A stretch of 64,000 nt of DNA from Clostridium sp. 12(A) (GTDB lineage: Bacteria; Bacillota; Clostridia; Lachnospirales; Lachnospiraceae), in the NCBI GenBank assembly GCA_000526575.1, contig JAGI01000002.1, positions 3,105,001-3,169,000 on the forward strand, written 5' to 3'. Made by a program: the position numbers and the translations under genes. Below are positions 1-64,000 of this stretch, piece by piece. How positions within the stretch are numbered: position 1 is the first letter of the stretch; each line of letters opens with the position of its first letter. The notes beneath the pieces are model-generated. The model did no database searches. It was not told the origin of the DNA and saw only the letters and a program-made list of their open reading frames with translations.

Positions 1-279
1 CAAAGCAGCGGAGCTTGTAGGTGCACTGGGAAAGCAATTGCTTTTTGGTCACTGACTGCGTCGCATACGTACCTTGAAAACCACATATTGAAATATATCT
101 AGATATAGTCTTCGAAAGAAGACGACATCAAGACATCCGAGGTGTTACATCGAAAGATGTAACCAAATAAAAACTCGTTCAAGTATCGTGACGTACGATA
201 TGAGAACAAACCTAAGACCAGAGATACAACGCTATGTATCTTAGATTAGTAGCCCGCACCCGCAGGTGAACATCGAATT
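1..279 (+). other. 16S-23S internal transcribed spacer (3' part)
   Basis: This is spacer sequence before the 23S gene and holds no tRNA. Bases 72-99 can pair with 3205-3232 beyond the 23S 3' end: a 19-position helix with one mismatch, then a 2-nt internal loop and 7 more pairs. This is the expected RNase III processing stem of pre-23S rRNA. The 16S gene itself is not in the window. Confidence 0.8.
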
Positions 280-3170
<2,891 letters not shown>

Positions 3171-3204
3171 AGGTTGGTTTAGGTAAGAGGAAGAACGGAT
3201 GAAA

Positions 3205-3232
3205 GATATATAACAATGTGTGGTTTTGAGGG
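3205..3232 (+). other. 3' arm of the pre-23S processing stem
   Basis: This arm is complementary to bases 72-99 in the 16S-23S spacer. The outer block is 3214-3232 against 72-90, 18 of 19 positions paired counting G-U. The inner block is 3205-3211 against 93-99, fully paired. It marks where the 23S precursor is probably cut by RNase III and shows that transcription runs past the 23S gene towards the tRNAs. Confidence 0.7.
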
Positions 3233-3259
3233 TATGTGTAAGTATCTTCAATAAGGTTT

Positions 3260-3333
3260 GGCCTGGTGGCTCAGTTGGTTAGAGCGCCGCCCTGTCACGG
3301 CGGAGGTCGTGGGTTCGAGTCCCATCCGGGTCG
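3260..3333 (+). tRNA. tRNA-Asp (GTC)
   Basis: A 74-nt cloverleaf. The 7-bp acceptor stem (3260-3266 with 3326-3332) has two G-U pairs. D arm and T arm are canonical, with a TTCGAGT T loop. Anticodon GTC is at 3294-3296. CCA is not encoded. First of seven tRNAs behind the 23S gene. Confidence 0.95.
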
Positions 3334-3356
3334 TTTTACAACTAAATTTTGATTAT

Positions 3357-3429
3357 GGGATCTTAGCTCAGCTGGGAGAGCATCTGCCTTACAAGCAGAG
3401 GGTCATAGGTTCGAGCCCTATAGGTCCCA
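3357..3429 (+). tRNA. tRNA-Val (TAC)
   Basis: A 73-nt cloverleaf. The acceptor stem is 3357-3363 with 3422-3428, the anticodon TAC is at 3390-3392 and the T loop is TTCGAGC. CCA is not encoded. Same transcription unit as the neighbouring tRNAs. Confidence 0.95.
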
Positions 3430-3461
3430 TTCCGTATGCAAAACCGCATTTGGATAGTTGT

Positions 3462-3534
3462 GCCGATGTGGCTCAATTGGCAGAGCAGCTGATTTGTAAT
3501 CAGCAGGTTATCGGTTCGAGTCCGATCATCGGCT
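3462..3534 (+). tRNA. tRNA-Thr (TGT)
   Basis: A 73-nt cloverleaf with a perfect acceptor stem (GCCGATG with CATCGGC), anticodon TGT at 3495-3497 and T loop TTCGAGT. CCA is not encoded. Confidence 0.95.
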
Positions 3535-3555
3535 TGCATTAAAAAAATAAATTAT

Positions 3556-3637
3556 GGATGGGTTCCCGAGTGGCCAAAGGGGGCAGACTGTAAATCTGTT
3601 ACGACACGTTTCGATGGTTCGAATCCATCTCCATCCA
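3556..3637 (+). tRNA. tRNA-Tyr (GTA)
   Basis: An 82-nt class II tRNA with a long variable arm, as expected for bacterial tRNA-Tyr. Anticodon GTA is at 3590-3592. The acceptor stem GGATGGG pairs with TCCATCC. Confidence 0.95.
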
Positions 3638-3683
3638 TTCAGTGATTAAAATATTAATTACTGCATATAATATAATTGAATAG

Positions 3684-3757
<74 letters not shown>

Positions 3758-3801
3758 TTTTTATGCGCATTATTAGTGAAATTATACGAAAGCGTGCATA
3801 C

Positions 3802-3874
3802 GCCCAGATAGCTCAGTTGGTAGAGCAGTGGACTGAAAATCCACGTGTCGCTGGTTCGATTCCGGCTTTGGGCA
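3802..3874 (+). tRNA. tRNA-Phe (GAA)
   Basis: A 73-nt cloverleaf. The acceptor stem GCCCAGA pairs with TTTGGGC (one G-U). Anticodon GAA is at 3835-3837. Only three bases separate it from tRNA-Lys. Confidence 0.95.
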
Positions 3875-3877
3875 TAT

Positions 3878-3950
3878 GGGATACTAGCTCAGGTGGTAGA
3901 GCACTTGACTTTTAATCAAGTTGTCCGGGGTTCGAGTCCCCGGTGTCTCA
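3878..3950 (+). tRNA. tRNA-Lys (TTT)
   Basis: A 73-nt cloverleaf with anticodon TTT at 3911-3913, acceptor stem GGGATAC with GTGTCTC and T loop TTCGAGT. Last tRNA of the cluster, directly before a terminator. Confidence 0.95.
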
Positions 3951-3956
3951 GGACAA

Positions 3957-3992
3957 GCCTTGAAACAGAAATGTTTCAGGGCTTTTTATTTT
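3957..3992 (+). terminator. Rho-independent terminator of the rRNA/tRNA unit
   Basis: Stem 3957-3967 pairs with 3972-3983 around a short A-rich loop and is followed by a T-rich tail (TTTTATTTT). It lies immediately after tRNA-Lys. Confidence 0.9.
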
Positions 3993-4006
3993 GTCCGAAG
4001 ATGATA

Positions 4007-4237
4007 TTACTCATCAAATTCTACGATTACGTAATATCCCCGATCATTATGTTTTACTTCTTTTACAATCCCTTTATCAGATTTTATGCGGTCTCTTCCA
4101 GAGTAACATCCAGACATGGCCACAGCTGGATCGATTATGTAGCTGTAGCTGCTGGCACCTTCTCGCTCAATGACGTGAACTTGATCATTTGCCTTTACCA
4201 GACCAGGACGTTCCATTTTAAACTCGATTAACCTCAT
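4007..4237 (-). CDS. Small conserved-looking protein of unknown function (76 aa)
   Basis: I do not recognise this protein. It is 76 residues long, with mixed charge, many alternating hydrophobic residues and no signal peptide or membrane segment. This suggests a small beta-rich cytoplasmic domain. A GAGAGGAAG ribosome binding site lies about eight bases before the ATG, which supports a real gene. It stands alone on the minus strand, between the tRNA terminator and the forward decarboxylase gene, with an AT-rich 266-bp gap on its 5' side that must hold promoters for both directions. No function can be assigned from the sequence. Confidence 0.7.
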   Translation of the reverse strand: MRLIEFKMERPGLVKANDQVHVIEREGASSYSYIIDPAVAMSGCYSGRDRIKSDKGIVKEVKHNDRGYYVIVEFDE

Positions 4238-4503
4238 AGTGATCTTCCTCTCTTTCTTTTTTTACCCAAAATACTATTATAGCTTCCGGAGAAAAAATTG
4301 TAAAGAAGGGATAAGGATGATATACTTAAATATGTATTTACTAATGGTATAAGAACAAATGCACAAGCTATATTAACTATAGTTCTTTACTTACAATAGA
4401 TAAAATATGATAATACTATAAATGTATAGCTAATATAGATTGAAATAATAAGAGAGTGACAAATTAGCTTAATCATTTTTATGTACCAGAAGAGGAAAGT
4501 AAA

Positions 4504-6006
4504 TTGATAGAAAGACCAAGATTATTAGAGAGATTAATGGATTATAGTAAATCTGATTTTTATCCATTTCACATGCCTGGACATAAGAGGCAGTATGGGA
4601 ATGATGAGATAAGGAAGTTTCCTAATCCATTTTCTATAGACATTACGGAGATTGAGGGATTTGATAATCTTCATCGACCGGAGGGAATTTTAAAGGATTC
4701 TTTGGAGTGGGCGTCTGAGGTTTATGGGGCTGATAAGACTTATTATCTTGTGAATGGGAGCAGCTGTGGAATATTGAGTGCTATTAGTGCGGCGGTATCA
4801 AACAGAGGCAAGATTTTAATGAGCAGGAATTGCCATAAGTCAGCATTTCATGGAGTTTTCCTCAAGCAGTTGGAAGTAAAATATATTTATCCACAAATGA
4901 TGCCGGAATTGGGGCTTCAAGGTGGAATACTGGCTGAGGATGTCGAGGAATTGTTGAAAACAAATCCAGAGGCAGAGGCAGTGCTTGTAGTATCTCCTAC
5001 TTATGATGGGGTTGTTTCAGATATCAAGGCGATTGCTGATGTGGTTCATAGGTTTGGTATACCGTTAATTGTGGATGAAGCCCATGGGGCGCATTTTGCA
5101 TTTGGCAGGGTGGATGAGTTTCCTGTGTCTGCATTGAAATTAGGTGCTGATGTTGTAATTCAGAGTCTTCATAAGACGCTTCCTTCCTTGACGCAGACTG
5201 CTATTTTACATGTCAGGAAGGGGTATATTGATTTAGAGAAACTGGATCGTTATATTCATATGTATCAGACTAGCAGCCCGTCCTATGTATTTATGGCTAG
5301 TATAGAGAATTGTATTGTTTACATGGATGGTGAGGGAAGAAAAAAGCTGGGTGAATTTTCTGAGTCTTTGACTAGAATGCGAGGGCGGCTGGAGGGGATG
5401 AAGCATCTGACGCTGCTTTCGGATGAAATTATTGGACAGTATGGTGTTTATGATATGGACCTGTCAAAAGTGATTGTGTCTACAAGAAATACTGTATGGT
5501 CAGGGAATCAATTAAGTGACGTGCTGCGAAAAGAGTATCATCTGGAAATGGAAATGTGCGGAGCTGACTATGTGACGGCTATAACAACCTTAGAGGATAC
5601 AGAGGAAGGGCTTCAGAGGCTTTGCAGCGCATTGCTTGAGTTGGATGATCAATTGGGAGCTACAGCTGGTTCTGGAAGCATTTCCTTGCAGAAGGCTGAG
5701 GAAATGGCAGGGCAGAGTGATACTGGTAGTGTGCTTCTTGATTTTACGATTGAGGAAGATTGCAGATATCCTATTTTTGAAGCAATGGATGGCAGGCGTT
5801 ATAAAATAAAAATTTCAGAGGCAATAGGAAGAGTATCAGCTGAATTTATTTATTTGTATCCGCCAGGGATTCCCATAGTTGTACCGGGTGAAGTGTTGAC
5901 TGGTGATTTAGTGGAGCTGATTATGAAATTCAAGGATTTAGGGCTTCCGGTTCAGGGAATGGAAGATGAGGCGGCAGAAGAAATATTTGTTTTAGAAGAA
6001 ATGTAG
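4504..6006 (+). CDS. Orn/Lys/Arg decarboxylase-family PLP enzyme (YaaO-like)
   Basis: A 500-residue fold-type I PLP enzyme of the short Gram-positive Orn/Lys/Arg decarboxylase family. Visible motifs are HMPGHKR near residues 23-29, the cofactor-binding DEAHG at 191-195 and the Schiff-base lysine K224 in SLHKTLPS. A C-terminal YPPGIP segment is typical of the family. Members decarboxylate lysine, arginine or ornithine to a polyamine or its precursor; the substrate cannot be told here. The start is TTG, preceded by GAGGAAAG at good spacing. The next gene, 48 bp on, is a nucleotide kinase, as in the B. subtilis yaaO-tmk pair, so the two are probably one operon. Confidence 0.9.
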   Translation: MIERPRLLERLMDYSKSDFYPFHMPGHKRQYGNDEIRKFPNPFSIDITEIEGFDNLHRPEGILKDSLEWASEVYGADKTYYLVNGSSCGILSAISAAVSNRGKILMSRNCHKSAFHGVFLKQLEVKYIYPQMMPELGLQGGILAEDVEELLKTNPEAEAVLVVSPTYDGVVSDIKAIADVVHRFGIPLIVDEAHGAHFAFGRVDEFPVSALKLGADVVIQSLHKTLPSLTQTAILHVRKGYIDLEKLDRYIHMYQTSSPSYVFMASIENCIVYMDGEGRKKLGEFSESLTRMRGRLEGMKHLTLLSDEIIGQYGVYDMDLSKVIVSTRNTVWSGNQLSDVLRKEYHLEMEMCGADYVTAITTLEDTEEGLQRLCSALLELDDQLGATAGSGSISLQKAEEMAGQSDTGSVLLDFTIEEDCRYPIFEAMDGRRYKIKISEAIGRVSAEFIYLYPPGIPIVVPGEVLTGDLVELIMKFKDLGLPVQGMEDEAAEEIFVLEEM

Positions 6007-6054
6007 GTACTACATTTTCTATGAGATAGAATCAATGAATTGGAGCATATAAAG

Positions 6055-6633
6055 ATGGGAAAGATTTTTTACGTGATGGGGAAGAGCGCTTCTGGTAAGG
6101 ACACCATTTATAAGCGGTTGCTGGAAATGCAGCCCCATCTGAAACAGGTTGTTTTATATACCACCAGACCGATTCGGCAGGGAGAAAAAGACGGGAAAGA
6201 ATATTATTTTACTTCTGAGGATAGGTTGAAGCAGTTGCGAGAGGAAGGTAAGATCATTGAAGAGAGGACATATCAGTCTATTTTGGGTCCGTGGACTTAT
6301 TTTACGGTTGATGACGGACAGATTGATGTGAATAGTGATGACAGCTATCTGATGATTGGTACCTTGGAATCCTATGAGAAAACAAGGAATTATTATGGGG
6401 CTGGTATCATGGTTCCTATTTATATTGAAGTGGAAGACGGGAAACGTCTGTTAAGGGCTCTTGAAAGGGAAGATAAACAGAAAGAGCCTAAATATGCAGA
6501 GCTTTGCAGGCGGTATCTGGCTGATGAAGAGGATTTTAAAGAGGATAATTTAGCTAGATGCGGAATTGAGCGAAGATTCTTGAATGATGATTTGGAAATG
6601 TGTCTCAGAGATATTTTGGATGTAGTAAGGTAG
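6055..6633 (+). CDS. Guanylate kinase-like nucleoside monophosphate kinase
   Basis: A 192-residue kinase of the guanylate kinase fold. The P-loop GKSASGKD lies near residues 9-16, and the GMP-binding segment YTTRPIRQGEKDG plus YYF follows. The middle part differs from canonical Gmk (for example ILGPWTYF in place of the usual YGT region). It may therefore be a paralogue of the housekeeping enzyme; GMP/dGMP phosphorylation is inferred. The ATG at 6055 is chosen because GGAG lies nine bases upstream; a TTG at 6040 would add five residues. In many Firmicutes thymidylate kinase occupies this position after the yaaO-like gene. The stop codon lies inside an 8-bp tandem repeat. Confidence 0.82.
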   Translation: MGKIFYVMGKSASGKDTIYKRLLEMQPHLKQVVLYTTRPIRQGEKDGKEYYFTSEDRLKQLREEGKIIEERTYQSILGPWTYFTVDDGQIDVNSDDSYLMIGTLESYEKTRNYYGAGIMVPIYIEVEDGKRLLRALEREDKQKEPKYAELCRRYLADEEDFKEDNLARCGIERRFLNDDLEMCLRDILDVVR

Positions 6634-6646
6634 TAAGGTAGTAAGG
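6623..6646 (+). repeat. Octanucleotide tandem repeat over the kinase stop codon
   Basis: Three perfect copies of TAGTAAGG, plus a partial fourth, span the end of the kinase gene. The TAG stop at 6631-6633 is part of the second copy. Slippage here would leave the kinase reading frame nearly intact, because each unit supplies a stop. Confidence 0.85.
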
Positions 6647-6687
6647 TAGTCTATGCTTTGGCTGGGCTTGGATAGTTAGGAATTGAG

Positions 6688-6786
6688 ATAGAAATAGGTA
6701 TAGAAATAGGTTTAGAAATAGGTGTAGAGATTTAAATAGCTATAGATAAAGCTATAGATATAGATATAGATAGATAGATAGATAGA
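6688..6786. repeat. 12-bp and GATA microsatellite repeats in a gene-free region
   Basis: Three near-perfect 12-bp units (ATAGAAATAGGT and one variant) occupy 6688-6723. A TATAGATA-rich tract follows, ending in about 4.5 copies of GATA at 6769-6786. No reading frame or RNA gene is apparent in 6634-6843. This is low-complexity spacer. Confidence 0.8.
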
Positions 6787-6843
6787 GATTGCTAATCAGC
6801 CATGTTTCATTGAGATGGAAGGTATGGTAATAACTATTTAAAT

Positions 6844-6910
6844 AAAACATAAAAAGAGTCCTTGGGAAGATGTGATTTTTGCTTATCCAAGGACTTGTTT
6901 TTATGTTTTA
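6844..6910. terminator. Large palindromic, probably bidirectional terminator
   Basis: The core stem AGTCCTTGG pairs with CCAAGGACT. It is extended outward by A-rich (5') and T-rich (3') arms that also pair (AAACATAAAAA with TTTTTATGTTT). Each side can therefore serve as a U-run for one direction. It can end the decarboxylase/kinase unit from the left; the kinase gene ending at 7075 approaches from the right. Confidence 0.8.
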
Positions 6911-7074
6911 CTTGTTTACTTGTTGAGTGAGGTGGGATAGAAGGGCTGATAAGATGAAATTGCAAGTAATCATACTAATAGATATCGAAAATGGTGCATA
7001 ATTAGAGGAAAATCAATTTTAAGGTTTTAGAAACTGAACGAGAAAAGCAAAGGATTTTTCATTTTATTAAAACA

Positions 7075-8466
7075 TCAGAATGAAATCTCAAAGACGGCGC
7101 CTTTTTCCTGATTGTAAGCTGTGATTTTGCCATTTAACAATTCTGCGGCTGATTTGGCAATGGCAAGACCAAGGCCGAAGTTGCCATTTTTACCTTTGTA
7201 AAAGCGGTCAAAGATAAATGGAATGTCAGCTTCGGGGATTCCATCTCCGTCATCGGATATTTTCAGGCTGATGGTTTCTGCTGTTTTCTCCAGGGATATT
7301 GTTACGTTCGTTTTTGCATAACGGAGGCAGTTGGATACAATGTTCATCACGGTCTGGGAAAGGAGCATATCGTCGATCTGAACCATTACATCATACTCAG
7401 GGAGATTCAGCTCTATGGTCTTGCTTGATTTGGCGGACAGGCCCATAAGGCGCTGGGTATAGTCTTTTAATAAATGACAGAGATTTACTTCTTCCCACTG
7501 AGGCTTATAGGTGCCGCTTTCATATCTTGATAGGGTCAGGAGTTCACTTACTAATTCATTTAGGCGGATGCTTTCTCGTTTTATGATTTGTGCTGCTTCT
7601 TTTGTATCGGGGAAGATTCCGCTTTCTATGCCTTCAGCGTAGCCCTGGATGGACATGAGCGGCGTTCTTAGCTCGTGCGATGCATTTTGCAGGAAGGTCT
7701 TTTGGTTTTTGTCGTAGGCCTCTAATCTTCCTACCATGAGACTTATATTTTCATATAGCTGCTTGAATTCTATTGTATCCTGGGGAATGGTAAAATGGCT
7801 GGCGTCAAAATTTCCCTGGCCAATTTCTAAGGAGAGGCTGCTAAGTTTTGTTATGGGGGTTGTTATGTGAGCGGCGATTCTTTCGGATAAATAAATGGCA
7901 ATCAGGATTCCTAAAAGCATGATAACCACCAGGATTTGGTTGACCGCGGCCAGGTATTTATTAATGTGTTCTGTTGGGAGGGCAAATACCGCTATCATAT
8001 TGCTTAGATCATCGCTATTCATGGTATAGGCTATGGTAAAGTACTTTTTTCCATTTACGGGAATGGTATAGACCGTTCTTTCTTTCATCTGGTCTATTTT
8101 CGGCGAAATGACATTTAGAAAGGCGGTTTGGGATGAAGTAAGTTTTGTTTTTGCCGGGAATACCGGGGATGAATTGATATCCAGCAAATAAAAATCCATT
8201 CCCTGTGAGAAATGAGAGGATTTGAGAGCTGAAAGGATATTTCTGGCCATTTCCAGGGCTCTCTTTTCGGTGGGGGTGCCTCCGTCTGTCTCCAGTTCGC
8301 TTTTTATTACTTTTTCTACTGCATGGATTGTGGCTTTTAATTCATTTTTGGCAGCTGCATTTAAGTAAATGCGGAGAGATATGTTAAACAGTACCAGGGT
8401 TGCAAGTGGAATCAGTATAAGCAGGATTAGAAAGGGTTTTCGAATCTTATTTTTTATACTCTTCAT
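7075..8466 (-). CDS. Sensor histidine kinase (two-component system)
   Basis: A 463-residue membrane histidine kinase. Transmembrane segments at about residues 10-31 and 175-198 enclose an extracytoplasmic sensor domain of about 140 residues. A HAMP-like linker follows, then the H box ASHELRTPL with phospho-acceptor H264. The ATPase domain shows the N box (NIVSNCLRYA) and G boxes (DDGDGIP, FGLGLAIA). The start ATG overlaps the response regulator gene by 20 bp and has TAGGAGA upstream within it, so the two are translated together. The ligand is unknown. The pair is transcribed away from a secreted Ala/Lys-rich protein, a likely regulatory target. Confidence 0.93.
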   Translation of the reverse strand: MKSIKNKIRKPFLILLILIPLATLVLFNISLRIYLNAAAKNELKATIHAVEKVIKSELETDGGTPTEKRALEMARNILSALKSSHFSQGMDFYLLDINSSPVFPAKTKLTSSQTAFLNVISPKIDQMKERTVYTIPVNGKKYFTIAYTMNSDDLSNMIAVFALPTEHINKYLAAVNQILVVIMLLGILIAIYLSERIAAHITTPITKLSSLSLEIGQGNFDASHFTIPQDTIEFKQLYENISLMVGRLEAYDKNQKTFLQNASHELRTPLMSIQGYAEGIESGIFPDTKEAAQIIKRESIRLNELVSELLTLSRYESGTYKPQWEEVNLCHLLKDYTQRLMGLSAKSSKTIELNLPEYDVMVQIDDMLLSQTVMNIVSNCLRYAKTNVTISLEKTAETISLKISDDGDGIPEADIPFIFDRFYKGKNGNFGLGLAIAKSAAELLNGKITAYNQEKGAVFEISF

Positions 8467-9160
8467 GGGTATCTCCTAATTCCAGACGGAAGCCATAGCC
8501 CCAGACTGACTGAATTTTAACATTGGCTTCAGCAGTGACCAGTTTTTTTCGAAGCCTTTTTATAACATCATCGGTGGCTCTTGTATCCGCTTCAAAGTCG
8601 AATTTCCATACATATTTTAGCAGATCCTCTCTTGATACGGCCTGATCTTTTCGCTCTAATAAGTAGACCATCAGGGCAAATTCGGTTGGGGTGATATCAA
8701 GTGGCTTTTCGTCAACGGAGAATTCTCTTTTATTTACATCCACTTTTATATTTCCATAGGTGTATATTTCTCCTCTGTAGCTTCCACGGTCTAAGTCCAT
8801 TCTGCGAAAAAGGGCTTTCACTCTGGTTACCAGCTCCATGGGAGAAAATGGTTTTGTCAGGTAGTCGTCAGAGCCAAGGGTAATTCCTGCGATACGGTCT
8901 GTTTCGCTGTCTCTGGCAGAGACAATGATGATTAGGGTATTGCTTCGTTTGCGAATCTCGCTGCAAAGAACCAGTCCGTCTGTCCCTGGCATCATTATAT
9001 CCAGTATGACCATATCAGAAGGGGATTTATCAAAGGCTGATAATAGTTTGTCTCCATCAGGAAATGTCTGTACTTCGTAGTCCTCTGCAGCCAGAAAAAG
9101 TTGGATCAAATCTCTTATGGGCTGTTCATCATCTGCAAGATAAATTTTCTTTTTTTCCAT
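8447..9160 (-). CDS. OmpR/PhoB-family response regulator
   Basis: A 237-residue regulator with an N-terminal receiver domain: acidic pair D10-D11, phospho-acceptor D54 in VILDIMMPG, and the TKPF lysine near residue 105. A C-terminal winged helix follows (DITPTEFALMVYLLER, then VWGYGFRLE). It is the partner of the overlapping downstream histidine kinase and the first gene of that two-gene unit. The ATG has an AAAGGATGGGG ribosome binding site. Autoregulation, and control of the divergent gene at 9363 through the shared 200-bp region, are plausible but not shown by a recognised binding site. Confidence 0.93.
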   Translation of the reverse strand: MEKKKIYLADDEQPIRDLIQLFLAAEDYEVQTFPDGDKLLSAFDKSPSDMVILDIMMPGTDGLVLCSEIRKRSNTLIIIVSARDSETDRIAGITLGSDDYLTKPFSPMELVTRVKALFRRMDLDRGSYRGEIYTYGNIKVDVNKREFSVDEKPLDITPTEFALMVYLLERKDQAVSREDLLKYVWKFDFEADTRATDDVIKRLRKKLVTAEANVKIQSVWGYGFRLELGDTHEEYKK

Positions 9161-9362
9161 TGGTACCCCATCCTTTCGGCTGTTTTTTGTATTTTATCAT
9201 TTTCTTACTTCAAATGATATAGCTGCCACTATTTTGCCACAGTTTCACCTTTGAAACGCGTATGGGATTGGTAGTATTCTTTGAGGCAGAGAAGGAAATC
9301 AGTTGCGTAGCGATCATGATTTCACTCATTGGATCATCCCAACAATAGAAAGGAGATTTATT

Positions 9363-10259
9363 ATGAAAAAATCATTGAAACCGGTCACATCCTTATTAGT
9401 CACTGCTATGCTCTTTACTGGTAGTTTAACCGTTCCAGCTCAGGCCGCACAGGCTCCCAGTACCACGAAAAAGGTAGTGAGCAGCCAGGCTGCAGGGAAT
9501 ACAACAGCTGCTAAAGCGGGAAGTACTGGTACTGGAACAACAGAGAACTCAAAGACAGCAGCAGGGTCAAAAAGCACAGAGGCAGCTAAGACTGGAGCAG
9601 CAGCAAAGAGTACAGAGGCAGCTAAGGCTGGAGCGGCAGCAAAGAGTACAGAGGCAGCTAAGACTGGAGCGGCAGCAAAGAGTACAGAGGCAGCTAAGAC
9701 TGGAGCGGAAGTAAAGACCACACAAGCAGCAGCTGATGGGGCTAAGACTGTTAAAAAGGATGCAAAGAAGGCAGGTAAGAAAGCGGCTGTTAAAAAAGCA
9801 AATAAAAAAGCCAGCGCAAAGAAACATAAAAAGACAGCAGTAAAAAAAGCACATAAGGCTAAAACAGTAAAGGCAAATAAGAAAAAAGCTGGTAAGGTTC
9901 GTAATGTTGCGGCAAAGACCCATAAAGCAAAAGCCCATAAAGCAAAAGCCCATAAAGCAAATACAAGTAAGAAAGCAGTTGCTAAAAATATCAAAGCAGT
10001 AAAAAAGCAAAAGGCAGCAGCGCAGACAAGTAATTCAAATGCGAAAACCGTAAATAAAGCGGCTCAGACAAGTAATTCAAATGCTAAAACTGTAAATAGT
10101 GGGGGACAGACTGGTAATGCATCTGCTAAAACAGGAACAGCTGTAAAACAGGCTGGTAATGCTGAGACTAAATCAGGTGCAGCAGGAACTCAGGCAGGAA
10201 AAACGGATGCTAAGACAGGTAAAACAACGGATAATTCGACGAATACAACGAAGAAATAG
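9363..10259 (+). CDS. Secreted Ala/Lys-rich low-complexity repeat protein
   Basis: A 298-residue protein with a clear Sec signal peptide (MKK start, hydrophobic core, PAQAAQA cleavage region near residues 25-31). The rest is almost only Ala, Lys, Thr, Gly, Ser and Asn. Four 12-residue units KSTEAAKTGAAA (residues 70-117) lead into a strongly basic histone H1-like middle with AKAHK repeats, then an NSNAK-containing tail. I see no LPXTG, LysM, choline-binding or SLH anchor. The ATG at 9363 is chosen because AAAGGAG lies seven bases upstream; a longer frame to 9303 would hide the signal peptide. It may bind anionic wall polymers or DNA. Function unknown. It lies head-to-head with a two-component system. 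Confidence 0.8.
   Translation: MKKSLKPVTSLLVTAMLFTGSLTVPAQAAQAPSTTKKVVSSQAAGNTTAAKAGSTGTGTTENSKTAAGSKSTEAAKTGAAAKSTEAAKAGAAAKSTEAAKTGAAAKSTEAAKTGAEVKTTQAAADGAKTVKKDAKKAGKKAAVKKANKKASAKKHKKTAVKKAHKAKTVKANKKKAGKVRNVAAKTHKAKAHKAKAHKANTSKKAVAKNIKAVKKQKAAAQTSNSNAKTVNKAAQTSNSNAKTVNSGGQTGNASAKTGTAVKQAGNAETKSGAAGTQAGKTDAKTGKTTDNSTNTTKK
9570..9713 (+). repeat. Four tandem 36-bp coding repeats
   Basis: Four in-frame 36-bp units (9570-9605, 9606-9641, 9642-9677, 9678-9713) encode KSTEAAK(T/A)GA repeats in the secreted protein. Identity between units is high, so copy number may vary between strains. Confidence 0.85.
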
Positions 10260-10276
10260 TGAACACTGAATTTAGT

Positions 10277-10322
10277 AAAAGGATAAGGGCTTATAGATGA
10301 AAAGCGCCTTATCCTTTTTTGT
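10277..10322 (+). terminator. Rho-independent terminator
   Basis: Stem AAGGATAAGGGC pairs with GCGCCTTATCCTT (bulge/wobble) and runs into TTTTTT. It ends the secreted repeat-protein gene. Confidence 0.88.
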
Positions 10323-10373
10323 GTTTTGTTTTTGAGTATTGATTCAACGTTCGCTCTAAAAATTTTTACTTAT

Positions 10374-11081
10374 CTATTCCTCATAGACCTGCTGAGATCC
10401 TTCTATGGTATCTCTTAAGTATTTTTGTATCCATTGACAGGCGCCTTGTTTATCTCTGTCATTTAAGTATCTTTGCAGGTGTATGATATGGCCATATAAG
10501 GCCTGAATGCCATATAGCTTGCAGAAACGTACCCATAAAACAATACATACTTCCTTAAAGGAAGAGTAAATCAGGGTAAGGACTGTGTTTCCGGCATAAT
10601 AAGCCAGGTCGTGGTGATATTGAAAGGCGATCTGGGCTGCTTTTTGTATGGAATCTGTGCTTTTCAGCTTTTTTGCGGTTAATTCCAGATGCTGAATGGC
10701 CTCTGGGGTGGCAGTATCAATGACGAGGCCGGCAGCAAGCTGTTCCAGGGCTGTTCGTATTTCCAGGATTGCACGGATACCGGCTTTATCCAGTTTGTTG
10801 CCACGGTATTCTAATAATGCGATTAAGGTCTGCAGATTTCCATTTCGGCTGAAATCGGCTACATAGGTACCTTGTCTTGGCAGTACTTCTAAAAATCCTT
10901 TTCTTCTTAATTCGTTGATTCCCCCATTTACAACGGCGCGGCTGACCTTCATCTGTTCTGCCATTTCACGCTCCGGCGGCATCTTGCTTCCAACAGGAAG
11001 TTCTCCGGATAATATCTTTTCTTCTATTTGCTGAACAAACAAATCCTTTAGAGATGGTGCAGTTATTTTTGAAAACTCCAT
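10374..11081 (-). CDS. GntR-family regulator, FadR/FCD subfamily
   Basis: A 235-residue regulator. The N-terminal winged helix (residues 8-75) shows LPVGSKMPPEREMAEQMKVS and the wing RQGTYVA. The C-terminal all-helical FCD domain (about 90-225) begins with the typical EIRTALEQLAAGL. FCD regulators usually bind small organic acids, sometimes through a metal ion. It is divergent from hypB. A TGGTNNNACCA site, the known core of FadR-type operators, sits between its own promoter and start codon, and a second one sits before hypB. It therefore probably represses both itself and the hypB unit. The inducer is unknown. Confidence 0.9.
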   Translation of the reverse strand: MEFSKITAPSLKDLFVQQIEEKILSGELPVGSKMPPEREMAEQMKVSRAVVNGGINELRRKGFLEVLPRQGTYVADFSRNGNLQTLIALLEYRGNKLDKAGIRAILEIRTALEQLAAGLVIDTATPEAIQHLELTAKKLKSTDSIQKAAQIAFQYHHDLAYYAGNTVLTLIYSSFKEVCIVLWVRFCKLYGIQALYGHIIHLQRYLNDRDKQGACQWIQKYLRDTIEGSQQVYEE

Positions 11082-11099
11082 ATGATTTCCTCCTTGGCA

Positions 11100-11154
11100 C
11101 TGGTTATACCAGATACCATAGTGGAATTTTACAACATTTTAGTGGTAAAATCAA
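11100..11154 (-). promoter_or_regulatory. Promoter and operator of the FadR-like regulator gene
   Basis: Read on the minus strand: -35 TTGATT (11149-11154), a 17-base spacer and -10 TAAAAT (11126-11131). Between the -10 and the start codon lies a CTGGT/ACCAG palindrome (11100-11112, core TGGTTATACCA), which fits autorepression. Confidence 0.7.
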
Positions 11155-11193
11155 GATAGAAGTTAATAAAATGTATAGAAATAGTGGGAAAAG

Positions 11194-11222
11194 TTGACTT
11201 GAATTGTGCAAAAGGGTATAAT
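11194..11222 (+). promoter_or_regulatory. Sigma-A promoter of the hypB unit
   Basis: -35 TTGACT (11194-11199), a 17-base spacer and consensus -10 TATAAT (11217-11222). Transcription should start near 11229, about 50 bases before the hypB ATG. Confidence 0.8.
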
Positions 11223-11240
11223 GTTAAAATCATAACATAT

Positions 11241-11255
11241 TCTGGTATAACCAGA
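11241..11255 (+). promoter_or_regulatory. Operator for the FadR-like regulator in the hypB leader
   Basis: The palindrome TCTGGTATAACCAGA lies just downstream of the predicted transcription start. Its 14-base core is the exact reverse complement of the copy at 11100-11113 near the regulator gene. The TGGTNNNACCA core matches the FadR-type operator consensus. Confidence 0.78.
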
Positions 11256-11278
11256 AGTTTTTTAAGGAGGGGTTACCC

Positions 11279-11950
11279 ATGGGGGATTTCACAGTTCTGG
11301 AAGTTAAGCAGAGTATTTTTGCAGATAACGACCGAAGAGCGGATGAATTGAGATCAGAATTAAAATCAAAAGGGCTTTTTTTGCTTAACCTGATGTCATC
11401 GCCTGGTGCCGGTAAGACGACCACACTGACAAGGACCATCAGTGGATTGAAGAATCAGTTTCACATAGGTGTTATGGAGGCGGACATTGACTCAGATGTA
11501 GATGCCAGGAGTATTTCAAAGCTTGGGGTTAAGACGATTCAGCTTCATACGGGGGGAATGTGTCACCTGGATGCAGAAATGACGGGTCAGGGCCTTCTGG
11601 GGCTTGAGACAGAGGGGCTGGATCTGGTGGTTCTTGAAAATGTAGGTAATCTTGTTTGTCCGGCGGAGTTTGATACTGGGGCAGTAAAGAATGCGATGAT
11701 ACTTAGTGTGCCAGAGGGGCATGATAAGCCGTTAAAGTACCCGTTGATGTTTTCCATATGCGATGTGGTTCTGATTAATAAGATAGATGTTCTGCCCTTT
11801 TTTGACTTTGATTTAGAAGCGTGTAAATCTTACATATTAATGAGGAATCCAAATGCTAAGATCATTCCCATTTCTGCCCGTACCGGAGAGGGTATGGAAG
11901 AGTGGATTCAGTGGTTGGAAGCTGAGGTGAAAAAGTGGCAGCAGCAGTGA
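11279..11950 (+). CDS. hypB: Nickel-insertion GTPase HypB
   Basis: A 223-residue SIMIBI GTPase that delivers nickel during NiFe-enzyme maturation. The P-loop SPGAGKTT lies near residues 41-48, and NKID near 167-170 sets guanine specificity. The metal-site Cys-His pair (C95-H96 in GGMCHLDAEM) and C127 in NLVCPAEFD match the GTPase-domain metal site of known HypB proteins. The N-terminal His-rich stretch and CXXCGC motif found in some family members are absent. AAGGAGGGG precedes the ATG. It starts an apparent unit with a large flavoprotein, hypA and DUF5692. No hydrogenase gene is nearby, so the client enzyme is unclear. Confidence 0.92.
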   Translation: MGDFTVLEVKQSIFADNDRRADELRSELKSKGLFLLNLMSSPGAGKTTTLTRTISGLKNQFHIGVMEADIDSDVDARSISKLGVKTIQLHTGGMCHLDAEMTGQGLLGLETEGLDLVVLENVGNLVCPAEFDTGAVKNAMILSVPEGHDKPLKYPLMFSICDVVLINKIDVLPFFDFDLEACKSYILMRNPNAKIIPISARTGEGMEEWIQWLEAEVKKWQQQ

Positions 11951-12042
11951 TGAAAGGTAATTGGGTTTTGTTTTCTCATAGAGTGGAATTATTGTATTTT
12001 TTATAAGAATTTATAGTTGTTTAAACATAAAAGGAGCAGAAA

Positions 12043-14751
12043 ATGGATGAAGGTAGAGCGTTAATCTTAAAATTGGGGCAGAAGATTACAGACCGGATGG
12101 GGCATAAAGTCACAGTGGAGGATGCCGAGTACTGGGGGCTTGCCGGTTCTATTACAGATGAGATGGCAGAGGTGGCATTGGCTATGAAGGTGAGAAAGCC
12201 GATGTCAGCCAAAGAGGTGGCAAAGAAATGCAAAAAGGATCTGGACAGGACGGAAGCGCTTCTTCAGGAAATGAGTGTTATCGGGTTAATCGAGTACAAC
12301 TGGGAGAACCGGGATCATAAGAAGCAGTACATACTTCCTATGTTTGTGCCAGGGTGCGCGGAATTTATGAATATGAACAAGGAACATGTGGAGTCTCATC
12401 CGGAAGTTGCGAAACTGTTTCATGAGATGTCACGTCTTCCTCTGGAAAAGGTGACCCCTATGGTTCCCCTGGGAGGAGGGGGAATCGGAATGCATGTAAT
12501 TCCTGTGGAAAAGGCCATTTCCACGGAGCAGAAGTCTTTAAGTATAGAGCATATTTCCCACTGGGTGAAAAAGTATAAGGGAAAGTATGCAGTAGGGGCT
12601 TGTTCCTGCCGCCGTTCCAGACGGATTTTAGGAGAGGGATGCGGTCACCTGGAAGACGAGATGTGCATCGGTGTGGGGGATATGGCGGATTATCTGGTGG
12701 AGACCAACAAAGGACGTTATATTGACGAAGCAAAGGTAATGGAGATTCTTAAGCGTGCGGAGGACAATGGACTGGTTCATCAGATTACAAATATTGATGG
12801 GGAGGATAAGATATTTGCAATCTGCAACTGCTGTGTCTGTTCCTGCTATGCCCTTCGGACCTCTCAGCTATTTAATACGCCTAATATGTCACGGTCGGCT
12901 TATGTTGCCAAGGTGGACGGAGATAAATGTGTGGCTTGCGGACAATGCGTGGAGTATTGTCCGTCAGGGGCAGTAAAGCTTGGTCAGAAGCTATGCACCA
13001 AAGACGGTCCGGTGGAATATAAAAGACAGGAGCTTCCGGATTCTGTAAAATGGGGACCTGAGAAATGGAATGAAAATTACCGGGATGACAATCAGATTAA
13101 TTGTTATGATACGGGAACAGCGCCCTGTAAGACGAAATGTCCGGCTCACATTGGGGTTCAGGGATACTTAAAGATGGCTTCTCAGGGGCGATATGAAGAG
13201 GCTTTAAAGCTGATTAAGAAAGACAATCCATTTCCGGCTGTCTGCGGCAGTATCTGCAATCGGAGGTGTGAAGAGGCCTGTACAAGAGGGACCATTGATC
13301 AGGCAGTTGCCATTGATGAAGTAAAGAAATTTATAGCAATGCAGGAGCTTTCCAGGGAGAAACGTTATATTCCCCCTATGGTGAATCAGATTGGGAAGCC
13401 TTATCCTCAAAAGATAGCAGTCATCGGAGCTGGTCCGGCGGGAATGACCTGTGCATTTTTCCTGGCTCAGAAAGGATATCCGGTCACTGTGTTTGAAAAG
13501 AATCAAAGGCCGGGAGGTATGCTTACCTATGGAATTCCTAAATTCAGGCTGGAGAAAGATGTGCTGGAGGCAGAAATTGATGTGCTTCGTCAGATGGGAG
13601 TGGAATTTCAGTGCGGCGTAGAGATTGGTAAGGACGTGACCATGGAAGAACTTCGGAAGAAGGAGTATAAGGCATTTTATCTTGCCATTGGTTGTCAGGG
13701 GGGAAGAAAAGCCAATATTCCAGGGGAGGATGCCAAGGGAGTTTATACTGGTGTGGAATTTTTACATAGGAGTAACAGCAGGGAAGACATTTCTTTACCG
13801 GGACGGACGGTGGTAATCGGCGGAGGCAATGTGGCGGTTGATGTAGCCCGAAGCTCGGTTCGTGCAGGTTCGTCTTCTGTATCCATGTACTGTCTGGAAG
13901 ACCGCCTGACAATGCCGGCGGCAAACGAAGAAGTGGTGGAGGCTCTGGAGGAAGGGATTGAAATCCATAATAGTTGGGGGCCTAAGGAAATAATAATAGA
14001 AGATGGAAGTGTAAGAGGAATTGTACTTCAAAAATGTGTTTCCGTTACCGATCGTGATGGAAACTTTCATCCCCAGTATGATGAGACGAACTGCATAACA
14101 GTAGAATGCGAACATGTCCTAATTAGCATTGGACAGAGTATCATTTGGGGCGATTTGTTACATGGAAGTAAGGTAGAGCTGGCAGGTGGGGGCCGTGCAG
14201 CGGCGGATTCGTTGACGTATCAAACAGCACAGCCGGATGTATTTGTGGGAGGTGATGTATTTACAGGACCAAGGTTTGCCATTGATGCCATTGCAGCAGG
14301 AAAAGAGGGGGCTGTTTCCATTCATCGGTATGTTCATGAAGGGCAGAGTTTAACTATTGGAAGGAACCGCAGGGAGTTTATTGAGCTTGACCGGGAGAAT
14401 CTGGTGATTCCAAGGGAGAGTGTCAGCTGCTTTAAAAGGCAGGAGCCAGGAAAGGTATCCGGTGTTGATCCGAAGACAACGTTTGATGATACCAGACTTC
14501 CATTGACCGAGGAACAGGTGAAGGCAGAGACAGCCAGGTGCTTAGGCTGCGGCGCCTCGGTGGTGGATCGTAACCGATGCATTGGATGTGGAGTCTGCAC
14601 CACAAAGTGCGAGTTTGATGCCATCCATTTATTTAGGGAGTTGCCAGAGGCAAGCAGAATGGTAAAGAGTGAGGATAAGATGAAGATGGTACTGCCATAC
14701 GCAATGAAACGGCAGATTCGGATTATCCGTAATAAGAACCGGTCGGTGTAA
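12043..14751 (+). CDS. Multi-cluster Fe-S / FAD NAD(P)H oxidoreductase (GltD-like core, extended N-terminus)
   Basis: A 902-residue modular redox protein. Residues 1-100 look like a winged-helix region. Residues 187-268 carry two unusual cysteine clusters (CSCR, then CNCCVCSC). A ferredoxin motif CVACGQCVEYCP begins near 297. From 362 to about 415 is the Cys-rich GltD-type N-terminal domain (CKTKCPAHIG, CGSICNRRCEEAC). The FAD site GAGPAG is at 462-467 and the NAD(P)H site GGGNVAVDVARS near 593-604. A C-terminal CIGCGVCTTKC pair begins near 846. The core resembles glutamate-synthase small-subunit / NfnB-type reductases. No glutamate synthase large subunit is nearby. Its position between hypB and hypA suggests electron transfer for a nickel-related reaction; the partner is unknown. 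Confidence 0.85.
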   Translation: MDEGRALILKLGQKITDRMGHKVTVEDAEYWGLAGSITDEMAEVALAMKVRKPMSAKEVAKKCKKDLDRTEALLQEMSVIGLIEYNWENRDHKKQYILPMFVPGCAEFMNMNKEHVESHPEVAKLFHEMSRLPLEKVTPMVPLGGGGIGMHVIPVEKAISTEQKSLSIEHISHWVKKYKGKYAVGACSCRRSRRILGEGCGHLEDEMCIGVGDMADYLVETNKGRYIDEAKVMEILKRAEDNGLVHQITNIDGEDKIFAICNCCVCSCYALRTSQLFNTPNMSRSAYVAKVDGDKCVACGQCVEYCPSGAVKLGQKLCTKDGPVEYKRQELPDSVKWGPEKWNENYRDDNQINCYDTGTAPCKTKCPAHIGVQGYLKMASQGRYEEALKLIKKDNPFPAVCGSICNRRCEEACTRGTIDQAVAIDEVKKFIAMQELSREKRYIPPMVNQIGKPYPQKIAVIGAGPAGMTCAFFLAQKGYPVTVFEKNQRPGGMLTYGIPKFRLEKDVLEAEIDVLRQMGVEFQCGVEIGKDVTMEELRKKEYKAFYLAIGCQGGRKANIPGEDAKGVYTGVEFLHRSNSREDISLPGRTVVIGGGNVAVDVARSSVRAGSSSVSMYCLEDRLTMPAANEEVVEALEEGIEIHNSWGPKEIIIEDGSVRGIVLQKCVSVTDRDGNFHPQYDETNCITVECEHVLISIGQSIIWGDLLHGSKVELAGGGRAAADSLTYQTAQPDVFVGGDVFTGPRFAIDAIAAGKEGAVSIHRYVHEGQSLTIGRNRREFIELDRENLVIPRESVSCFKRQEPGKVSGVDPKTTFDDTRLPLTEEQVKAETARCLGCGASVVDRNRCIGCGVCTTKCEFDAIHLFRELPEASRMVKSEDKMKMVLPYAMKRQIRIIRNKNRSV

Positions 14752-14778
14752 GAACTGGAGGAAAAAGAAGGTGCAATC

Positions 14779-15126
14779 ATGCATGAGTTAGGATTGGTCA
14801 CTCATATTGTCCGGACGGTTGAGGAGATATCCAGGGAGGAAGCGTTTAAAAAGGTGTCCTCTGTCACGCTGGAGCTTGGGGAAGTCAGCGGGGTGATTCC
14901 TGATTATCTCATGGACTGCTGGAAGTATTTTCGGGTAAAATCTCAGCTTTTAGAGGAAGCAGAGCTAAGGATTCTTGAAATTCCGGCAGTGACGGTATGT
15001 GAGGACTGCAAGGGAACGTATTCCACGTTGGAGTTTAAAAAGGTGTGTCCCCACTGTGGAAGTGTAGCTACTTATCTGGTAACGGGAAATGAGTTCATTA
15101 TTAAAGAAATAGAAGCGTGTTCTTAA
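14779..15126 (+). CDS. hypA: Nickel metallochaperone HypA
   Basis: A 115-residue HypA homologue of usual length. It begins MHE, giving the N-terminal His2 nickel ligand. The zinc site is formed by two CXXC pairs, C74/C77 and C90/C93. HypA binds nickel and passes it with HypB to a target enzyme. It starts 27 bp after the Fe-S flavoprotein gene and ends 12 bp before the DUF5692 gene, so it belongs to the same unit as hypB. The hypB and hypA genes are split by the flavoprotein gene, an unusual order. Confidence 0.92.
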   Translation: MHELGLVTHIVRTVEEISREEAFKKVSSVTLELGEVSGVIPDYLMDCWKYFRVKSQLLEEAELRILEIPAVTVCEDCKGTYSTLEFKKVCPHCGSVATYLVTGNEFIIKEIEACS

Positions 15127-15138
15127 GGAGGATTAAGT

Positions 15139-16194
15139 ATGTTTGTTTTTACAGAAGGTGTTCCTGCAATATTGGTTTTACTGGTGTGGGTTGGTGTGTT
15201 TCTTTCTTTATTTGCAGCCAATGAAGTAAGCCGCCGATTTAAATGGGTGGGGTTTGGTTGTTTTGTTGTACTGCCGGTTATTTTAACGGTTCTCTGGCTG
15301 ACTGTGTTACGGGATACCTCCTATATGGATTGGTTTCATCTGGCTAAGGTTTATTCTTCTACGGCTGGCTGTATTGGTTTTTGGTGCATTCGTCATATTA
15401 AGAAGCTGCGCCATAATAAAATCGCCCTTTGTTTTCCACCGCTCATACTGGCGATTAATATTATGGAAGCCTGTATCAGGGATTTTGAAGTCTCCCAGTA
15501 TGTTACGCCGGTGATGGAATATATGAACAATCAGGTTCAGTATTACATTGGCGGACCGTGGAATGTGATGAATGGAATTGCTGGTCTTTTAAATATCGTT
15601 ACCATTACGGGCTGGTTTGGTATCTGCATCCGGAAAATCACCTGTAAGGATAAAAGCCAGGATATGCTTTGGCCGGATATGTTATGGTTCTGGATCATAG
15701 CTTATGATTTGTGGAATTTTGCTTATACCTATAACTGTCTGCCTACTCATGCATGGTATTGCGGATTTGCACTTTTACTGGCACCCACAATTTGTGCATT
15801 TACCTTAGGCAAGGGAGCCTGGCTTCAGCATCGTGCTCAGACTCTGGCACTTTGGTGTATGTTTGCACAGACCTTTCCGGCATTTCAGGATGCCAGTCAG
15901 TTTTTAGTACATTCTGGTTCCAGTAAGAACATTGCAGAGGCGGCTATTAGAGAAGGGCTGCTGGCATCCGATGGGTATACGGTTTTAGCTGGCTCTGGCA
16001 TCTATCAGGTGGCTGGGGCAGCACCAAATACTATCTTTATGTTTGTAATGAGCTTGTTGGCGCTTCTGGCTAATATAGGAGTGTTTGGTTATATGATTTA
16101 CAGAATTGTTAAAACAAAGAAAAATCCATATACAGGAGAACTTTATGGGGATCTTAGGAAGTATAAAGAGGTTAAGGTTCTCGCTGAATCATAA
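15139..16194 (+). CDS. DUF5692-like polytopic membrane protein
   Basis: A 351-residue integral membrane protein with about eight hydrophobic segments spread over its length. I believe it belongs to the DUF5692 family, which has no known function. A segment at residues 200-208 (C200, H204, C208 within CLPTHAWYC) and several other membrane-embedded Cys and His residues could bind metal or heme; this is inference. AAGGAGG with ideal spacing precedes the ATG, 12 bp after hypA, and a terminator follows. Linkage to hypA/hypB suggests nickel transport or a nickel-dependent membrane activity. Confidence 0.78.
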   Translation: MFVFTEGVPAILVLLVWVGVFLSLFAANEVSRRFKWVGFGCFVVLPVILTVLWLTVLRDTSYMDWFHLAKVYSSTAGCIGFWCIRHIKKLRHNKIALCFPPLILAINIMEACIRDFEVSQYVTPVMEYMNNQVQYYIGGPWNVMNGIAGLLNIVTITGWFGICIRKITCKDKSQDMLWPDMLWFWIIAYDLWNFAYTYNCLPTHAWYCGFALLLAPTICAFTLGKGAWLQHRAQTLALWCMFAQTFPAFQDASQFLVHSGSSKNIAEAAIREGLLASDGYTVLAGSGIYQVAGAAPNTIFMFVMSLLALLANIGVFGYMIYRIVKTKKNPYTGELYGDLRKYKEVKVLAES

Positions 16195-16204
16195 GGGTTT
16201 GTTT

Positions 16205-16246
16205 ACGTCTGGGAGCGGTTTTATGGCTCTCAGACGTTTTTTGTGT
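16205..16246 (+). terminator. Rho-independent terminator of the hypB-DUF5692 unit
   Basis: Stem ACGTCTGGGAGC pairs with GCTCTCAGACGT (one G-U) and is followed by a TTTTTT tail. It closes the unit that begins at hypB. Confidence 0.9.
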
Positions 16247-16470
16247 AATAGAAACATACATTAATATGGAATATAATTTCATAAATTTAGGGCTTTGTGA
16301 AAGTTTGTGAGAGAATCTATTATGACATACGATAGGAGAGGTACATTTGTGATTGGTAAAACTTTAATCCTTGATTGTTGTTGGAACTTTTGGTATATTA
16401 TTCTGAGACATTTGAACTATATTTATGTAAAGTGTACAGGTGTTAGTTTGGGAACTTGAGGTGCGGCAGA

Positions 16471-18660
16471 ATGAAGATTATGGGAAAATCACCTGGTTAC
16501 AAAAAGAGCAGATTTTTCAGAAACATGTTTTTTTCTTATTGCATTATTATACTGCTTAGCTTTTTCGTGTATTCAGCAGTCATTTCCTATGAATCTATGA
16601 AGGTGAAAAAGGAACAGACGGCTGCTTATTATAATGCAAAAATTCAGACCTTTGCCAATGCCATGGATCAGCAGATTTTTAGTGCGCAGAGAATTGTATC
16701 TGATTTAAATACCTCATCATTGATTAATAAGCTTTACGTTACGGTACAGATGGGTCAGCCCATTGATTCCTATCTCCTTTATCAGGTGTTGAGTGATATC
16801 CGGCTGCAAAAGACGGCGGGTGATAATTTTAATATTTATGATGTTGCTCTTATGTTAAATCAATATGATAAGATTTATACGGGCAATGAAGTGATTCGTC
16901 TTCCTAAGAAGCTGAATTTATCCAATGTTGAGGTTACGCCTCTTAGCTTACAGGACTTAAATTCAATGCTGGGAATGAAGAATGACCAGTTGATTTTTTA
17001 TAAGAAGTATTTTATTTACACCAGTAAATATAAATACGGATCCGGTTCCACCAGAGGAATTATCTGTGTTCTGTTTGAAGACAAGAAAATCACCGATCTG
17101 TTGGATTCCTTAACAGGGGATGATACTGGCCTTGTCATGTATTATAATGGGACACCTGTGTTAGAAAAGGGGAGCCTTAAGGGGAGTGTATTTCGGCAGG
17201 CGTCTCGGGCAGATCGTAATATCTCCTATGAAATTTATGCAGCATCGGATAAGATCTCCTTTGGTATCCGGGATATCTCCTTTTATGCTTTGCTTTTTGG
17301 GTTTATTATCTTTGCCTTTTATGCGTTTCTGGCCTATTCCTTTGCTTACCGGTATGCATCTCCCTTTGAGCGGATTCGTCAGGTCATGGGGAAAGGGAAA
17401 CGTGAGGAGAAGAATGAAGGGGAACGGATTGTTGAGGATGTAGAACATCTGTTAGGGGAACGAAATGATTACATGGAACAGGTTCATACCATTTCTCCCT
17501 ATGCCAGTCAGGGGATCTTGTATAGTTTGATATCCGGGGATTTTGATAAGGAAGGAATGAACCAGGGAGGGTTAAAGAATTTCTTTGAGTTTAAGAAGAT
17601 GTTCTTTTTGGCAGCTGTTATTGATATCTGGGATCAGAATCATAATAAGGAGCTGGTGAAGGAAGCAAAGCAGCGGATTAAAAGGCTGGCAGCAGAGGAA
17701 GTTGACAGTGATTATAAAATCTTATGCTATGAAAAGGATCGAAGGCATCTGTTCTTAATCCTTAACAGCGATAAGGGTGAGCTTTTAGAGGATAAGCTGT
17801 ATGATATTTTTGAACGGATCAGAAAAGAAGTGCCGGATACTGTGGTTCTGACCGTGGGAGCGGATGATGTAAGGGAAGAATTTGAGGAACTGAATGCTTC
17901 CTGTGACCGGGCGATTATGACTTTGGACCGGATTTTATGGGAGGATAGAGGAAGCGTTTATTTCTACGATGCAGAGCTTGAGTTTTCCTTAACTTATTAT
18001 TTCCCTAAAAATCCGGTGAAATCACTGATTAAAGCGGTGAAGGAAAAGGATCGGGGAGAGATTTTAGCTTTCTTTCAGGAAATTCAGGAAAAGAATGAAC
18101 AGGAAAGCGACCATTCTGTGACGGCCAACCAGCTTCTTTTAAGTGAACTTTATGTTACAGTAGGAAAGGTGCTTCAGATATCCAGGGAATATTACGGAAT
18201 CCCATTTCGGAAGATGGAAAAGTGTCCGGATTATATGACCATTGAGGAAGTGATTTCGTATTATAAAGGGATTATTTATGGGATGCTTTCAGAGGCGGAG
18301 GAAAAGAAAGAGTCTCAGGAGGAGCTTCCAGGGCTTGATGGGGAGCTGATTGAGTACATTAACCAAAATGACAGAAATCCAGATCTTTCTCTGGCACAGA
18401 TTGCAGATCATTTTTCGGTCAGCTGCAAGTATGTAACGTCTCTGGTAAAAAAGAGGTTCGGGGTAACTTATTTAAAGTATGTTCAGGAGCGCCGGGTGGA
18501 GTATGCGGTGCATCTTCTTAAGACAACGGATTTATCATTAGAGAGAATCGCAGAGGAATGCGGGTATACCAACATGTTGACATTCCGAAGAAACTTTAAG
18601 GCGATAATGGAACAGAACCCAAGTGATTACCGAATGGGGCAGGATGGACTAGAATTGTAG
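16471..18660 (+). CDS. Membrane-anchored AraC-family regulator (sugar-uptake regulator)
   Basis: A 729-residue protein. It has an N-terminal transmembrane segment (about residues 15-37), an extracellular Cache-like sensor region and a second membrane segment near 270-295. A cytoplasmic linker follows, and a C-terminal AraC double helix-turn-helix (last 100 residues, with LAQIADHFSVS and LERIAEECGYTN). This architecture is common next to LplABC-type oligosaccharide importers, where the regulator senses an extracellular sugar directly. The ATG at 16471 is chosen because GAGGTG lies seven bases before it; a TTG 15 bases upstream overlaps that site. A strong terminator follows before the importer genes, which therefore need their own promoter. 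Confidence 0.88.
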   Translation: MKIMGKSPGYKKSRFFRNMFFSYCIIILLSFFVYSAVISYESMKVKKEQTAAYYNAKIQTFANAMDQQIFSAQRIVSDLNTSSLINKLYVTVQMGQPIDSYLLYQVLSDIRLQKTAGDNFNIYDVALMLNQYDKIYTGNEVIRLPKKLNLSNVEVTPLSLQDLNSMLGMKNDQLIFYKKYFIYTSKYKYGSGSTRGIICVLFEDKKITDLLDSLTGDDTGLVMYYNGTPVLEKGSLKGSVFRQASRADRNISYEIYAASDKISFGIRDISFYALLFGFIIFAFYAFLAYSFAYRYASPFERIRQVMGKGKREEKNEGERIVEDVEHLLGERNDYMEQVHTISPYASQGILYSLISGDFDKEGMNQGGLKNFFEFKKMFFLAAVIDIWDQNHNKELVKEAKQRIKRLAAEEVDSDYKILCYEKDRRHLFLILNSDKGELLEDKLYDIFERIRKEVPDTVVLTVGADDVREEFEELNASCDRAIMTLDRILWEDRGSVYFYDAELEFSLTYYFPKNPVKSLIKAVKEKDRGEILAFFQEIQEKNEQESDHSVTANQLLLSELYVTVGKVLQISREYYGIPFRKMEKCPDYMTIEEVISYYKGIIYGMLSEAEEKKESQEELPGLDGELIEYINQNDRNPDLSLAQIADHFSVSCKYVTSLVKKRFGVTYLKYVQERRVEYAVHLLKTTDLSLERIAEECGYTNMLTFRRNFKAIMEQNPSDYRMGQDGLEL

Positions 18661-18665
18661 GGGGA

Positions 18666-18720
18666 TGAATCAAAAAAAGACGGTATTTTACCAGTCTTTT
18701 TTTGATTCATTCATTTTTTT
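18666..18720 (+). terminator. Rho-independent terminator
   Basis: A long A/T-rich stem (18666-18684 with 18691-18709) is followed by a T tract. It separates the AraC-type regulator from the importer genes. Confidence 0.88.
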
Positions 18721-18748
18721 TAGTCAAAAACGTCGTGATTAAAGTGAA

Positions 18749-18777
18749 ACTATACAAATTATAGTGCAATGTGTACA
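18749..18777. promoter_or_regulatory. Possible operator upstream of the sugar importer
   Basis: The palindrome ACTATA-N5-TATAGT (18749-18765) is followed by GTGTACA at 18771-18777. The same two words, AACTATA and GTGTACA, occur before the AraC-type gene (16415-16421 and 16432-16438) with a shorter gap. They may be a shared regulator site; this is weak evidence. Confidence 0.4.
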
Positions 18778-18817
18778 ATTTCCTTATCAATATTGTTTAG
18801 GGAAGGGGAACGAAAAA

Positions 18818-19747
18818 ATGAATACGAAGAAGAGCAAGTCACTGGTTTCGTATATAAAAAGAGATAAGTACCTGCTTTTAATGTTTGCACCTGTTTTGGT
18901 TTATTTCCTGGTATTTTCTTATTTACCTATGACAGGTCTGGTAATGGCATTTAAACAATACAAGCCGGGGGGAGGTATGGCTGGTATTTTTTCAGGGGAG
19001 TTTGTAGGGCTGAAATGGTTCATTCAGTTTTTTAATTCGCCTTATGCGTTTCGTCTGGTAAGGAATACGTTTTTGTTATCCTTTTATTCTCTGATCTTTG
19101 GGTTTCCGATTCCGATTTTGTTTGCGGTCTGCATCACTCAAATCAGAAATAAAACCTTGCAGAGAGGTGCTCAGGTCATTACCTATCTTCCATACTTTAT
19201 CTCTACCGTGGTTGTGTGCGGTATGATCACTAACTTTTTATCTCCATCCAGCGGAATTGTAAATCAGCTGATCGTAAAAGCTGGAGGCAGTGCCATTAAC
19301 TTTATGGGGGAAGCAAGATGGTTTAGGGGCATCTACGTAATATCTGGTTCCTGGCAGACCTTTGGATTTAACTCTATTATCTTTGTGGCAGCCATTATGG
19401 GAATCGGTCCTGAGTTATATGAAGCGATGAAGGTGGATGGGGCAACGAAGGTTCAGACCATTCGTTATCTGGTTCTTCCAAGCATTAAGCCAACCATCGT
19501 ACTGCTTCTTATTATGTCACTTGGAAACTTACTCAATGTAGGCTTTGAAAAGGTTTACCTGCTTTATAATTCCGGACTTTATGAGACAGCGGATGTTATT
19601 TCTACTTATGTATACCGTCAGGGTATTGATAATCAAAATTACAGCTATGCAACTGCGGTTGGTCTGTTTAATTCTCTCATCGGATTTGCAATTGTATTCC
19701 TGGCAAACCGTTTGAGTAAGAAAATGACGGATACATCTATTTGGTAA
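18818..19747 (+). CDS. Sugar ABC transporter permease (LplB/YteP-like, CUT1)
   Basis: A 309-residue permease with about six transmembrane helices. It carries the MalF/LplB-type inner-membrane component signature with the EAA loop near residues 200-220 (YEAMKVDGATKVQTIRYLVLPSIKPT), which contacts the ATPase. The ATG at 18818 is used; the frame could extend to 18764 but would add an unlikely hydrophilic stretch, and GGAAGGGG lies before the chosen start. It works with the next two genes. No ATPase gene is present, so a shared MsmX-type ATPase elsewhere is expected. Confidence 0.92.
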   Translation: MNTKKSKSLVSYIKRDKYLLLMFAPVLVYFLVFSYLPMTGLVMAFKQYKPGGGMAGIFSGEFVGLKWFIQFFNSPYAFRLVRNTFLLSFYSLIFGFPIPILFAVCITQIRNKTLQRGAQVITYLPYFISTVVVCGMITNFLSPSSGIVNQLIVKAGGSAINFMGEARWFRGIYVISGSWQTFGFNSIIFVAAIMGIGPELYEAMKVDGATKVQTIRYLVLPSIKPTIVLLLIMSLGNLLNVGFEKVYLLYNSGLYETADVISTYVYRQGIDNQNYSYATAVGLFNSLIGFAIVFLANRLSKKMTDTSIW

Positions 19748-19758
19748 GGAGAAGAGAT

Positions 19759-20670
19759 ATGGAACAAAAAAGTGCATGGGTGGAATTTAAAAATGAATGT
19801 CTTGCGGATAAGCTTTTTGATATCCTTGTCTTTTTACTGATTGTTTTAGCTGTCGGTGTGACATTTTATCCCTTTATGTATGTAGTCAGTATTTCCTTAA
19901 GCTCAGGAGCGGCGGTAAATAAAGGGCTGGTTATGCTGTTTCCCGTAGATTTTAATTTGAGTACTTACAAAATGGTTATGAATTATAAGGACCTTTGGGT
20001 TTCTTATGGAAATACCTTTTACTATACCTTTGTGGGAACCTTTTTAAACATTGTGTTTACCTGCCTTGCGGCGTATCCGCTGTCAAGAAAGCGGTTCTTT
20101 CTTCGGAAAAAGATGAATTTTCTTTTGGCATTTACCATGTATTTTTCCGGCGGACTGATCCCAACCTATGTGGTAGTTACCGGACTTGGACTTTACAACA
20201 GCCGTCTTGCTATGATACTTCCGGTTCTTGTCAGCGCTTACAATGTTATGATCTGCCGGTCGGCCTTTGAATCCATTTCAGAGGAGCTGTTTGAAAGTGC
20301 GTATCTGGAGGGAGCCAATGATATTCAGGTGCTTTACAAAATCGCAGTTCCCTTAATTAAGCCTACCTTGGCAGTGTTAACTCTTTATTATGCGGTTGCG
20401 CGCTACAATGACTTTTTCAGCGCACTCCTTTACATTGGAAAGCAGAATTTACAGCCGCTTCAGTTATTTTTAAGAAGAATCCTCTTAATGGCATCTTCTG
20501 AAATCATGCAGTCTTCTGGAAGTGCTACGGCCGCCAGTGCTGCGGCCCAGTCAACCATTCAGATCCGGTATGTGTGCATTGTTTTATCCATGGTTCCAAT
20601 CCTATGCCTCACACCGTTTATACAGAAGTACTTAGTCAAAGGAACCATGCTTGGTGCAGTTAAGGGTTAA
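19759..20670 (+). CDS. Sugar ABC transporter permease (LplC/YtcP-like, CUT1)
   Basis: A 303-residue second permease of the same importer, MalG-type, with six predicted membrane helices. The EAA loop (FESAYLEGANDIQVLYKIAVPLIKPT) lies near residues 180-205. The ATG at 19759 follows AAGGAG with eight-base spacing; a TTG 18 bases earlier would overlap the upstream stop codon. It forms the membrane channel with the preceding LplB-like protein. Confidence 0.92.
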   Translation: MEQKSAWVEFKNECLADKLFDILVFLLIVLAVGVTFYPFMYVVSISLSSGAAVNKGLVMLFPVDFNLSTYKMVMNYKDLWVSYGNTFYYTFVGTFLNIVFTCLAAYPLSRKRFFLRKKMNFLLAFTMYFSGGLIPTYVVVTGLGLYNSRLAMILPVLVSAYNVMICRSAFESISEELFESAYLEGANDIQVLYKIAVPLIKPTLAVLTLYYAVARYNDFFSALLYIGKQNLQPLQLFLRRILLMASSEIMQSSGSATAASAAAQSTIQIRYVCIVLSMVPILCLTPFIQKYLVKGTMLGAVKG

Positions 20671-20710
20671 TATAACCTTGATGAAATAATATATAATGGA
20701 GGGTAATTAC

Positions 20711-22333
20711 ATGAAAAAAGGATTACGTAGTACAGCGCTCGCATTAACAGCCGTTCTGGCTGTAACGGGTCTGTCCGCCTGCGGAGGCAAGGGGGATCCA
20801 AAGGAAGCAACAACAACAAAAAGTGCGGAGGCAGATTTTTCTTATACCGGTGCCGCACCTGTCACAAAAACACCTGGTGCTAAGGTAAGCATTCTGGCAC
20901 AGAATTCCTGGTATTCTACCGTGGATTATGCAAATGCGGACATTGTTAAAAAAATTCAGGAAAACGCTGGAGTAACCATTGACTGGACCTTAGTATCTCC
21001 AGTTAATTATAAGGATAGCGTAAGTCCGATGCTGGCATCTGGTACAGATCTTCCAAACATTGTCCAGCTTCCAGATCTTGATAACAATATGACCTACATC
21101 ACTGCCGGGCTTTTTTATCCTCTTGATGAGTATTTGGATTATATGCCAAACTATAAAAAGTATCTGGATGAGAATCCTGGAATCAAAGCCAGTCTGACTG
21201 CGGAGGATGGACATATCTACTACTTGCCTCAGACAGCTGTTACAAACAATTATCAGCCTTGTATCATGATTAATATGGAATGGCTCAATAAGCTTAATCT
21301 TCCCGTTCCAACTACTCTTGATGAGTTTGTAGAAGTACTTCGGGCATTTAAGGCCAATGATATGAATGGAGATGGGGATGTCAATGATGAAATTCCTCTT
21401 AGCGTAACCGCAGACAGACTTTCTTCTATGTTTGGTCCTGCTTTTGGTCTTCCTGCTATGTTTGGTCCTTCTGTTGGTCTTGATCCAGTCAGCAGCTACT
21501 ATGCCGATGACGACGGAAAGGTACATTATGCACCGGCAGAGCCAGAAAAATATAAAAAGTATGTTACATTCTTAAACCAATTATACAAGGAAGGTCTTTT
21601 AGAGGTAGAATATACTTCCTTAACCAGAGATCAGATCACACAGCGCTGCGCTCAGAACCGTACAGGTGCAACCTTTGATTTCAGCTGGCAGATGTCTCAG
21701 CTTTACAGCAAGCAGTATCCGGAGTATAATGGAGAAACTGGAGTTATGGTAGGAATTCCTCCGTTATCAGGTGATGAAAAAGGAGTTTATCTTGGCAGAA
21801 CACCGATTTCCGGTATCTTCGGCGTGAGCACCAGCGATAAGGACCCGATTCTTGCCATGAGATTTCTTGATTATGCTATGAGTGAAGAAGCTCAGAATTA
21901 TTATGTATGGGGTATTGAAGGAGAGAGCTATACAGTTGGTGCTGATGGCAAAAAGGCTTATACCGAAAAGGCAGCTGATAATAACTGGCTGCAGCAGCTT
22001 GGAATTAATGCAGGCTGTCTGCCATCTCAGCAGTCAGTAGAAGCAACCGATGTACTCTTACCAAAATGGCATGTAGATATTGATAAAGAGTTACAGAGCT
22101 ATATAAGAGATCCTTGGCCATTTATTTATTCAACCAAGGATGAGCAGAATATCATTGCTCAGTATCAGACCGATCTTACAACTTATGTGGCTGAAACCAA
22201 TGTGGCGTTCATCACTGGAACCACCAGCCTTGATACCTTTGATTCCTATCTTTCTACTCTTGACAGTATGGGTATCAAGGATTTATTAAAGGTAAAACAG
22301 CAGCAGTACGACCGCTTTAAAGCAACTAAGTAA
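20711..22333 (+). CDS. Sugar ABC transporter substrate-binding lipoprotein (LplA-like)
   Basis: A 540-residue binding lipoprotein. The signal sequence ends in the lipobox LSAC near residue 23. The mature protein is a large family 1-type extracellular binding protein, about 100 residues longer than the maltose-binding type, as is usual for LplA/YtcQ oligosaccharide binders. A DMNGDGDVNDE stretch resembles an EF-hand calcium loop, common in this family. The ATG at 20711 has GGAGGG upstream. It delivers an oligosaccharide to the two permeases just upstream; the sugar is unknown. Confidence 0.92.
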   Translation: MKKGLRSTALALTAVLAVTGLSACGGKGDPKEATTTKSAEADFSYTGAAPVTKTPGAKVSILAQNSWYSTVDYANADIVKKIQENAGVTIDWTLVSPVNYKDSVSPMLASGTDLPNIVQLPDLDNNMTYITAGLFYPLDEYLDYMPNYKKYLDENPGIKASLTAEDGHIYYLPQTAVTNNYQPCIMINMEWLNKLNLPVPTTLDEFVEVLRAFKANDMNGDGDVNDEIPLSVTADRLSSMFGPAFGLPAMFGPSVGLDPVSSYYADDDGKVHYAPAEPEKYKKYVTFLNQLYKEGLLEVEYTSLTRDQITQRCAQNRTGATFDFSWQMSQLYSKQYPEYNGETGVMVGIPPLSGDEKGVYLGRTPISGIFGVSTSDKDPILAMRFLDYAMSEEAQNYYVWGIEGESYTVGADGKKAYTEKAADNNWLQQLGINAGCLPSQQSVEATDVLLPKWHVDIDKELQSYIRDPWPFIYSTKDEQNIIAQYQTDLTTYVAETNVAFITGTTSLDTFDSYLSTLDSMGIKDLLKVKQQQYDRFKATK

Positions 22334-22351
22334 TGAAATAATAACAATATG

Positions 22352-22388
22352 GGCTGTTGTAAAATCTAATTTTGCAGCAGCCTTTTTC
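22352..22388 (+). terminator. Rho-independent terminator
   Basis: Stem GGCTGTTGTAAAA pairs with TTTTGCAGCAGCC (two G-U pairs) and is followed by TTTTT. It lies between the binding-protein gene and the hydrolase gene and would reduce read-through into the latter. Confidence 0.85.
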
Positions 22389-22413
22389 TATATGGCGAAG
22401 GGAGTTTGGGATA

Positions 22414-23487
22414 ATGGAAGAAAGAACGATACCAATCAAAATGTTTTATACCTGCGAAGAGCGGATGAAAAAGAGGTTTAAGGAGCAGGGGAGAAAAGAT
22501 AAGTTTTGCGCCAGGTCCATAGAGGAATTTGACCAGTGGAAGGAATCTATGAGAAATATTTTAAGGGATCTGACCGGAATTAGCCGTATGGAGTCCTGTC
22601 CCTTAAATCCGCAGTGTTTGGAGCGGGTGGAGATTGAGGATGGAATCATACGGGAAAAGATTTTAATTCAGGTGGAGCCGGAGGTCTATATGCCGGTCTT
22701 TGTGCTGATTCCTCCAAAAAAGAGTGAGGAAAAGCAAAGCTGTTTTCTTGCCCCCTGTGGTCATTTGGGAGCCGGTAAGTACTCTGTGGCAGGTGTGAGG
22801 GAGATACCTGCTGTGGCAGATAAAATAGAGCTGTTTCACTATGATTATGGTCTTAAGATGGCTAAGCTTGGGTATGTGGCTCTTTGTCCTGACGCCAGGG
22901 GATTTGGAGAGCGGAGAGAAAAGGCTCTTCAGGGAGAGGATGAGGATTCCTTTATCAATTCCACCTGCTTTCATCTGGCTCATATGGCAGAGCCTCTGGG
23001 GCTTACGCTATGCGGTCTGAATACCTGGGATCTCATAAGGCTTCTTGATTATGTGGAGGAAAGGGGCGAATGGGATGCTGATACCATCGGATGCGTGGGA
23101 TTTTCCGGTGGGGGAATGCAGGCGTTATGGTTATCGGCTCTTGATGACAGGGTAAAGAAAATCATAATCAGCGGATATTTTTATGGATATGAAGATTCGT
23201 TGTTAAAATTAAATGGGAATTGTAGCTGTAATTATGTTCCTGGTTTATGGGAACATGTAGATATGGGGGATATTGGTGCGCTGCTGGCTCCCAGGCCTTT
23301 GATGATCCAGTCGGGAAGAGAGGATCATCTAAATGGGGAACGTGGAATGGAAAATGTAATGGAGCAGCTATTGGTGGTGAAAGAAGCCTATGGTCTCTTT
23401 GGATTGGAGGACAGGATATTCCATGATGTGTGGGATGGGGGGCACTGTTTTCATCAGGAGCATATTGAGGAATTTTTAATGAGATAA
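22414..23487 (+). CDS. Alpha/beta hydrolase, acetyl-esterase-like
   Basis: A 357-residue alpha/beta hydrolase of the dienelactone hydrolase / acetyl xylan esterase-like group (Abhydrolase_7 type). The nucleophile serine is in GFSGGGMQ near residue 232. An aspartate follows in SGREDHLN and the histidine is in WDGGHCF near residue 346, completing a catalytic triad. There is no signal peptide, so it acts in the cytoplasm. Placed 80 bp after a sugar importer, it probably removes acetyl groups from imported oligosaccharides; this is inference. The start is the ATG at 22414 with AAGGGAG upstream. Confidence 0.82.
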   Translation: MEERTIPIKMFYTCEERMKKRFKEQGRKDKFCARSIEEFDQWKESMRNILRDLTGISRMESCPLNPQCLERVEIEDGIIREKILIQVEPEVYMPVFVLIPPKKSEEKQSCFLAPCGHLGAGKYSVAGVREIPAVADKIELFHYDYGLKMAKLGYVALCPDARGFGERREKALQGEDEDSFINSTCFHLAHMAEPLGLTLCGLNTWDLIRLLDYVEERGEWDADTIGCVGFSGGGMQALWLSALDDRVKKIIISGYFYGYEDSLLKLNGNCSCNYVPGLWEHVDMGDIGALLAPRPLMIQSGREDHLNGERGMENVMEQLLVVKEAYGLFGLEDRIFHDVWDGGHCFHQEHIEEFLMR

Positions 23488-23513
23488 CAGGCATATTTGC
23501 CAATACTTCATTC

Positions 23514-23542
23514 TTGTGATGGGAAAAGTTCTATGATATAAT
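23514..23542 (+). promoter_or_regulatory. Sigma-A promoter before holB
   Basis: -35 TTGTGA (23514-23519), a 17-base spacer and -10 TATAAT (23537-23542), about 73 bases before the holB start. It gives the DNA-replication/RNA-modification cluster its own promoter, separate from the upstream sugar genes. Confidence 0.7.
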
Positions 23543-23615
23543 AATCATAATTCGTTTTCCTGTTATAAATATGCAAGGGAAACGGATGGGACAACAGCAG
23601 TAAGGAGGTGTCTTT

Positions 23616-24605
23616 ATGCCAGGGTTTAACGATATCATTGGACATGACACGATTAAGGAGCATCTTAAGAAAGCCATTGAGTCCGATCATGTTTCCCACG
23701 CGTATATTCTGACTGGTGAGACCGGAATGGGAAGAAAATCTCTTGCCAATGCCTTTGCCATGACACTTCTTTGTGAAAAGGGGAAAAGTGAGCCATGCAT
23801 GGAGTGCCATGCGTGCAAGCAGGTGATGAGCAGCAATCACCCGGATCTGATTTCTGTGGGGCATGAAAAGCCGGGAAGCATCGGTGTAGATGACATCAGA
23901 GTGCAGATTAATGATACCATTATGATACGTCCTTACAGCAGCTATTATAAGATATACATTGTGGATGAAGCGGAAAAAATGACGGTACAAGCCCAGAATG
24001 CTCTCTTAAAGACCATTGAAGAGCCGCCGGCTTATGCCATTATCATGCTTCTTACCACCAATCAGGAGGCATTTCTGCCTACCATTTTATCCAGATGCGT
24101 GCAGCTTAAGCTAAAGCCGTTAAAGGATTCTGTGGTGAAGTCCTACCTCATGGGATCTTTGGGGATAAAGGAAAGCAGAGCTGATATTTACGCTGCCTTT
24201 GCAAGAGGTAATTTAGGACGGGCCATTCATCTGGCTTCTTCCGAAGAGTTTCAGCTTTTGTATTCAGAGCTTCTTCATATGCTGAAGCATTTGAAGGAGA
24301 TGGATATTATGGAACTGCTTTTTTATATCAAAAAGATGAAGGATGAAAATCTGGATATTTATGACTGTCTTGATTTTATGCAGTTATGGTATCGGGATGT
24401 TTTAATGTATAAAGTGACACAGGATATTAATCTTCTGATTTTCAGGGAAGAATTTAATACAATGAAGGAGATGAGTGCAGCCAGCGCTTATGACGGCATT
24501 GAGAGGATTTTAAAGGCCATCGATAAGGCAAGAATCCGTCTTGAAGCAAATGTGAACATGGAACTGGCCATGGAACTCATGCTGCTTGTTATGAAGGAGA
24601 ATTAA
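23616..24605 (+). CDS. holB: DNA polymerase III delta' subunit
   Basis: A 329-residue clamp-loader subunit. The N-terminal AAA+ region shows a Walker-A-like GETGMGRKS near residues 37-45, a zinc-binding cysteine set (CEKGKSEPCMECHAC) and a Walker-B-like VDEAEKM. The SRC motif lies in PTILSRCVQ. Delta' helps load the sliding clamp during replication. AAGGAGGTG precedes the ATG. It is the first gene of holB-ricT-trmN6-rsmI, an order widely conserved in Firmicutes. Confidence 0.95.
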   Translation: MPGFNDIIGHDTIKEHLKKAIESDHVSHAYILTGETGMGRKSLANAFAMTLLCEKGKSEPCMECHACKQVMSSNHPDLISVGHEKPGSIGVDDIRVQINDTIMIRPYSSYYKIYIVDEAEKMTVQAQNALLKTIEEPPAYAIIMLLTTNQEAFLPTILSRCVQLKLKPLKDSVVKSYLMGSLGIKESRADIYAAFARGNLGRAIHLASSEEFQLLYSELLHMLKHLKEMDIMELLFYIKKMKDENLDIYDCLDFMQLWYRDVLMYKVTQDINLLIFREEFNTMKEMSAASAYDGIERILKAIDKARIRLEANVNMELAMELMLLVMKEN

Positions 24606-24608
24606 ACA

Positions 24609-25517
24609 ATGGTAAAGGTAATAGGCGTTCGGTTTCGGAATGCGGGGAAGATATATTATTTTGATCCCATGAGTCTGGAAGTTAAGACAGGAGATCATGT
24701 GATCGTGGAAACAGCCAGAGGCGTTGAGTATGGTTTCGTTGTCTTAGGCTGCAGAGAAGTGGAAGAGGAAAAGGTGGTTCAGCCATTAAAGCCAGTCATC
24801 CGTATGGCCACCAAGGCAGACGATGAGGTGGAGAAGAAAAACCACGAGAAAGAAAAAGAAGCATTTAAAATCTGTAAGGAAAAGATCCGCAAGCATGGTC
24901 TTCAGATGAAGCTGATTGATGCGGAATACACCTTTGACAATAATAAGGTATTGTTCTATTTTACTGCCGATGGAAGAATCGATTTCAGGGAGCTTGTAAA
25001 GGATCTGGCTTCTGTATTTAAGACGAGAATCGAGCTTCGCCAGGTCGGTGTCAGGGACGAGACAAAGATTGTAGGGGGAATCGGTATCTGCGGAAGAACC
25101 TTATGCTGTCATTCTTACCTTTCTGAATTTATTCCGGTATCCATTAAGATGGCAAAGGAACAGAATCTTTCTCTGAATCCAACGAAGATTTCCGGTGTCT
25201 GCGGAAGACTGATGTGCTGTTTGAAGAACGAAGAGGAAACCTATGAAGAGCTTAACAGCAAGCTTCCTAATGTAGGTGATTTCGTAACTACGGATGATAA
25301 TTTAAAGGGTGAGGTTCACTCTGTCAGCGTTTTAAGGCAGCTGGTTAAGGTCATTGTCACCATCAAGGATGAAAAAGAAATCCGGGAATATAAGGTGGAG
25401 CAGTTAAAGTTTAAGCCAAGACGCAGAAGAGAGAAGAACCAGGTTACGGATGCAGAGCTAAAGGCACTTGAGGCTCTGGAAAAGAAAGAAGGAAAGTCCA
25501 AGCTCGATGATAATTGA
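24609..25517 (+). CDS. ricT: RicT / YaaT, PSP1-domain Fe-S protein
   Basis: A 302-residue PSP1 C-terminal-domain protein. Conserved cysteines in GICGRTLCCHSYL and GVCGRLMCCLKNEEE match the cluster-binding sites of B. subtilis YaaT (RicT). In B. subtilis RicT forms a complex with RicA and RicF that promotes RNase Y-dependent mRNA maturation and affects sporulation. It starts 3 bp after the holB stop codon and overlaps the next gene by 11 bp, so the cluster is tightly coupled. Confidence 0.94.
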   Translation: MVKVIGVRFRNAGKIYYFDPMSLEVKTGDHVIVETARGVEYGFVVLGCREVEEEKVVQPLKPVIRMATKADDEVEKKNHEKEKEAFKICKEKIRKHGLQMKLIDAEYTFDNNKVLFYFTADGRIDFRELVKDLASVFKTRIELRQVGVRDETKIVGGIGICGRTLCCHSYLSEFIPVSIKMAKEQNLSLNPTKISGVCGRLMCCLKNEEETYEELNSKLPNVGDFVTTDDNLKGEVHSVSVLRQLVKVIVTIKDEKEIREYKVEQLKFKPRRRREKNQVTDAELKALEALEKKEGKSKLDDN

Positions 25518-26244
25518 TTTAAAAGACAACGAACGGATTGATGACCTGCAGCGCAATGGTTATCAGATTATACAGAAACAAAATGGGTTCTGTTTTGGAA
25601 TGGATGCCGTACTTTTATCCGGCTTTGCAAATGTAAAGCCAGGTGAGCGTGCGGTGGATTTGGGAACAGGGACAGGAATCATTCCCATTCTTCTGGAAGC
25701 CAAGTATGATGGGATTCATTATACTGGCCTTGAGATCCAGGAGGAAGTGGCTGATATGGCCAGGCGGAGTGTCGCTTTAAACCATTTGGAAGATAAAATT
25801 AGCATTGTAACAGGAGATATTAAGGAAGCCAGCCGTTTATTTGGTGCGGCTTCCTTTGACGTAGTGACGTCAAATCCTCCCTATATGAATGATGCTCATG
25901 GCCTTAAGAACCCGGACCTTCCAAAGGCGATTGCCCGTCATGAGGTGCTCTGTACCTTAGATGATGTGACAAGAGAAGCCTCCAGATTGTTAAAGCCAGG
26001 GGGAAGGTTTTATATGGTACACCGGCCTCACCGGTTAATTGAAATTATAACGTCATTAAAGAATTATGGAATGGAGCCAAAACGGATGAAGATGGTTCAC
26101 CCGTTTGTTGACCGGGAAGCCAATATGGTCTTAATCGAGGCTGTCCGGGGCGGGAAGTCCATGATTAAGGTTGAGGCCCCTATTATCGTATACAAGGAGC
26201 AGGGCGTGTATACGGATGAGATTTATACCATCTACGGGTATTAA
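25507..26244 (+). CDS. tRNA1(Val) A37 N6-methyltransferase (YabB/TrmN6-like)
   Basis: A 245-residue class I SAM-dependent methyltransferase. The SAM-binding loop VDLGTGTGIIP lies near residues 50-60, and the catalytic TSNPPY motif of N6-adenine methylases follows. The family modifies A37 of tRNA-Val. The ATG at 25507 overlaps ricT by 11 bp; the frame could extend to 25468 but the added residues do not look family-like. Third gene of the holB cluster. Confidence 0.9.
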   Translation: MIIDLKDNERIDDLQRNGYQIIQKQNGFCFGMDAVLLSGFANVKPGERAVDLGTGTGIIPILLEAKYDGIHYTGLEIQEEVADMARRSVALNHLEDKISIVTGDIKEASRLFGAASFDVVTSNPPYMNDAHGLKNPDLPKAIARHEVLCTLDDVTREASRLLKPGGRFYMVHRPHRLIEIITSLKNYGMEPKRMKMVHPFVDREANMVLIEAVRGGKSMIKVEAPIIVYKEQGVYTDEIYTIYGY

Positions 26245-26283
26245 TGGAACGTAGGTGGAAGAAAGAAACCGGGAGTGAGAGAC

Positions 26284-27141
26284 ATGGAAGGAAATAAGGG
26301 AAAGTTATATTTGTGTGCAACCCCTATTGGGAATCTTGATGATATCACCCTGAGGGTTTTAAATACATTGAAGGAAGTGGATTTAATTGCTGCGGAGGAT
26401 ACCAGACACAGCATTAAGCTGTTGAACCATTTTGATATTAAGACGCCGATGACCAGCTATCATGAGTACAATAAGGTGGAAAAGGCCAGGTACTTAGTAG
26501 AAAAGATGGGAGAAGGGGTATCCATAGCCTTAATTACGGATGCAGGTACTCCTGGAATCTCAGATCCGGGAGAAGAGCTGGTAAAGCAGTGTTATGAGGC
26601 AGGAATTGAGGTCACCTCTCTTCCAGGACCTGCGGCCTGTATTACAGCGTTAACTCTTTCCGGACTTGGGACAAGAAGATTCTGTTTTGAAGCATTTCTC
26701 CCAACGGATAAGAAGGAAAAGCAGTGGATTCTTACGGAGCTTCAGAATGAAACAAGAACTATTATTATCTATGAGGCACCTCATCGGCTGGTTAAAACTT
26801 TAAGCGAGCTTTTGGAGACACTTGGTAATCGAAGAATTACCATATGCAGAGAGCTGACTAAGCGATATGAGACGGCTTTTCGGACAACCTTTGTGGAGGC
26901 TTTAGAAACGTATGAGACAGAGGACCCCAAGGGAGAGTGTGTCATTGTAATAGAAGGGAAAAGCTTTCAGGAGATAAAAGAAGCCGAGATTAAATCCTTT
27001 GAAGAGATGTCTTTGGAAGAGCATATGGCTCTTTATGAAGACAAGGGAATCGACCGCAAGGAGGCCATGCGCATGGTGGCAAAGGACCGTGGAATCAGCA
27101 AACGGGAGGTTTATCAGTACTTGATAAAAAATGAATTATAA
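26284..27141 (+). CDS. rsmI: 16S rRNA (cytidine-1402-2'-O)-methyltransferase
   Basis: A 285-residue tetrapyrrole-methylase-fold enzyme that methylates C1402 of 16S rRNA. Signature motifs are CATPIGNLDDITLR near the start, AAEDTRHS, TDAGTPGISDPG and LPGPAACITAL. The ATG at 26284 follows GGGAG with six-base spacing; a GTG nine bases earlier lies over that site. Last gene of the holB cluster; the fatty acid operon begins about 140 bp later. Confidence 0.95.
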   Translation: MEGNKGKLYLCATPIGNLDDITLRVLNTLKEVDLIAAEDTRHSIKLLNHFDIKTPMTSYHEYNKVEKARYLVEKMGEGVSIALITDAGTPGISDPGEELVKQCYEAGIEVTSLPGPAACITALTLSGLGTRRFCFEAFLPTDKKEKQWILTELQNETRTIIIYEAPHRLVKTLSELLETLGNRRITICRELTKRYETAFRTTFVEALETYETEDPKGECVIVIEGKSFQEIKEAEIKSFEEMSLEEHMALYEDKGIDRKEAMRMVAKDRGISKREVYQYLIKNEL

Positions 27142-27149
27142 AAATTCTC

Positions 27150-27178
27150 TTGACAATTTACCTAACTTTTTATAAAAT
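27150..27178 (+). promoter_or_regulatory. Promoter of the fatty acid synthesis operon
   Basis: Consensus -35 TTGACA (27150-27155), a 17-base spacer and -10 TAAAAT (27173-27178). A FabT-type palindrome begins at the very next base, placing it over the transcription start. Confidence 0.82.
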
Positions 27179-27197
27179 TATTTTGAAATTCAAAATA
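27179..27197. promoter_or_regulatory. FabT-type operator at the fabH promoter
   Basis: A perfect 19-bp palindrome, arms TATTTTGAA and TTCAAAATA around one A. The core closely matches the FabT consensus form NTTTGA-N3-TCAAAN. Its position on the start site predicts repression of the fab operon when the FabT-like repressor is bound. Confidence 0.78.
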
Positions 27198-27282
27198 TTT
27201 GATATATAAAACAATCCAACGAGGCATGCGGCCGTATGATGGTGATTTCGCCAGAAAGACCGGTGCATGAATGGGGGAATAT

Positions 27283-28248
27283 ATGACTACTAAAATAATT
27301 GGAACCGGCTCTGCGGTACCGGAACAGGTAGTGACCAATGACGATCTCTCAAAGATCGTGGATACCAATGATGAATGGATCCGTACCAGGACGGGAATCC
27401 GGGAAAGAAGGATTGCGTCGGAAGAATCGGGAACCTCCCATCTGGCGACTCTTGCAGCGGCAGAAGCCTTAAAGCAGGCAGGCGTAGCAGCGGAGGATTT
27501 AGACATCATTATTCTTGCTACCTCTACTGCGGATCACTGTTTTCCAAGCGGGGCCTGTGAAGTCCAGGCGGCCATTGGGGCACATAGGGCAGTGGCATTT
27601 GATATTAGTGCGGCCTGTTCCGGATTTGTATTCGCTTTGAATACGGTTCACAGCTTTTTTAAAGCGGGAATTTATCAGACAGGGCTGATCATTGGAGCTG
27701 ATACCTTAAGTAAGATTATTGACTGGAAGGACAGAAGTACCTGTGTTCTTTTTGGTGACGGAGCTGGAGCTGCGGTTGTAAAGGCAGAAGAGAACGGAAG
27801 CTTTTACATGACACTTGGATCTGACGGAAGAAAATCAAGCGCTTTGGAGTGCCGGTCACGTACCACTGGAAACTTTCTTACGAAAACAGAGCCAGAGCTT
27901 GGATATATGACCATGGACGGACAGGAAGTTTTTAAGTTTGCTGTAAAGACGGTACCAGAATCAATCCATACCGTGCTGTCAGAGAGCAATACACCTATAG
28001 ATGAAATTAAATACTTTATACTGCATCAGGCAAACTACCGGATTTTTGAATCCATCGCGAAAAGGTTAAAGGTGCCCATGGAGAAGTTTCCTACCAGTTT
28101 GGAACGGTTCGGAAACACCTCAGCGGCTACGGTACCTATTTTACTGGATGAGATGAACCGGGAGGGAAAGATAGAGCGGGGAGATAAGATTATACTCGCT
28201 GGCTTTGGCGCAGGACTTACCTGGGGAGCCACTCTTTTAGAGTGGTAA
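27283..28248 (+). CDS. fabH: 3-oxoacyl-ACP synthase III (FabH)
   Basis: A 321-residue beta-ketoacyl-ACP synthase III that condenses acetyl-CoA (or another primer) with malonyl-ACP to start fatty acid synthesis. The Cys-His-Asn triad is visible: C112 in AACSGF, H248 in HQAN and N278 in GNTSAAT. The ATG at 27283 has GGGGGA five bases upstream; an ATG 12 bases earlier overlaps that site. First gene of the operon, downstream of a FabT-type operator. Confidence 0.95.
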   Translation: MTTKIIGTGSAVPEQVVTNDDLSKIVDTNDEWIRTRTGIRERRIASEESGTSHLATLAAAEALKQAGVAAEDLDIIILATSTADHCFPSGACEVQAAIGAHRAVAFDISAACSGFVFALNTVHSFFKAGIYQTGLIIGADTLSKIIDWKDRSTCVLFGDGAGAAVVKAEENGSFYMTLGSDGRKSSALECRSRTTGNFLTKTEPELGYMTMDGQEVFKFAVKTVPESIHTVLSESNTPIDEIKYFILHQANYRIFESIAKRLKVPMEKFPTSLERFGNTSAATVPILLDEMNREGKIERGDKIILAGFGAGLTWGATLLEW

Positions 28249-28261
28249 TGATTTTAACTAA

Positions 28262-28292
28262 TACTTTGAATGTCAAAGTAATAGCATATAAT
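28262..28292 (+). promoter_or_regulatory. Second FabT-type operator with an internal promoter before acpP
   Basis: A perfect palindrome TACTTTGA-ATG-TCAAAGTA (28262-28280) is followed by -10 TATAAT (28287-28292). A weak -35 (CTTTGA, 28264-28269) lies inside the palindrome at 17-base spacing, so repressor binding would block the promoter. Confidence 0.72.
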
Positions 28293-28318
28293 ATTTGAAT
28301 AAAGAGGAGATTAATAAT

Positions 28319-28552
28319 ATGTTAGAGAAAATGCAGGAAATCATTGCGGAGCAGTTAAATGTTGAAACATCAGTAATTAAGGCGGAATCTTCTTTTAAAG
28401 AGGATCTTGGAGCAGATTCACTTGATTTATTTGAGCTTGTTATGGCGCTGGAAGATGAGTATTCCGTTGAGATTCCTTCTGAGGACTTAGAGAAGCTTAC
28501 AACGGTACAGCAGGTTATGGACTATTTAAAAGCAAAGGGCGTGGAAGCGTAA
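28319..28552 (+). CDS. acpP: Acyl carrier protein
   Basis: A 77-residue acidic protein that carries acyl chains on a phosphopantetheine arm. The attachment serine is S34 in GADSLD. The ATG at 28319 has AGAGGAG upstream; the frame extends to 28295 but the added residues are not part of ACP. Its stop codon overlaps the fabK start by one base (TAATG), coupling their translation. It is preceded by its own promoter/operator. Confidence 0.95.
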
Positions 28553-29475
28553 TGAAAACCAGAATTACCGAACTTTTGGGAGTGGAATACCCGATAATCC
28601 AGGGCGGAATGGCCTGGGTAGCGGAACATCATCTTGCAGCAGCAGTTTCTGAGGCCGGCGGCCTTGGACTGATTGGCGGAGCCAATGCCCCGGGTGAGGT
28701 GGTGCGTGAGGAGATTCGTAAGGCAAAAGAGCTGACAAAGAAACCTCTTGGAGTCAATGTTATGCTTTTAAGCCCTCATGCGGATGATGTAGCAAAGGTT
28801 ATAGTGGAAGAAGGAATCCGTGTGGTTACTACGGGTGCCGGAAATCCGGAGAAGTATTTTGAGATGTGGAAGGCAGCAGGAATTAAGGTAATTCCGGTAG
28901 TCGCTTCTGTGGCTCTTGCAAAGCGTATGGAACGTTATGGCGCTGACGCTATTGTGGCTGAGGGGAATGAATCCGGCGGTCATATTGGAGAGCAGACCAC
29001 GATGACTCTGGTTCCTCAGGTGGCAGATGCCGTATCCATACCGGTCATTGCAGCCGGTGGTATTGGTGATGGCAGAGGAATTGCTGCGGCATTTATGCTT
29101 GGAGCAGAAGGTGTTCAGGTTGGAACCCGGTTTGTGGTTTCCAAGGAATCCATCGTACATGATAATTACAAGCAGAGAATTATTAAGGCAAAGGACATTG
29201 ATTCATCCGTAACGGGCCGTTCCCATGGCCATCCGGTAAGAAGCTTAAGAAACCAGATGACCAGAGAATATGCGAAGCTGGAACAGGAAGGCAAGTCTTT
29301 TGAAGAGCTTGAGTACTTAACTCTTGGTACCCTTAGAAAAGCGGTTCAGGAGGGTGACGTTATAAATGGTACGGTTATGGCCGGCCAGATCGCAGGGCTG
29401 ATCGACAAAGAGCAGACCTGTAAGGAAATGATTGAAGAGATGATGGAACAGGCAAGTAAGCTGCTTGGCCGTTAA
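28552..29475 (+). CDS. fabK: Enoyl-ACP reductase II (FabK, FMN-dependent)
   Basis: A 307-residue TIM-barrel flavoprotein that reduces enoyl-ACP in the last step of each elongation cycle. Family features are the N-terminal YPIIQGGMAWVA, the GNESGGHIGE segment with the likely catalytic histidine, AAGGIGDGRG and GVQVGTRFV for FMN phosphate binding. FabK replaces FabI in many Firmicutes. A translational overlap with acpP and the fabD gene 15 bp later confirm the operon. Confidence 0.94.
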   Translation: MKTRITELLGVEYPIIQGGMAWVAEHHLAAAVSEAGGLGLIGGANAPGEVVREEIRKAKELTKKPLGVNVMLLSPHADDVAKVIVEEGIRVVTTGAGNPEKYFEMWKAAGIKVIPVVASVALAKRMERYGADAIVAEGNESGGHIGEQTTMTLVPQVADAVSIPVIAAGGIGDGRGIAAAFMLGAEGVQVGTRFVVSKESIVHDNYKQRIIKAKDIDSSVTGRSHGHPVRSLRNQMTREYAKLEQEGKSFEELEYLTLGTLRKAVQEGDVINGTVMAGQIAGLIDKEQTCKEMIEEMMEQASKLLGR

Positions 29476-29490
29476 TAAGGAGTCTAAATT

Positions 29491-30408
29491 ATGAGCAAGA
29501 TTGCATTTATTTTCCCGGGCCAGGGCGCCCAGTATTGTGGCATGGGCCAGGATTTTTATGAAAAGACAGCAATTGGTAAGGAAGTATTCGATAAAGCCTC
29601 AGAGCTTTTAGGATTTTCCGTACCAGAGCTGTGTTTTGAAAAAAATGACCGGCTGGATATTACCGAATATACCCAGGCGGCTATGGTTACCACCAGCATT
29701 GCCATGATGCGGGTACTGGAAGCAGAAAAGGGCATTAAGCCTTCTGTGGCCGCCGGCTTAAGCCTGGGAGAATATTGTGCACTTGCGGCCTCCGGTATCA
29801 TGAGTGACGAGGATGCCATTAAGACGGTCAGACAGAGAGGAATTCTCATGCAGGAAGCAGTGCCTCAGGGGTTGGGAGCTATGGCTGCCATACTCTCCAT
29901 GGAGGCATCTGAGATTGAAGAAGTATTAAGCGATATGGAAGGAGTCCAGATCGCAAATTATAACTGCCCCGGGCAGATTGTAATCTCCGGTAAGAAAGAA
30001 ATGGTTGAAAAAGCCAATGAAAAGCTTTTAAGTGCTGGTGCAAAACGCGCCATCCTGTTAAATGTAAGCGGCCCATTTCATTCTGATATGTTAAGAGGTG
30101 CCGGAGAAAAGCTGGGAGAGGTACTGGATGAGGTTGACATTAACGAACCTGTGATTCCTTATGTGTCCAATGTAACCGCTCAGTATGTAACAGAGAAAGA
30201 ATCAGTGAAGGATTTACTGAAAAAGCAGGTGTCCTCTTCTGTCCGCTGGCAGCAAAGCGTGGAAGCCATGCTGGCAGACGGTGTGGATACATTTATTGAA
30301 ATCGGACCAGGTAAGACACTGGCAGGATTTATAAAAAAGATCAAAAGAGATGTAACAGTCTTAAATATAGAAAAGCTGGAAGATTTAGAGAAGTTATCCG
30401 ATTTATAA
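29491..30408 (+). CDS. fabD: Malonyl-CoA:ACP transacylase (FabD)
   Basis: A 305-residue transacylase that moves malonyl from CoA to ACP. The catalytic serine is S91 in GLSLGEY, with H197 in [10 protein letters not shown] as its partner. The N-terminal FPGQGAQ motif is present. The gene has AAGGAG upstream and lies between fabK and fabG. Confidence 0.95.
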
Positions 30409-30424
30409 AAAGGGAGGTAAAAAG

Positions 30425-31165
30425 ATGTTAGACGGTAAGATCGCAGTAGTAACCGGAGCCAGCAGAGGAATTGGCCGCGCAATTGCCAGTAAGCTTGCAA
30501 TGCAGGGAGCAACGGTTGTTGTAAATTACAATGGTTCTGAGGAAAAAGCTCAGGAAGTGGTAAGAGAAATCGAAGCAAAGGGCGGTAAGGCAGAGGCCAT
30601 TCAGTGCAATGTATCTGATTACGAAAGTGCCGGTACATTTTTTGCCTCAGTGATTAAGAAGTATGGAAAACTTGATATTCTTGTAAACAATGCAGGAATT
30701 ACAAGAGATAATCTTCTTATGAAGATGTCTGAGGATGAGTTTGATTCCGTTATTCATACCAACTTAAAAGGCGTTTTTAACTGTATGAAGCACGTTTCCC
30801 GCCAGATGATCAAGCAAAAGGGCGGAAGAATCATCAATATTTCTTCTGTTTCCGGTGTTCTTGGCAATGCAGGTCAGGCAAATTACTGTGCAGCTAAGGC
30901 TGGAGTCATTGGTATCACAAAATCCTTTGCAAGAGAAGCAGCAAGCAGAGGAATTACGGTGAATGCAGTGGCACCTGGATTTATTACGACGGATATGACA
31001 GAGGTTCTCTCTGACGCTGTTAAGAACGCTTCCATGGAACAGATTCCTATGAAGCAGTTTGGTTCCGCAGATGATATTGCCCATGCAGTTGCATTTTTAG
31101 CATCAGAGGAGGCCGGATATATCACAGGTCAGGTGCTTTGTGTAGACGGCGGCATGGCAATGTAG
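30425..31165 (+). CDS. fabG: 3-oxoacyl-ACP reductase (FabG)
   Basis: A 246-residue short-chain dehydrogenase that reduces 3-oxoacyl-ACP with NADPH. It shows the TGASRGIG cofactor motif near residues 10-17, NNAG, and the catalytic Ser-Tyr-Lys (about S141, Y154, K158 in ANYCAAKAG). A GGGAGG ribosome binding site precedes the ATG. The 80-bp gap before fabF is the longest in this part of the operon and shows no clear terminator. Confidence 0.95.
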
Positions 31166-31244
31166 CAGAAGAGTACGATGGTACCTTATAAGACTGGCTT
31201 AGTAGAAGAAATGCCCTTGCATGATAAAGGAAAGGTGAATTGGT

Positions 31245-32483
31245 ATGAAGAGAAGAGTTGTTGTGACTGGCATGGGAGCGATTACTCCCATTGGTAATGA
31301 TGTAGATAGCTTATGGAACGGACTTAAGGAAAAGAAGCTTGGCTTTGGTGAAATCACTCAGTTTGATACGACAGAATATAAAGCAAAGCTGGCAGCAGAA
31401 GTAAAGGATTTCGATGCCAAAGATTACATGGATGTGAAAGCAGCCAAGAGAATGGAGCGGTTCGCACAGTTTGCGGTAGCTGCAACAAAGGAAGCGCTTT
31501 CCATGTCTGGCATTGATATGGAAAAGGAAGATCCTTATCGCGTGGGCGTAAGCGTAGGTTCCGGAATCGGAAGCCTTCAGGCCTTAGAGCGGGAACATAA
31601 AAAGCTTCTGGAAAAAGGACCTGGAAGGGTGAATCCCCTTTTGGTTCCTATGATGATATCCAATATGGCGGCAGGTAATGTGGGCATTCAGTTCGGATTA
31701 AAAGGAAAGTGTATCAATGTAGTGACCGCCTGTGCAACTGGAACCCATTCCATCGGGGAAGCGTTCCGGTCCATCCAGTATGGGGAAGCGGATGTTATGG
31801 TAGCAGGCGGCGCTGAGGCCAGTATTTCGCCCATTGGTGTGGCTGGCTTTACGGCTCTTACTGCACTGACTACTTCGGATGATCCTCTCCGCGCCTCCAT
31901 CCCATTTGATAAGGATAGAAGCGGTTTTGTCATGGGCGAGGGCGCAGGTGTTGTGGTCTTGGAAGAACTTGAGCATGCCATCAGTCGTGGAGCTGTTATT
32001 TACGGCGAAGTAGCCGGATACGGTTCTACCTGTGATGCATACCACATCACTTCCCCGGCAGAAGATGGTAGCGGTGCGGCAAGAGCCATGACCGAGGCCA
32101 TTAAGGATGCTGGTATCACACCAAAAGACATCGATTACGTCAACGCCCATGGCACCAGCACCCATCATAACGACTTGTTTGAGACCCTGGCGATTAAAGG
32201 AGCCCTTGGAGATCATGCAAAGGACGTTAAGATCAGCTCAACAAAATCCATGGTAGGCCATCTTTTAGGAGCGGCAGGCGGTGTAGAATTTATTGCCTGT
32301 GTAAAATCCATAGAAGACGGATTCATCCATGCCACAGCCGGACTGGTAGAAGAAGGCGAAGGCTGCGACTTAAATTATACAAAGGGTGATGGAGTTTCCT
32401 GTGATGTGAATTATGCCATCAGCAATTCCCTTGGATTTGGCGGACATAATGCCAGCATTCTTGTAAAAAAGTATAAGGCTTAG
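31245..32483 (+). CDS. fabF: 3-oxoacyl-ACP synthase II (FabF)
   Basis: A 412-residue condensing enzyme for chain elongation. The Cys-His-His active site is C163 in VTACATGTHS, H302 in NAHGTSTHHND and H339 in SMVGHLLGAAG. Length is typical for the family. It is followed 10 bp later by accB, so elongation and malonyl-CoA supply share the transcript. Confidence 0.96.
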   Translation: MKRRVVVTGMGAITPIGNDVDSLWNGLKEKKLGFGEITQFDTTEYKAKLAAEVKDFDAKDYMDVKAAKRMERFAQFAVAATKEALSMSGIDMEKEDPYRVGVSVGSGIGSLQALEREHKKLLEKGPGRVNPLLVPMMISNMAAGNVGIQFGLKGKCINVVTACATGTHSIGEAFRSIQYGEADVMVAGGAEASISPIGVAGFTALTALTTSDDPLRASIPFDKDRSGFVMGEGAGVVVLEELEHAISRGAVIYGEVAGYGSTCDAYHITSPAEDGSGAARAMTEAIKDAGITPKDIDYVNAHGTSTHHNDLFETLAIKGALGDHAKDVKISSTKSMVGHLLGAAGGVEFIACVKSIEDGFIHATAGLVEEGEGCDLNYTKGDGVSCDVNYAISNSLGFGGHNASILVKKYKA

Positions 32484-32493
32484 GAGGCAGTCA

Positions 32494-32967
32494 ATGGAGA
32501 TTAATGATATCATAAGGCTGATGCAGGCGGTAAAAGAGAATGACCTGACCAGCTTTCGATTAGAGGAGGGCGATGTAAAGCTCTCCATAAAAAAGGAAAA
32601 AGAGATTCTTACCGTATCCACAGCCCCTGTTTATCAGACACTGCCTGAGGCAGGTATGTGTCAGCAATCGGATAAGGGGAATGAGTCTGCTGGCGTGATG
32701 ACAAAAGGAACCAATGACGTGGAACTCTGTACTGGCAATGTAGTAGCATCTCCTCTTGTGGGTACGTTTTACAATGCTTCCTCTCCGGAGGCAGAGCCAT
32801 TTGTAAAGGCAGGAGATCAGGTAAAGAAGGGACAGATCCTTGGAATCATCGAGGCAATGAAACTGATGAACGAGATCGAATGCGAATACGACGGTGTTGT
32901 GGAAACGGTACTGGTTTCAAATGAAGATGTGGTAGAGTACGGTCAGCCTCTGTTCCGTATCCGGTAA
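32494..32967 (+). CDS. accB: Biotin carboxyl carrier protein of acetyl-CoA carboxylase
   Basis: A 157-residue BCCP. The C-terminal biotinyl domain has the biotin-attachment lysine K123 in EAMKLMNEI. A variable linker separates it from a short helical N-terminus. It carries carboxyl groups from AccC to the carboxyltransferase. A terminator-like hairpin follows before fabZ. Confidence 0.95.
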   Translation: MEINDIIRLMQAVKENDLTSFRLEEGDVKLSIKKEKEILTVSTAPVYQTLPEAGMCQQSDKGNESAGVMTKGTNDVELCTGNVVASPLVGTFYNASSPEAEPFVKAGDQVKKGQILGIIEAMKLMNEIECEYDGVVETVLVSNEDVVEYGQPLFRIR

Positions 32968-32984
32968 ATTGATGTGAATTATAA

Positions 32985-33013
32985 GAGAGGCCCTAAGCAG
33001 CGGCCTCTCTTTT
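32985..33013 (+). terminator. Terminator-like hairpin inside the fab/acc operon
   Basis: Stem GAGAGGCC (32985-32992) pairs with GGCCTCTC (33002-33009) and is followed by only four T residues. It sits between accB and fabZ, genes that normally share one transcript. It may lower distal expression or act as a processing site. Its stem resembles the operon-end terminator at 37715. Confidence 0.65.
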
Positions 33014-33033
33014 CAAACATAAGGAGAGAAAAT

Positions 33034-33456
33034 ATGTTAGGAATCAAGGAAATTCAGGAGATCATACCTCACAGACATCCGTTTTTACTGGTAGACGTCA
33101 TCGAGGAGCTTGTGCCAGGAGAAAGAGCCACAGGATATAAATGTGTTACCTATAATGAGCCATTTTTTCAGGGACATTTTCCGGAAATGCCTGTTATGCC
33201 TGGAGTTTTGATTCTTGAGGCATTGGCACAGGTTGGATCTGTCGCCATGTTAAGTCTGGAAGAGAATAAAGGAAAAGTTGGATTTTTCGGTGGCATTGAC
33301 AAAGCGAAATTTAAACGCAAGGTTTTGCCAGGAGATAAACTGAAACTGGAATGTGAAATTATAAAGCGCAAGGGCCCTGTTGGCATCGGAAGAGCCGTTG
33401 CAACTGTGGATGGAAAAGTAGCAGCCAGTGCAGAAATGACATTTATGATTGGGTAG
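33034..33456 (+). CDS. fabZ: 3-hydroxyacyl-ACP dehydratase (FabZ)
   Basis: A 140-residue hot-dog-fold dehydratase that forms trans-2-enoyl-ACP. [11 protein letters not shown] is the family start motif. The catalytic histidine is H48 in [11 protein letters not shown], with the glutamate in ILEALAQ. The ATG at 33034 has AAGGAG upstream; the longer frame from 32974 would run through the hairpin. No fabA/fabB pair is present, so unsaturated fatty acids are probably made another way. Confidence 0.95.
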
Positions 33457-33465
33457 GTGGATGTT

Positions 33466-34818
33466 ATGTTTGATAAGATTCTAATCGCAAACCGTGGAGA
33501 AATCGCGGTTCGTATTATAAGGGCCTGCCGGGAAATGGGCATTAAAACGGTAGCTGTGTACTCGGAAGCAGACCGGGACAGTCTTCATACTCTCTTAGCA
33601 GATGAGGCCATCTGTATTGGTCCAGCCCCTTCTACCCAGAGCTATTTAAACATGGAACGCATCCTTACGGCTACCGTGGCCATGAAGGCAGATGCCATTC
33701 ACCCAGGCTTTGGATTTCTTTCTGAAAATGAACGATTTGCAGAGCTTTGTGAAAAATGTAACATTACCTTTATCGGTCCTTCCCATCACATCATCAATAA
33801 AATGGGCAACAAATCAGAAGCCAGAAAGACCATGATGGAAGCGGGTGTCCCGGTTGTTCCCGGCGGCAAAGAGGCGGTCCACCACGTAGGGGAAGCAAAA
33901 GAGATGGCAGAGAAAATTGGTTTTCCTGTCATGATTAAGGCATCCTCAGGCGGCGGCGGTAAGGGAATGAGAATTTCCAGAGGACTGGAAGACTTTGAAG
34001 CTAATTTTAACAATGCCCAGATGGAGTCTGTGAAGGGATTTTCTGATGACACCATGTACATCGAAAAATACATTGAGAAGCCACGTCATATTGAATTTCA
34101 GATTATGGCGGATAAGTTTGGCAATGTGGTTCATATGGGAGAGCGTGACTGCTCCATTCAGAGGCGTCATCAGAAGGTACTGGAAGAATCACCTTCTGCC
34201 GCAATCTCAGAGGAGTTAAGAACGCAGATGGGAGACGTGGCGGTCCGTGCAGCGAAGGCAGTTGGCTATGAAAATGCCGGAACCATCGAATTCCTTCTGG
34301 ATAAACATAAAAACTTTTACTTCATGGAGATGAACACCAGAATTCAGGTGGAACACCCGGTCACCGAGATGGTGACTGGTTTAGATCTTATTAAGGAGCA
34401 GATCCGGATCGCAGCTGGAGAGCCTTTAAGCGTGAAGCAGGAAGATATCACCATATCCGGCCATGCCATCGAATGCAGAATCAATGCAGAGAATCCTTCA
34501 AAGCATTTTATGCCCTGTCCTGGCCTGATTAAAAACATTCACGTTCCAGGCGGTAATGGTGTGAGAATTGACACTCATATTTATAACGAATATAAGGTTC
34601 CGGCCAATTATGACTCCATGCTGATGAAGCTGATTGTTCATGGTAAGGACCGGAGGGAAGCCATCTCAAAGATGAGAAGTGCCCTTGGGGAGCTGATCAT
34701 CGAGGGTATCGAGACCAATGTGGATTTTCAGTTCGATATCTTAAGTCATGAGGCTTACCGTGACGGAGATGTAGATACGGACTTCATCCCGAAATATTTT
34801 CCGGATTATGTCCGGTAA
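33466..34818 (+). CDS. accC: Biotin carboxylase subunit of acetyl-CoA carboxylase
   Basis: A 450-residue ATP-grasp enzyme that carboxylates biotin on AccB. Motifs are ANRGEIAVRI at the start, the glycine-rich ASSGGGGKGMR ATP loop near residue 165, and MEMNTRIQVEHPVTE near 290. The ATG at 33466 has AGGTGG five bases upstream; a GTG nine bases earlier abuts the fabZ stop codon. It is followed by the fused carboxyltransferase gene. Confidence 0.95.
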   Translation: MFDKILIANRGEIAVRIIRACREMGIKTVAVYSEADRDSLHTLLADEAICIGPAPSTQSYLNMERILTATVAMKADAIHPGFGFLSENERFAELCEKCNITFIGPSHHIINKMGNKSEARKTMMEAGVPVVPGGKEAVHHVGEAKEMAEKIGFPVMIKASSGGGGKGMRISRGLEDFEANFNNAQMESVKGFSDDTMYIEKYIEKPRHIEFQIMADKFGNVVHMGERDCSIQRRHQKVLEESPSAAISEELRTQMGDVAVRAAKAVGYENAGTIEFLLDKHKNFYFMEMNTRIQVEHPVTEMVTGLDLIKEQIRIAAGEPLSVKQEDITISGHAIECRINAENPSKHFMPCPGLIKNIHVPGGNGVRIDTHIYNEYKVPANYDSMLMKLIVHGKDRREAISKMRSALGELIIEGIETNVDFQFDILSHEAYRDGDVDTDFIPKYFPDYVR

Positions 34819-34839
34819 GCAAATAAAGGAGTGTATCTT

Positions 34840-36564
34840 ATGTTAAGAAACATGTTTAAGAAGACCTATACACTGATCGACAGCAAGTATAAGACTCCGG
34901 AAAAGTCAGAGGAACCTAACATCCCGGAAGGGCTTTGGAAAAAGTGCAACAAGTGCGGCCAGCCCATTTATTCTGAGGATGTAAAAAATAATCATTATGT
35001 CTGTACCAAGTGCACCGGCTATTTCCGGCTGCATGCCTTTCAGAGAATTGAGATGATGGCAGATACTAATACCTTTACCGAGTGGGATAAGGAAATGGAA
35101 TTTGCCAATCCCCTTGATTTCCCTGGCTATGACAAAAAGGTGGCAGCAGCAAAGGAAAAAACTGGCCTTTCTGAAGCCATTGTCACTGGGATCTGTGAAA
35201 TTGGCGGTCAAAGAGCGGTTCTTGGTGTGATGGATGCCCGTTTTATCATGAGCAGTATGGGCCATGTGGTTGGAGAAAAGATTGCCAGAGCTGTGGAGCA
35301 GGCTACGCTATTAAAGCTTCCAGTGGTACTTTTTGCCTGTTCCGGCGGAGCCAGAATGCAGGAGGGAATCGTATCACTGATGCAGATGGCTAAGACCTCA
35401 GCAGCCTTAAAGCGCCACCACGAGGCAGGTCAGCTTTACATCAGTGTGCTGACTGATCCAACCACAGGAGGCGTAACCGCAAGCTTTGCCATGCTTGGAG
35501 ATGTGATTTTAGCAGAGCCAGGGGCCTTAATCGGCTTTGCTGGTCCCAGGGTTATTGAACAGACCATTGGACAGAAGCTGCCGGAAGGCTTCCAGCGTTC
35601 AGAATTTCTTCTTGAGCATGGATTTATTGATAAAATCGTTCCAAGAAATGAGATGAAGGAAACCATTGCCCGAATCTTAAAACTCCACAAACCTTACGCT
35701 GTAAAGGAGTTTTTTGTGGATAAACAGATTTCTTCGGAAGAGGATAGTGGAAAAAAGAAGGCCCTTCGCCCCAAAAAGAGCAAACGAAGTGCCTGGGATA
35801 CGGTCCTGTTATCCAGACGGGCGGATCGTCCGGTGGCATCGGATTATATCAGAGAAGTTTTTGATGATTTCATGGAGTTTGCAGGGGACCGTTATTTTAA
35901 AGATGATGGTGCCATTGTAGGCGGAATTGCATCCTTTCATGGTATGCCGGTTACGGTCATTGGACAGGAAAAAGGAAAGAATACAAAGGATAACATCAAA
36001 CGAAACTTTGGAATGCCTTCTCCCGAAGGCTATCGAAAGGCCCTTCGCCTCATGAAGCAGGCGGAAACCTTTGGAAGACCTATTATCTGTCTTGTGGATA
36101 CTCCTGGTGCATTCTGCGGCCTGGAGGCAGAGGAAAGAGGCCAGGGAGAAGCCATCGCCAGAAACTTATTTGAGATGGCATCTTTAACCGTTCCCGTTCT
36201 CTCCATTGTAATCGGAGAAGGCGGCAGCGGCGGTGCCCTTGCCATGGCAGTTGGCAATGAGGTCTGGATGATGGAAAATGCCATCTATTCCATACTCTCG
36301 CCGGAAGGCTTTGCCTCTATCCTTTATAAGGACAGCAAAAAGGCAAATGACGCGGCAAGGGTCATGAAGATTACGGCAAAGGATCTCCTGGAATTAGGCT
36401 TAATTGAACGGGTCATTCCAGAGGAAGAGCCGGTGAGCGGAGAAAATATTTCCGCAGCAGCAATGGAAATGGATAAGGCGATGGAGGAATTTTTCCTCAC
36501 ATACCTGTTAAAAAGTAAAGAAGAGCTTGCAAATCAGAGATATGAAAGATTTAGGAGAATGTAA
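34840..36564 (+). CDS. accDA: Fused acetyl-CoA carboxyltransferase, beta and alpha (AccD-AccA)
   Basis: A 574-residue single-chain carboxyltransferase. The N-terminal half is AccD, with the four-cysteine zinc finger C36, C39, C55, C58 and the SGGARMQEG oxyanion region. A Lys-rich linker lies at about 295-315. The C-terminal half is AccA, with FGMPSPEGYRKALR, DTPGAFCG and EGGSGGALA. In E. coli the two halves are separate proteins; here the junction is continuous with no stop codon. It makes malonyl-CoA from carboxybiotin and acetyl-CoA. The ATG at 34840 has AAAGGAG eight bases upstream. The stop codon overlaps the next start by one base. Confidence 0.94.
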   Translation: MLRNMFKKTYTLIDSKYKTPEKSEEPNIPEGLWKKCNKCGQPIYSEDVKNNHYVCTKCTGYFRLHAFQRIEMMADTNTFTEWDKEMEFANPLDFPGYDKKVAAAKEKTGLSEAIVTGICEIGGQRAVLGVMDARFIMSSMGHVVGEKIARAVEQATLLKLPVVLFACSGGARMQEGIVSLMQMAKTSAALKRHHEAGQLYISVLTDPTTGGVTASFAMLGDVILAEPGALIGFAGPRVIEQTIGQKLPEGFQRSEFLLEHGFIDKIVPRNEMKETIARILKLHKPYAVKEFFVDKQISSEEDSGKKKALRPKKSKRSAWDTVLLSRRADRPVASDYIREVFDDFMEFAGDRYFKDDGAIVGGIASFHGMPVTVIGQEKGKNTKDNIKRNFGMPSPEGYRKALRLMKQAETFGRPIICLVDTPGAFCGLEAEERGQGEAIARNLFEMASLTVPVLSIVIGEGGSGGALAMAVGNEVWMMENAIYSILSPEGFASILYKDSKKANDAARVMKITAKDLLELGLIERVIPEEEPVSGENISAAAMEMDKAMEEFFLTYLLKSKEELANQRYERFRRM

Positions 36565-37685
36565 TGGGAACATTAAAACCTTTGGTAATAGGAGATCTTG
36601 TGGCAAAGAATCCGGTAATCCAGGGAGGGATGGGCGTTGGAATCAGCCTTTCATCCTTAGCTGGAGCAGTGGCAAAGGCCGGAGGAATCGGAATTATTTC
36701 AACGGCACAGATCGGCTTTCGGGAACCTGACTTTAAAAAGAATCCCCTGGAAGCAAATTTGAGGGCGATTGGAACCGAAATGAATAAGGCTAGAGAAATC
36801 GCACCAGATGGAATCATCGGTTTTAACATCATGGTTGCGACAATGAATTATGCCAGTTATGTAAAAAAGGCGGTTAAGACCGGAGCAGACCTTATTATAT
36901 CCGGTGCTGGACTTCCGGTCAGTCTTCCTGAGATTGTAGCAGAGGCAGCGGAAGAGGCAGGGATTAAGCTTAAGACTAAGATTGCACCTATTGTTTCGAC
37001 TGTAAAATCAGCCATGGTCATCTGTAAGATGTGGGACCGTAAATACCATCAGGCACCGGACCTGGTCGTCATAGAAGGACCTTTGGCCGGCGGTCATCTG
37101 GGATTTTCCAACGATGATTTAACAAGGCTTGGAGTGGATACTGAGGATGTGGAGCATACTTATAAACGGGAAGAGTACGAAGAAGAAATTAAAGGAATCA
37201 TTCGTCTGGTAAAGGAATACGGGGACAAATACAATAAGGTAATCCCTGTAGTAACCGCAGGCGGAATCTATACCCATGAGGATGTGATGCATCAGATTGA
37301 TTTGGGCGCAGACGGGGTTCAGGTGGCAACCAGATTTGTTACCACTCATGAATGTGATGCCCCTATGGAATATAAGCAGGCGTATATCAATGCGAAGAAA
37401 GAGGATATCGTTATTACAAAGAGTCCGGTTGGAATGCCGGGAAGAGCTATTGTAAATCCATTTTTAAGCGATGTGGGAAAGGTTCCATTCCGTTTGGAGC
37501 ATTGCTACCAGTGTCTGGAGAAATGCGACAGAACCACCATTCCTTACTGTATTACAAAGGCCCTTGTGGACTCAGCAGAAGGCAGGACAGAGGATGGACT
37601 TCTTTTCTGTGGAAGCAATGCTTATCGGGCGGAGAAGCTTGAGAGTGTTGATCAGGTCATGAAGGAACTGGTTGGGGAAATTTGA
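36564..37685 (+). CDS. Nitronate monooxygenase / FabK-like FMN enzyme
   Basis: A 373-residue TIM-barrel flavoprotein of the 2-nitropropane dioxygenase family, related to FabK. It shows NPVIQGGMGVGIS, EGPLAGGHLGF with the likely catalytic histidine, and GVQVATRFV for FMN. A C-terminal extension carries a cysteine-containing segment (CYQCLEKCDRTTIPYC) not found in FabK. It could oxidise nitronates or act as a second reductase linked to fatty acid synthesis; the sequence does not decide. Its ATG overlaps the accDA stop codon (TAATG), so it is translationally coupled as the last gene of the operon. Confidence 0.85.
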   Translation: MGTLKPLVIGDLVAKNPVIQGGMGVGISLSSLAGAVAKAGGIGIISTAQIGFREPDFKKNPLEANLRAIGTEMNKAREIAPDGIIGFNIMVATMNYASYVKKAVKTGADLIISGAGLPVSLPEIVAEAAEEAGIKLKTKIAPIVSTVKSAMVICKMWDRKYHQAPDLVVIEGPLAGGHLGFSNDDLTRLGVDTEDVEHTYKREEYEEEIKGIIRLVKEYGDKYNKVIPVVTAGGIYTHEDVMHQIDLGADGVQVATRFVTTHECDAPMEYKQAYINAKKEDIVITKSPVGMPGRAIVNPFLSDVGKVPFRLEHCYQCLEKCDRTTIPYCITKALVDSAEGRTEDGLLFCGSNAYRAEKLESVDQVMKELVGEI

Positions 37686-37714
37686 TTGTAATTTCATAAG
37701 CTGATAGGAAGGAA

Positions 37715-37745
37715 AGAGAGGCAGTCATAAGCCTCTCTTTTTTTG
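37715..37745 (+). terminator. Rho-independent terminator of the fab/acc operon
   Basis: Stem AGAGAGGC pairs with GCCTCTCT and a run of eight T residues follows. It ends the 10-kb fatty acid operon. Confidence 0.92.
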
Positions 37746-38016
37746 TGTATGTGAAATTATTATCAATAAAACAAGAAAAATGTCGAAAATATAAAAAGTT
37801 TTAATGTATTTTTTATTGCAATTTGCCAAAACAATCAGTTACAATAGAAGCAATAAGAATAAAAGGTAACAAATTATTCATATAAAAGATAGAGGAGGTT
37901 TACACTGCTTCAAAATAATTAAAAAAAATTGTCCGTTTTCAGACAGAATATTAAGCCTTTGGCAGTAGACCGGGACAATCCGGTCCGGATTATAATGTAC
38001 AGGGAGGATTAAACAA
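37746..38016 (+). other. AT-rich leader region before the sialidase-like gene
   Basis: No gene is seen here. A possible promoter has -35 TTGCAA (37818-37823), an 18-base spacer and -10 TACAAT (37842-37847). A GAGGAGG at about 37892-37898 is not followed by a usable start codon. A small hairpin GACCGG/CCGGTC (37967-37984) lies close to the gene's own ribosome binding site. Confidence 0.5.
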
Positions 38017-39138
38017 ATGGAATTCAAACATTTACCGGGTCTTACACCGGATGGAACCATCTATCATAACGTTAACATGGGAACCTTGGAAGCCCTGATC
38101 CCGTCAGGCTCTTATCAGTTTGTAAAAGCTCCATCTCTTCTCGAACTTCCGGGAGGAGATCTTTTGTGTGCCTGGTCTGCCGGTTCGAAAGAAGGCGGCG
38201 CAGACGAAAGCATCGTTTGTGCAAAACTGAAAAAAGGAGACGACCGCTGGCATCGGCCGGTAAAGGTATCCAGAGATTCCAAGCGTTGTGAGCAGAGTCC
38301 ATCCTTATTCCTTGGCCCGGATAATGCGGTATGGGTGGTTTACACGTCCCAGGCCGCGGGGGTGTCGGGGAAAAATGATACCAACCACACCGCTATGATT
38401 CGTTTTCAGAAAAGCTTTAATGGAGGCAGGACATGGGAAGATCCCAAGGGTCTTTTTCCGGATACGGGAAGCTTATGCAGCCAGCCTATCATCATGCTAA
38501 AGAACAAAAGGCTGATCTTCTCCAACTGGATCTCAAGAGATTCCATGACAGGGTTATCCGGAGATCCTACGGTCTTTCGGATTTCAGAGGATGAGGGATC
38601 TACCTGGAAAACCGTATTTATGCCTGAGAGCCAGGGAAGGATTCAGGCGAATATAGTTGAACTGGAAGAAGGACATCTTATCGCATTTATGAGAAGCCGG
38701 TCAGCAGATGCAATCTACCGCAGCGAGTCCTTTGACTGGGGAAGCACCTGGTCTGCACCCGTTAAGACTGTACTTCCTAATAACAATTCCGGTATCAGCG
38801 CACTTCGGTTAAAAAGCGGACGAATCGCCATTGTCTATAACCATATTGCTGTAGACAGTGCCGAGGAAAAGACAGAGAACGGTTGTCCCATTGCAGTGGC
38901 GCTGTCAGAGGATGGCGGCATTACCTGGCCGTTAATCCGGTATGTGGAGCTGGGAGAAGGTTATGCAGGAGCAGAAAATCAGATCAACAACAGGCAGTAC
39001 GAGACTCCGTATCTCATGCAGGGACAAAATGGGGACCTGCATCTGGTATTTTCCTATAAAGGCAGGGCATGTATCAAATACATGCGATTTACAGAAGCCG
39101 ATATCATAGGTGAGAAAAGGGCCCCGGAAGGTGAATAA
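38017..39138 (+). CDS. Sialidase/BNR-repeat beta-propeller protein
   Basis: A 373-residue six-bladed propeller of the sialidase superfamily. Asp-box repeats are visible as SFNGGRTWE, SEDEGSTWK, SFDWGSTWS and SEDGGITWP. There is no signal peptide or carbohydrate-binding module, so it is probably cytoplasmic. It may act on a short imported glycan. Sialidase activity is not assured, because related propellers include other glycosidases and polysaccharide lyases. GGGAGG precedes the ATG. It is a single-gene unit between two terminators, with no sialic-acid catabolic genes nearby. Confidence 0.78.
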   Translation: MEFKHLPGLTPDGTIYHNVNMGTLEALIPSGSYQFVKAPSLLELPGGDLLCAWSAGSKEGGADESIVCAKLKKGDDRWHRPVKVSRDSKRCEQSPSLFLGPDNAVWVVYTSQAAGVSGKNDTNHTAMIRFQKSFNGGRTWEDPKGLFPDTGSLCSQPIIMLKNKRLIFSNWISRDSMTGLSGDPTVFRISEDEGSTWKTVFMPESQGRIQANIVELEEGHLIAFMRSRSADAIYRSESFDWGSTWSAPVKTVLPNNNSGISALRLKSGRIAIVYNHIAVDSAEEKTENGCPIAVALSEDGGITWPLIRYVELGEGYAGAENQINNRQYETPYLMQGQNGDLHLVFSYKGRACIKYMRFTEADIIGEKRAPEGE

Positions 39139-39143
39139 GAAAT

Positions 39144-39176
39144 TGGCGTCGGATGTATATCCGGCGTCTTTTTTTG
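39144..39176 (+). terminator. Rho-independent terminator
   Basis: A 10-bp stem GGCGTCGGAT with ATCCGGCGTC (two G-U pairs) runs into TTTTTTT. It ends the sialidase-like gene. Confidence 0.9.
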
Positions 39177-39252
39177 TATACTAGAAACTTGAGTTCCACT
39201 ACATAAAAGTCTTTCAGACTCTATGTTATAAAAAAAGTATAAAAAATATAAA

Positions 39253-39316
39253 AAAATGATAACGTTCGATATCAAATAAAAAAAAGATTTACATTGTTAT
39301 CATTTTCATTTATAAT
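39253..39316 (+). promoter_or_regulatory. Promoter and inverted repeat before the XRE regulator
   Basis: -35 TTTACA (39288-39293), a 17-base spacer and -10 TATAAT (39311-39316). An 11-bp inverted repeat AAAATGATAAC / GTTATCATTTT lies at 39253-39263 and 39296-39306; the second arm is inside the promoter spacer. This fits autorepression by the adjacent helix-turn-helix protein. Confidence 0.72.
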
Positions 39317-39341
39317 AAATCATGGGAAAGGTGTGAGACTC

Positions 39342-39983
39342 GTGATAGGTAAACGTATTAAGACTCTTCGTGAGGAGAGGCATTACAGTCAGGAAAAGCT
39401 GGCAGCGGAGCTGGGTGTCAGCCGAATGACGATTAATAATTATGAAAATGAGAAGCGGGTACCTGACATTGATTTTGCCAGACAGATGGCAGATTATTTT
39501 GGCGTGACCGTAGAATTTCTTATGGGGGGAACAGAATACCGTTACAAAAGGGATGAGGTAATCTCTCTGAAACGTTCGGAAACTCTGTTCCGCATTATGG
39601 AAAAGCTTCCTCAGCCTGAGATCCAGGAGATGGTCTCTGCACTCATTGAGACTTTGGAAAAGTCTGTGGAGCTTGAGATGGCTGATGATATCGTTCGTGT
39701 CATGAATCATTGCTGTTTACAGGTAAGAAGGACCTTATACGGCTTTGAGAATTTAAATGAAGATATCGTAACATCTGTAAAGGAATTAAAAAAACATTCT
39801 GTGCCGGAGGATGTGATCCGGGGAGCCGTGCATTATAAGCCAAGAGTGGTTTACGATGCCGCATTTCATGCAACAAAGCGAATCGATGAGGAGCTTAATC
39901 GTTGTGCGGAAATTATGGAACGAAACCTTGAAAAGGTTGTTGGGGAGGAGCTTAAGAAACCCGTGAATGATGCGCTTGATTAA
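39342..39983 (+). CDS. XRE-family transcriptional regulator
   Basis: A 213-residue regulator. The N-terminal Cro/C1-type helix-turn-helix (residues 3-60) shows SQEKLAAELGVSRMTINNYENEKRVPD. A helical C-terminal domain of about 140 residues resembles nothing I recognise. The GTG at 39342 is used, with GAAAGGTG upstream; a TTG at 39294 would overlap the promoter. It is followed 15 bp later by a P-type ATPase gene, so it probably controls ion-pump expression together with its own. Confidence 0.85.
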   Translation: MIGKRIKTLREERHYSQEKLAAELGVSRMTINNYENEKRVPDIDFARQMADYFGVTVEFLMGGTEYRYKRDEVISLKRSETLFRIMEKLPQPEIQEMVSALIETLEKSVELEMADDIVRVMNHCCLQVRRTLYGFENLNEDIVTSVKELKKHSVPEDVIRGAVHYKPRVVYDAAFHATKRIDEELNRCAEIMERNLEKVVGEELKKPVNDALD

Positions 39984-39998
39984 AAGGAGGATGATGGA

Positions 39999-42698
39999 GT
40001 GGAAAATTGGTATGAAGCCAGTGTGTCCAAAACACTACAACATTTTAATGCAAACGAAAACACAGGTCTGTCAGAAAATGAGGCAGTTAACCGCCAGAAA
40101 ACATACGGTAAGAATGAATTTGATAAGCAGGAAAAAACAAGCCTGATCAAGGACATTCTTCATCATTTAAAGGATATTTCTACGATTATCCTGTTGTTAG
40201 CCGCGCTGCTGTCCTTAGGCATGGCGCTTAAGGATGGCCATGGCTTTATAGAGCCGGTGGTAATCGTATCCATTGTTATACTGAACCTGGTTCTTGCTAT
40301 CACCCAGGAGAGAAGTGCCGAAAAGGCGCTGGAGGCATTGACCAGCTTAAACTCGCCGGATTGTATCGTATTAAGGGATGGCGTACAAAAAGAAATGGAT
40401 ACCACTGAGCTGGTTCCTGGAGATATTATTCTCCTCCAGCTTGGAAGCATTGTTCCTGCTGATGCCCGGCTCATTACTTCAACGAATTTACAGGTAGATG
40501 AATCAGCACTGACCGGTGAAAGTGAGCCTTCCGAAAAGAATGCAGACCTACTTCTTCAGGGCACAGTTCCCTTGGGAGATCAGCTTAACATGGTATTTTC
40601 CGGCTGTCACGTGACCTCCGGTCATGGTGTGGCTGTTGTCACTGGAACTGGTATGCACAGTGAGATGGGTAAAATCGCGGGATACTTAAATAACTCCCAG
40701 AAGATTAAAACACCGCTCCAGAGACGTCTTGAAAAAGTAGCAAAGTCCATCAGCATGATTGCCATAATTGCGGCTGTGCTGCTTCTCGTGATTGGTCTGT
40801 TACAGGGAGAATCCTTCTGGTCCATGGTCACTCTTGCGGCAACGTTAGCAGTAGCGGCAGTACCAGAGACATTAAATCTAATCGTAACATTATCTCTTTC
40901 TCAGGGTGTTAAAAACATGGTGAATAAAAATGCCCTGATTCGTAAGCTTTCCGCAGTAGAAACTCTTGGAAACACATCCGTAATCTGTTCCGATAAGACC
41001 GGAACCTTAACACAGAATCTTATGACCATTGAAAAACTCTGGTTACCAGGGGAGGAACCCTTTGGAGCGGAGGAAGAGTTTGGTCAGAAGGAAAAAGAGC
41101 TATTAACAAGATTCGCCCTGGCAAGCAATGCAACGGTTCAGATGGAAAACGACGGAACCATGACCATCATGGGCAATCCAACCGAAAAAGCCATTATGAG
41201 GCTGCTTCACGAAAAAGGCTTATCAAAGCAAAGTTTTTCTGAGCAGTTCCGTCTGGTGGGAGAGATTCCATTCTCATCAGAACGTAAGATGATGACCATT
41301 GTTTTAGAGGATACTTCTGGTGGATATATCATTTTGACCAAGGGTGCTTTGGACCGCCTGCCTCTTCATAAATTTGATGAGGGAATGGAAGAAGCAGTTT
41401 CTCATGTTCATGAGCTGTTTGCAAAGGAAGCCCTACGAGTACTTGCCCTTGGAATCAGACATGTGGATGAGATGCCGGATATGGATAGACCAGAGGAAAT
41501 CGAACGGGAGCTTACCCTTTGCGGACTCATTGGTTTAATTGACCCGGCAAGACCGGAAGCGGCTCAGGCTGTGGAACGGGCTAAGATGGCAGGAATCAGA
41601 ACCATTATGATTACTGGAGACCATGCAGTGACTGCCAGTGCCATTGCAAAGAACATCGGAATTCTTGGAGAAAATGAAAAGGTATTAACCGGACAGCAAT
41701 TAAAGGATATGTCTGATGAAGAGCTTTGCCGTGATATCCATCATTACTCCGTGTATGCCAGAGTATCTCCTGAGGATAAGATCCGTATTGTAGAGGCATG
41801 GCAGGAGAATGGAGAAGTGGTTTCCATGACCGGGGACGGTGTCAACGATACTCCGGCATTAAAAGCCGCTGACGTTGGCGTTTCCATGGGACGTACTGGA
41901 ACAGAAGTAGCAAAGAGCGCTTCTGATATGGTATTAACCGATGATAATTTTGCAACGATTATCGATGCGGTATCCGAAGGACGAAATGTATATTCTAATA
42001 TCCGAAAGACGATTTACTTCCTTTTGGTCTGCAATATTTCTGAGATTGTTATTATGCTGGTAGCTCAGCTAAGGGGCTGGGGAATCCCGGTCACTCCTAT
42101 TATGCTTCTTTTGGTCAACGTACTGGGAGATGGTATTCCTGGACTTTACTTAGCTAGGGAACGTTCTGACCCACGTCTTATGGACCGTGAACCTATACGC
42201 AGAGATGAAGGCTTCTTAAGCGGTGGTCTTTTAACGGTTATCATACAGCAGACCATAGCCTGTTCCGCAGTGGTACTGATCGGATATTATATCGGAACCT
42301 TCCGGGTGCTTCCGGGAAACCTGGGACCATCTCAGGCAGTAGGTCAGACGGTTGCTTTCTTAATCTTAGGCTGGACCTCAATTCTTCATTTATTTACGGT
42401 CCGCAGCAGAAAATCCATCTTTAAGAGAACTCTTAGGGATAATCCTCCGGTGGTCTACAGCACCATGGCTATGATTGCCGTATTCAGCTTCCTGGCGGCG
42501 GTACCTTCCGTTGGAAAAATCTTTGATTTAACAGCAATTGGCGGATATCACTGGCTGATTGCAGCAGGACTTTCCCTGATTCCTACCATCGTCGCTGAGA
42601 TTGGAAAATTCATTGACAACCAGACTAACATCCGTGAGATTCGTGAATACAGACATCGTGTGATCCGTCATAAGATCAGAAGGGATGATAGTTTTTAA
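39999..42698 (+). CDS. Cation-transporting P-type ATPase (P2, Ca2+-pump-like)
   Basis: An 899-residue P2-type ATPase. It shows the TGES actuator motif at residues 172-175, the phosphorylated aspartate D332 in DKTGTLT, and TGDGVND near 611-617. The N-terminal cation-ATPase domain and about ten membrane helices are typical. Helix M4 has PETLN (SERCA: PEGLP) and M6 has VNVLGDG; these keep the Glu, Asn and Asp that form one Ca2+ site in SERCA. Calcium is therefore the likely ion, but another divalent metal is possible. The start is GTG, with AAAGGAGG at good spacing. It is co-transcribed with the XRE regulator. Confidence 0.9.
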   Translation: MENWYEASVSKTLQHFNANENTGLSENEAVNRQKTYGKNEFDKQEKTSLIKDILHHLKDISTIILLLAALLSLGMALKDGHGFIEPVVIVSIVILNLVLAITQERSAEKALEALTSLNSPDCIVLRDGVQKEMDTTELVPGDIILLQLGSIVPADARLITSTNLQVDESALTGESEPSEKNADLLLQGTVPLGDQLNMVFSGCHVTSGHGVAVVTGTGMHSEMGKIAGYLNNSQKIKTPLQRRLEKVAKSISMIAIIAAVLLLVIGLLQGESFWSMVTLAATLAVAAVPETLNLIVTLSLSQGVKNMVNKNALIRKLSAVETLGNTSVICSDKTGTLTQNLMTIEKLWLPGEEPFGAEEEFGQKEKELLTRFALASNATVQMENDGTMTIMGNPTEKAIMRLLHEKGLSKQSFSEQFRLVGEIPFSSERKMMTIVLEDTSGGYIILTKGALDRLPLHKFDEGMEEAVSHVHELFAKEALRVLALGIRHVDEMPDMDRPEEIERELTLCGLIGLIDPARPEAAQAVERAKMAGIRTIMITGDHAVTASAIAKNIGILGENEKVLTGQQLKDMSDEELCRDIHHYSVYARVSPEDKIRIVEAWQENGEVVSMTGDGVNDTPALKAADVGVSMGRTGTEVAKSASDMVLTDDNFATIIDAVSEGRNVYSNIRKTIYFLLVCNISEIVIMLVAQLRGWGIPVTPIMLLLVNVLGDGIPGLYLARERSDPRLMDREPIRRDEGFLSGGLLTVIIQQTIACSAVVLIGYYIGTFRVLPGNLGPSQAVGQTVAFLILGWTSILHLFTVRSRKSIFKRTLRDNPPVVYSTMAMIAVFSFLAAVPSVGKIFDLTAIGGYHWLIAAGLSLIPTIVAEIGKFIDNQTNIREIREYRHRVIRHKIRRDDSF

Positions 42699-42724
42699 AT
42701 AAAAAGTATCCAGACACCAGTAAC

Positions 42725-42770
42725 GGGGTCCGGCTCATTTTTAAGAGCCGGGCCCTTGTTTCATTTTTAT
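42725..42770 (+). terminator. Rho-independent terminator
   Basis: An 11-bp G/C-rich stem GGGTCCGGCTC with GAGCCGGGCCC (one G-U) is followed by a T-rich tail. It ends the regulator/ATPase unit. Confidence 0.9.
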
Positions 42771-42837
42771 TATGATACATAAGGATTCATGGAAAGGAAT
42801 AAGATAAAACAAGGAAAAATAGTAGATGGAATGACAG

Positions 42838-43461
42838 ATGTTAAATTATCTTTGGGCGTTTATGATCCTTGTTGGGATCTTATGGGGAGCATTTCAGGGG
42901 AATTTAAGCGCGGTAACAGACGGTGCTTTAAATTCTGCAAAAGAAGCAGTCATGTTAAGCATAACCATGCTTGGAATCATGTCCTTTTGGACCGGAATTA
43001 TGGAAATTGGGCAAAAGTCCGGCCTGATTGAGAAAATGTCAAAAAAAATGGGACCAATCCTCCGATTCCTGTTTCCAAGAATCCCGGAGGACCACAAATC
43101 TCTTGCTTACATAGCTACCAATATCATTGCCAATATCTTAGGGCTTGGCTGGGCGGCCACTCCGGCTGGGTTAAAGGCAATGGAAGCTTTAAAGGAGTTA
43201 GAGGATGACAGAAGGAAAGAGGAGAGCCAGGGAAAAAGAAAAGGGAAGAGAAAGCCTGTGGCAGAGGGAACTGCGAACAATGAGATGTGCAATTTTCTGA
43301 TTCTTAACATTTCATCCTTACAACTGATTCCCGTAACCATGATTGCCTACCGGAGCCAGTATGGAAGTATTAATCCCACCGCCATTGTAGGTCCTGCACT
43401 TGCGGCCACCTTATTCTCTACTCTGGTTGGTATTGCGGCATGTAAGATTCTGGACAGATGA
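42838..43461 (+). CDS. spmA: Spore maturation protein A
   Basis: A 207-residue membrane protein with the nucleoside-recognition (Gate) domain of SpmA. It has hydrophobic N- and C-terminal helices, a central NIIANILGLGWAATPAGLKAM signature (about residues 98-118) and a Lys-rich hydrophilic loop. In Bacillus and Clostridium SpmA and SpmB act together in spore core dehydration. Here no spmB follows. The ribosome binding site is weak. It sits alone between a terminator and a sugar-binding-protein gene. Confidence 0.88.
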   Translation: MLNYLWAFMILVGILWGAFQGNLSAVTDGALNSAKEAVMLSITMLGIMSFWTGIMEIGQKSGLIEKMSKKMGPILRFLFPRIPEDHKSLAYIATNIIANILGLGWAATPAGLKAMEALKELEDDRRKEESQGKRKGKRKPVAEGTANNEMCNFLILNISSLQLIPVTMIAYRSQYGSINPTAIVGPALAATLFSTLVGIAACKILDR

Positions 43462-43603
43462 TACGGTGAAATGATTACCACCCTCCTTTGCGGCGAGTTG
43501 GCAGGGGCAGTTCTAAAAAGTACAATCAAGGCAAAATAAACAGGTAAATAAGTTAAAATAGCGACAGATCGTATAAACGTGTGCCCCAAAAGGAGAGGAA
43601 GCT

Positions 43604-44923
43604 ATGAAAAGGAAGGTTAAAGAAGTAGTCAGCCTGGCACTGGCAGCAGGTCTGGTGGTAGGATTGATTGCAGGCTGCAGCACAGGCAAAGAAAGTGGAA
43701 GCACAGAAGGAAAGAAACAAGTGACCCTGACCTTTGGAAGCCATCAAAGTGGACTTCCCACCTCTGGAATTGTTCAGGAGCTTGCAAAAGACTTTGAGAG
43801 CGAAACAGGGATTAAGATTGATTTTCAGATTTCTCCTGATGCTCAGTGGAGGGATTTAATCAAAGTGAAACTGGATTCCGGAGAGGCTCCTGATATTATT
43901 TGTGTAGATACTCCCATTGGTCTGGCCTCCAGCCTTCATATGGACCAGTACTGCCCAGAGCTGACAGACCAGCCATGGGTGAGCCGAATCGAAAAAACAA
44001 CACTTGCAGCCGTTAGCGTAAAGGATAAGGTTTATGGAATTACATTTCCAGGGGCTAAAATGTATTTCTATCTGTATAACAAGGATATTTTTAAGAAACT
44101 GGAATTGTCCGTTCCCACTACATATAAAGAATTTTTAAGTGTCTGCCAAACACTTAAGGAAGCAGGATACACCCCCATTTATGAAGCGACCACCAATGGC
44201 TGGCATCAGGTGCTTCCTCTATTTGAAACCGGTGGCTTGTGGCTCAATCAGGACCCTGATATGTATGAGAAGTTAAATGAAAACAAGATAGATCTCGATG
44301 GAATTCCCTCCCTTTTAAACATTATTAAGCAGCTTGATGAATGCGCAAAAGCTGGTTACTTTGGGGATGATTACTTAAGCAATGCATGGGAGAATGCAAA
44401 GGAAGCCATGGCAACAGAGCGTTGTGTCATGACCGTTGCAGAGCTGGGATTTCGCGGACAGATAGAAAAGGAATATCCGGATTTTAAAGCAACGGAAAAA
44501 TTAGGAGCGTTTGTTATGCCATGGGGAGACAATCAGGAAATAGGTGTGAACCCTGCAAGCAATGCTTACTTCATTAATAAAGACAGCAAATACATCGAAG
44601 AGGCAAAGCAGTTCTTTGATTTTCTGGCAAGACCTGAGAACCTGCAAAAGCGGCTTGATGGGCAGCCAGAGTTAAGTGCTCTTTGCTGGCCGGAGATAAC
44701 AAGTAAATATACCAAAGAGGATCAGGCCTTTCTGGATTCCTTAAAAAAGGCAAATGTTGTGCAGACTTCGGTTAATTATATTGACAGCCAGTGGATGGAT
44801 GTAGGAAAGGACTTAGAGTCCATGTATACAGGTGCTATGACACCGGAAGAGGTTTTAAAGACCATTATGGAACGGCGTATAGAGCAGGCAAAGCTGCAAA
44901 AGGACCCGGGCTGGGTAAAATAG
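43604..44923 (+). CDS. Sugar ABC transporter substrate-binding lipoprotein (CUT1)
   Basis: A 439-residue family 1 extracellular solute-binding protein. The signal peptide ends in the lipobox IAGC near residue 25. Length and the TFGSHQSG...FESETGI arrangement fit a CUT1 oligosaccharide binder. The ribosome binding site AAAGGAGAGG is strong. It is followed by two permease genes. The PL9-like lyase on the opposite strand just beyond suggests, but does not prove, that the sugar is a pectin fragment. Confidence 0.92.
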   Translation: MKRKVKEVVSLALAAGLVVGLIAGCSTGKESGSTEGKKQVTLTFGSHQSGLPTSGIVQELAKDFESETGIKIDFQISPDAQWRDLIKVKLDSGEAPDIICVDTPIGLASSLHMDQYCPELTDQPWVSRIEKTTLAAVSVKDKVYGITFPGAKMYFYLYNKDIFKKLELSVPTTYKEFLSVCQTLKEAGYTPIYEATTNGWHQVLPLFETGGLWLNQDPDMYEKLNENKIDLDGIPSLLNIIKQLDECAKAGYFGDDYLSNAWENAKEAMATERCVMTVAELGFRGQIEKEYPDFKATEKLGAFVMPWGDNQEIGVNPASNAYFINKDSKYIEEAKQFFDFLARPENLQKRLDGQPELSALCWPEITSKYTKEDQAFLDSLKKANVVQTSVNYIDSQWMDVGKDLESMYTGAMTPEEVLKTIMERRIEQAKLQKDPGWVK

Positions 44924-44966
44924 CCCTAAAGCTGTGCCTTAAGATGAGTACAGGAAGGAGGAAATG

Positions 44967-45845
44967 ATGAACCGGAATAAATTATATCCCTGGTATTTTG
45001 CCGGAGGAGCTGCCTTACTCTTTTTCCTGCTGTGTTTTGTACCAGGTATTTTAGGAATTGCTTTTTCTTTCACCGATTGGAATAATTTCAGCAGTGAGAT
45101 TCATTTTGTGGGCCTTGCCAATTATAAAGCAGTTTTTCTGAATAACTCTGAATATTTGAAATATATAAGCAATACCCTCTTATTTACGGTTGTTACAACA
45201 ATCATGAAAACAGTGGCAGGTATGGCCCTGGCACTCTTACTGACCCAGGAATTTATCCGGTTTAAGAATTTTCACCGAATGGTTATTTTTTCCCCTCAGG
45301 TTATGTCTTATCTGGTTGCAGGGCTGGTATTTCGAAGCATGCTCCATCCCACAACCGGCTTTTTAAATAATTTGTTGCGAAGCCTTTCCCTTGACTGGCT
45401 GGCAAAAAACTGGCTGACGGATTTGCATCTGGTCTTTCCTACTGTCATGGCCGTAGATACCTGGAGGGGCATGGGATACATTATGGTGGTGATAATTGCC
45501 GGGCTCTTATCGGTTTCCCCAGAATATTATGAGGCAGCCAGCATAGATGGTGCCAGCTTCTTTCAGAAATTCAAATCCATTACACTGCCATTGTTAAAGC
45601 CTGTTCTTATTAATGTTACAGTCCTTAATGTGACTTATGGATTAAGGGTATTTGACATGATTTATTCCCTTACCAATGGCGGTCCGGGTAATGCCACCGG
45701 TGTTATCAATACCGCTGTTTACAAGGAGTTTTCCAAAGGCAATCTGGCCATGGGAACGACCTTATCAAGCATCCTGTTTCTTGTGGTTCTTAGTTTGCTC
45801 TATTTTATTATTAAGTCCATGGAACAAAGGGAGGTGGAGGGGTAA
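44967..45845 (+). CDS. Sugar ABC transporter permease (MalF-like, CUT1)
   Basis: A 292-residue permease with six predicted membrane helices. The EAA loop (YEAASIDGASFFQKFKSITLPLLKP) lies near residues 188-212. GGAGG lies five bases before the ATG at 44967; an ATG three bases earlier is possible but too close. Its stop codon overlaps the start of the next permease gene by one base. No ATPase gene is adjacent. Confidence 0.92.
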   Translation: MNRNKLYPWYFAGGAALLFFLLCFVPGILGIAFSFTDWNNFSSEIHFVGLANYKAVFLNNSEYLKYISNTLLFTVVTTIMKTVAGMALALLLTQEFIRFKNFHRMVIFSPQVMSYLVAGLVFRSMLHPTTGFLNNLLRSLSLDWLAKNWLTDLHLVFPTVMAVDTWRGMGYIMVVIIAGLLSVSPEYYEAASIDGASFFQKFKSITLPLLKPVLINVTVLNVTYGLRVFDMIYSLTNGGPGNATGVINTAVYKEFSKGNLAMGTTLSSILFLVVLSLLYFIIKSMEQREVEG

Positions 45846-46672
45846 TGGGAAAGACCAGAAAAGTCATAGGCTGTATGCTGGGCAATCTGGTGGCAGTGCT
45901 GACCAGTCTTATTGTCATCATACCTTTGGTTGTTTTGTTTTTAAATTCCTTTAAGACAGCCGGTGAGGCAAACAAGATGACTTTATCCCTTCCTAAAGAA
46001 TGGATGTTTGAAAACTATGGAAAAGTCATTGAACAGGGAAAACTGCTTTCTTCCTTCTTTAATGGACTACTGTATGCAGTGTTCAGCGTAGTAATTGTAG
46101 TGATTCTGGTGTCAGCGGCTGCCTTTGTGATCTCAAGAAATCCAAAAGGTATCAACCGGTTTCTCTATTATTTCATCATCTCAGGAATAGCATTGCCTAT
46201 CAATAACGTAGCACTTATGAAGGTCCTTCAGGTGCTTCATCTGGTCAATACTCAGCTGGGAATCATACTGCTTTATGCAGCCATTAACATCCCCTTAAGC
46301 CTGTTTCTGACCTATGGATTTATAGGAACCATCCCCAGAGAACTTGATGAAGCTGCTGTGATAGATGGCTGTAGGCCTGGTCAGTTATTTATCAGGGTAA
46401 TAGCACCCTTAATGAAGCCTATTGTATCGACCTTATTTGTTCTTGACTTTATGGCTGTTTGGAATGATTTTACCATGCCTTTGTATTACCTTAATAATTC
46501 CAGAAAATGGCCCATGACCCTGGCGGTCTATAATTTCTTTGGTGCCTTTGAGTATTCCTGGAATCTGGTGGCAGCTGATATTATACTTACCCTGGCTCCA
46601 GTGCTGGTGGTATTTATTATTGGGCAGAGATATATTGTAGGCGGCGTTTCCGCGGGTTCCGTAAAGGGATAA
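45845..46672 (+). CDS. Sugar ABC transporter permease (MalG-like, CUT1)
   Basis: A 275-residue permease with six membrane helices. Its EAA loop (LDEAAVIDGCRPGQLFIRVIAPLMKP) is near residues 165-190. The ATG overlaps the stop codon of the preceding permease (TAATG), with GGTGGAGG upstream. It completes the second importer of the window. Confidence 0.92.
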   Translation: MGKTRKVIGCMLGNLVAVLTSLIVIIPLVVLFLNSFKTAGEANKMTLSLPKEWMFENYGKVIEQGKLLSSFFNGLLYAVFSVVIVVILVSAAAFVISRNPKGINRFLYYFIISGIALPINNVALMKVLQVLHLVNTQLGIILLYAAINIPLSLFLTYGFIGTIPRELDEAAVIDGCRPGQLFIRVIAPLMKPIVSTLFVLDFMAVWNDFTMPLYYLNNSRKWPMTLAVYNFFGAFEYSWNLVAADIILTLAPVLVVFIIGQRYIVGGVSAGSVKG

Positions 46673-46687
46673 AAAGGCTTAAAAATG

Positions 46688-46722
46688 GGATGCCGCACCA
46701 GAAAATTGTGCGGCATCCTATT
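46688..46722. terminator. Hairpin between convergent genes, probable bidirectional terminator
   Basis: Stem GGATGCCGCAC pairs perfectly with GTGCGGCATCC. The forward tail TATTTAT is only moderately T-rich. It lies between the importer genes (forward) and the pectate-lyase-like gene (reverse). Confidence 0.75.
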
Positions 46723-46738
46723 TATAATCATTAACTGC

Positions 46739-47758
46739 TTATTTGGTCTTAAAGGAACAGTTTACTACATTTGCTCCTACGATAACGTCTTTGTTCTTTC
46801 CGCCGTTGGAGATACATCCGCTAAAGTTGTGCTTACCGGAGTTTGGAGCCTTGGGGAAGTTAAAGTTTACGTTATTGTTGTTTCCGGTACAGTTCTTAAG
46901 GGTAACTGCTCCGGTATTGTTGTTCTGGTCAAAGCCTCTTGCCTTGTTGCCGGTTGCAACGCAGCCTTCCAGATAATGATTGTCAGCTGTGAAATTACCG
47001 CCAACCTTAAAGCCCTGTCCATTGCCATCGTACTTTCCGTTGTAGGAAGCTTCACAATTGTATAATTTTACAGCATTTCCTGCAGAGTAGAAGTCAAATC
47101 CGTCATCGGAGTTGTTTAAAGCGATACAGTTCCTAAACACGTTTCCAGGTCCAATGCTTAATTTGGCTGCAAAACCGTCTGCATTCTCGCCGTTTGTTTT
47201 CTTGTCATAGTTATAGGTGGAGGTAACCTTAGTGATCGTATTGTTAGATGCGCCATTGCTCATCTGAAGACCGGTATCTCCGCATTTTGTAATAAAGCAG
47301 TCTTTTACCTGGTTATTGTTGCCGCTGATGTGGATGCCGTTATCTCCGGCATTCTGAATGGTCAGGCCTTCAATATACCAGTAATCTCCTGTGATCTGGA
47401 AGCCACGGGAGCTGTCTGCGTATGGCTGGCTGGAGAAATCCACCACTGGCTTCTGTCCATTGTAGTTTACAATCTTAATGGGAGCGCTGGAGCTTCCCTT
47501 GGCACTCAGCTTAAAGGTAGTGGAAGAGGAATGGGTTCCTCCCATTAAGTAAATCGTGGTGCCTGCGGAGGCTTTTGAAATGGCCTTGTCAATGGTCTTA
47601 TAGGGCTTGTCCGCGGACTGACCGCTGTTGGAATCGTTGCCGCTCGTGGATACATAAAACGAAGATGCAGCGTTTGTAGTAAGCGGGCCAAAGTAAGCTA
47701 AACTTGCCACCATAAAACAGGTTGTGATGATACCGATAATGCTTTTTCTTTTTCTCAT
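46739..47758 (-). CDS. Secreted pectate lyase-like beta-helix protein (PL9-like)
   Basis: A 339-residue secreted protein with a Sec signal peptide (residues 1-30). A DUF1565-type N-terminus (FYVSTSGNDSNSG) leads into right-handed parallel beta-helix repeats. The NADGFAAKL segment (D194, K199) and NSDDGFDF (D218, D219, D222) match the catalytic lysine and calcium-binding aspartates of family 9 polysaccharide lyases such as Pel9A. It should cleave polygalacturonate outside the cell. The start chosen (47758) has AAAGGGG upstream; a longer frame exists but would precede the signal peptide. It is convergent with a sugar importer. Confidence 0.85.
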   Translation of the reverse strand: MRKRKSIIGIITTCFMVASLAYFGPLTTNAASSFYVSTSGNDSNSGQSADKPYKTIDKAISKASAGTTIYLMGGTHSSSTTFKLSAKGSSSAPIKIVNYNGQKPVVDFSSQPYADSSRGFQITGDYWYIEGLTIQNAGDNGIHISGNNNQVKDCFITKCGDTGLQMSNGASNNTITKVTSTYNYDKKTNGENADGFAAKLSIGPGNVFRNCIALNNSDDGFDFYSAGNAVKLYNCEASYNGKYDGNGQGFKVGGNFTADNHYLEGCVATGNKARGFDQNNNTGAVTLKNCTGNNNNVNFNFPKAPNSGKHNFSGCISNGGKNKDVIVGANVVNCSFKTK

Positions 47759-47985
47759 ATAATTACCCCTTTCTTTATATCTAGATTCCTGGCCAGTTAT
47801 TTGGTCCGGAAGATCCAGCTTAAAAATCACAAACCTGGAAAGTTAAGAATCACAAAGAAGCAGATGTTTGTGCATTATATATAAATTTATATTAGGTTAT
47901 TTACAAACGGTTGTCAATAATTAAATGTAAAATCTTGCCAATTATGCAAAAATGGAATACATATGTTAAAAAAGCGTAAAAAACA

Positions 47986-48035
47986 CGAAAAAAGCACGGA
48001 AAGATATCTGTTTTTAACAAATACCGTTCCGTGCT
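47986..48035 (-). terminator. Rho-independent terminator of the TSCPD gene
   Basis: Read on the minus strand, AGCACGGAA pairs with TTCCGTGCT around a large A/T-rich loop and a T run follows. It lies just past the 48054 stop codon. Confidence 0.82.
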
Positions 48036-48053
48036 CTAAATGGAGCTGTTTCT

Positions 48054-48305
48054 TTAGGAAGAAACCTGATCCTTGTATTCTTTTAATGCCTGGGAAAGCT
48101 GATCCGGACAGGACGTAGGACGAAATCCACACTGAATTCCTTCCAGTCGCTTAATCGCCTCATCCACATCCATTCCTTCCACAAGCCTGGATACGCCCTG
48201 AGTATTTCCTGAGCAGCCGCCGACGAACTGAACCTTAACTACTTTGTGGTCTTCTACTTCAAAACTGATTTCCTTGGAACAAACGCCTCGTGTTTTATAA
48301 TTCAT
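48054..48305 (-). CDS. TSCPD domain protein (TIGR03905-like)
   Basis: An 83-residue TSCPD-domain protein, the small cysteine-containing domain also found at the C-terminus of class II ribonucleotide reductases and in YdfZ-like proteins. The TSCPDQLS signature lies near residue 67, and further cysteines occur at GVCS, GGCSGN and IQCG. These could bind a metal. The ATG at 48305 follows GGAGG; a longer frame to 48347 lacks a good site. Single gene with its own terminator. Role unknown. Confidence 0.85.
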   Translation of the reverse strand: MNYKTRGVCSKEISFEVEDHKVVKVQFVGGCSGNTQGVSRLVEGMDVDEAIKRLEGIQCGFRPTSCPDQLSQALKEYKDQVSS

Positions 48306-48454
48306 GATTGGTACCTCCAACTCCTTATGCCTGTTACGTGTAAACAAACTAAATTATAGTCAAACCGTGAGGTGGTGTCAATAGCGCTTTTCAAACAGGA
48401 ATAAAGACGCTATAATATATATAATAGAAGAAATACAATAAAAGGAGGAATCAT

Positions 48455-49153
48455 ATGTTAGGAATCATCGGAGCCATGGATGTGGAAGTGGCAGAAGTAA
48501 AAAAATCCATGGAGAACGTAACCGTAAAGACCATCGCAGGTATGGATTTTTATAAAGGAATTTTAAAAGGAAAAGAAGCCGTTGTGGTACGCTGCGGGAT
48601 TGGAAAGGTGAATGCAGCCATCTGTACCCAGATTCTTGTAGATCAATACCAGGTGAGCGCAGTGATCAATACAGGAATTGCAGGATCACTCAAGAATGAA
48701 ATCAACATTGCAGATGTAGTCCTTTCCACGGATGTGGTACATCATGACATGGATGCAACCGGCTTTGGTTATCCTGCCGGACAGATTCCACAGATGAAAG
48801 AATTCTCTTTTGCGGCTGACGAGGGGCTTCGAAAACTGGCTTATGATTGTTGTAAGGAAGTTAATCCTGAGATTGGAGTTTTCATTGGAAGAGTAGTTTC
48901 AGGGGATCAGTTTATTTCCGACAGGGTTAAAAAAGAGTGGATTTCAAAAACTTTTGGGGGTGCATGTACGGAAATGGAGGGGGCTGCCATAGCCCAGGCT
49001 GCATACTTAAACCATATCCCATTTTTAATTATCAGAGCTATCTCAGACAAGGCGGATGACAGCGCAGATATGGACTATAGCGAGTTTGAACCGCTGGCTG
49101 TGAAGCACTCCGTAAACCTTATTTTAGCCGTTGCACAAAGGGTTTCATATTAA
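48455..49153 (+). CDS. mtnN: 5'-methylthioadenosine/S-adenosylhomocysteine nucleosidase
   Basis: A 232-residue nucleosidase of the PNP/UDP fold that cleaves MTA and SAH to adenine and the thioribose product. It shows GIIGAMDVEV at the start, NTGIAGSL, VVSGDQFI and the substrate-binding MEGAAIAQ, then RAISDKAD with the catalytic aspartate. Length is typical. AAAGGAGG precedes the ATG, and a TATAAT -10 sits at 48411. It recycles by-products of SAM-dependent reactions. Confidence 0.95.
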   Translation: MLGIIGAMDVEVAEVKKSMENVTVKTIAGMDFYKGILKGKEAVVVRCGIGKVNAAICTQILVDQYQVSAVINTGIAGSLKNEINIADVVLSTDVVHHDMDATGFGYPAGQIPQMKEFSFAADEGLRKLAYDCCKEVNPEIGVFIGRVVSGDQFISDRVKKEWISKTFGGACTEMEGAAIAQAAYLNHIPFLIIRAISDKADDSADMDYSEFEPLAVKHSVNLILAVAQRVSY

Positions 49154-49281
49154 GTTCAGAATCGAATCCTGGCAGGATTTGACGAACGATTCTAGGCTCT
49201 CTCATCTTCCCAAAGCCTTTCCGGGTGTTTATAATAAACCTATCACCCGGGGAGACCGGGCAAGAAAGGGGAGCTATTATT

Positions 49282-50223
49282 ATGCTGGAATTTTTACAGA
49301 CAGGCAAAGCGTTATACGTGCTCGCAGCATTTTGCGGTATTGGTGTTATCACCAGATGGCTGACACGTAACCTCTACAAAAGATTGATTAAAGAATCAGA
49401 TAACCTGACACTTACGAAGAATAAGAGTCTTCGTGCCTTTAAGCAGAAGACGGAATCTACATATCAGTTAAACCAGGGTATCCCAAGAATCAAGCCTTAT
49501 CTGGAGCGCCAGATGTATGAATTCAAATGTATGGGAGTCACACTCCACGGCTGGAACATATTCTCCAATCAGATGACACTGTGGTGTTTTCTGGTAGGCG
49601 GCGGTGCAGCCTTTGCTTCCTATTGGTATCGTACGGATCCGTACTATATCGTATTATATGGTTCCGTTGGAATTATGGCAGGACTCTTTACTATATTGGT
49701 AGAGCATGGCGCAGGAATTTCAGAAAAACGAATGCAGCTGTTTGCGGCACTTGATAACTATCTGGAAAATATCCTGATTTACAGGCTGGACCAGGAAAGA
49801 GATGATTTAGATGCAATGTCGGGTCCGCATTTGGAGCCCCGTGAAAATATAAGATCCATTTACTCCCAGGGAGGGAGAAATGCTGTAGAAGCAACCCAGG
49901 AGACCGAGTCAAAGCCGGATCGAAGAAGTGGACGGCAGAGACTAAAATCGGAGCGGCCGGAAAAACCAGTAAGAAACCGTCAGGTTGCCCAAATGGAGCA
50001 GTATGCCGATGAAATTGGTCCTCAAATGGAAAAGGTGGACAAGAAGTCCTCGGAGGCAGTGGGTTCCAGACGGGATGTAGATTATTTGAAACGAAGTCTG
50101 GAGCAGATTGCGGCAAGCCGGGAAAAGGAGAGAACCAGCCGGGCAGGAGAGGACTGGCTTAAGGATTTAAATCCCGAAGAATTAAAGTTAATTGGAGAGA
50201 TTCTTCAGGAATATCTGACGTGA
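49282..50223 (+). CDS. Membrane protein of unknown function (313 aa)
   Basis: I do not recognise this protein. It has an N-terminal hydrophobic segment (about residues 9-26) and two adjacent membrane helices near 96-140. A long, highly charged, probably disordered C-terminal half (about 170-313) is rich in Arg, Lys, Glu and Gln and ends in an amphipathic helix. This suggests a membrane-tethered scaffold. The ATG at 49282 has GGGGAG upstream; the longer frame from 49225 lacks one. It lies between mtnN and pgi with no clear functional link. Confidence 0.78.
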   Translation: MLEFLQTGKALYVLAAFCGIGVITRWLTRNLYKRLIKESDNLTLTKNKSLRAFKQKTESTYQLNQGIPRIKPYLERQMYEFKCMGVTLHGWNIFSNQMTLWCFLVGGGAAFASYWYRTDPYYIVLYGSVGIMAGLFTILVEHGAGISEKRMQLFAALDNYLENILIYRLDQERDDLDAMSGPHLEPRENIRSIYSQGGRNAVEATQETESKPDRRSGRQRLKSERPEKPVRNRQVAQMEQYADEIGPQMEKVDKKSSEAVGSRRDVDYLKRSLEQIAASREKERTSRAGEDWLKDLNPEELKLIGEILQEYLT

Positions 50224-50333
50224 ACATTTGGCAGCCCCAGGAAAATCATGTCGCAAATGGATGAACTTTATGATATAATTTCCCTAAACAGGCAGTCAGC
50301 AACCTGAACATAAGGAAAAAGGAGATATGGGCA

Positions 50334-51680
50334 ATGGGAAATATAGTTTTTGATTATTCCAAAGCATCCGGCTTTGTTTCAGCAGAAGAGATGGAAAACA
50401 TGAAATCTGCAGTTATGTGTGCCAGAGACACTTTAACGAGCAAATCCGGAGCAGGCAATGATTTTCTAGGCTGGATCGATCTTCCGGCAGATTATGATAA
50501 GGAAGAGTTTCATAGAATAAAGAAAGCTGCAGAAAAGATCAAAAGTGACTCTGACGTACTGTTGGTCGTTGGAATTGGCGGCTCCTATCTTGGGGCTAGA
50601 GCAGCCATTGAATTTTTATCCCATAGTTTTTATAATGTTTTACCAAAAGGTTCACGTAAAACTCCGGAGATCTATTTTGTTGGAAACAGCATCAGCAGCA
50701 AATACATCCATGATTTAAAGGATGTGCTGGAAGGAAAAGATTTCTCCGTAAATATTATATCCAAGTCCGGCACCACGACGGAGCCTGCCATCGCTTTCCG
50801 TGTGTTTAAGGATATGTTGATTGAAAAGTATGGCCGTGTGGAGGCAAATAAAAGGATTTATGCCACCACAGATAAGAAGAAAGGAGCCCTTAAGAATCTG
50901 GCAGACCAGGAAGGTTATGAGACTTTTGTGGTGCCCGATGATGTAGGAGGCCGCTTCTCTGTACTCACTGCCGTAGGACTTCTTCCCATTGCGGTATCTG
51001 GCGCTGACATAGACCGGCTGATGGAAGGAGCAAACGATGCGAGAATCGCTGCCAAAGAAACTCCCTATGAGTCAAACGGCGCGCTTCAGTATGCAGCTGT
51101 ACGCAATATCCTTCTTAGAAAGGGCAAGACCGTTGAGATCGTTGCCAATTATGAACCAAGCCTTCATTATGTATCCGAGTGGTGGAAGCAGCTCTTTGGA
51201 GAGAGTGAAGGAAAAGACCAGAGAGGTATTTTTCCGGCTGCCGTGGATTTGACCACAGACCTCCACTCTATGGGACAGTTTATTCAGGATGGGGCAAGAA
51301 TTATGTTTGAAACCGTACTGAATGTCCAGGAATCTCCTGCAGAGATTCTTTTAAAGGAAGAAGAAGTGGATACAGATGGCATGAACTATCTGGCTGGAAA
51401 AAGCGTTGACTTTGTCAACAAGAGTGCCATGAACGGTACCATTTTGGCCCATACCGACGGCCATGTGCCGAATCTGGTCATTGATATTCCAAAACAGGAT
51501 GCATACAGCTTAGGCCAGCTCTTTTATTTCTTTGAGTATGCCTGCGGGGTCAGCGGATATCTTCTTGGTGTAAATCCGTTTAACCAGCCAGGTGTGGAGA
51601 GCTACAAAAAGAACATGTTCGCACTGTTAGGGAAACCTGGTTTTGAGAAGGAAAGAGAAGAACTGTTAAAGCGATTATAA
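50334..51680 (+). CDS. pgi: Glucose-6-phosphate isomerase
   Basis: A 448-residue isomerase of the short bacterial form that interconverts glucose-6-phosphate and fructose-6-phosphate in glycolysis. Sugar-phosphate-binding segments [12 protein letters not shown] and [10 protein letters not shown] are visible, with the catalytic glutamate in a [11 protein letters not shown] region and [11 protein letters not shown] near the C-terminus. AAGGAG lies nine bases before the ATG. A TATAAT at 50274-50279 could be its -10. Confidence 0.95.
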
Positions 51681-51697
51681 GGTATATGAATCTAATA

Positions 51698-51749
51698 CCG
51701 GTGTTTCGGCCTGAGCCTTTTGAGGTTCGGTTCGGGGCACCGGATTTTT
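51698..51749 (+). terminator. Rho-independent terminator of pgi
   Basis: A long hairpin is closed by CCGGTG and CACCGG, with further partial pairing inside, and ATTTTTC follows. Confidence 0.8.
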
Positions 51750-51861
51750 CATGTTATCTTATTTTCTTAAGCAATCGTTTAACAAAACTTAATTAGGAAA
51801 TAAGTGTAAGTTATGATATTATGGAGGAGTATCAAAAAAACATATATTTATGGAGGAAGAT

Positions 51862-52632
51862 ATGAAAAAGACATTAACCATGTTACTTGCTTTTGCAATG
51901 GCATTCTCTGTGACTGCCTGTGGAGGAGCAAAGAGCGCAAAGACCATTTATGATGAGGCAACCAAGAAGACCTCAGAACTGACATCTATGGATGTTACTT
52001 CCACAGTCAATACAGAGATGACTCAGGGAGAGCAAAAAACAGACATGAAGATGAATCTGGATATGAAGATTGCTGATATCAATACGGAATCCATGAGATA
52101 TTCCGCTTCCGGTACCACATCTGTCATGGGCCAGGATCTTGATATTTCCATGTATTACGAAAACGGATATTACTATATGACCTCCATGGGTCAGAAGATC
52201 AAATATGCCATGGATTTAGATAAGATGATGGAACAGGTCAAGCAGAGCACAGAAGGTGCAAGCCTGGATTCTTCTTATATGAAGGATATCACTGCGAAGA
52301 AGGACGGAGACAATCAGGTTATTACCTTTACCGTTGATGCGCAGAAGATGGATACCTATGTAAAGGATTTAATGAGCCAGATGGGAACTGATTTAGATGG
52401 CGTTACTTATAGCATCAAGGAAGTAAAGGGTGAGGCTACCGTTAACAAAGACGGTTATTTTTCAAAGTCAAAGATCAACATGTCTTTGGAAATGACAGCT
52501 CAGGGAGAAACCATTTCCATGGTTATGGATACCGACGCTGTTTATAACAACCCAGGCCAGGCTGTAGAGGTTACAGCACCGGATTTGGAAGGCTATACAG
52601 AAGTCGATCCAAGTGCTCTGGGTGGTCAGTAA
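51862..52632 (+). CDS. Putative lipoprotein, LolA/DUF6612-like
   Basis: A 256-residue lipoprotein. The signal peptide ends in VTACGG, with lipid-modified cysteine near residue 20. The mature part is rich in Met, Thr, Ser and Lys, and its alternating beta pattern (GEQKTDMKMNLDMKI, YYENGYYYMTS) resembles the LolA/LppX-like fold of DUF6612 lipoproteins. Role unknown, possibly lipid or hydrophobic ligand binding at the cell surface. GGAGGAAG lies just before the ATG at 51862; an ATG 12 bases earlier overlaps this site. Single gene ended by a strong terminator. Confidence 0.78.
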   Translation: MKKTLTMLLAFAMAFSVTACGGAKSAKTIYDEATKKTSELTSMDVTSTVNTEMTQGEQKTDMKMNLDMKIADINTESMRYSASGTTSVMGQDLDISMYYENGYYYMTSMGQKIKYAMDLDKMMEQVKQSTEGASLDSSYMKDITAKKDGDNQVITFTVDAQKMDTYVKDLMSQMGTDLDGVTYSIKEVKGEATVNKDGYFSKSKINMSLEMTAQGETISMVMDTDAVYNNPGQAVEVTAPDLEGYTEVDPSALGGQ

Positions 52633-52639
52633 TCAATAA

Positions 52640-52675
52640 AAAAAGGCTGTCGCACATGCTGCGACAGCCTTTTAT
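52640..52675. terminator. Bidirectional terminator between convergent genes
   Basis: An 11-bp perfect stem AGGCTGTCGCA with TGCGACAGCCT is flanked by A-rich and T-rich tracts, so it can stop transcripts from both sides. Confidence 0.92.
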
Positions 52676-52938
52676 TCTTCAATGACCTGGATTTCCAAAA
52701 AGTCAAATTCTATATGCTCTATAAAATTATCCTGGGTGAATCTGGCTTTGGAGTGTTTTTTGAACTCCTGAATAGTGGCATCAAGCCACATGGGTTTTCC
52801 AAGATCAAACTGGTAGCAGATCTCTTCCAGAGCGTTAAATACCATAGTTGTCCGAGAAAGGTTGTAATCAGGATTGCAAATAACAGTATCCTTAAGGACC
52901 CTTGTATCTTTGATTAATTTTGCCCATATGCGAAACAT
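52672..52938 (-). CDS. Small protein of unknown function (88 aa)
   Basis: An 88-residue protein I do not recognise. It has no signal or membrane segment and looks like an alpha/beta domain with a hydrophobic C-terminal strand (IEFDFLEIQVIE). A GAAGGG lies about eleven bases before the start. It is convergent with the lipoprotein gene and shares its terminator. A forward frame over the same bases lacks a ribosome binding site and was not called. Confidence 0.7.
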   Translation of the reverse strand: MFRIWAKLIKDTRVLKDTVICNPDYNLSRTTMVFNALEEICYQFDLGKPMWLDATIQEFKKHSKARFTQDNFIEHIEFDFLEIQVIEE

Positions 52939-53106
52939 AACAAATTATCCCTTCTAAATGCAGAGGCTAAAACCCTTTGTTTTCGTGATGAAACGATTAT
53001 AACATTGTCTGAGGAAAGAGTGCAAGGAGGAAAATGACGGACATTGTAAAACAGTGAAATATATGATAGAATCTTGATAGGAAAAACCCAAGGAGGGAGA
53101 CTTAAG

Positions 53107-54198
53107 ATGGCACAACCCATTACGGATCAGGTTGGTTTTCTTGGAGAGGCCTGCAGAGCCGTCCAGGAGCTGTCTGCAAGCAGGAATCTGCTGGAAGAGT
53201 TCCATCAGGAGAAGAGACATCTGGAAAAGGAGCTGGAAGCAGAACGAAAGGCAGTGGCAGATGATATCAGCCTTACGATCAAAGAGAGAATTGAAGAGAT
53301 CGAGGGCACATATGACAAAGAGATTGCCAGGGAGCAGGATGCTCTAAGGAAGGTAAGGAGCAAACGGGAAAAGGCCAAGAATCAGGGAATCAAGGAACGG
53401 ATATTAGAGGAGACAGAGGAGCTTAAAGACAACAATAAAGAGCTGAGACAGCAGATGAAAGATGTGTTCCGGCAGGAGAGAGTTCCCGGCTTTTGTAACA
53501 GCCGGCTTTATTATGCCCTTTATATGCCTGGCGGTTTTCGGGAATGGCTCTTACTCATTACCACGTTTCTGATATTTTTTCTGGCCATTCCATCAGGAAT
53601 TTATTTTCTGCTACCAGAAAAAAAGCTATATTATTTAATTGGAATCTATTTTTTGACTATAGTTATCGTTGGGGGCATTTACATCCTTATTTATAACAGG
53701 ACGAAGATGAGACACCTTACTGCCTTAAGAAAAGGCAGGACTATCAGGGACCTTATTAAGACCAACGACCGGAAGATGAAGGTCATCATCCATTCCATTA
53801 AAAGGGACAGGGATGAGGCAGTTTATAATCTGGAAAAGTATGATGATGAGATCGCAAGGATTGAGCAGGAACTATCAAGTATCATGGAGAAGAAAAGGGA
53901 AGCCCTTAACACCTTTGATAAGGTTACAAAGACTATTATATCTGACGAAATCGCAGATGGAAGAAAAGACATCATATCAAAGCTTACGAGGGAATTTGAA
54001 GAGGCTCTGGCGAATGGGAAAGAGGCTGAGATCCGGGTAAAGGAGCAAACACTCTTCATCAATGACAATTATACTTCTTATATCGGTAAGGAGTTCATGA
54101 TACCGGAACGCCTTGATGAACTGGCTGATATGATTCGAATGGGTAAGGCTGCCACCATAAGTGAAGCCAAGGCCCTTTATAAGAGCCTTAAGGAATAA
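53107..54198 (+). CDS. Coiled-coil membrane protein of unknown function
   Basis: A 364-residue protein. The N-terminal coiled coil (about residues 20-125) is rich in Glu, Lys and Arg. Two membrane helices follow near 145-165 and 173-195. A second coiled coil (about 215-290) and a C-terminal helical region complete it. The even arrangement around a hairpin of membrane helices suggests a scaffold with both long arms in the cytoplasm. No enzymatic motif is visible. GGAGGGAG precedes the ATG at 53107. A terminator follows. Function unknown. Confidence 0.78.
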   Translation: MAQPITDQVGFLGEACRAVQELSASRNLLEEFHQEKRHLEKELEAERKAVADDISLTIKERIEEIEGTYDKEIAREQDALRKVRSKREKAKNQGIKERILEETEELKDNNKELRQQMKDVFRQERVPGFCNSRLYYALYMPGGFREWLLLITTFLIFFLAIPSGIYFLLPEKKLYYLIGIYFLTIVIVGGIYILIYNRTKMRHLTALRKGRTIRDLIKTNDRKMKVIIHSIKRDRDEAVYNLEKYDDEIARIEQELSSIMEKKREALNTFDKVTKTIISDEIADGRKDIISKLTREFEEALANGKEAEIRVKEQTLFINDNYTSYIGKEFMIPERLDELADMIRMGKAATISEAKALYKSLKE

Positions 54199-54205
54199 AA
54201 TGAAG

Positions 54206-54251
54206 GTGCAGGAAAACGCGCGGATGCGGTTGTTTCCTGCACTATTTTTTT
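54206..54251 (+). terminator. Rho-independent terminator
   Basis: Stem GTGCAGGAAA with TTTCCTGCAC closes a larger loop and is followed by TATTTTTTT. It ends the coiled-coil protein gene. Confidence 0.88.
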
Positions 54252-54340
54252 GCGATTTTTCCATGACGGTGGAGTGAATAATTCCATAAATCACGGCTTA
54301 TAATAGAACAGAGAAAATAAGGACAGCAAGGCAGGATATT

Positions 54341-54940
54341 ATGAAATTATGGGAAAGAATTGCGATCCGGAGCAACCGGGACGTTTTTTATTATGACACA
54401 AAGCATTCCTTTGAAGCAGAGGACTTTGCTTCCAGACTATACGATATGATCAGTATGGAAATGGAAAATAAGAAGGCAACAGGAGTCCTTTTTTTGTGCA
54501 TCGGCACCGACCGTTCCACGGGAGACAGCCTTGGGCCCTTAATCGGTTACAAGCTAAAAGAAAAAAGACTGGAGTTTTTAGAGGTCATTGGGACTTTAGA
54601 GCGTCCGGTACATGCCATGAATCTTGAGACCTACCAGACCATTCTTCGCTTAAGATATCCAAACTATGTGATTGTTGCAGTGGATGCCTCCGTTGGCAAT
54701 ATGGAGCACATCGGCTATGTGACTCTTGGCAGAGGAGCACTAAAGCCCGGTCTTGGAGTGAGCAAAGAGCTTAGATCGGTGGGAGACATTTTCATTACCG
54801 GAATTGTTGGAAGCTGCAGCAATTATGACCCTTTAATGCTCCAAAGTATCAGACTTTCCATCGTTATGAGAATGGCTGACTGCATCAGCCATAGTATTTA
54901 TCTTGTCGAAAAGTTATGGGAGAACACGTCCATGCTTTGA
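54341..54940 (+). CDS. yyaC: Sporulation protein YyaC-like (spore protease fold)
   Basis: A 199-residue protein of the YyaC/DUF1256 family, related in fold to the germination protease GPR. Family motifs are LCIGTDRSTGDSLGPLIG near residues 52-69, GTLERPVHA and VDASVGN. In Bacillus the gene is expressed during sporulation; its substrate is not established. It has no membrane segment. It lies 62 bp upstream of a LysM membrane protein, possibly in one unit. Confidence 0.9.
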   Translation: MKLWERIAIRSNRDVFYYDTKHSFEAEDFASRLYDMISMEMENKKATGVLFLCIGTDRSTGDSLGPLIGYKLKEKRLEFLEVIGTLERPVHAMNLETYQTILRLRYPNYVIVAVDASVGNMEHIGYVTLGRGALKPGLGVSKELRSVGDIFITGIVGSCSNYDPLMLQSIRLSIVMRMADCISHSIYLVEKLWENTSML

Positions 54941-55002
54941 CATGATTTTCGCCTATTGTATGCTATGATGCACTGGATTATAAAGAATAGCGGGGTGAGC
55001 CA

Positions 55003-56307
55003 ATGGGTGAATTATACAATCCGTACCCGAAGCTGCCGAAGAACATCAGGCAGATCGGGGAGCGGGATCAGATCGTAAAGCTATATGTCGAGGATTATGT
55101 CAATACGTATTTAAAACGTCTGTATCCTGTCGGAGGACAAGGGCTGCGGGTAGGCTTACTGCTTGGCAGTATGGAGCTTAATGATGGAACGCCTTATATC
55201 TTCATAGATGGTGCTTTGGAGATGGAGGATGTGACAGAAGCAGGAAAGGTAGCATTTACCGAGATTTCCTGGAAAAAAGCCTATCAGAACATGGAGCAGC
55301 TTTTCCCAAAGAGATCCATTCAGGGCTGGTTTTTATGCGGCAGTCCCGGAGACGATTTAACTCCTTTAAATTTCTGGAAACAACATATTCAGTATTTTGA
55401 AGGCACCAACAAGTTGATGTATTTAAGCAATGGAATCGAAGGAGATGAGACAGTTTACATAACTTCAGAAGACGGATTTTACAAGCTCCAGGGCTATAGT
55501 ATATATTATGAGAGAAATCAGATGATGCAGGATTATATGGTTCTGCGAAAGGATGTAAAACGTATCGAAACCGATACAAATGATAAGGTAATTGAAGAAT
55601 TCCGCAAGCGAATGGACGAACATAAGGATGAAGCAACGGACAGGCATCAGACCGCCGGGCTTCTCCGGGGCATGTGCACTGCCATGTCAGTCGTCATAGT
55701 AGCTGGCGGAATTGTTATGTTTAACAACTATGAACGGATGCAGAACATGGAAAGCGTCATTGTATCTGCCATTCCGGCTAAGGCCGAACAAATATTAGGA
55801 GGTGTCCAGAAAAAAGGGGGAAAAGTAGAACCAGGTGTCATTGTAGAAACGGTGGAAGCCGGCGTTTCTCCTACAACGGCAGTGAATAAGGAGACCATGT
55901 CAAACACTCCGCCAGGGACACAGGCAGGAGAAAGTCAGACACCCACAGAAGCTGCGGTAAGCCCGGAGACGGTGGAAGGTCAGGCAAAGCCGGAGGAGAC
56001 AAAGGAAAGCCAGGCCAGTGCAGAGACGAAAAAGGCACCGGAAGAGACAAGTGCAGCTTCCGCGGAAACGACCAAGGCTCCTGCCGGTGAAAGCAACGCA
56101 CAAAAAGAGACCAGTGCGCCTCCGGCTCAGACCAAGGAAGCGTCAGCAGCAGGAGCCAAGGTCCATGTGGTGCAGGAAGGAGAGACGCTTTACGGAATCA
56201 GCCTGGCAGAATACCATACGGTAAATAAGCTAAAGGAAATCTGTGAGCTCAATGGATTGGAGGATGAAAATAAGATTGTAGCAGGTCAGAAATTACTGCT
56301 TCCGTAG
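55003..56307 (+). CDS. Membrane LysM protein with N-terminal MPN/JAB-like domain
   Basis: A 434-residue protein in three parts. Residues 40-190 form a domain whose pattern (GLLLGSMELNDG, then GWFLCGSPGDD, then GFYKLQGYSIYYE) resembles an MPN/JAB domain but lacks the HXH zinc ligands, so it is probably inactive. A transmembrane helix lies near 223-243. A long Glu/Thr/Ala/Pro-rich linker follows, ending in a LysM domain (about 388-434, VVQEGETLYGIS and IVAGQKLLLP) that should bind peptidoglycan. The N-terminus is then cytoplasmic and the LysM outside. The MPN assignment is my inference. The next gene is DUF5711. Confidence 0.82.
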   Translation: MGELYNPYPKLPKNIRQIGERDQIVKLYVEDYVNTYLKRLYPVGGQGLRVGLLLGSMELNDGTPYIFIDGALEMEDVTEAGKVAFTEISWKKAYQNMEQLFPKRSIQGWFLCGSPGDDLTPLNFWKQHIQYFEGTNKLMYLSNGIEGDETVYITSEDGFYKLQGYSIYYERNQMMQDYMVLRKDVKRIETDTNDKVIEEFRKRMDEHKDEATDRHQTAGLLRGMCTAMSVVIVAGGIVMFNNYERMQNMESVIVSAIPAKAEQILGGVQKKGGKVEPGVIVETVEAGVSPTTAVNKETMSNTPPGTQAGESQTPTEAAVSPETVEGQAKPEETKESQASAETKKAPEETSAASAETTKAPAGESNAQKETSAPPAQTKEASAAGAKVHVVQEGETLYGISLAEYHTVNKLKEICELNGLEDENKIVAGQKLLLP

Positions 56308-56380
56308 AAAAAAAGAATGCTTTTCTCATAAAAATGATGTATACTACAACTATATATGGGCATTTTTAGGAGAAAACTGC

Positions 56381-57655
56381 ATGAGCGAATGGAACTCAAT
56401 GAACAGAGAGATTAAAAAAAACCAGCTTCGTCGTCAAATCGTTCAAACTTCCGTAAGTAATGACGAATCCAGTGAAGAGATTATAAAAAAAGCCCGTACT
56501 AAGGTAAGAAAGAAGAGGCTTAGGATTTTTCTTGTGGTGTTTGGATTGCTGGCAGCAGGCGGAATCGGTGCGTTCCAGTATTTCAGCTTATACCATTATA
56601 CGAATTACGGTATCGTATGGTCAAAAGAGCTGAACGAGGGAAGCTATGAGGGATATTTGGACTTTGGCTCCAATGTGCTGAAATATAGCAGAGATGGCGC
56701 GTCCTATCTGGATGCCCAGGGAAAGGAAGTCTGGATTCAAAGCTATGAGATGAAATCTCCCAGGGCAGTGGTAAGCGGAGATTATGCGGCCATTGCCGAT
56801 TTGCAGGGCAATTCCATCTATATCTTTGATAAGGCAGGAAAAACCGGGGTCGCCACCACGGTCCTTCCCATTGTAAAAGCAACCGTATCCTCCCATGGAG
56901 TGGTGGCTGCCATTTTGGAGGATTCCGCCGCCAATTACATATATTTTTTCAAGCAGGACGGATCAGCCCTTGATGTGAAGATCAAGGCCCTTTTAGGAGG
57001 GGATTCCGGTTACCCGGTAGATATCAGCTTATCTCCCGATGGAACCCAGCTTATGGGGGCCTATGCCTATTTAAAGAACGGTACCTTAAATGGAAGGGTA
57101 GCGTTTCATAACTTTGCGGAGATTGGAAAAAGCGTACCGGACAGGCTGGTGGGAGGCTTTGATGAGCCTTATGACGCAGCCTTAGTCGCCCAGGTGCATT
57201 TCCTTGATGATACCTATTCCTGCGCATTTGCAGACAACAGCGTGTCGTTTTACTCCACCAGGAATGCTCTTTCTCCGGAACTGGTCAAACAGATTCCAAT
57301 CAAAGAGGAGATTAAGAGTGTATTCTATTCCAAAAAATACGTAGGCCTCATTGTGGACAACCCTGAGGGGGAGAATCCCTACCGCCTGGAAGTTTACAGG
57401 CCTGATGGAAAGCAGGTTTTTTCCAAAGTGTTCCAGTATCAGTATACCAATGCTGATATTGACGGGGAACATGTATTTCTGTATAATGAGGATTCGTGCA
57501 GAGTCTATAATATGTCCGGCAGGCTAAAATTTTCCGGCACATTTGATTTTCCGGTAACTAAGATCCGAAACGGAAGGTTTCCCAATACCTTAATCGTTAC
57601 GGGTCCCAAAAATATGAAAGAAATAAGATTACAAATAGGAGGACAATACCAATGA
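56381..57655 (+). CDS. DUF5711-like membrane-anchored beta-propeller protein
   Basis: A 424-residue protein that I believe is DUF5711. A basic N-terminus leads to one transmembrane helix (about residues 47-66). The rest consists of repeated beta blades ([44 protein letters not shown]) like a WD/PQQ-type propeller, placed outside the membrane. No catalytic motif is visible. AGGAG precedes the ATG. The last codons overlap the transketolase start, so the two are coupled, though a functional link is not obvious. Confidence 0.83.
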
Positions 57656-59631
57656 GCAACGTCGAAACCATGTCAATCAATGCAATCCGCATCCTATCTG
57701 CAGATGCGATCCAGAAAGCCAATTCCGGACACCCCGGACTCCCTTTAGGTTGTGCATCCGCGGCTTATGAATTATGGGCAAACCATTTAAACCATAACCC
57801 GGCTGATCCTGACTGGAAAAACAGGGACCGTTTTGTGTTATCAGGAGGCCATGGTTCCATGCTATTGTATTCCCTGCTTCACTTGTTTGGATACGGAAAT
57901 CTCTCCAAAGAGGATTTAATGAATTTCCGCCAGCTTGGTTCCAAAACACCGGGACATCCGGAGTATGGTCATACGGTTGGCGTAGAAGCAACCACAGGAC
58001 CTCTCGGTGCAGGTATGGGTATGGCAGTTGGTATGGCAATTGCGGAAAGCCATCTGGCATCTGTATTCAATAAGGACAATTACCCAGTGGTAGACCATTA
58101 CACCTATGTTCTTGGCGGAGATGGCTGCATGATGGAAGGAATCTCTTCTGAAGCATTTTCCCTGGCAGGCACCTTAGGTCTTTCCAAGTTAATCGTTCTT
58201 TACGATTCCAACCAGATTTCCATCGAAGGAAGCACTGACATCGCATTTACCGAGGATGTACAAAAACGCATGGAGGCGTTCCATTTCCAGACCATTACCG
58301 TAGAAGACGGCAATGATTTAGGAGCTATCGCCCGCGCCATTGAAGAGGCGAAGGCAGATACCGAGCGTCCATCCTTTATCACCATCAAGACCCAGATCGG
58401 CTTTGGCTGCCCGGCAAAACAGGGAAAAGCAAGTGCCCATGGAGAGCCTCTTGGTGCGGATAACATCACTGCTTTAAAGGAGAATTTAGGCTGGCCATCC
58501 ACAGAGCCATTCTTCGTACCGGAAGAGGTATACAGCCACTATAAGAAGCTGGCTGAGGAAAAGGCTGAAACAGAAGCTGCATGGAACGTGATGTTTGCAG
58601 CCTACTGTGAGGAATATCCGGAGATGGAAACATTATGGAATGCCTACCATGATCCAGATGGCACAGAAAAAGCCATTGAAGCCTGCGCTGATTTCTGGAA
58701 AAAGCCAGAAAAAGCAGATGCTACCAGAAATATTTCCGGTCAGATCTTAAACCGTGTAAAGAATTATATTCCAAACCTCATTGGTGGTTCTGCAGACCTT
58801 GCACCATCCAATAAGACCAATATGTCTGAGGTAGGAGACTACTCCAAAGAGGACAGAAGCGGACGCAACATGCACTTTGGTGTGAGAGAGCTTGGAATGA
58901 CTGCAATCGGAAACGGTATGCTTCTTCACGGCGGACTTCGTACTTACATTGCTACCTTCTTTGTATTCAGTGATTATACAAAGCCAATGGCACGTTTGGC
59001 TTCCCTCATGGGAATTCCTCAGACCTTTGTGTTCACACATGACAGCATCGGTGTAGGAGAAGACGGACCGACTCATGAGCCAATCGAGCAGCTTGCCATG
59101 TTACGGGCAATGCCGAATTTCCATGTGTTCCGTCCTTGTGATGAAACAGAGACAGAAGCAGCCTGGTATTCTGCACTGACCTCCAAAAAGACTCCTACCG
59201 GCCTTGTTCTTACAAGACAGAACTTAACTCCAATGCCTGGTAGCAGCAAAGAGGCATTAAAGGGCGGCTATGTGATTGATGACTGCGAAGGAACTCCTGA
59301 TATCATTCTCATTGCCAGCGGTTCTGAAGTAGAGCTATCTGTTAAGGCAAAAGAGCTTCTCTCTGACCGTAAGGTAAGAGTCGTATCCATGCCTTGTATG
59401 GATCTCTTTGAAGAGCAGACCGAGGAATATAAGGAATCCGTTCTTCCAAAGGCAGTAAGAAAGCGCGTGGCAGTAGAAGCCTTAAGTGATTTTGGCTGGG
59501 GTAAATATGTTGGTCTTGACGGGGCATACGTGACTATGACAGGTTTTGGCGCCAGCGGTCCTGCAGGACAGTTGTTTGATCATTTTGGATTTACAGCTGA
59601 GCGGGTTGCAGAAGTGGCAAAATCCTTATAA
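57652..59631 (+). CDS. tkt: Transketolase
   Basis: A 659-residue thiamine-diphosphate enzyme of the pentose phosphate pathway. It shows the N-terminal [10 protein letters not shown], the ThDP motif [10 protein letters not shown] through DSNQISIEG, and the pyrimidine-domain [10 protein letters not shown] and [16 protein letters not shown] segments. Length is typical for the full, unsplit form. Its ATG overlaps the DUF5711 stop codon, with AGGAGG inside the upstream gene. A ROK kinase gene follows 43 bp later. Confidence 0.96.
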
Positions 59632-59674
59632 TATATCCGGCATCTTGATACAAAAGGAAAAGGAGCATAAGGTC

Positions 59675-60619
59675 ATGGGAATGAAATGTATTGGTGTTGA
59701 CGTAGGCGGTACCTCTGTAAAGATGGGACTTTTTGAGGTTACGGGGGAGCTTTTACACAAATGGGAAGTAGGGACCAGAAAGGAAGAGGAAGGAAGATAC
59801 ATCCTTGATGATGTGGCTGCCTCCATCTTAAAAAAACTGGAAGAGCTTAACATTACCATTGATCAGATCCAGGGGGCCGGGCTTGGAATTCCGGGCCCTG
59901 TTCTGCCCAATGGCTATGTGGAGGTCTGCGTCAATTTAGGCTGGCGGGACCGCTACCCGGAACGGGAGCTCAGTGAACTTTTACATGGACTGCCGGTAAA
60001 AAGCGCCAACGACGCCAATGTAGCAGCTCTGGGAGAGATGTGGCAGGGCGGTGGAAAAGGCTATCAGGATATTGTTATGGTCACCTTAGGAACCGGAGTA
60101 GGTGGAGGCGTGATCATTGACGAGAAGATTGTGTCTGGAAGACATGGTCTGGCTGGAGAAATTGGACATATCCATGTCCGTGGCGATGAGACAGAAACCT
60201 GCAACTGCGGCGGCGTAGGCTGCGTGGAGCAGGTCGCAAGTGCGACTGGAATCGCCAGAGAAGCCAGACGTATGATGGAATCAAAGGATACCCTGTCTTC
60301 TTTAAGAGGCTATGGCAGTCAGGTCACGGCAAAAAATGTGCTTGATGCAGCAAAGGCAGGAGATCCCCTGGCTCTGGAAGTGATGGAGGTCGTTGGACAT
60401 TATCTTGGGCTGTGTCTTTCCCAGGTTGCCATGACCGTAGATCCCGAAGTCTTTGTACTGGGCGGAGGTGTGTCAAAAGCCGGTCAGTTCCTCATCGATA
60501 TCGTAAATAAAAACTATGAAAAATTTACACCTATTTCTAAGAATAAGGGCAGTATTGTTCTGGCGACATTAGGGAATGATGCAGGAATATACGGTGCTGC
60601 AAGACTGATCTTGGATTAG
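59675..60619 (+). CDS. glk: ROK-family glucokinase
   Basis: A 314-residue ROK kinase that phosphorylates glucose. The ATP loop DVGGTSVKMG lies near residue 8. The sugar-binding NDANVAALGE and GLAGEIGHI are present, with the ROK zinc site CNCGGVGCVEQ. The ATG at 59675 has AAGGAG upstream; the frame runs back into the transketolase gene, but that extension is not family-like. Together with pgi and tkt it feeds central sugar metabolism. A terminator follows. Confidence 0.93.
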   Translation: MGMKCIGVDVGGTSVKMGLFEVTGELLHKWEVGTRKEEEGRYILDDVAASILKKLEELNITIDQIQGAGLGIPGPVLPNGYVEVCVNLGWRDRYPERELSELLHGLPVKSANDANVAALGEMWQGGGKGYQDIVMVTLGTGVGGGVIIDEKIVSGRHGLAGEIGHIHVRGDETETCNCGGVGCVEQVASATGIAREARRMMESKDTLSSLRGYGSQVTAKNVLDAAKAGDPLALEVMEVVGHYLGLCLSQVAMTVDPEVFVLGGGVSKAGQFLIDIVNKNYEKFTPISKNKGSIVLATLGNDAGIYGAARLILD

Positions 60620-60630
60620 GCTATAAACAG

Positions 60631-60683
60631 AATACCAGATATGGCTGATACGTGATCTTAAAGCCATGTCTGGTATTTTTTTT
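60631..60683 (+). terminator. Rho-independent terminator of the tkt/glk unit
   Basis: A 16-bp stem AATACCAGATATGGCT with AGCCATGTCTGGTATT (one G-U) is followed by seven T residues. Confidence 0.92.
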
Positions 60684-60713
60684 CGTCCAGTCTTTTCCTT
60701 AGCTCTACACTTA

Positions 60714-60741
60714 TTTACAATTTACTAAATTATGATATAAT
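60714..60741 (+). promoter_or_regulatory. Promoter of the pyrophosphatase gene
   Basis: -35 TTTACA (60714-60719), a 16-base spacer and -10 TATAAT (60736-60741). Transcription would start near 60748, leaving an untranslated leader of about 190 bases. Confidence 0.7.
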
Positions 60742-60747
60742 GGGAAT

Positions 60748-60941
60748 ACTTCACAAGACGAAACATGGGATGAAATGAGGAGACCCCGGTTGTAGGACAA
60801 CCAGGGCAATTATGAAAAATCTATGTGCAACTTGACTGATTAACTTATTTATATTGCTGTTTTTCTATACATTTAGTATAAAAAACAGATGTGAACAGGA
60901 TATGAACGACCTGTAAACAGATTATGAAAAAAGGAGATACC
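60748..60941 (+). promoter_or_regulatory. Long structured 5' leader of the pyrophosphatase gene
   Basis: A leader of about 190 nt with two good hairpins. One is near 60784-60806 (CCCCGGTTGT with ACAACCAGGG, one mismatch). The other is 60857-60888 (13 pairs with one bulge). A possible closing helix CATGGGAT / ATCTATG surrounds the first hairpin. I cannot match it to a known riboswitch class. It may control the downstream gene. Confidence 0.5.
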
Positions 60942-62612
60942 ATGGGAGACAACCATAAAAATAGGAAAACTATCGTCATCGGTCATAAAAATCCGGATAC
61001 GGATTCCATCTGCTCTGCAGTCAGCTATGCGAACCTAAAGCGGATTATAACTGGTGAGGATTATCAGCCGGGACGGGCGGGGAGAGTTAATGAAGAGACC
61101 CAGTTCGTACTGAATTATTTCGGTATGGAAGCCCCGGAACTTATAGAGAATGTAAAGACACAGGTTCTGGATATTGAGATCCGGGAGACCAGGGGTGTAA
61201 AGAAAAAACTATCCTTAAAAAAGGCCTGGAACCTGATGCAGGAGGCGAACGTAGTCACCATTCCTGCGGTTACCTCTGACGGGATTTTGGAAGGACTGAT
61301 CACAGTTGGCGATATTGCCAAATCTTATATGAACGTATATGACAGCAGCATTTTATCCAAGGCATGTACCCAGTACTCCAATATTGTGGAGACACTGGAG
61401 GGAAGTCTTGTGGTAGGTGATGAAACGGCTTACTTTGATAAAGGAAAGGTTCTGATTGCTGCGGCAAATCCTGATATGATGGAATATTATATCTCACAAG
61501 GGGACCTTGTTATCCTTGGAAACCGGTATGAATCCCAGCTTTGCGCCATTGAGATGGAGGCAGCCTGTATCATCGTCTGCGAAGGTGCTGCTGTTTCCAT
61601 GACCATCAAAAAGCTGGCTCAGGAACGGGGCTGTACGGTTATGACGACTCCATATGATACGTATACCGCAGCGCGTCTGGTAAACCAGAGCATACCCATC
61701 AGCTACTTTATGAAGACCGAAGGGCTGATTACCTTTGAAGAAGAAGACTATATTGATGAAATTAAAGATGTTATGGCAAGCAAGCGTCACCGTGATTTCC
61801 CGGTTCTTGATAAGGATGGAAAATATAAGGGCATGATTTCACGCCGTAACTTACTTGGTGCAAAAGGAAAACGCCTCATTCTTGTGGATCACAACGAGAG
61901 ATCCCAGGCAGTAGAGGGAATGGAAAATGCGGAGATTTTAGAGATCATCGACCATCACAGACTCGGCACCGTAGAGACCATCGCACCCGTATTCTTCCGC
62001 AACCAGCCGGTAGGATGTACGGCCACCATCGTGTATCAGATGTATCAGGAGAACAATGTAAAGATAGAGCCTCAGATTGCAGGTCTTCTTTGCAGCGCTA
62101 TTATTTCCGATACCCTGTTATTCCGATCTCCTACCTGTACGGAAGCAGATAAGAAGGCGGCACTTGCCCTGGCTGACATTGCAGGAATTGACGCGGATAA
62201 GTATGCTTCCTGCATGTTTGAGGCTGCAAGCAACTTAAAGGGAAAAACAGACGGAGAGATCTTCTATCAGGATTTTAAAAAGTTCTCTGTTGGAAAAATC
62301 GCCTTTGGTGTGGGACAGATTACTTCTTTAAATGCAAAGGAGCTGGAAGAGCTGGAAGACCGTATGATTCCATATATGGTAAAGGCAAGAGAAGAGCATG
62401 GCGTGGACATGATGTTCTTTATGCTCACCAACATTCTGACAGAATCCACCGTTCTCTTATGCGAGGGCCAGGGGGCAAAACAGATGATCTTAAGAGCCTT
62501 CCGAACCGATAACAGGGAAGACGATCAGAAAGAACATGTGGTAAGTCTTCCAGGCGTAGTATCCAGAAAGAAACAGTTGATTCCAAGTATTGTGTTAGCC
62601 GTTCAGGGATAA
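60942..62612 (+). CDS. ppaC: Manganese-dependent inorganic pyrophosphatase with CBS-DRTGG regulatory insert
   Basis: A 556-residue family II pyrophosphatase (DHH superfamily) that hydrolyses PPi. Metal ligands are visible in GHKNPDTDS (H15, D19, D21) and in the DHH motif of IIDHHRLG. The C-terminal SRKKQ pyrophosphate-binding motif is also present. Between the first part and the DHH motif lie two CBS repeats with a DRTGG-type domain; in clostridial homologues these bind adenine nucleotides and tune activity. The ATG at 60942 has AAGGAG five bases upstream; an ATG 18 bases earlier overlaps it. Confidence 0.94.
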   Translation: MGDNHKNRKTIVIGHKNPDTDSICSAVSYANLKRIITGEDYQPGRAGRVNEETQFVLNYFGMEAPELIENVKTQVLDIEIRETRGVKKKLSLKKAWNLMQEANVVTIPAVTSDGILEGLITVGDIAKSYMNVYDSSILSKACTQYSNIVETLEGSLVVGDETAYFDKGKVLIAAANPDMMEYYISQGDLVILGNRYESQLCAIEMEAACIIVCEGAAVSMTIKKLAQERGCTVMTTPYDTYTAARLVNQSIPISYFMKTEGLITFEEEDYIDEIKDVMASKRHRDFPVLDKDGKYKGMISRRNLLGAKGKRLILVDHNERSQAVEGMENAEILEIIDHHRLGTVETIAPVFFRNQPVGCTATIVYQMYQENNVKIEPQIAGLLCSAIISDTLLFRSPTCTEADKKAALALADIAGIDADKYASCMFEAASNLKGKTDGEIFYQDFKKFSVGKIAFGVGQITSLNAKELEELEDRMIPYMVKAREEHGVDMMFFMLTNILTESTVLLCEGQGAKQMILRAFRTDNREDDQKEHVVSLPGVVSRKKQLIPSIVLAVQG

Positions 62613-62625
62613 GGAGGCCGGTTAT

Positions 62626-63240
62626 ATGAAAAACCCGGAAAAATCAGGTAAGGTAGAATGGAAGCCTGGAAATATGCTTTATCCTCTTCCAGCTGTTATG
62701 GTAAGCTGCCAGAGAGAGGGAGAGAAACCCAACATCATAACCGTTGCCTGGGCTGGTACCATATGCTCCACTCCGGCCATGCTTTCCATATCCGTACGAC
62801 GGGAACGATACTCTTATGATATTATAAAAGAGACCGGAGAATTTGTAGTCAACCTGGTTTCTAAGGAGTTAGTGAGAGCTGCGGACTACTGCGGCGTAAA
62901 ATCTGGCAGGGATGTTGACAAATTCGCTCAGATGAGGCTGACGCCCTGCACCTTAAATCATATCAAAGCTCCTGGAATCGAAGAGAGTCCTGTTTGTCTT
63001 GCCTGTAAGGTGGTGGAAGTAAAGCACCTTGGAAGTCATGATATGTTTATCGCTGAGATCTTAGGCGTGACCGTAGATAACCGGTATATGGATGAGAAAA
63101 ATAAATTTCATTTAAATCAGGCCGGGCTTGTAACCTATTCTCATGGAGAATACTTTGAGCTGGGAAAGAAGCTTGGCAGCTTTGGATATTCTGTGAGAAA
63201 GACGGATAAAAAGTCCGCCGGCAGGAGGAAACGTAAATGA
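62626..63240 (+). CDS. Flavin reductase-family protein (FMN-binding split barrel)
   Basis: A 204-residue flavin reductase-like protein of the NADH:FMN oxidoreductase (DIM6/NTAB) type. The PAVMVSCQ...NIITVAWAG start, the TPAMLSISVR FMN-binding segment and FVVNLVSKEL are typical. Such proteins bind FMN and often supply reduced flavin to a partner enzyme; the partner is not evident here. AAGGAGG precedes the ATG, 13 bp after the pyrophosphatase gene. The end overlaps aroK by four bases. Confidence 0.88.
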   Translation: MKNPEKSGKVEWKPGNMLYPLPAVMVSCQREGEKPNIITVAWAGTICSTPAMLSISVRRERYSYDIIKETGEFVVNLVSKELVRAADYCGVKSGRDVDKFAQMRLTPCTLNHIKAPGIEESPVCLACKVVEVKHLGSHDMFIAEILGVTVDNRYMDEKNKFHLNQAGLVTYSHGEYFELGKKLGSFGYSVRKTDKKSAGRRKRK

Positions 63241-63764
63241 CAGATAAGCGGGATAACATAACACTCATTGGGATGCCGGCCTCCGGCAAAAGCACCATCG
63301 GTGTCCTTTTAGCAAAGCGTTTGGGATATTCCTTTGTGGATGTGGATATCGTGATACAGGAACAGGAAGGAAAGCTTTTAAAGGAAATCATTGCAGAACG
63401 CGGCGATGACGGCTTTTTAGAGGTGGAGAACCGAATCAACCGGGAGCTTACTGTGTGTAAAAGTGTCATCGCCCCAGGCGGAAGTGTGATCTATGGGAAA
63501 GAGGCCATGGAGCATTTAAAGGAAATCAGCATTGTGGTATATCTAAAGCTCAGCTATGAAAGCGTAAAGGAGCGTCTGGGAAATCTGGTAGACCGTGGCG
63601 TGGTTTTAAAAGACGGCATGACCCTTTACGATTTATATCAGGAGAGGGTTCCATATTATGAATCCTATGCAGATATTACCATTGATGAGACAGGTCTTGA
63701 AGCAGGAAATATCGTGGATCAGCTGAGAGCTATTATGGAAGAAAAATTTGGGCTTACTACATAA
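63237..63764 (+). CDS. aroK: Shikimate kinase
   Basis: A 175-residue P-loop kinase that phosphorylates shikimate in aromatic amino acid synthesis. The Walker A loop GMPASGKST (residues 12-20) is followed by DVDIVIQ (substrate-binding Asp), the FLEVENRINREL helix and APGGSV. The ATGA overlap with the flavin-reductase gene shows translational coupling. Other aro genes are not in the window. A terminator follows. Confidence 0.9.
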   Translation: MTDKRDNITLIGMPASGKSTIGVLLAKRLGYSFVDVDIVIQEQEGKLLKEIIAERGDDGFLEVENRINRELTVCKSVIAPGGSVIYGKEAMEHLKEISIVVYLKLSYESVKERLGNLVDRGVVLKDGMTLYDLYQERVPYYESYADITIDETGLEAGNIVDQLRAIMEEKFGLTT

Positions 63765-63804
63765 AACCAGGTAAGGCTGATGCATGAATATACAAAAAAT
63801 AAGT

Positions 63805-63846
63805 ATAAGGCGGAGAAGGAAGTGATAATTCTCCGCCTTATTTTTA
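63805..63846 (+). terminator. Rho-independent terminator
   Basis: A 13-bp perfect stem ATAAGGCGGAGAA with TTCTCCGCCTTAT is followed by TTTTT. It ends the pyrophosphatase-to-aroK stretch. The remaining 150 bases of the window hold no recognisable gene. Confidence 0.92.
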
Positions 63847-64000
63847 TGAAACGGGACATACCTTTATAACGAAAATTAGTGGTTCTCAAAAAAGAAGGAA
63901 AAGCATATGCATTAGAAAAAGACGCTTTGGGCTTGTAAAGTAATGAATTGCCTTAATTATTTTGTTTCTGCCGGAGCTGTTCTTGACATATATTGAAAAA

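Follow-up and report, generated by a model that had tools for sequence, protein, structure and literature searches.

The IsrA family and its relative in Clostridium sp. 12(A)

IsrA, a 901-aa protein of Acetobacterium wieringae ISORED-2 (VUZ27132.1), was proposed as an isoprene reductase by Kronen et al. (2023). In the available text of that paper (PMC10134865), the operon is induced by isoprene, the functional case is built on proteomic induction, RT-PCR and genome comparison, and IsrA is suggested as a nickel target; around 988 IsrA homologs, HypA, HypB and DUF5692 are given at 0.73, 0.56 and 0.40, respectively. Acetobacterium woodii DSM 1030, a laboratory strain, also has an IsrA homolog according to that paper. 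Diene-reducing strains carry the same gene set, according to the available text of a second paper (PMC12509576). The accessible text of the literature searched contained no measurement of nickel in an IsrA protein, and the papers listed on a lipid or gut link included no other one on this unit.

The 902-aa protein encoded in the window (the whole 64-kb stretch of DNA that was analysed) was compared with ISORED-2 IsrA by published length, domain order and Cys positions. The domain order is equal in the two proteins, an N-terminal region lies ahead of a GltD/Nfn-like 500-aa module as in the ~900-aa IsrA architecture, and four Cys4 [4Fe-4S] sites are accompanied by a six-Cys cluster V with two CxC pairs at nearly the published positions (180/182 and 254/256 in ISORED-2 IsrA, 187/189 and 261/263 here). 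Both operons contain hypA and hypB, and DUF5692, a frequent neighbour in the published family, is present here. However, compared with the ISORED-2 operon (clade 9) as described in the available text, this unit has a single hypA where that operon has two, and it lacks the 350-aa ferredoxin gene; it also has a DUF5692 gene, an adjoining GntR/FCD gene and the order hypB-isrA-hypA-DUF5692. The sequence-only reading had taken the unit for a possible undescribed system; this does not hold, because the association of hypA, hypB and DUF5692 with IsrA homologs is already in print (PMC10134865, available text). Our preferred explanation, held with moderate confidence, is an IsrA-type reductase with dedicated HypA/HypB nickel chaperones, a membrane accessory and a GntR switch.

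Gene order and putative regulatory sites

Re-derived ORFs and coordinates (Table 1) agreed with the earlier description of hypB and hypA flanking a large Fe-S flavoprotein gene, with DUF5692 after them; the GntR/FCD gene lies ahead of hypB on the opposite strand. Position 10374, previously cited as the start, belongs to this divergent gene and not to the operon.

Table 1. Features of the IsrA-type unit, in window positions.
Feature	Position	Strand	Evidence or remark
GntR-family regulator with FCD ligand domain	10374..11081	-	divergent from operon; PF00392, PF07729
Operator-like palindrome 1	11099..11113, TGGT-N3-ACCA core 11101-11111	.	adjoins GntR gene start
Promoter-like site, GntR gene	11126..11154	-	9/12, weak
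Promoter-like site, operon	11194..11222	+	TTGACT, 17 nt, TATAAT; 11/12
Operator-like palindrome 2	11240..11256, TGGT-N3-ACCA core 11243-11253	.	-10 hexamer on one side, hypB on the other
hypB, nickel-insertion GTPase (C95-H96, C127)	11279..11950	+	TIGR00073, metal residues
IsrA-type 902-aa Fe-S flavoprotein	12043..14751	+	NfnB/GltD/DPD-like FAD/NAD(P) module plus extra N-terminal domain; 20-row alignment A1
Candidate metal site, N-terminal domain of 902-aa protein	12601..12846	+	Cys187, 189, 208, 261, 263, 268 and His246
hypA, nickel chaperone (MHE, two CxxC)	14779..15126	+	PF01155; IsrA side of HypA tree
DUF5692 polytopic membrane protein, probable accessory part of unit	15139..16194	+	PF18948

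The gaps between hypB, the 902-aa gene, hypA and DUF5692 are 92, 27 and 12 nt, which is compatible with the single unit claimed earlier and fits one predicted transcription unit from hypB to DUF5692. One promoter and one terminator had also been claimed; the promoter-like site upstream of hypB was found again, but no terminator-like site was detected downstream of 16194 in a scan to 16600. The terminator scan also flagged a T-tailed hairpin coinciding with palindrome 2, which is better read as a putative operator palindrome than as a terminator.

The regulator matched PF00392 with 59.5 bits and PF07729 with 39.9 bits, and each score exceeds its cut-off. It resembles FadR/GntR-FCD regulators such as PdhR and LldR in combining a winged helix-turn-helix and an FCD domain with palindromic TGGT-N3-ACCA sites, the usual core of FadR-type sites; however, it scored far under those NCBIfam equivalog cut-offs that were listed. 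The two palindromes flank the divergent promoters of the GntR gene and the operon, and theirs are the only TGGT-N3-ACCA cores in the 64-kb window. Four more operator-like sites elsewhere in the genome lay inside long ORFs and were dropped. GntR homologs adjoin the unit in other genera too, and operator-like cores were present in 10/10 distinct loci with a divergent GntR gene. This recurrence of putative operators is a new result of the analysis. By binding the two sites, the regulator may repress the operon as well as the GntR gene itself, and a ligand would release it.

HypA, HypB and the nickel enzymes of the genome

HypB matched TIGR00073 with 239 bits (cut-off 121.2) and HypA matched PF01155 with 107.7 bits (cut-off 28.9). 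The metal sites, described as intact in the sequence-only reading, were conserved throughout: C95, H96 and C127 of HypB in 80/80 distinct rows, and H2, E3 and the four Cys of HypA in 83/83, with rows picked by score against models built from IsrA loci. Counting distinct rows reduced the sets from 115 to 113 (IsrA), 84 to 83 (HypA), 81 to 80 (HypB) and 39 to 36 (DUF5692). The families and metal residues are those of hydrogenase HypA/HypB. However, HypA fell below the hydrogenase HypA equivalog TIGR00100 (74.4 bits, cut-off 88.1), and, unlike hydrogenase hyp loci, this unit has no hydrogenase, hypD, hypE or hypF gene.

The statement that no hydrogenase is present was true of the window, but the genome has one PF00374 (NiFe hydrogenase) match outside it, at C2:1435540. 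That locus carries its own hypA, hypB, hypD, hypE and hypF, so it does not speak against a self-contained system in the way that a known nickel enzyme lacking its own pair would. LarA and two CODHs are further nickel enzymes of the genome, which also encodes another IsrA copy accompanied by a separate hypB and hypA. CODH and LarA rely on chaperones other than HypA/HypB.

In a first quick HypA tree, built without four rows beside neither IsrA nor hydrogenase (L203-L206), a branch parted 17 rows of hydrogenase genomes, none of them next to IsrA, from the rows of IsrA loci (74 rows, SH-aLRT 94); some of the 17 (e.g., L191, L192, L194, L182) are on a contig other than that of the hydrogenase. The second quick tree also took in the four unlinked rows, which were placed later, and omitted L199 (short) and L077 (far from IsrA); it had 75 versus 20 rows across the branch (SH-aLRT 93); L203-L205 grouped with hydrogenase-genome rows and L206 with IsrA rows. 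IsrA-adjacent HypA and the remaining HypA of hydrogenase genomes thus lie on two sides of one branch, which is a new result. The HypB tree gave no clean split.

Co-occurrence of HypA with IsrA

Four IsrA candidates were scored per genome in a sample of 196 genomes of the order; IsrA genomes were tallied by hand from the table, and G003 and G135, in which the gene is split between contigs, were counted. Full-length IsrA relatives occurred in 29/196 genomes (best piece at least 653 bits; other classes at most 312 bits), and the N-domain alone as query recovered the same 29. HypA was present in 28 of these 29, in 13/18 genomes with NiFe hydrogenase alone and in 0/149 with neither. When the 166 genomes without NiFe hydrogenase were considered, HypA was found in 16/17 with IsrA versus 0/149 without it (Fisher p 2e-21, kinship not corrected for). 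Marginal HypA matches in G011 and G064 scored 29.6 and 29.5 bits in open frames 471 and 482 aa long and were treated as spurious; counting both, p was 3e-19. Because HypA tracks IsrA across the 196 genomes, IsrA is the likely client of HypA, and this co-occurrence result is new.

The hypA/hypB pair of the unit most likely serves something other than a hydrogenase, as had been supposed earlier. Hydrogenase, CODH and LarA do exist in the genome, and the pair could be a general spare nickel supply for them that adjoins IsrA by accident; this is very unlikely, given that the hydrogenase locus and both IsrA copies have their own pairs, that HypA is kept in nearly all IsrA genomes without NiFe hydrogenase, and that IsrA-adjacent HypA is split from hydrogenase-genome HypA in the trees.

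In the 54 named IsrA loci that had 3 kb of sequence on either side, hypA was found within 3.5 kb in 45, hypB in 31 and DUF5692 in 17; eight had no hyp or DUF5692 gene within that distance and one had DUF5692 only. Neighbour clustering of 81 IsrA loci, aimed at finding a substrate gene, revealed, besides hypA, hypB, DUF5692 and GntR (8 loci), no family in more than 15 loci, one further unannotated cluster occurring in 15.

The 902-aa flavoprotein

Pfam detected Fer4_20, Pyr_redox_2 and Fer4 domains, in agreement with the earlier claim of at least four Cys-cluster regions plus FAD and NAD(P)H sites. The best Foldseek match of the core was 9bov NfnABC (E 8.5e-42), and the core fold also matched StnABC and DPD. 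The protein shares a FAD/NAD(P) module with Fer4_20 with NfnB, StnABC, GltD and dihydropyrimidine dehydrogenase, but differs from them in an extra ~290-aa N-terminal domain and in its nickel-chaperone linkage. For this domain, Pfam and NCBIfam returned generic ferredoxin and weak winged-helix matches only, with no specific model, and a PDB sequence search gave no match up to E 1. All seven residues of the candidate metal site (Table 1) were invariant in 113/113 distinct IsrA rows. Of 16 further Cys, ten were invariant in the same 113 rows and the six of the C-terminal region in 90/90 rows reaching that far (among 115 rows). The best 80 relatives came largely from gut and rumen bacteria, including Clostridia, Collinsella and Bacteroidales.

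The cluster V Cys and three more were also conserved in ~430-aa proteins. None of the 12 stretches fetched for these proteins contained a hyp gene, and five of the 12 came from genomes in which no HypA exceeded the cut-off. The six-Cys motif alone is therefore no nickel signature, and it was rejected as proof of nickel. In the single hyp-linked stand-alone N-domain protein (L207), the position of His246 is Leu. Persistence of the motif in HypA-less genomes, like the score of HypA under TIGR00100, would suit a chaperone pair that delivers a non-nickel metal or does no more than assist assembly of the Fe-S site in a nickel-free Fe-S flavin reductase. However, His2-Glu3 of HypA and the C-H...C residues of HypB are kept in every distinct row, and we consider the nickel-free enzyme unlikely.

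It is also rather improbable that the enzyme acts as an Nfn-like electron switch, such as a bifurcating transhydrogenase, and not as a reductase of unsaturated substrates. NfnABC and StnABC are the best fold matches, and electron bifurcation was considered for IsrA in the available text of PMC10134865; but no neighbour family other than the four named (clusters unannotated) recurs in more than 15 of the 81 loci, and this reading gives no reason for the N-domain, which is conserved and has a metal site of its own.

DUF5692

The last gene of the unit encodes a PF18948 (DUF5692) protein (405.3 bits, cut-off 27). Its AF2 model was helical (pLDDT 77.8); the PDB sequence search gave no match up to E 1 and no solved relative, and Foldseek and VIA-align showed no clear fold among those they list. 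DUF5692 genomes were IsrA genomes in 20/20 cases in the order and in 7/11 in the phylum sample, so that the other observation named earlier as speaking against a self-contained system, DUF5692 found mostly apart from hypA/hypB, was for the most part not made. For the remaining 4/11, absence of IsrA is less sure since two candidates per genome were scored there versus four in the order; no hyp gene was seen in five 20-kb stretches from these genomes.

DUF5692 itself had been suggested as the nickel enzyme, which would leave the 902-aa protein as its electron donor. It is linked to the unit, its gene is the one closest to the regulator in four loci (L122, L123, L126 and L133), and the Cys-His-Cys segment noted earlier is present in this genome's protein. 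However, the segment is not conserved (C200 and H204 in 28/36, C208 in 26/36 distinct rows), and no Cys/His column reached 95% of the 36 rows, in a test of metal ligands that covers Cys/His; ligation by Asp/Asn/Tyr is possible. DUF5692 was absent from 9/29 IsrA genomes, and HypA was kept in 8 of those 9. Because no Cys or His is invariant and HypA persists without DUF5692, and with DUF5692 also occurring in four genomes where no IsrA was detected and the five 20-kb stretches showed no hyp gene, a nickel-containing DUF5692 is highly improbable and was rejected.

Proposed mechanism and significance

In the IsrA-type reductase that we favour, the 902-aa protein would take up NAD(P)H electrons at the NfnB-like FAD module and pass them along the [4Fe-4S] clusters to the N-terminal metal site, formed by six Cys and perhaps His246. 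An unsaturated substrate, probably hydrophobic or conjugated, would be hydrogenated there. HypB and HypA would be dedicated chaperones that load nickel into this protein, presumably at that site. DUF5692 may act as an accessory in the membrane, where its most likely role would be to anchor the enzyme or to supply it with a lipophilic substrate or electrons. A wider proposal is possible but doubtful: that the family is a widespread class of nickel enzymes with a Ni-Fe-S site of six Cys and His246 and their own HypA/HypB, hydrogenating unfunctionalised conjugated double bonds in many gut and rumen anaerobes, with lipophilic substrates arriving from the membrane via DUF5692.

If IsrA-type enzymes hold nickel, they would be a further class of nickel enzymes, of which few are known, and this would explain the presence of HypA in anaerobes without NiFe hydrogenase. 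Hydrogenation of unsaturated compounds in the gut and rumen is of interest to medicine and agriculture. The operator-like sites offer a direct way in, as the GntR/FCD regulator is expected to respond to the substrate itself or to a related compound.

Gene content and published relatives of the unit

The window spans C2:3105001-3169000 of the genome. The genes from hypB to DUF5692 were separated by gaps of 92, 27 and 12 nt, and the unit claimed by the sequence-only reading is real: its gene set, order and gaps were all found in the window. Its description as an undescribed system was superseded, because the association of hyp genes, IsrA and DUF5692 is already published in Kronen et al. 2023 (PMC10134865), the only paper found in which DUF5692 appears by name. 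In the accessible portions of that paper, IsrA (901 aa) was put forward as an isoprene reductase, the isoprene-induced isr operon comprised five genes (among them a single hypB, hypA in two copies and a ferredoxin gene), and HypA (0.73), HypB (0.56) and DUF5692 (0.40) were given as neighbours of 988 IsrA homologs; IsrA was suggested as the nickel target, with the six-Cys 'cluster V' as a possible site. The window protein was alike in length (902 vs 901 aa), domain order and Cys layout, a likeness judged from these features as published. For strains Y and N of A. wieringae, the accessible part of a later announcement (PMC12509576) labels the same gene set as a putative diene reductase cluster. 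No titles on the unit or strains were found beyond these two, PMC9765523 and PMC6474224 in literature that mostly leaves subscription journals uncovered. Beyond the accessible text of PMC10134865, this analysis contributes the distribution of HypA across genomes, the two-sided HypA tree, the paired operator-like cores and the controls from proteins with the N-domain alone.

Coordinates of the unit, related units and neighbouring features
Feature	Location	Remarks
GntR/FCD regulator, hypB, 902-aa Fe-S flavoprotein, hypA, DUF5692	window, ~10.4-16.2 kb	GntR/FCD minus strand, rest divergent
Lys/Ala-rich 318-aa protein	window, 9303-10259	repeated KTGAAAKSTEAA-like units; probably secreted
Second hypB-isrA-hypA unit (L171)	G000:C2:88288-92074	
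Second IsrA copy	C2:89032-91596	
hypB, hypA, 350-aa Fe-S protein with IsrA N-domain	L207:3905-6082	
Three IsrA-type ORFs (Clostridium sp. Marseille-P2415)	L126:9842-19690	hypA after each; two are shorter matches
~430-aa Fe-S protein with IsrA N-domain	L241:7651-8967	11 relatives, L242-L252; CYCRH...CNCCGCCC motif
DUF5692 adjoining amine-oxidase-type flavoprotein	L173:8019-10491	away from IsrA
DUF5692 near amine-oxidase-type flavoprotein	L187:10827-14469	away from IsrA
DUF5692 beside FMN_bind/Fer4_5 membrane protein	L185:7233-13260	away from IsrA; two DUF5692 copies

Clients of HypA and HypB

Among the best 80 of 583 IsrA loci from one scan, mostly from gut and rumen bacteria, hypA was present in 63, hypB in 46 and DUF5692 in 23, with many of the loci ending early at contig ends. 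When 3 kb was available on both sides (54/80 loci), hypA, hypB and DUF5692 lay within 3.5 kb in 45, 31 and 17 loci, respectively; eight had none of the three within this distance and one had DUF5692 only. The order hypB-isrA-hypA-DUF5692 was seen in 10/80 loci, four of them with extra ORFs in between.

The lack of known nickel enzymes noted in the window did not extend to the 4.6-Mb genome, where a NiFe hydrogenase, two CODHs and LarA were found; it stood for urease, which had no match in this genome. The hydrogenase large subunit (359 aa) kept both CxxC motifs (RICGIC, DPCISC) and, being NuoD-like by sequence, is probably of group 4. Its locus also held hypF, hypD, hypE, hypB and a hypA, and a second IsrA copy (52% identical) had its own hypB and hypA, showing that the hydrogenase and each IsrA copy are provided with their own pair. 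This second unit follows genes for a D-2-hydroxyacid dehydrogenase and a sulfite/nitrite-reductase-like protein, and no DUF5692 was present in the fetched stretch.

In 196 genomes of the host's order, IsrA was found in 29, the NiFe large subunit in 30 and HypA above the cut-off in 43, two marginal HypA being set aside; a search with the N-domain only gave the same 29 IsrA genomes. HypA was present in 12/12 genomes with both IsrA and hydrogenase, in 16/17 with IsrA alone (the single exception, G181, is 75% complete), in 13/18 with hydrogenase alone and, the two marginal ones set aside, in 0/149 with neither. Among the genomes without hydrogenase, the co-occurrence of HypA and IsrA had p = 2e-21, a value that ignores kinship. 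The sequence-only reading was probably right that the hyp genes of the window serve something other than hydrogenase, and the 902-aa protein, not DUF5692, is their most likely client.

In a quick HypA tree of 92 rows, unrooted and with only 113 columns, 17 rows from hydrogenase genomes and away from IsrA were set apart by one branch from the IsrA-locus rows (SH-aLRT 94); these rows were picked by genome, and some sit on a different contig from the hydrogenase. One branch was again recovered (SH-aLRT 93) in a second tree of 95 rows with four extra rows beside neither gene, three of which fell with the hydrogenase side and one (locus L206) with the IsrA side. The split was not clean in the HypB tree of 70 rows (4 changes vs a minimum of 2).

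Candidate metal site

Cys187, 189, 208, 261, 263 and 268 and His246 were invariant in 113 distinct IsrA rows; Cys200, 264 and 266 were variable. The N-domain occurred without the flavin module at 14 places in the order sample, and all 13 of the proteins aligned kept the six Cys together with Cys200, 264 and 266. Twelve of the 13 were ~430 aa long, one ending at a contig end, and had Gln at the position of His246. No hyp genes were near these proteins in any of the 12 fetched stretches, and five were in genomes without HypA above the cut-off (G073, G139, G107, G048 and G025, the last 74% complete). Pfam and NCBIfam scans of three of the twelve gave only ferredoxin-type matches. The thirteenth (L207, genome G014), with 350 aa, no flavin module and Leu at 246, lay directly 3' of hypB and hypA, indicating that hyp genes can go with the N-domain alone; this single case points to the N-domain as the putative metal-bearing part. 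IsrA and DUF5692 are also found elsewhere in G014. Outside the isr operon, the accessible text of PMC10134865 does not link its 350-aa ferredoxin to hyp genes, and L207 looks like one case for such a protein. As judged from these alignments, the six-Cys motif is not a nickel-specific signature, and the residue His246 goes with IsrA rather than with hyp linkage.

Operator-like cores

Exactly two TGGT-N3-ACCA cores occurred in the 64-kb window, at 11101 and 11243, at opposite ends of the 197-nt divergent region; either core has a promoter-like -10 on one side and the gene presumably served on the other. Ten distinct loci had a divergent GntR homolog (the window, L060, L063, L065, L122, L123, L126, L130, L133 and L214); their divergent regions held at least one core in 10/10 and at least two in 8/10, against a background of 37 cores over 1.39 Mb in the 80 named loci, divergent-GntR ones included. 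L218 (the window's own copy) and L219 (a same-species copy) were uncounted. Also left out of the ten were two loci with no core in the region, L064, where GntR lies behind the unit, and L163, where it is on the same strand, as well as L094, with one core, where GntR is broken off at the contig end and the pair is ~9 kb from IsrA. DUF5692 was the gene closest to the operators in L122, L123, L126 and L133, tying it to the regulon. The longer pattern CTGGTNWNACCAG was found at six places in the window's genome (the two window cores and four within long ORFs) and, read backwards, at two. A weaker core (L171:7998) precedes the second hypB copy by 290 nt.

DUF5692

The expected linkage of DUF5692 held throughout the order sample, where IsrA was present in 20/20 DUF5692 genomes, and in part in the phylum sample (7/11, only two IsrA candidates being scored per genome; one of the other four is a fragment). 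Away from IsrA, DUF5692 was found with flavoprotein or FMN_bind-type neighbours at three loci (see table); none were among the neighbours inspected in L174, L176, L181 and L188. E29, R32, K70, N107, N142, N145, D175, D180, Y189, W192, N193, Y196, Y198 and R232 were invariant in 36 distinct DUF5692 rows. No Cys or His was invariant in these rows, and C200, H204 and C208 were kept in only 28, 28 and 26, which argues against the suggestion that DUF5692 itself is the nickel enzyme. The model of DUF5692 from 23 rows was a helical membrane bundle (pLDDT 77.8), with no clear match in a PDB search. DUF5692 would fit a membrane partner of flavin enzymes acting on lipophilic substrates.
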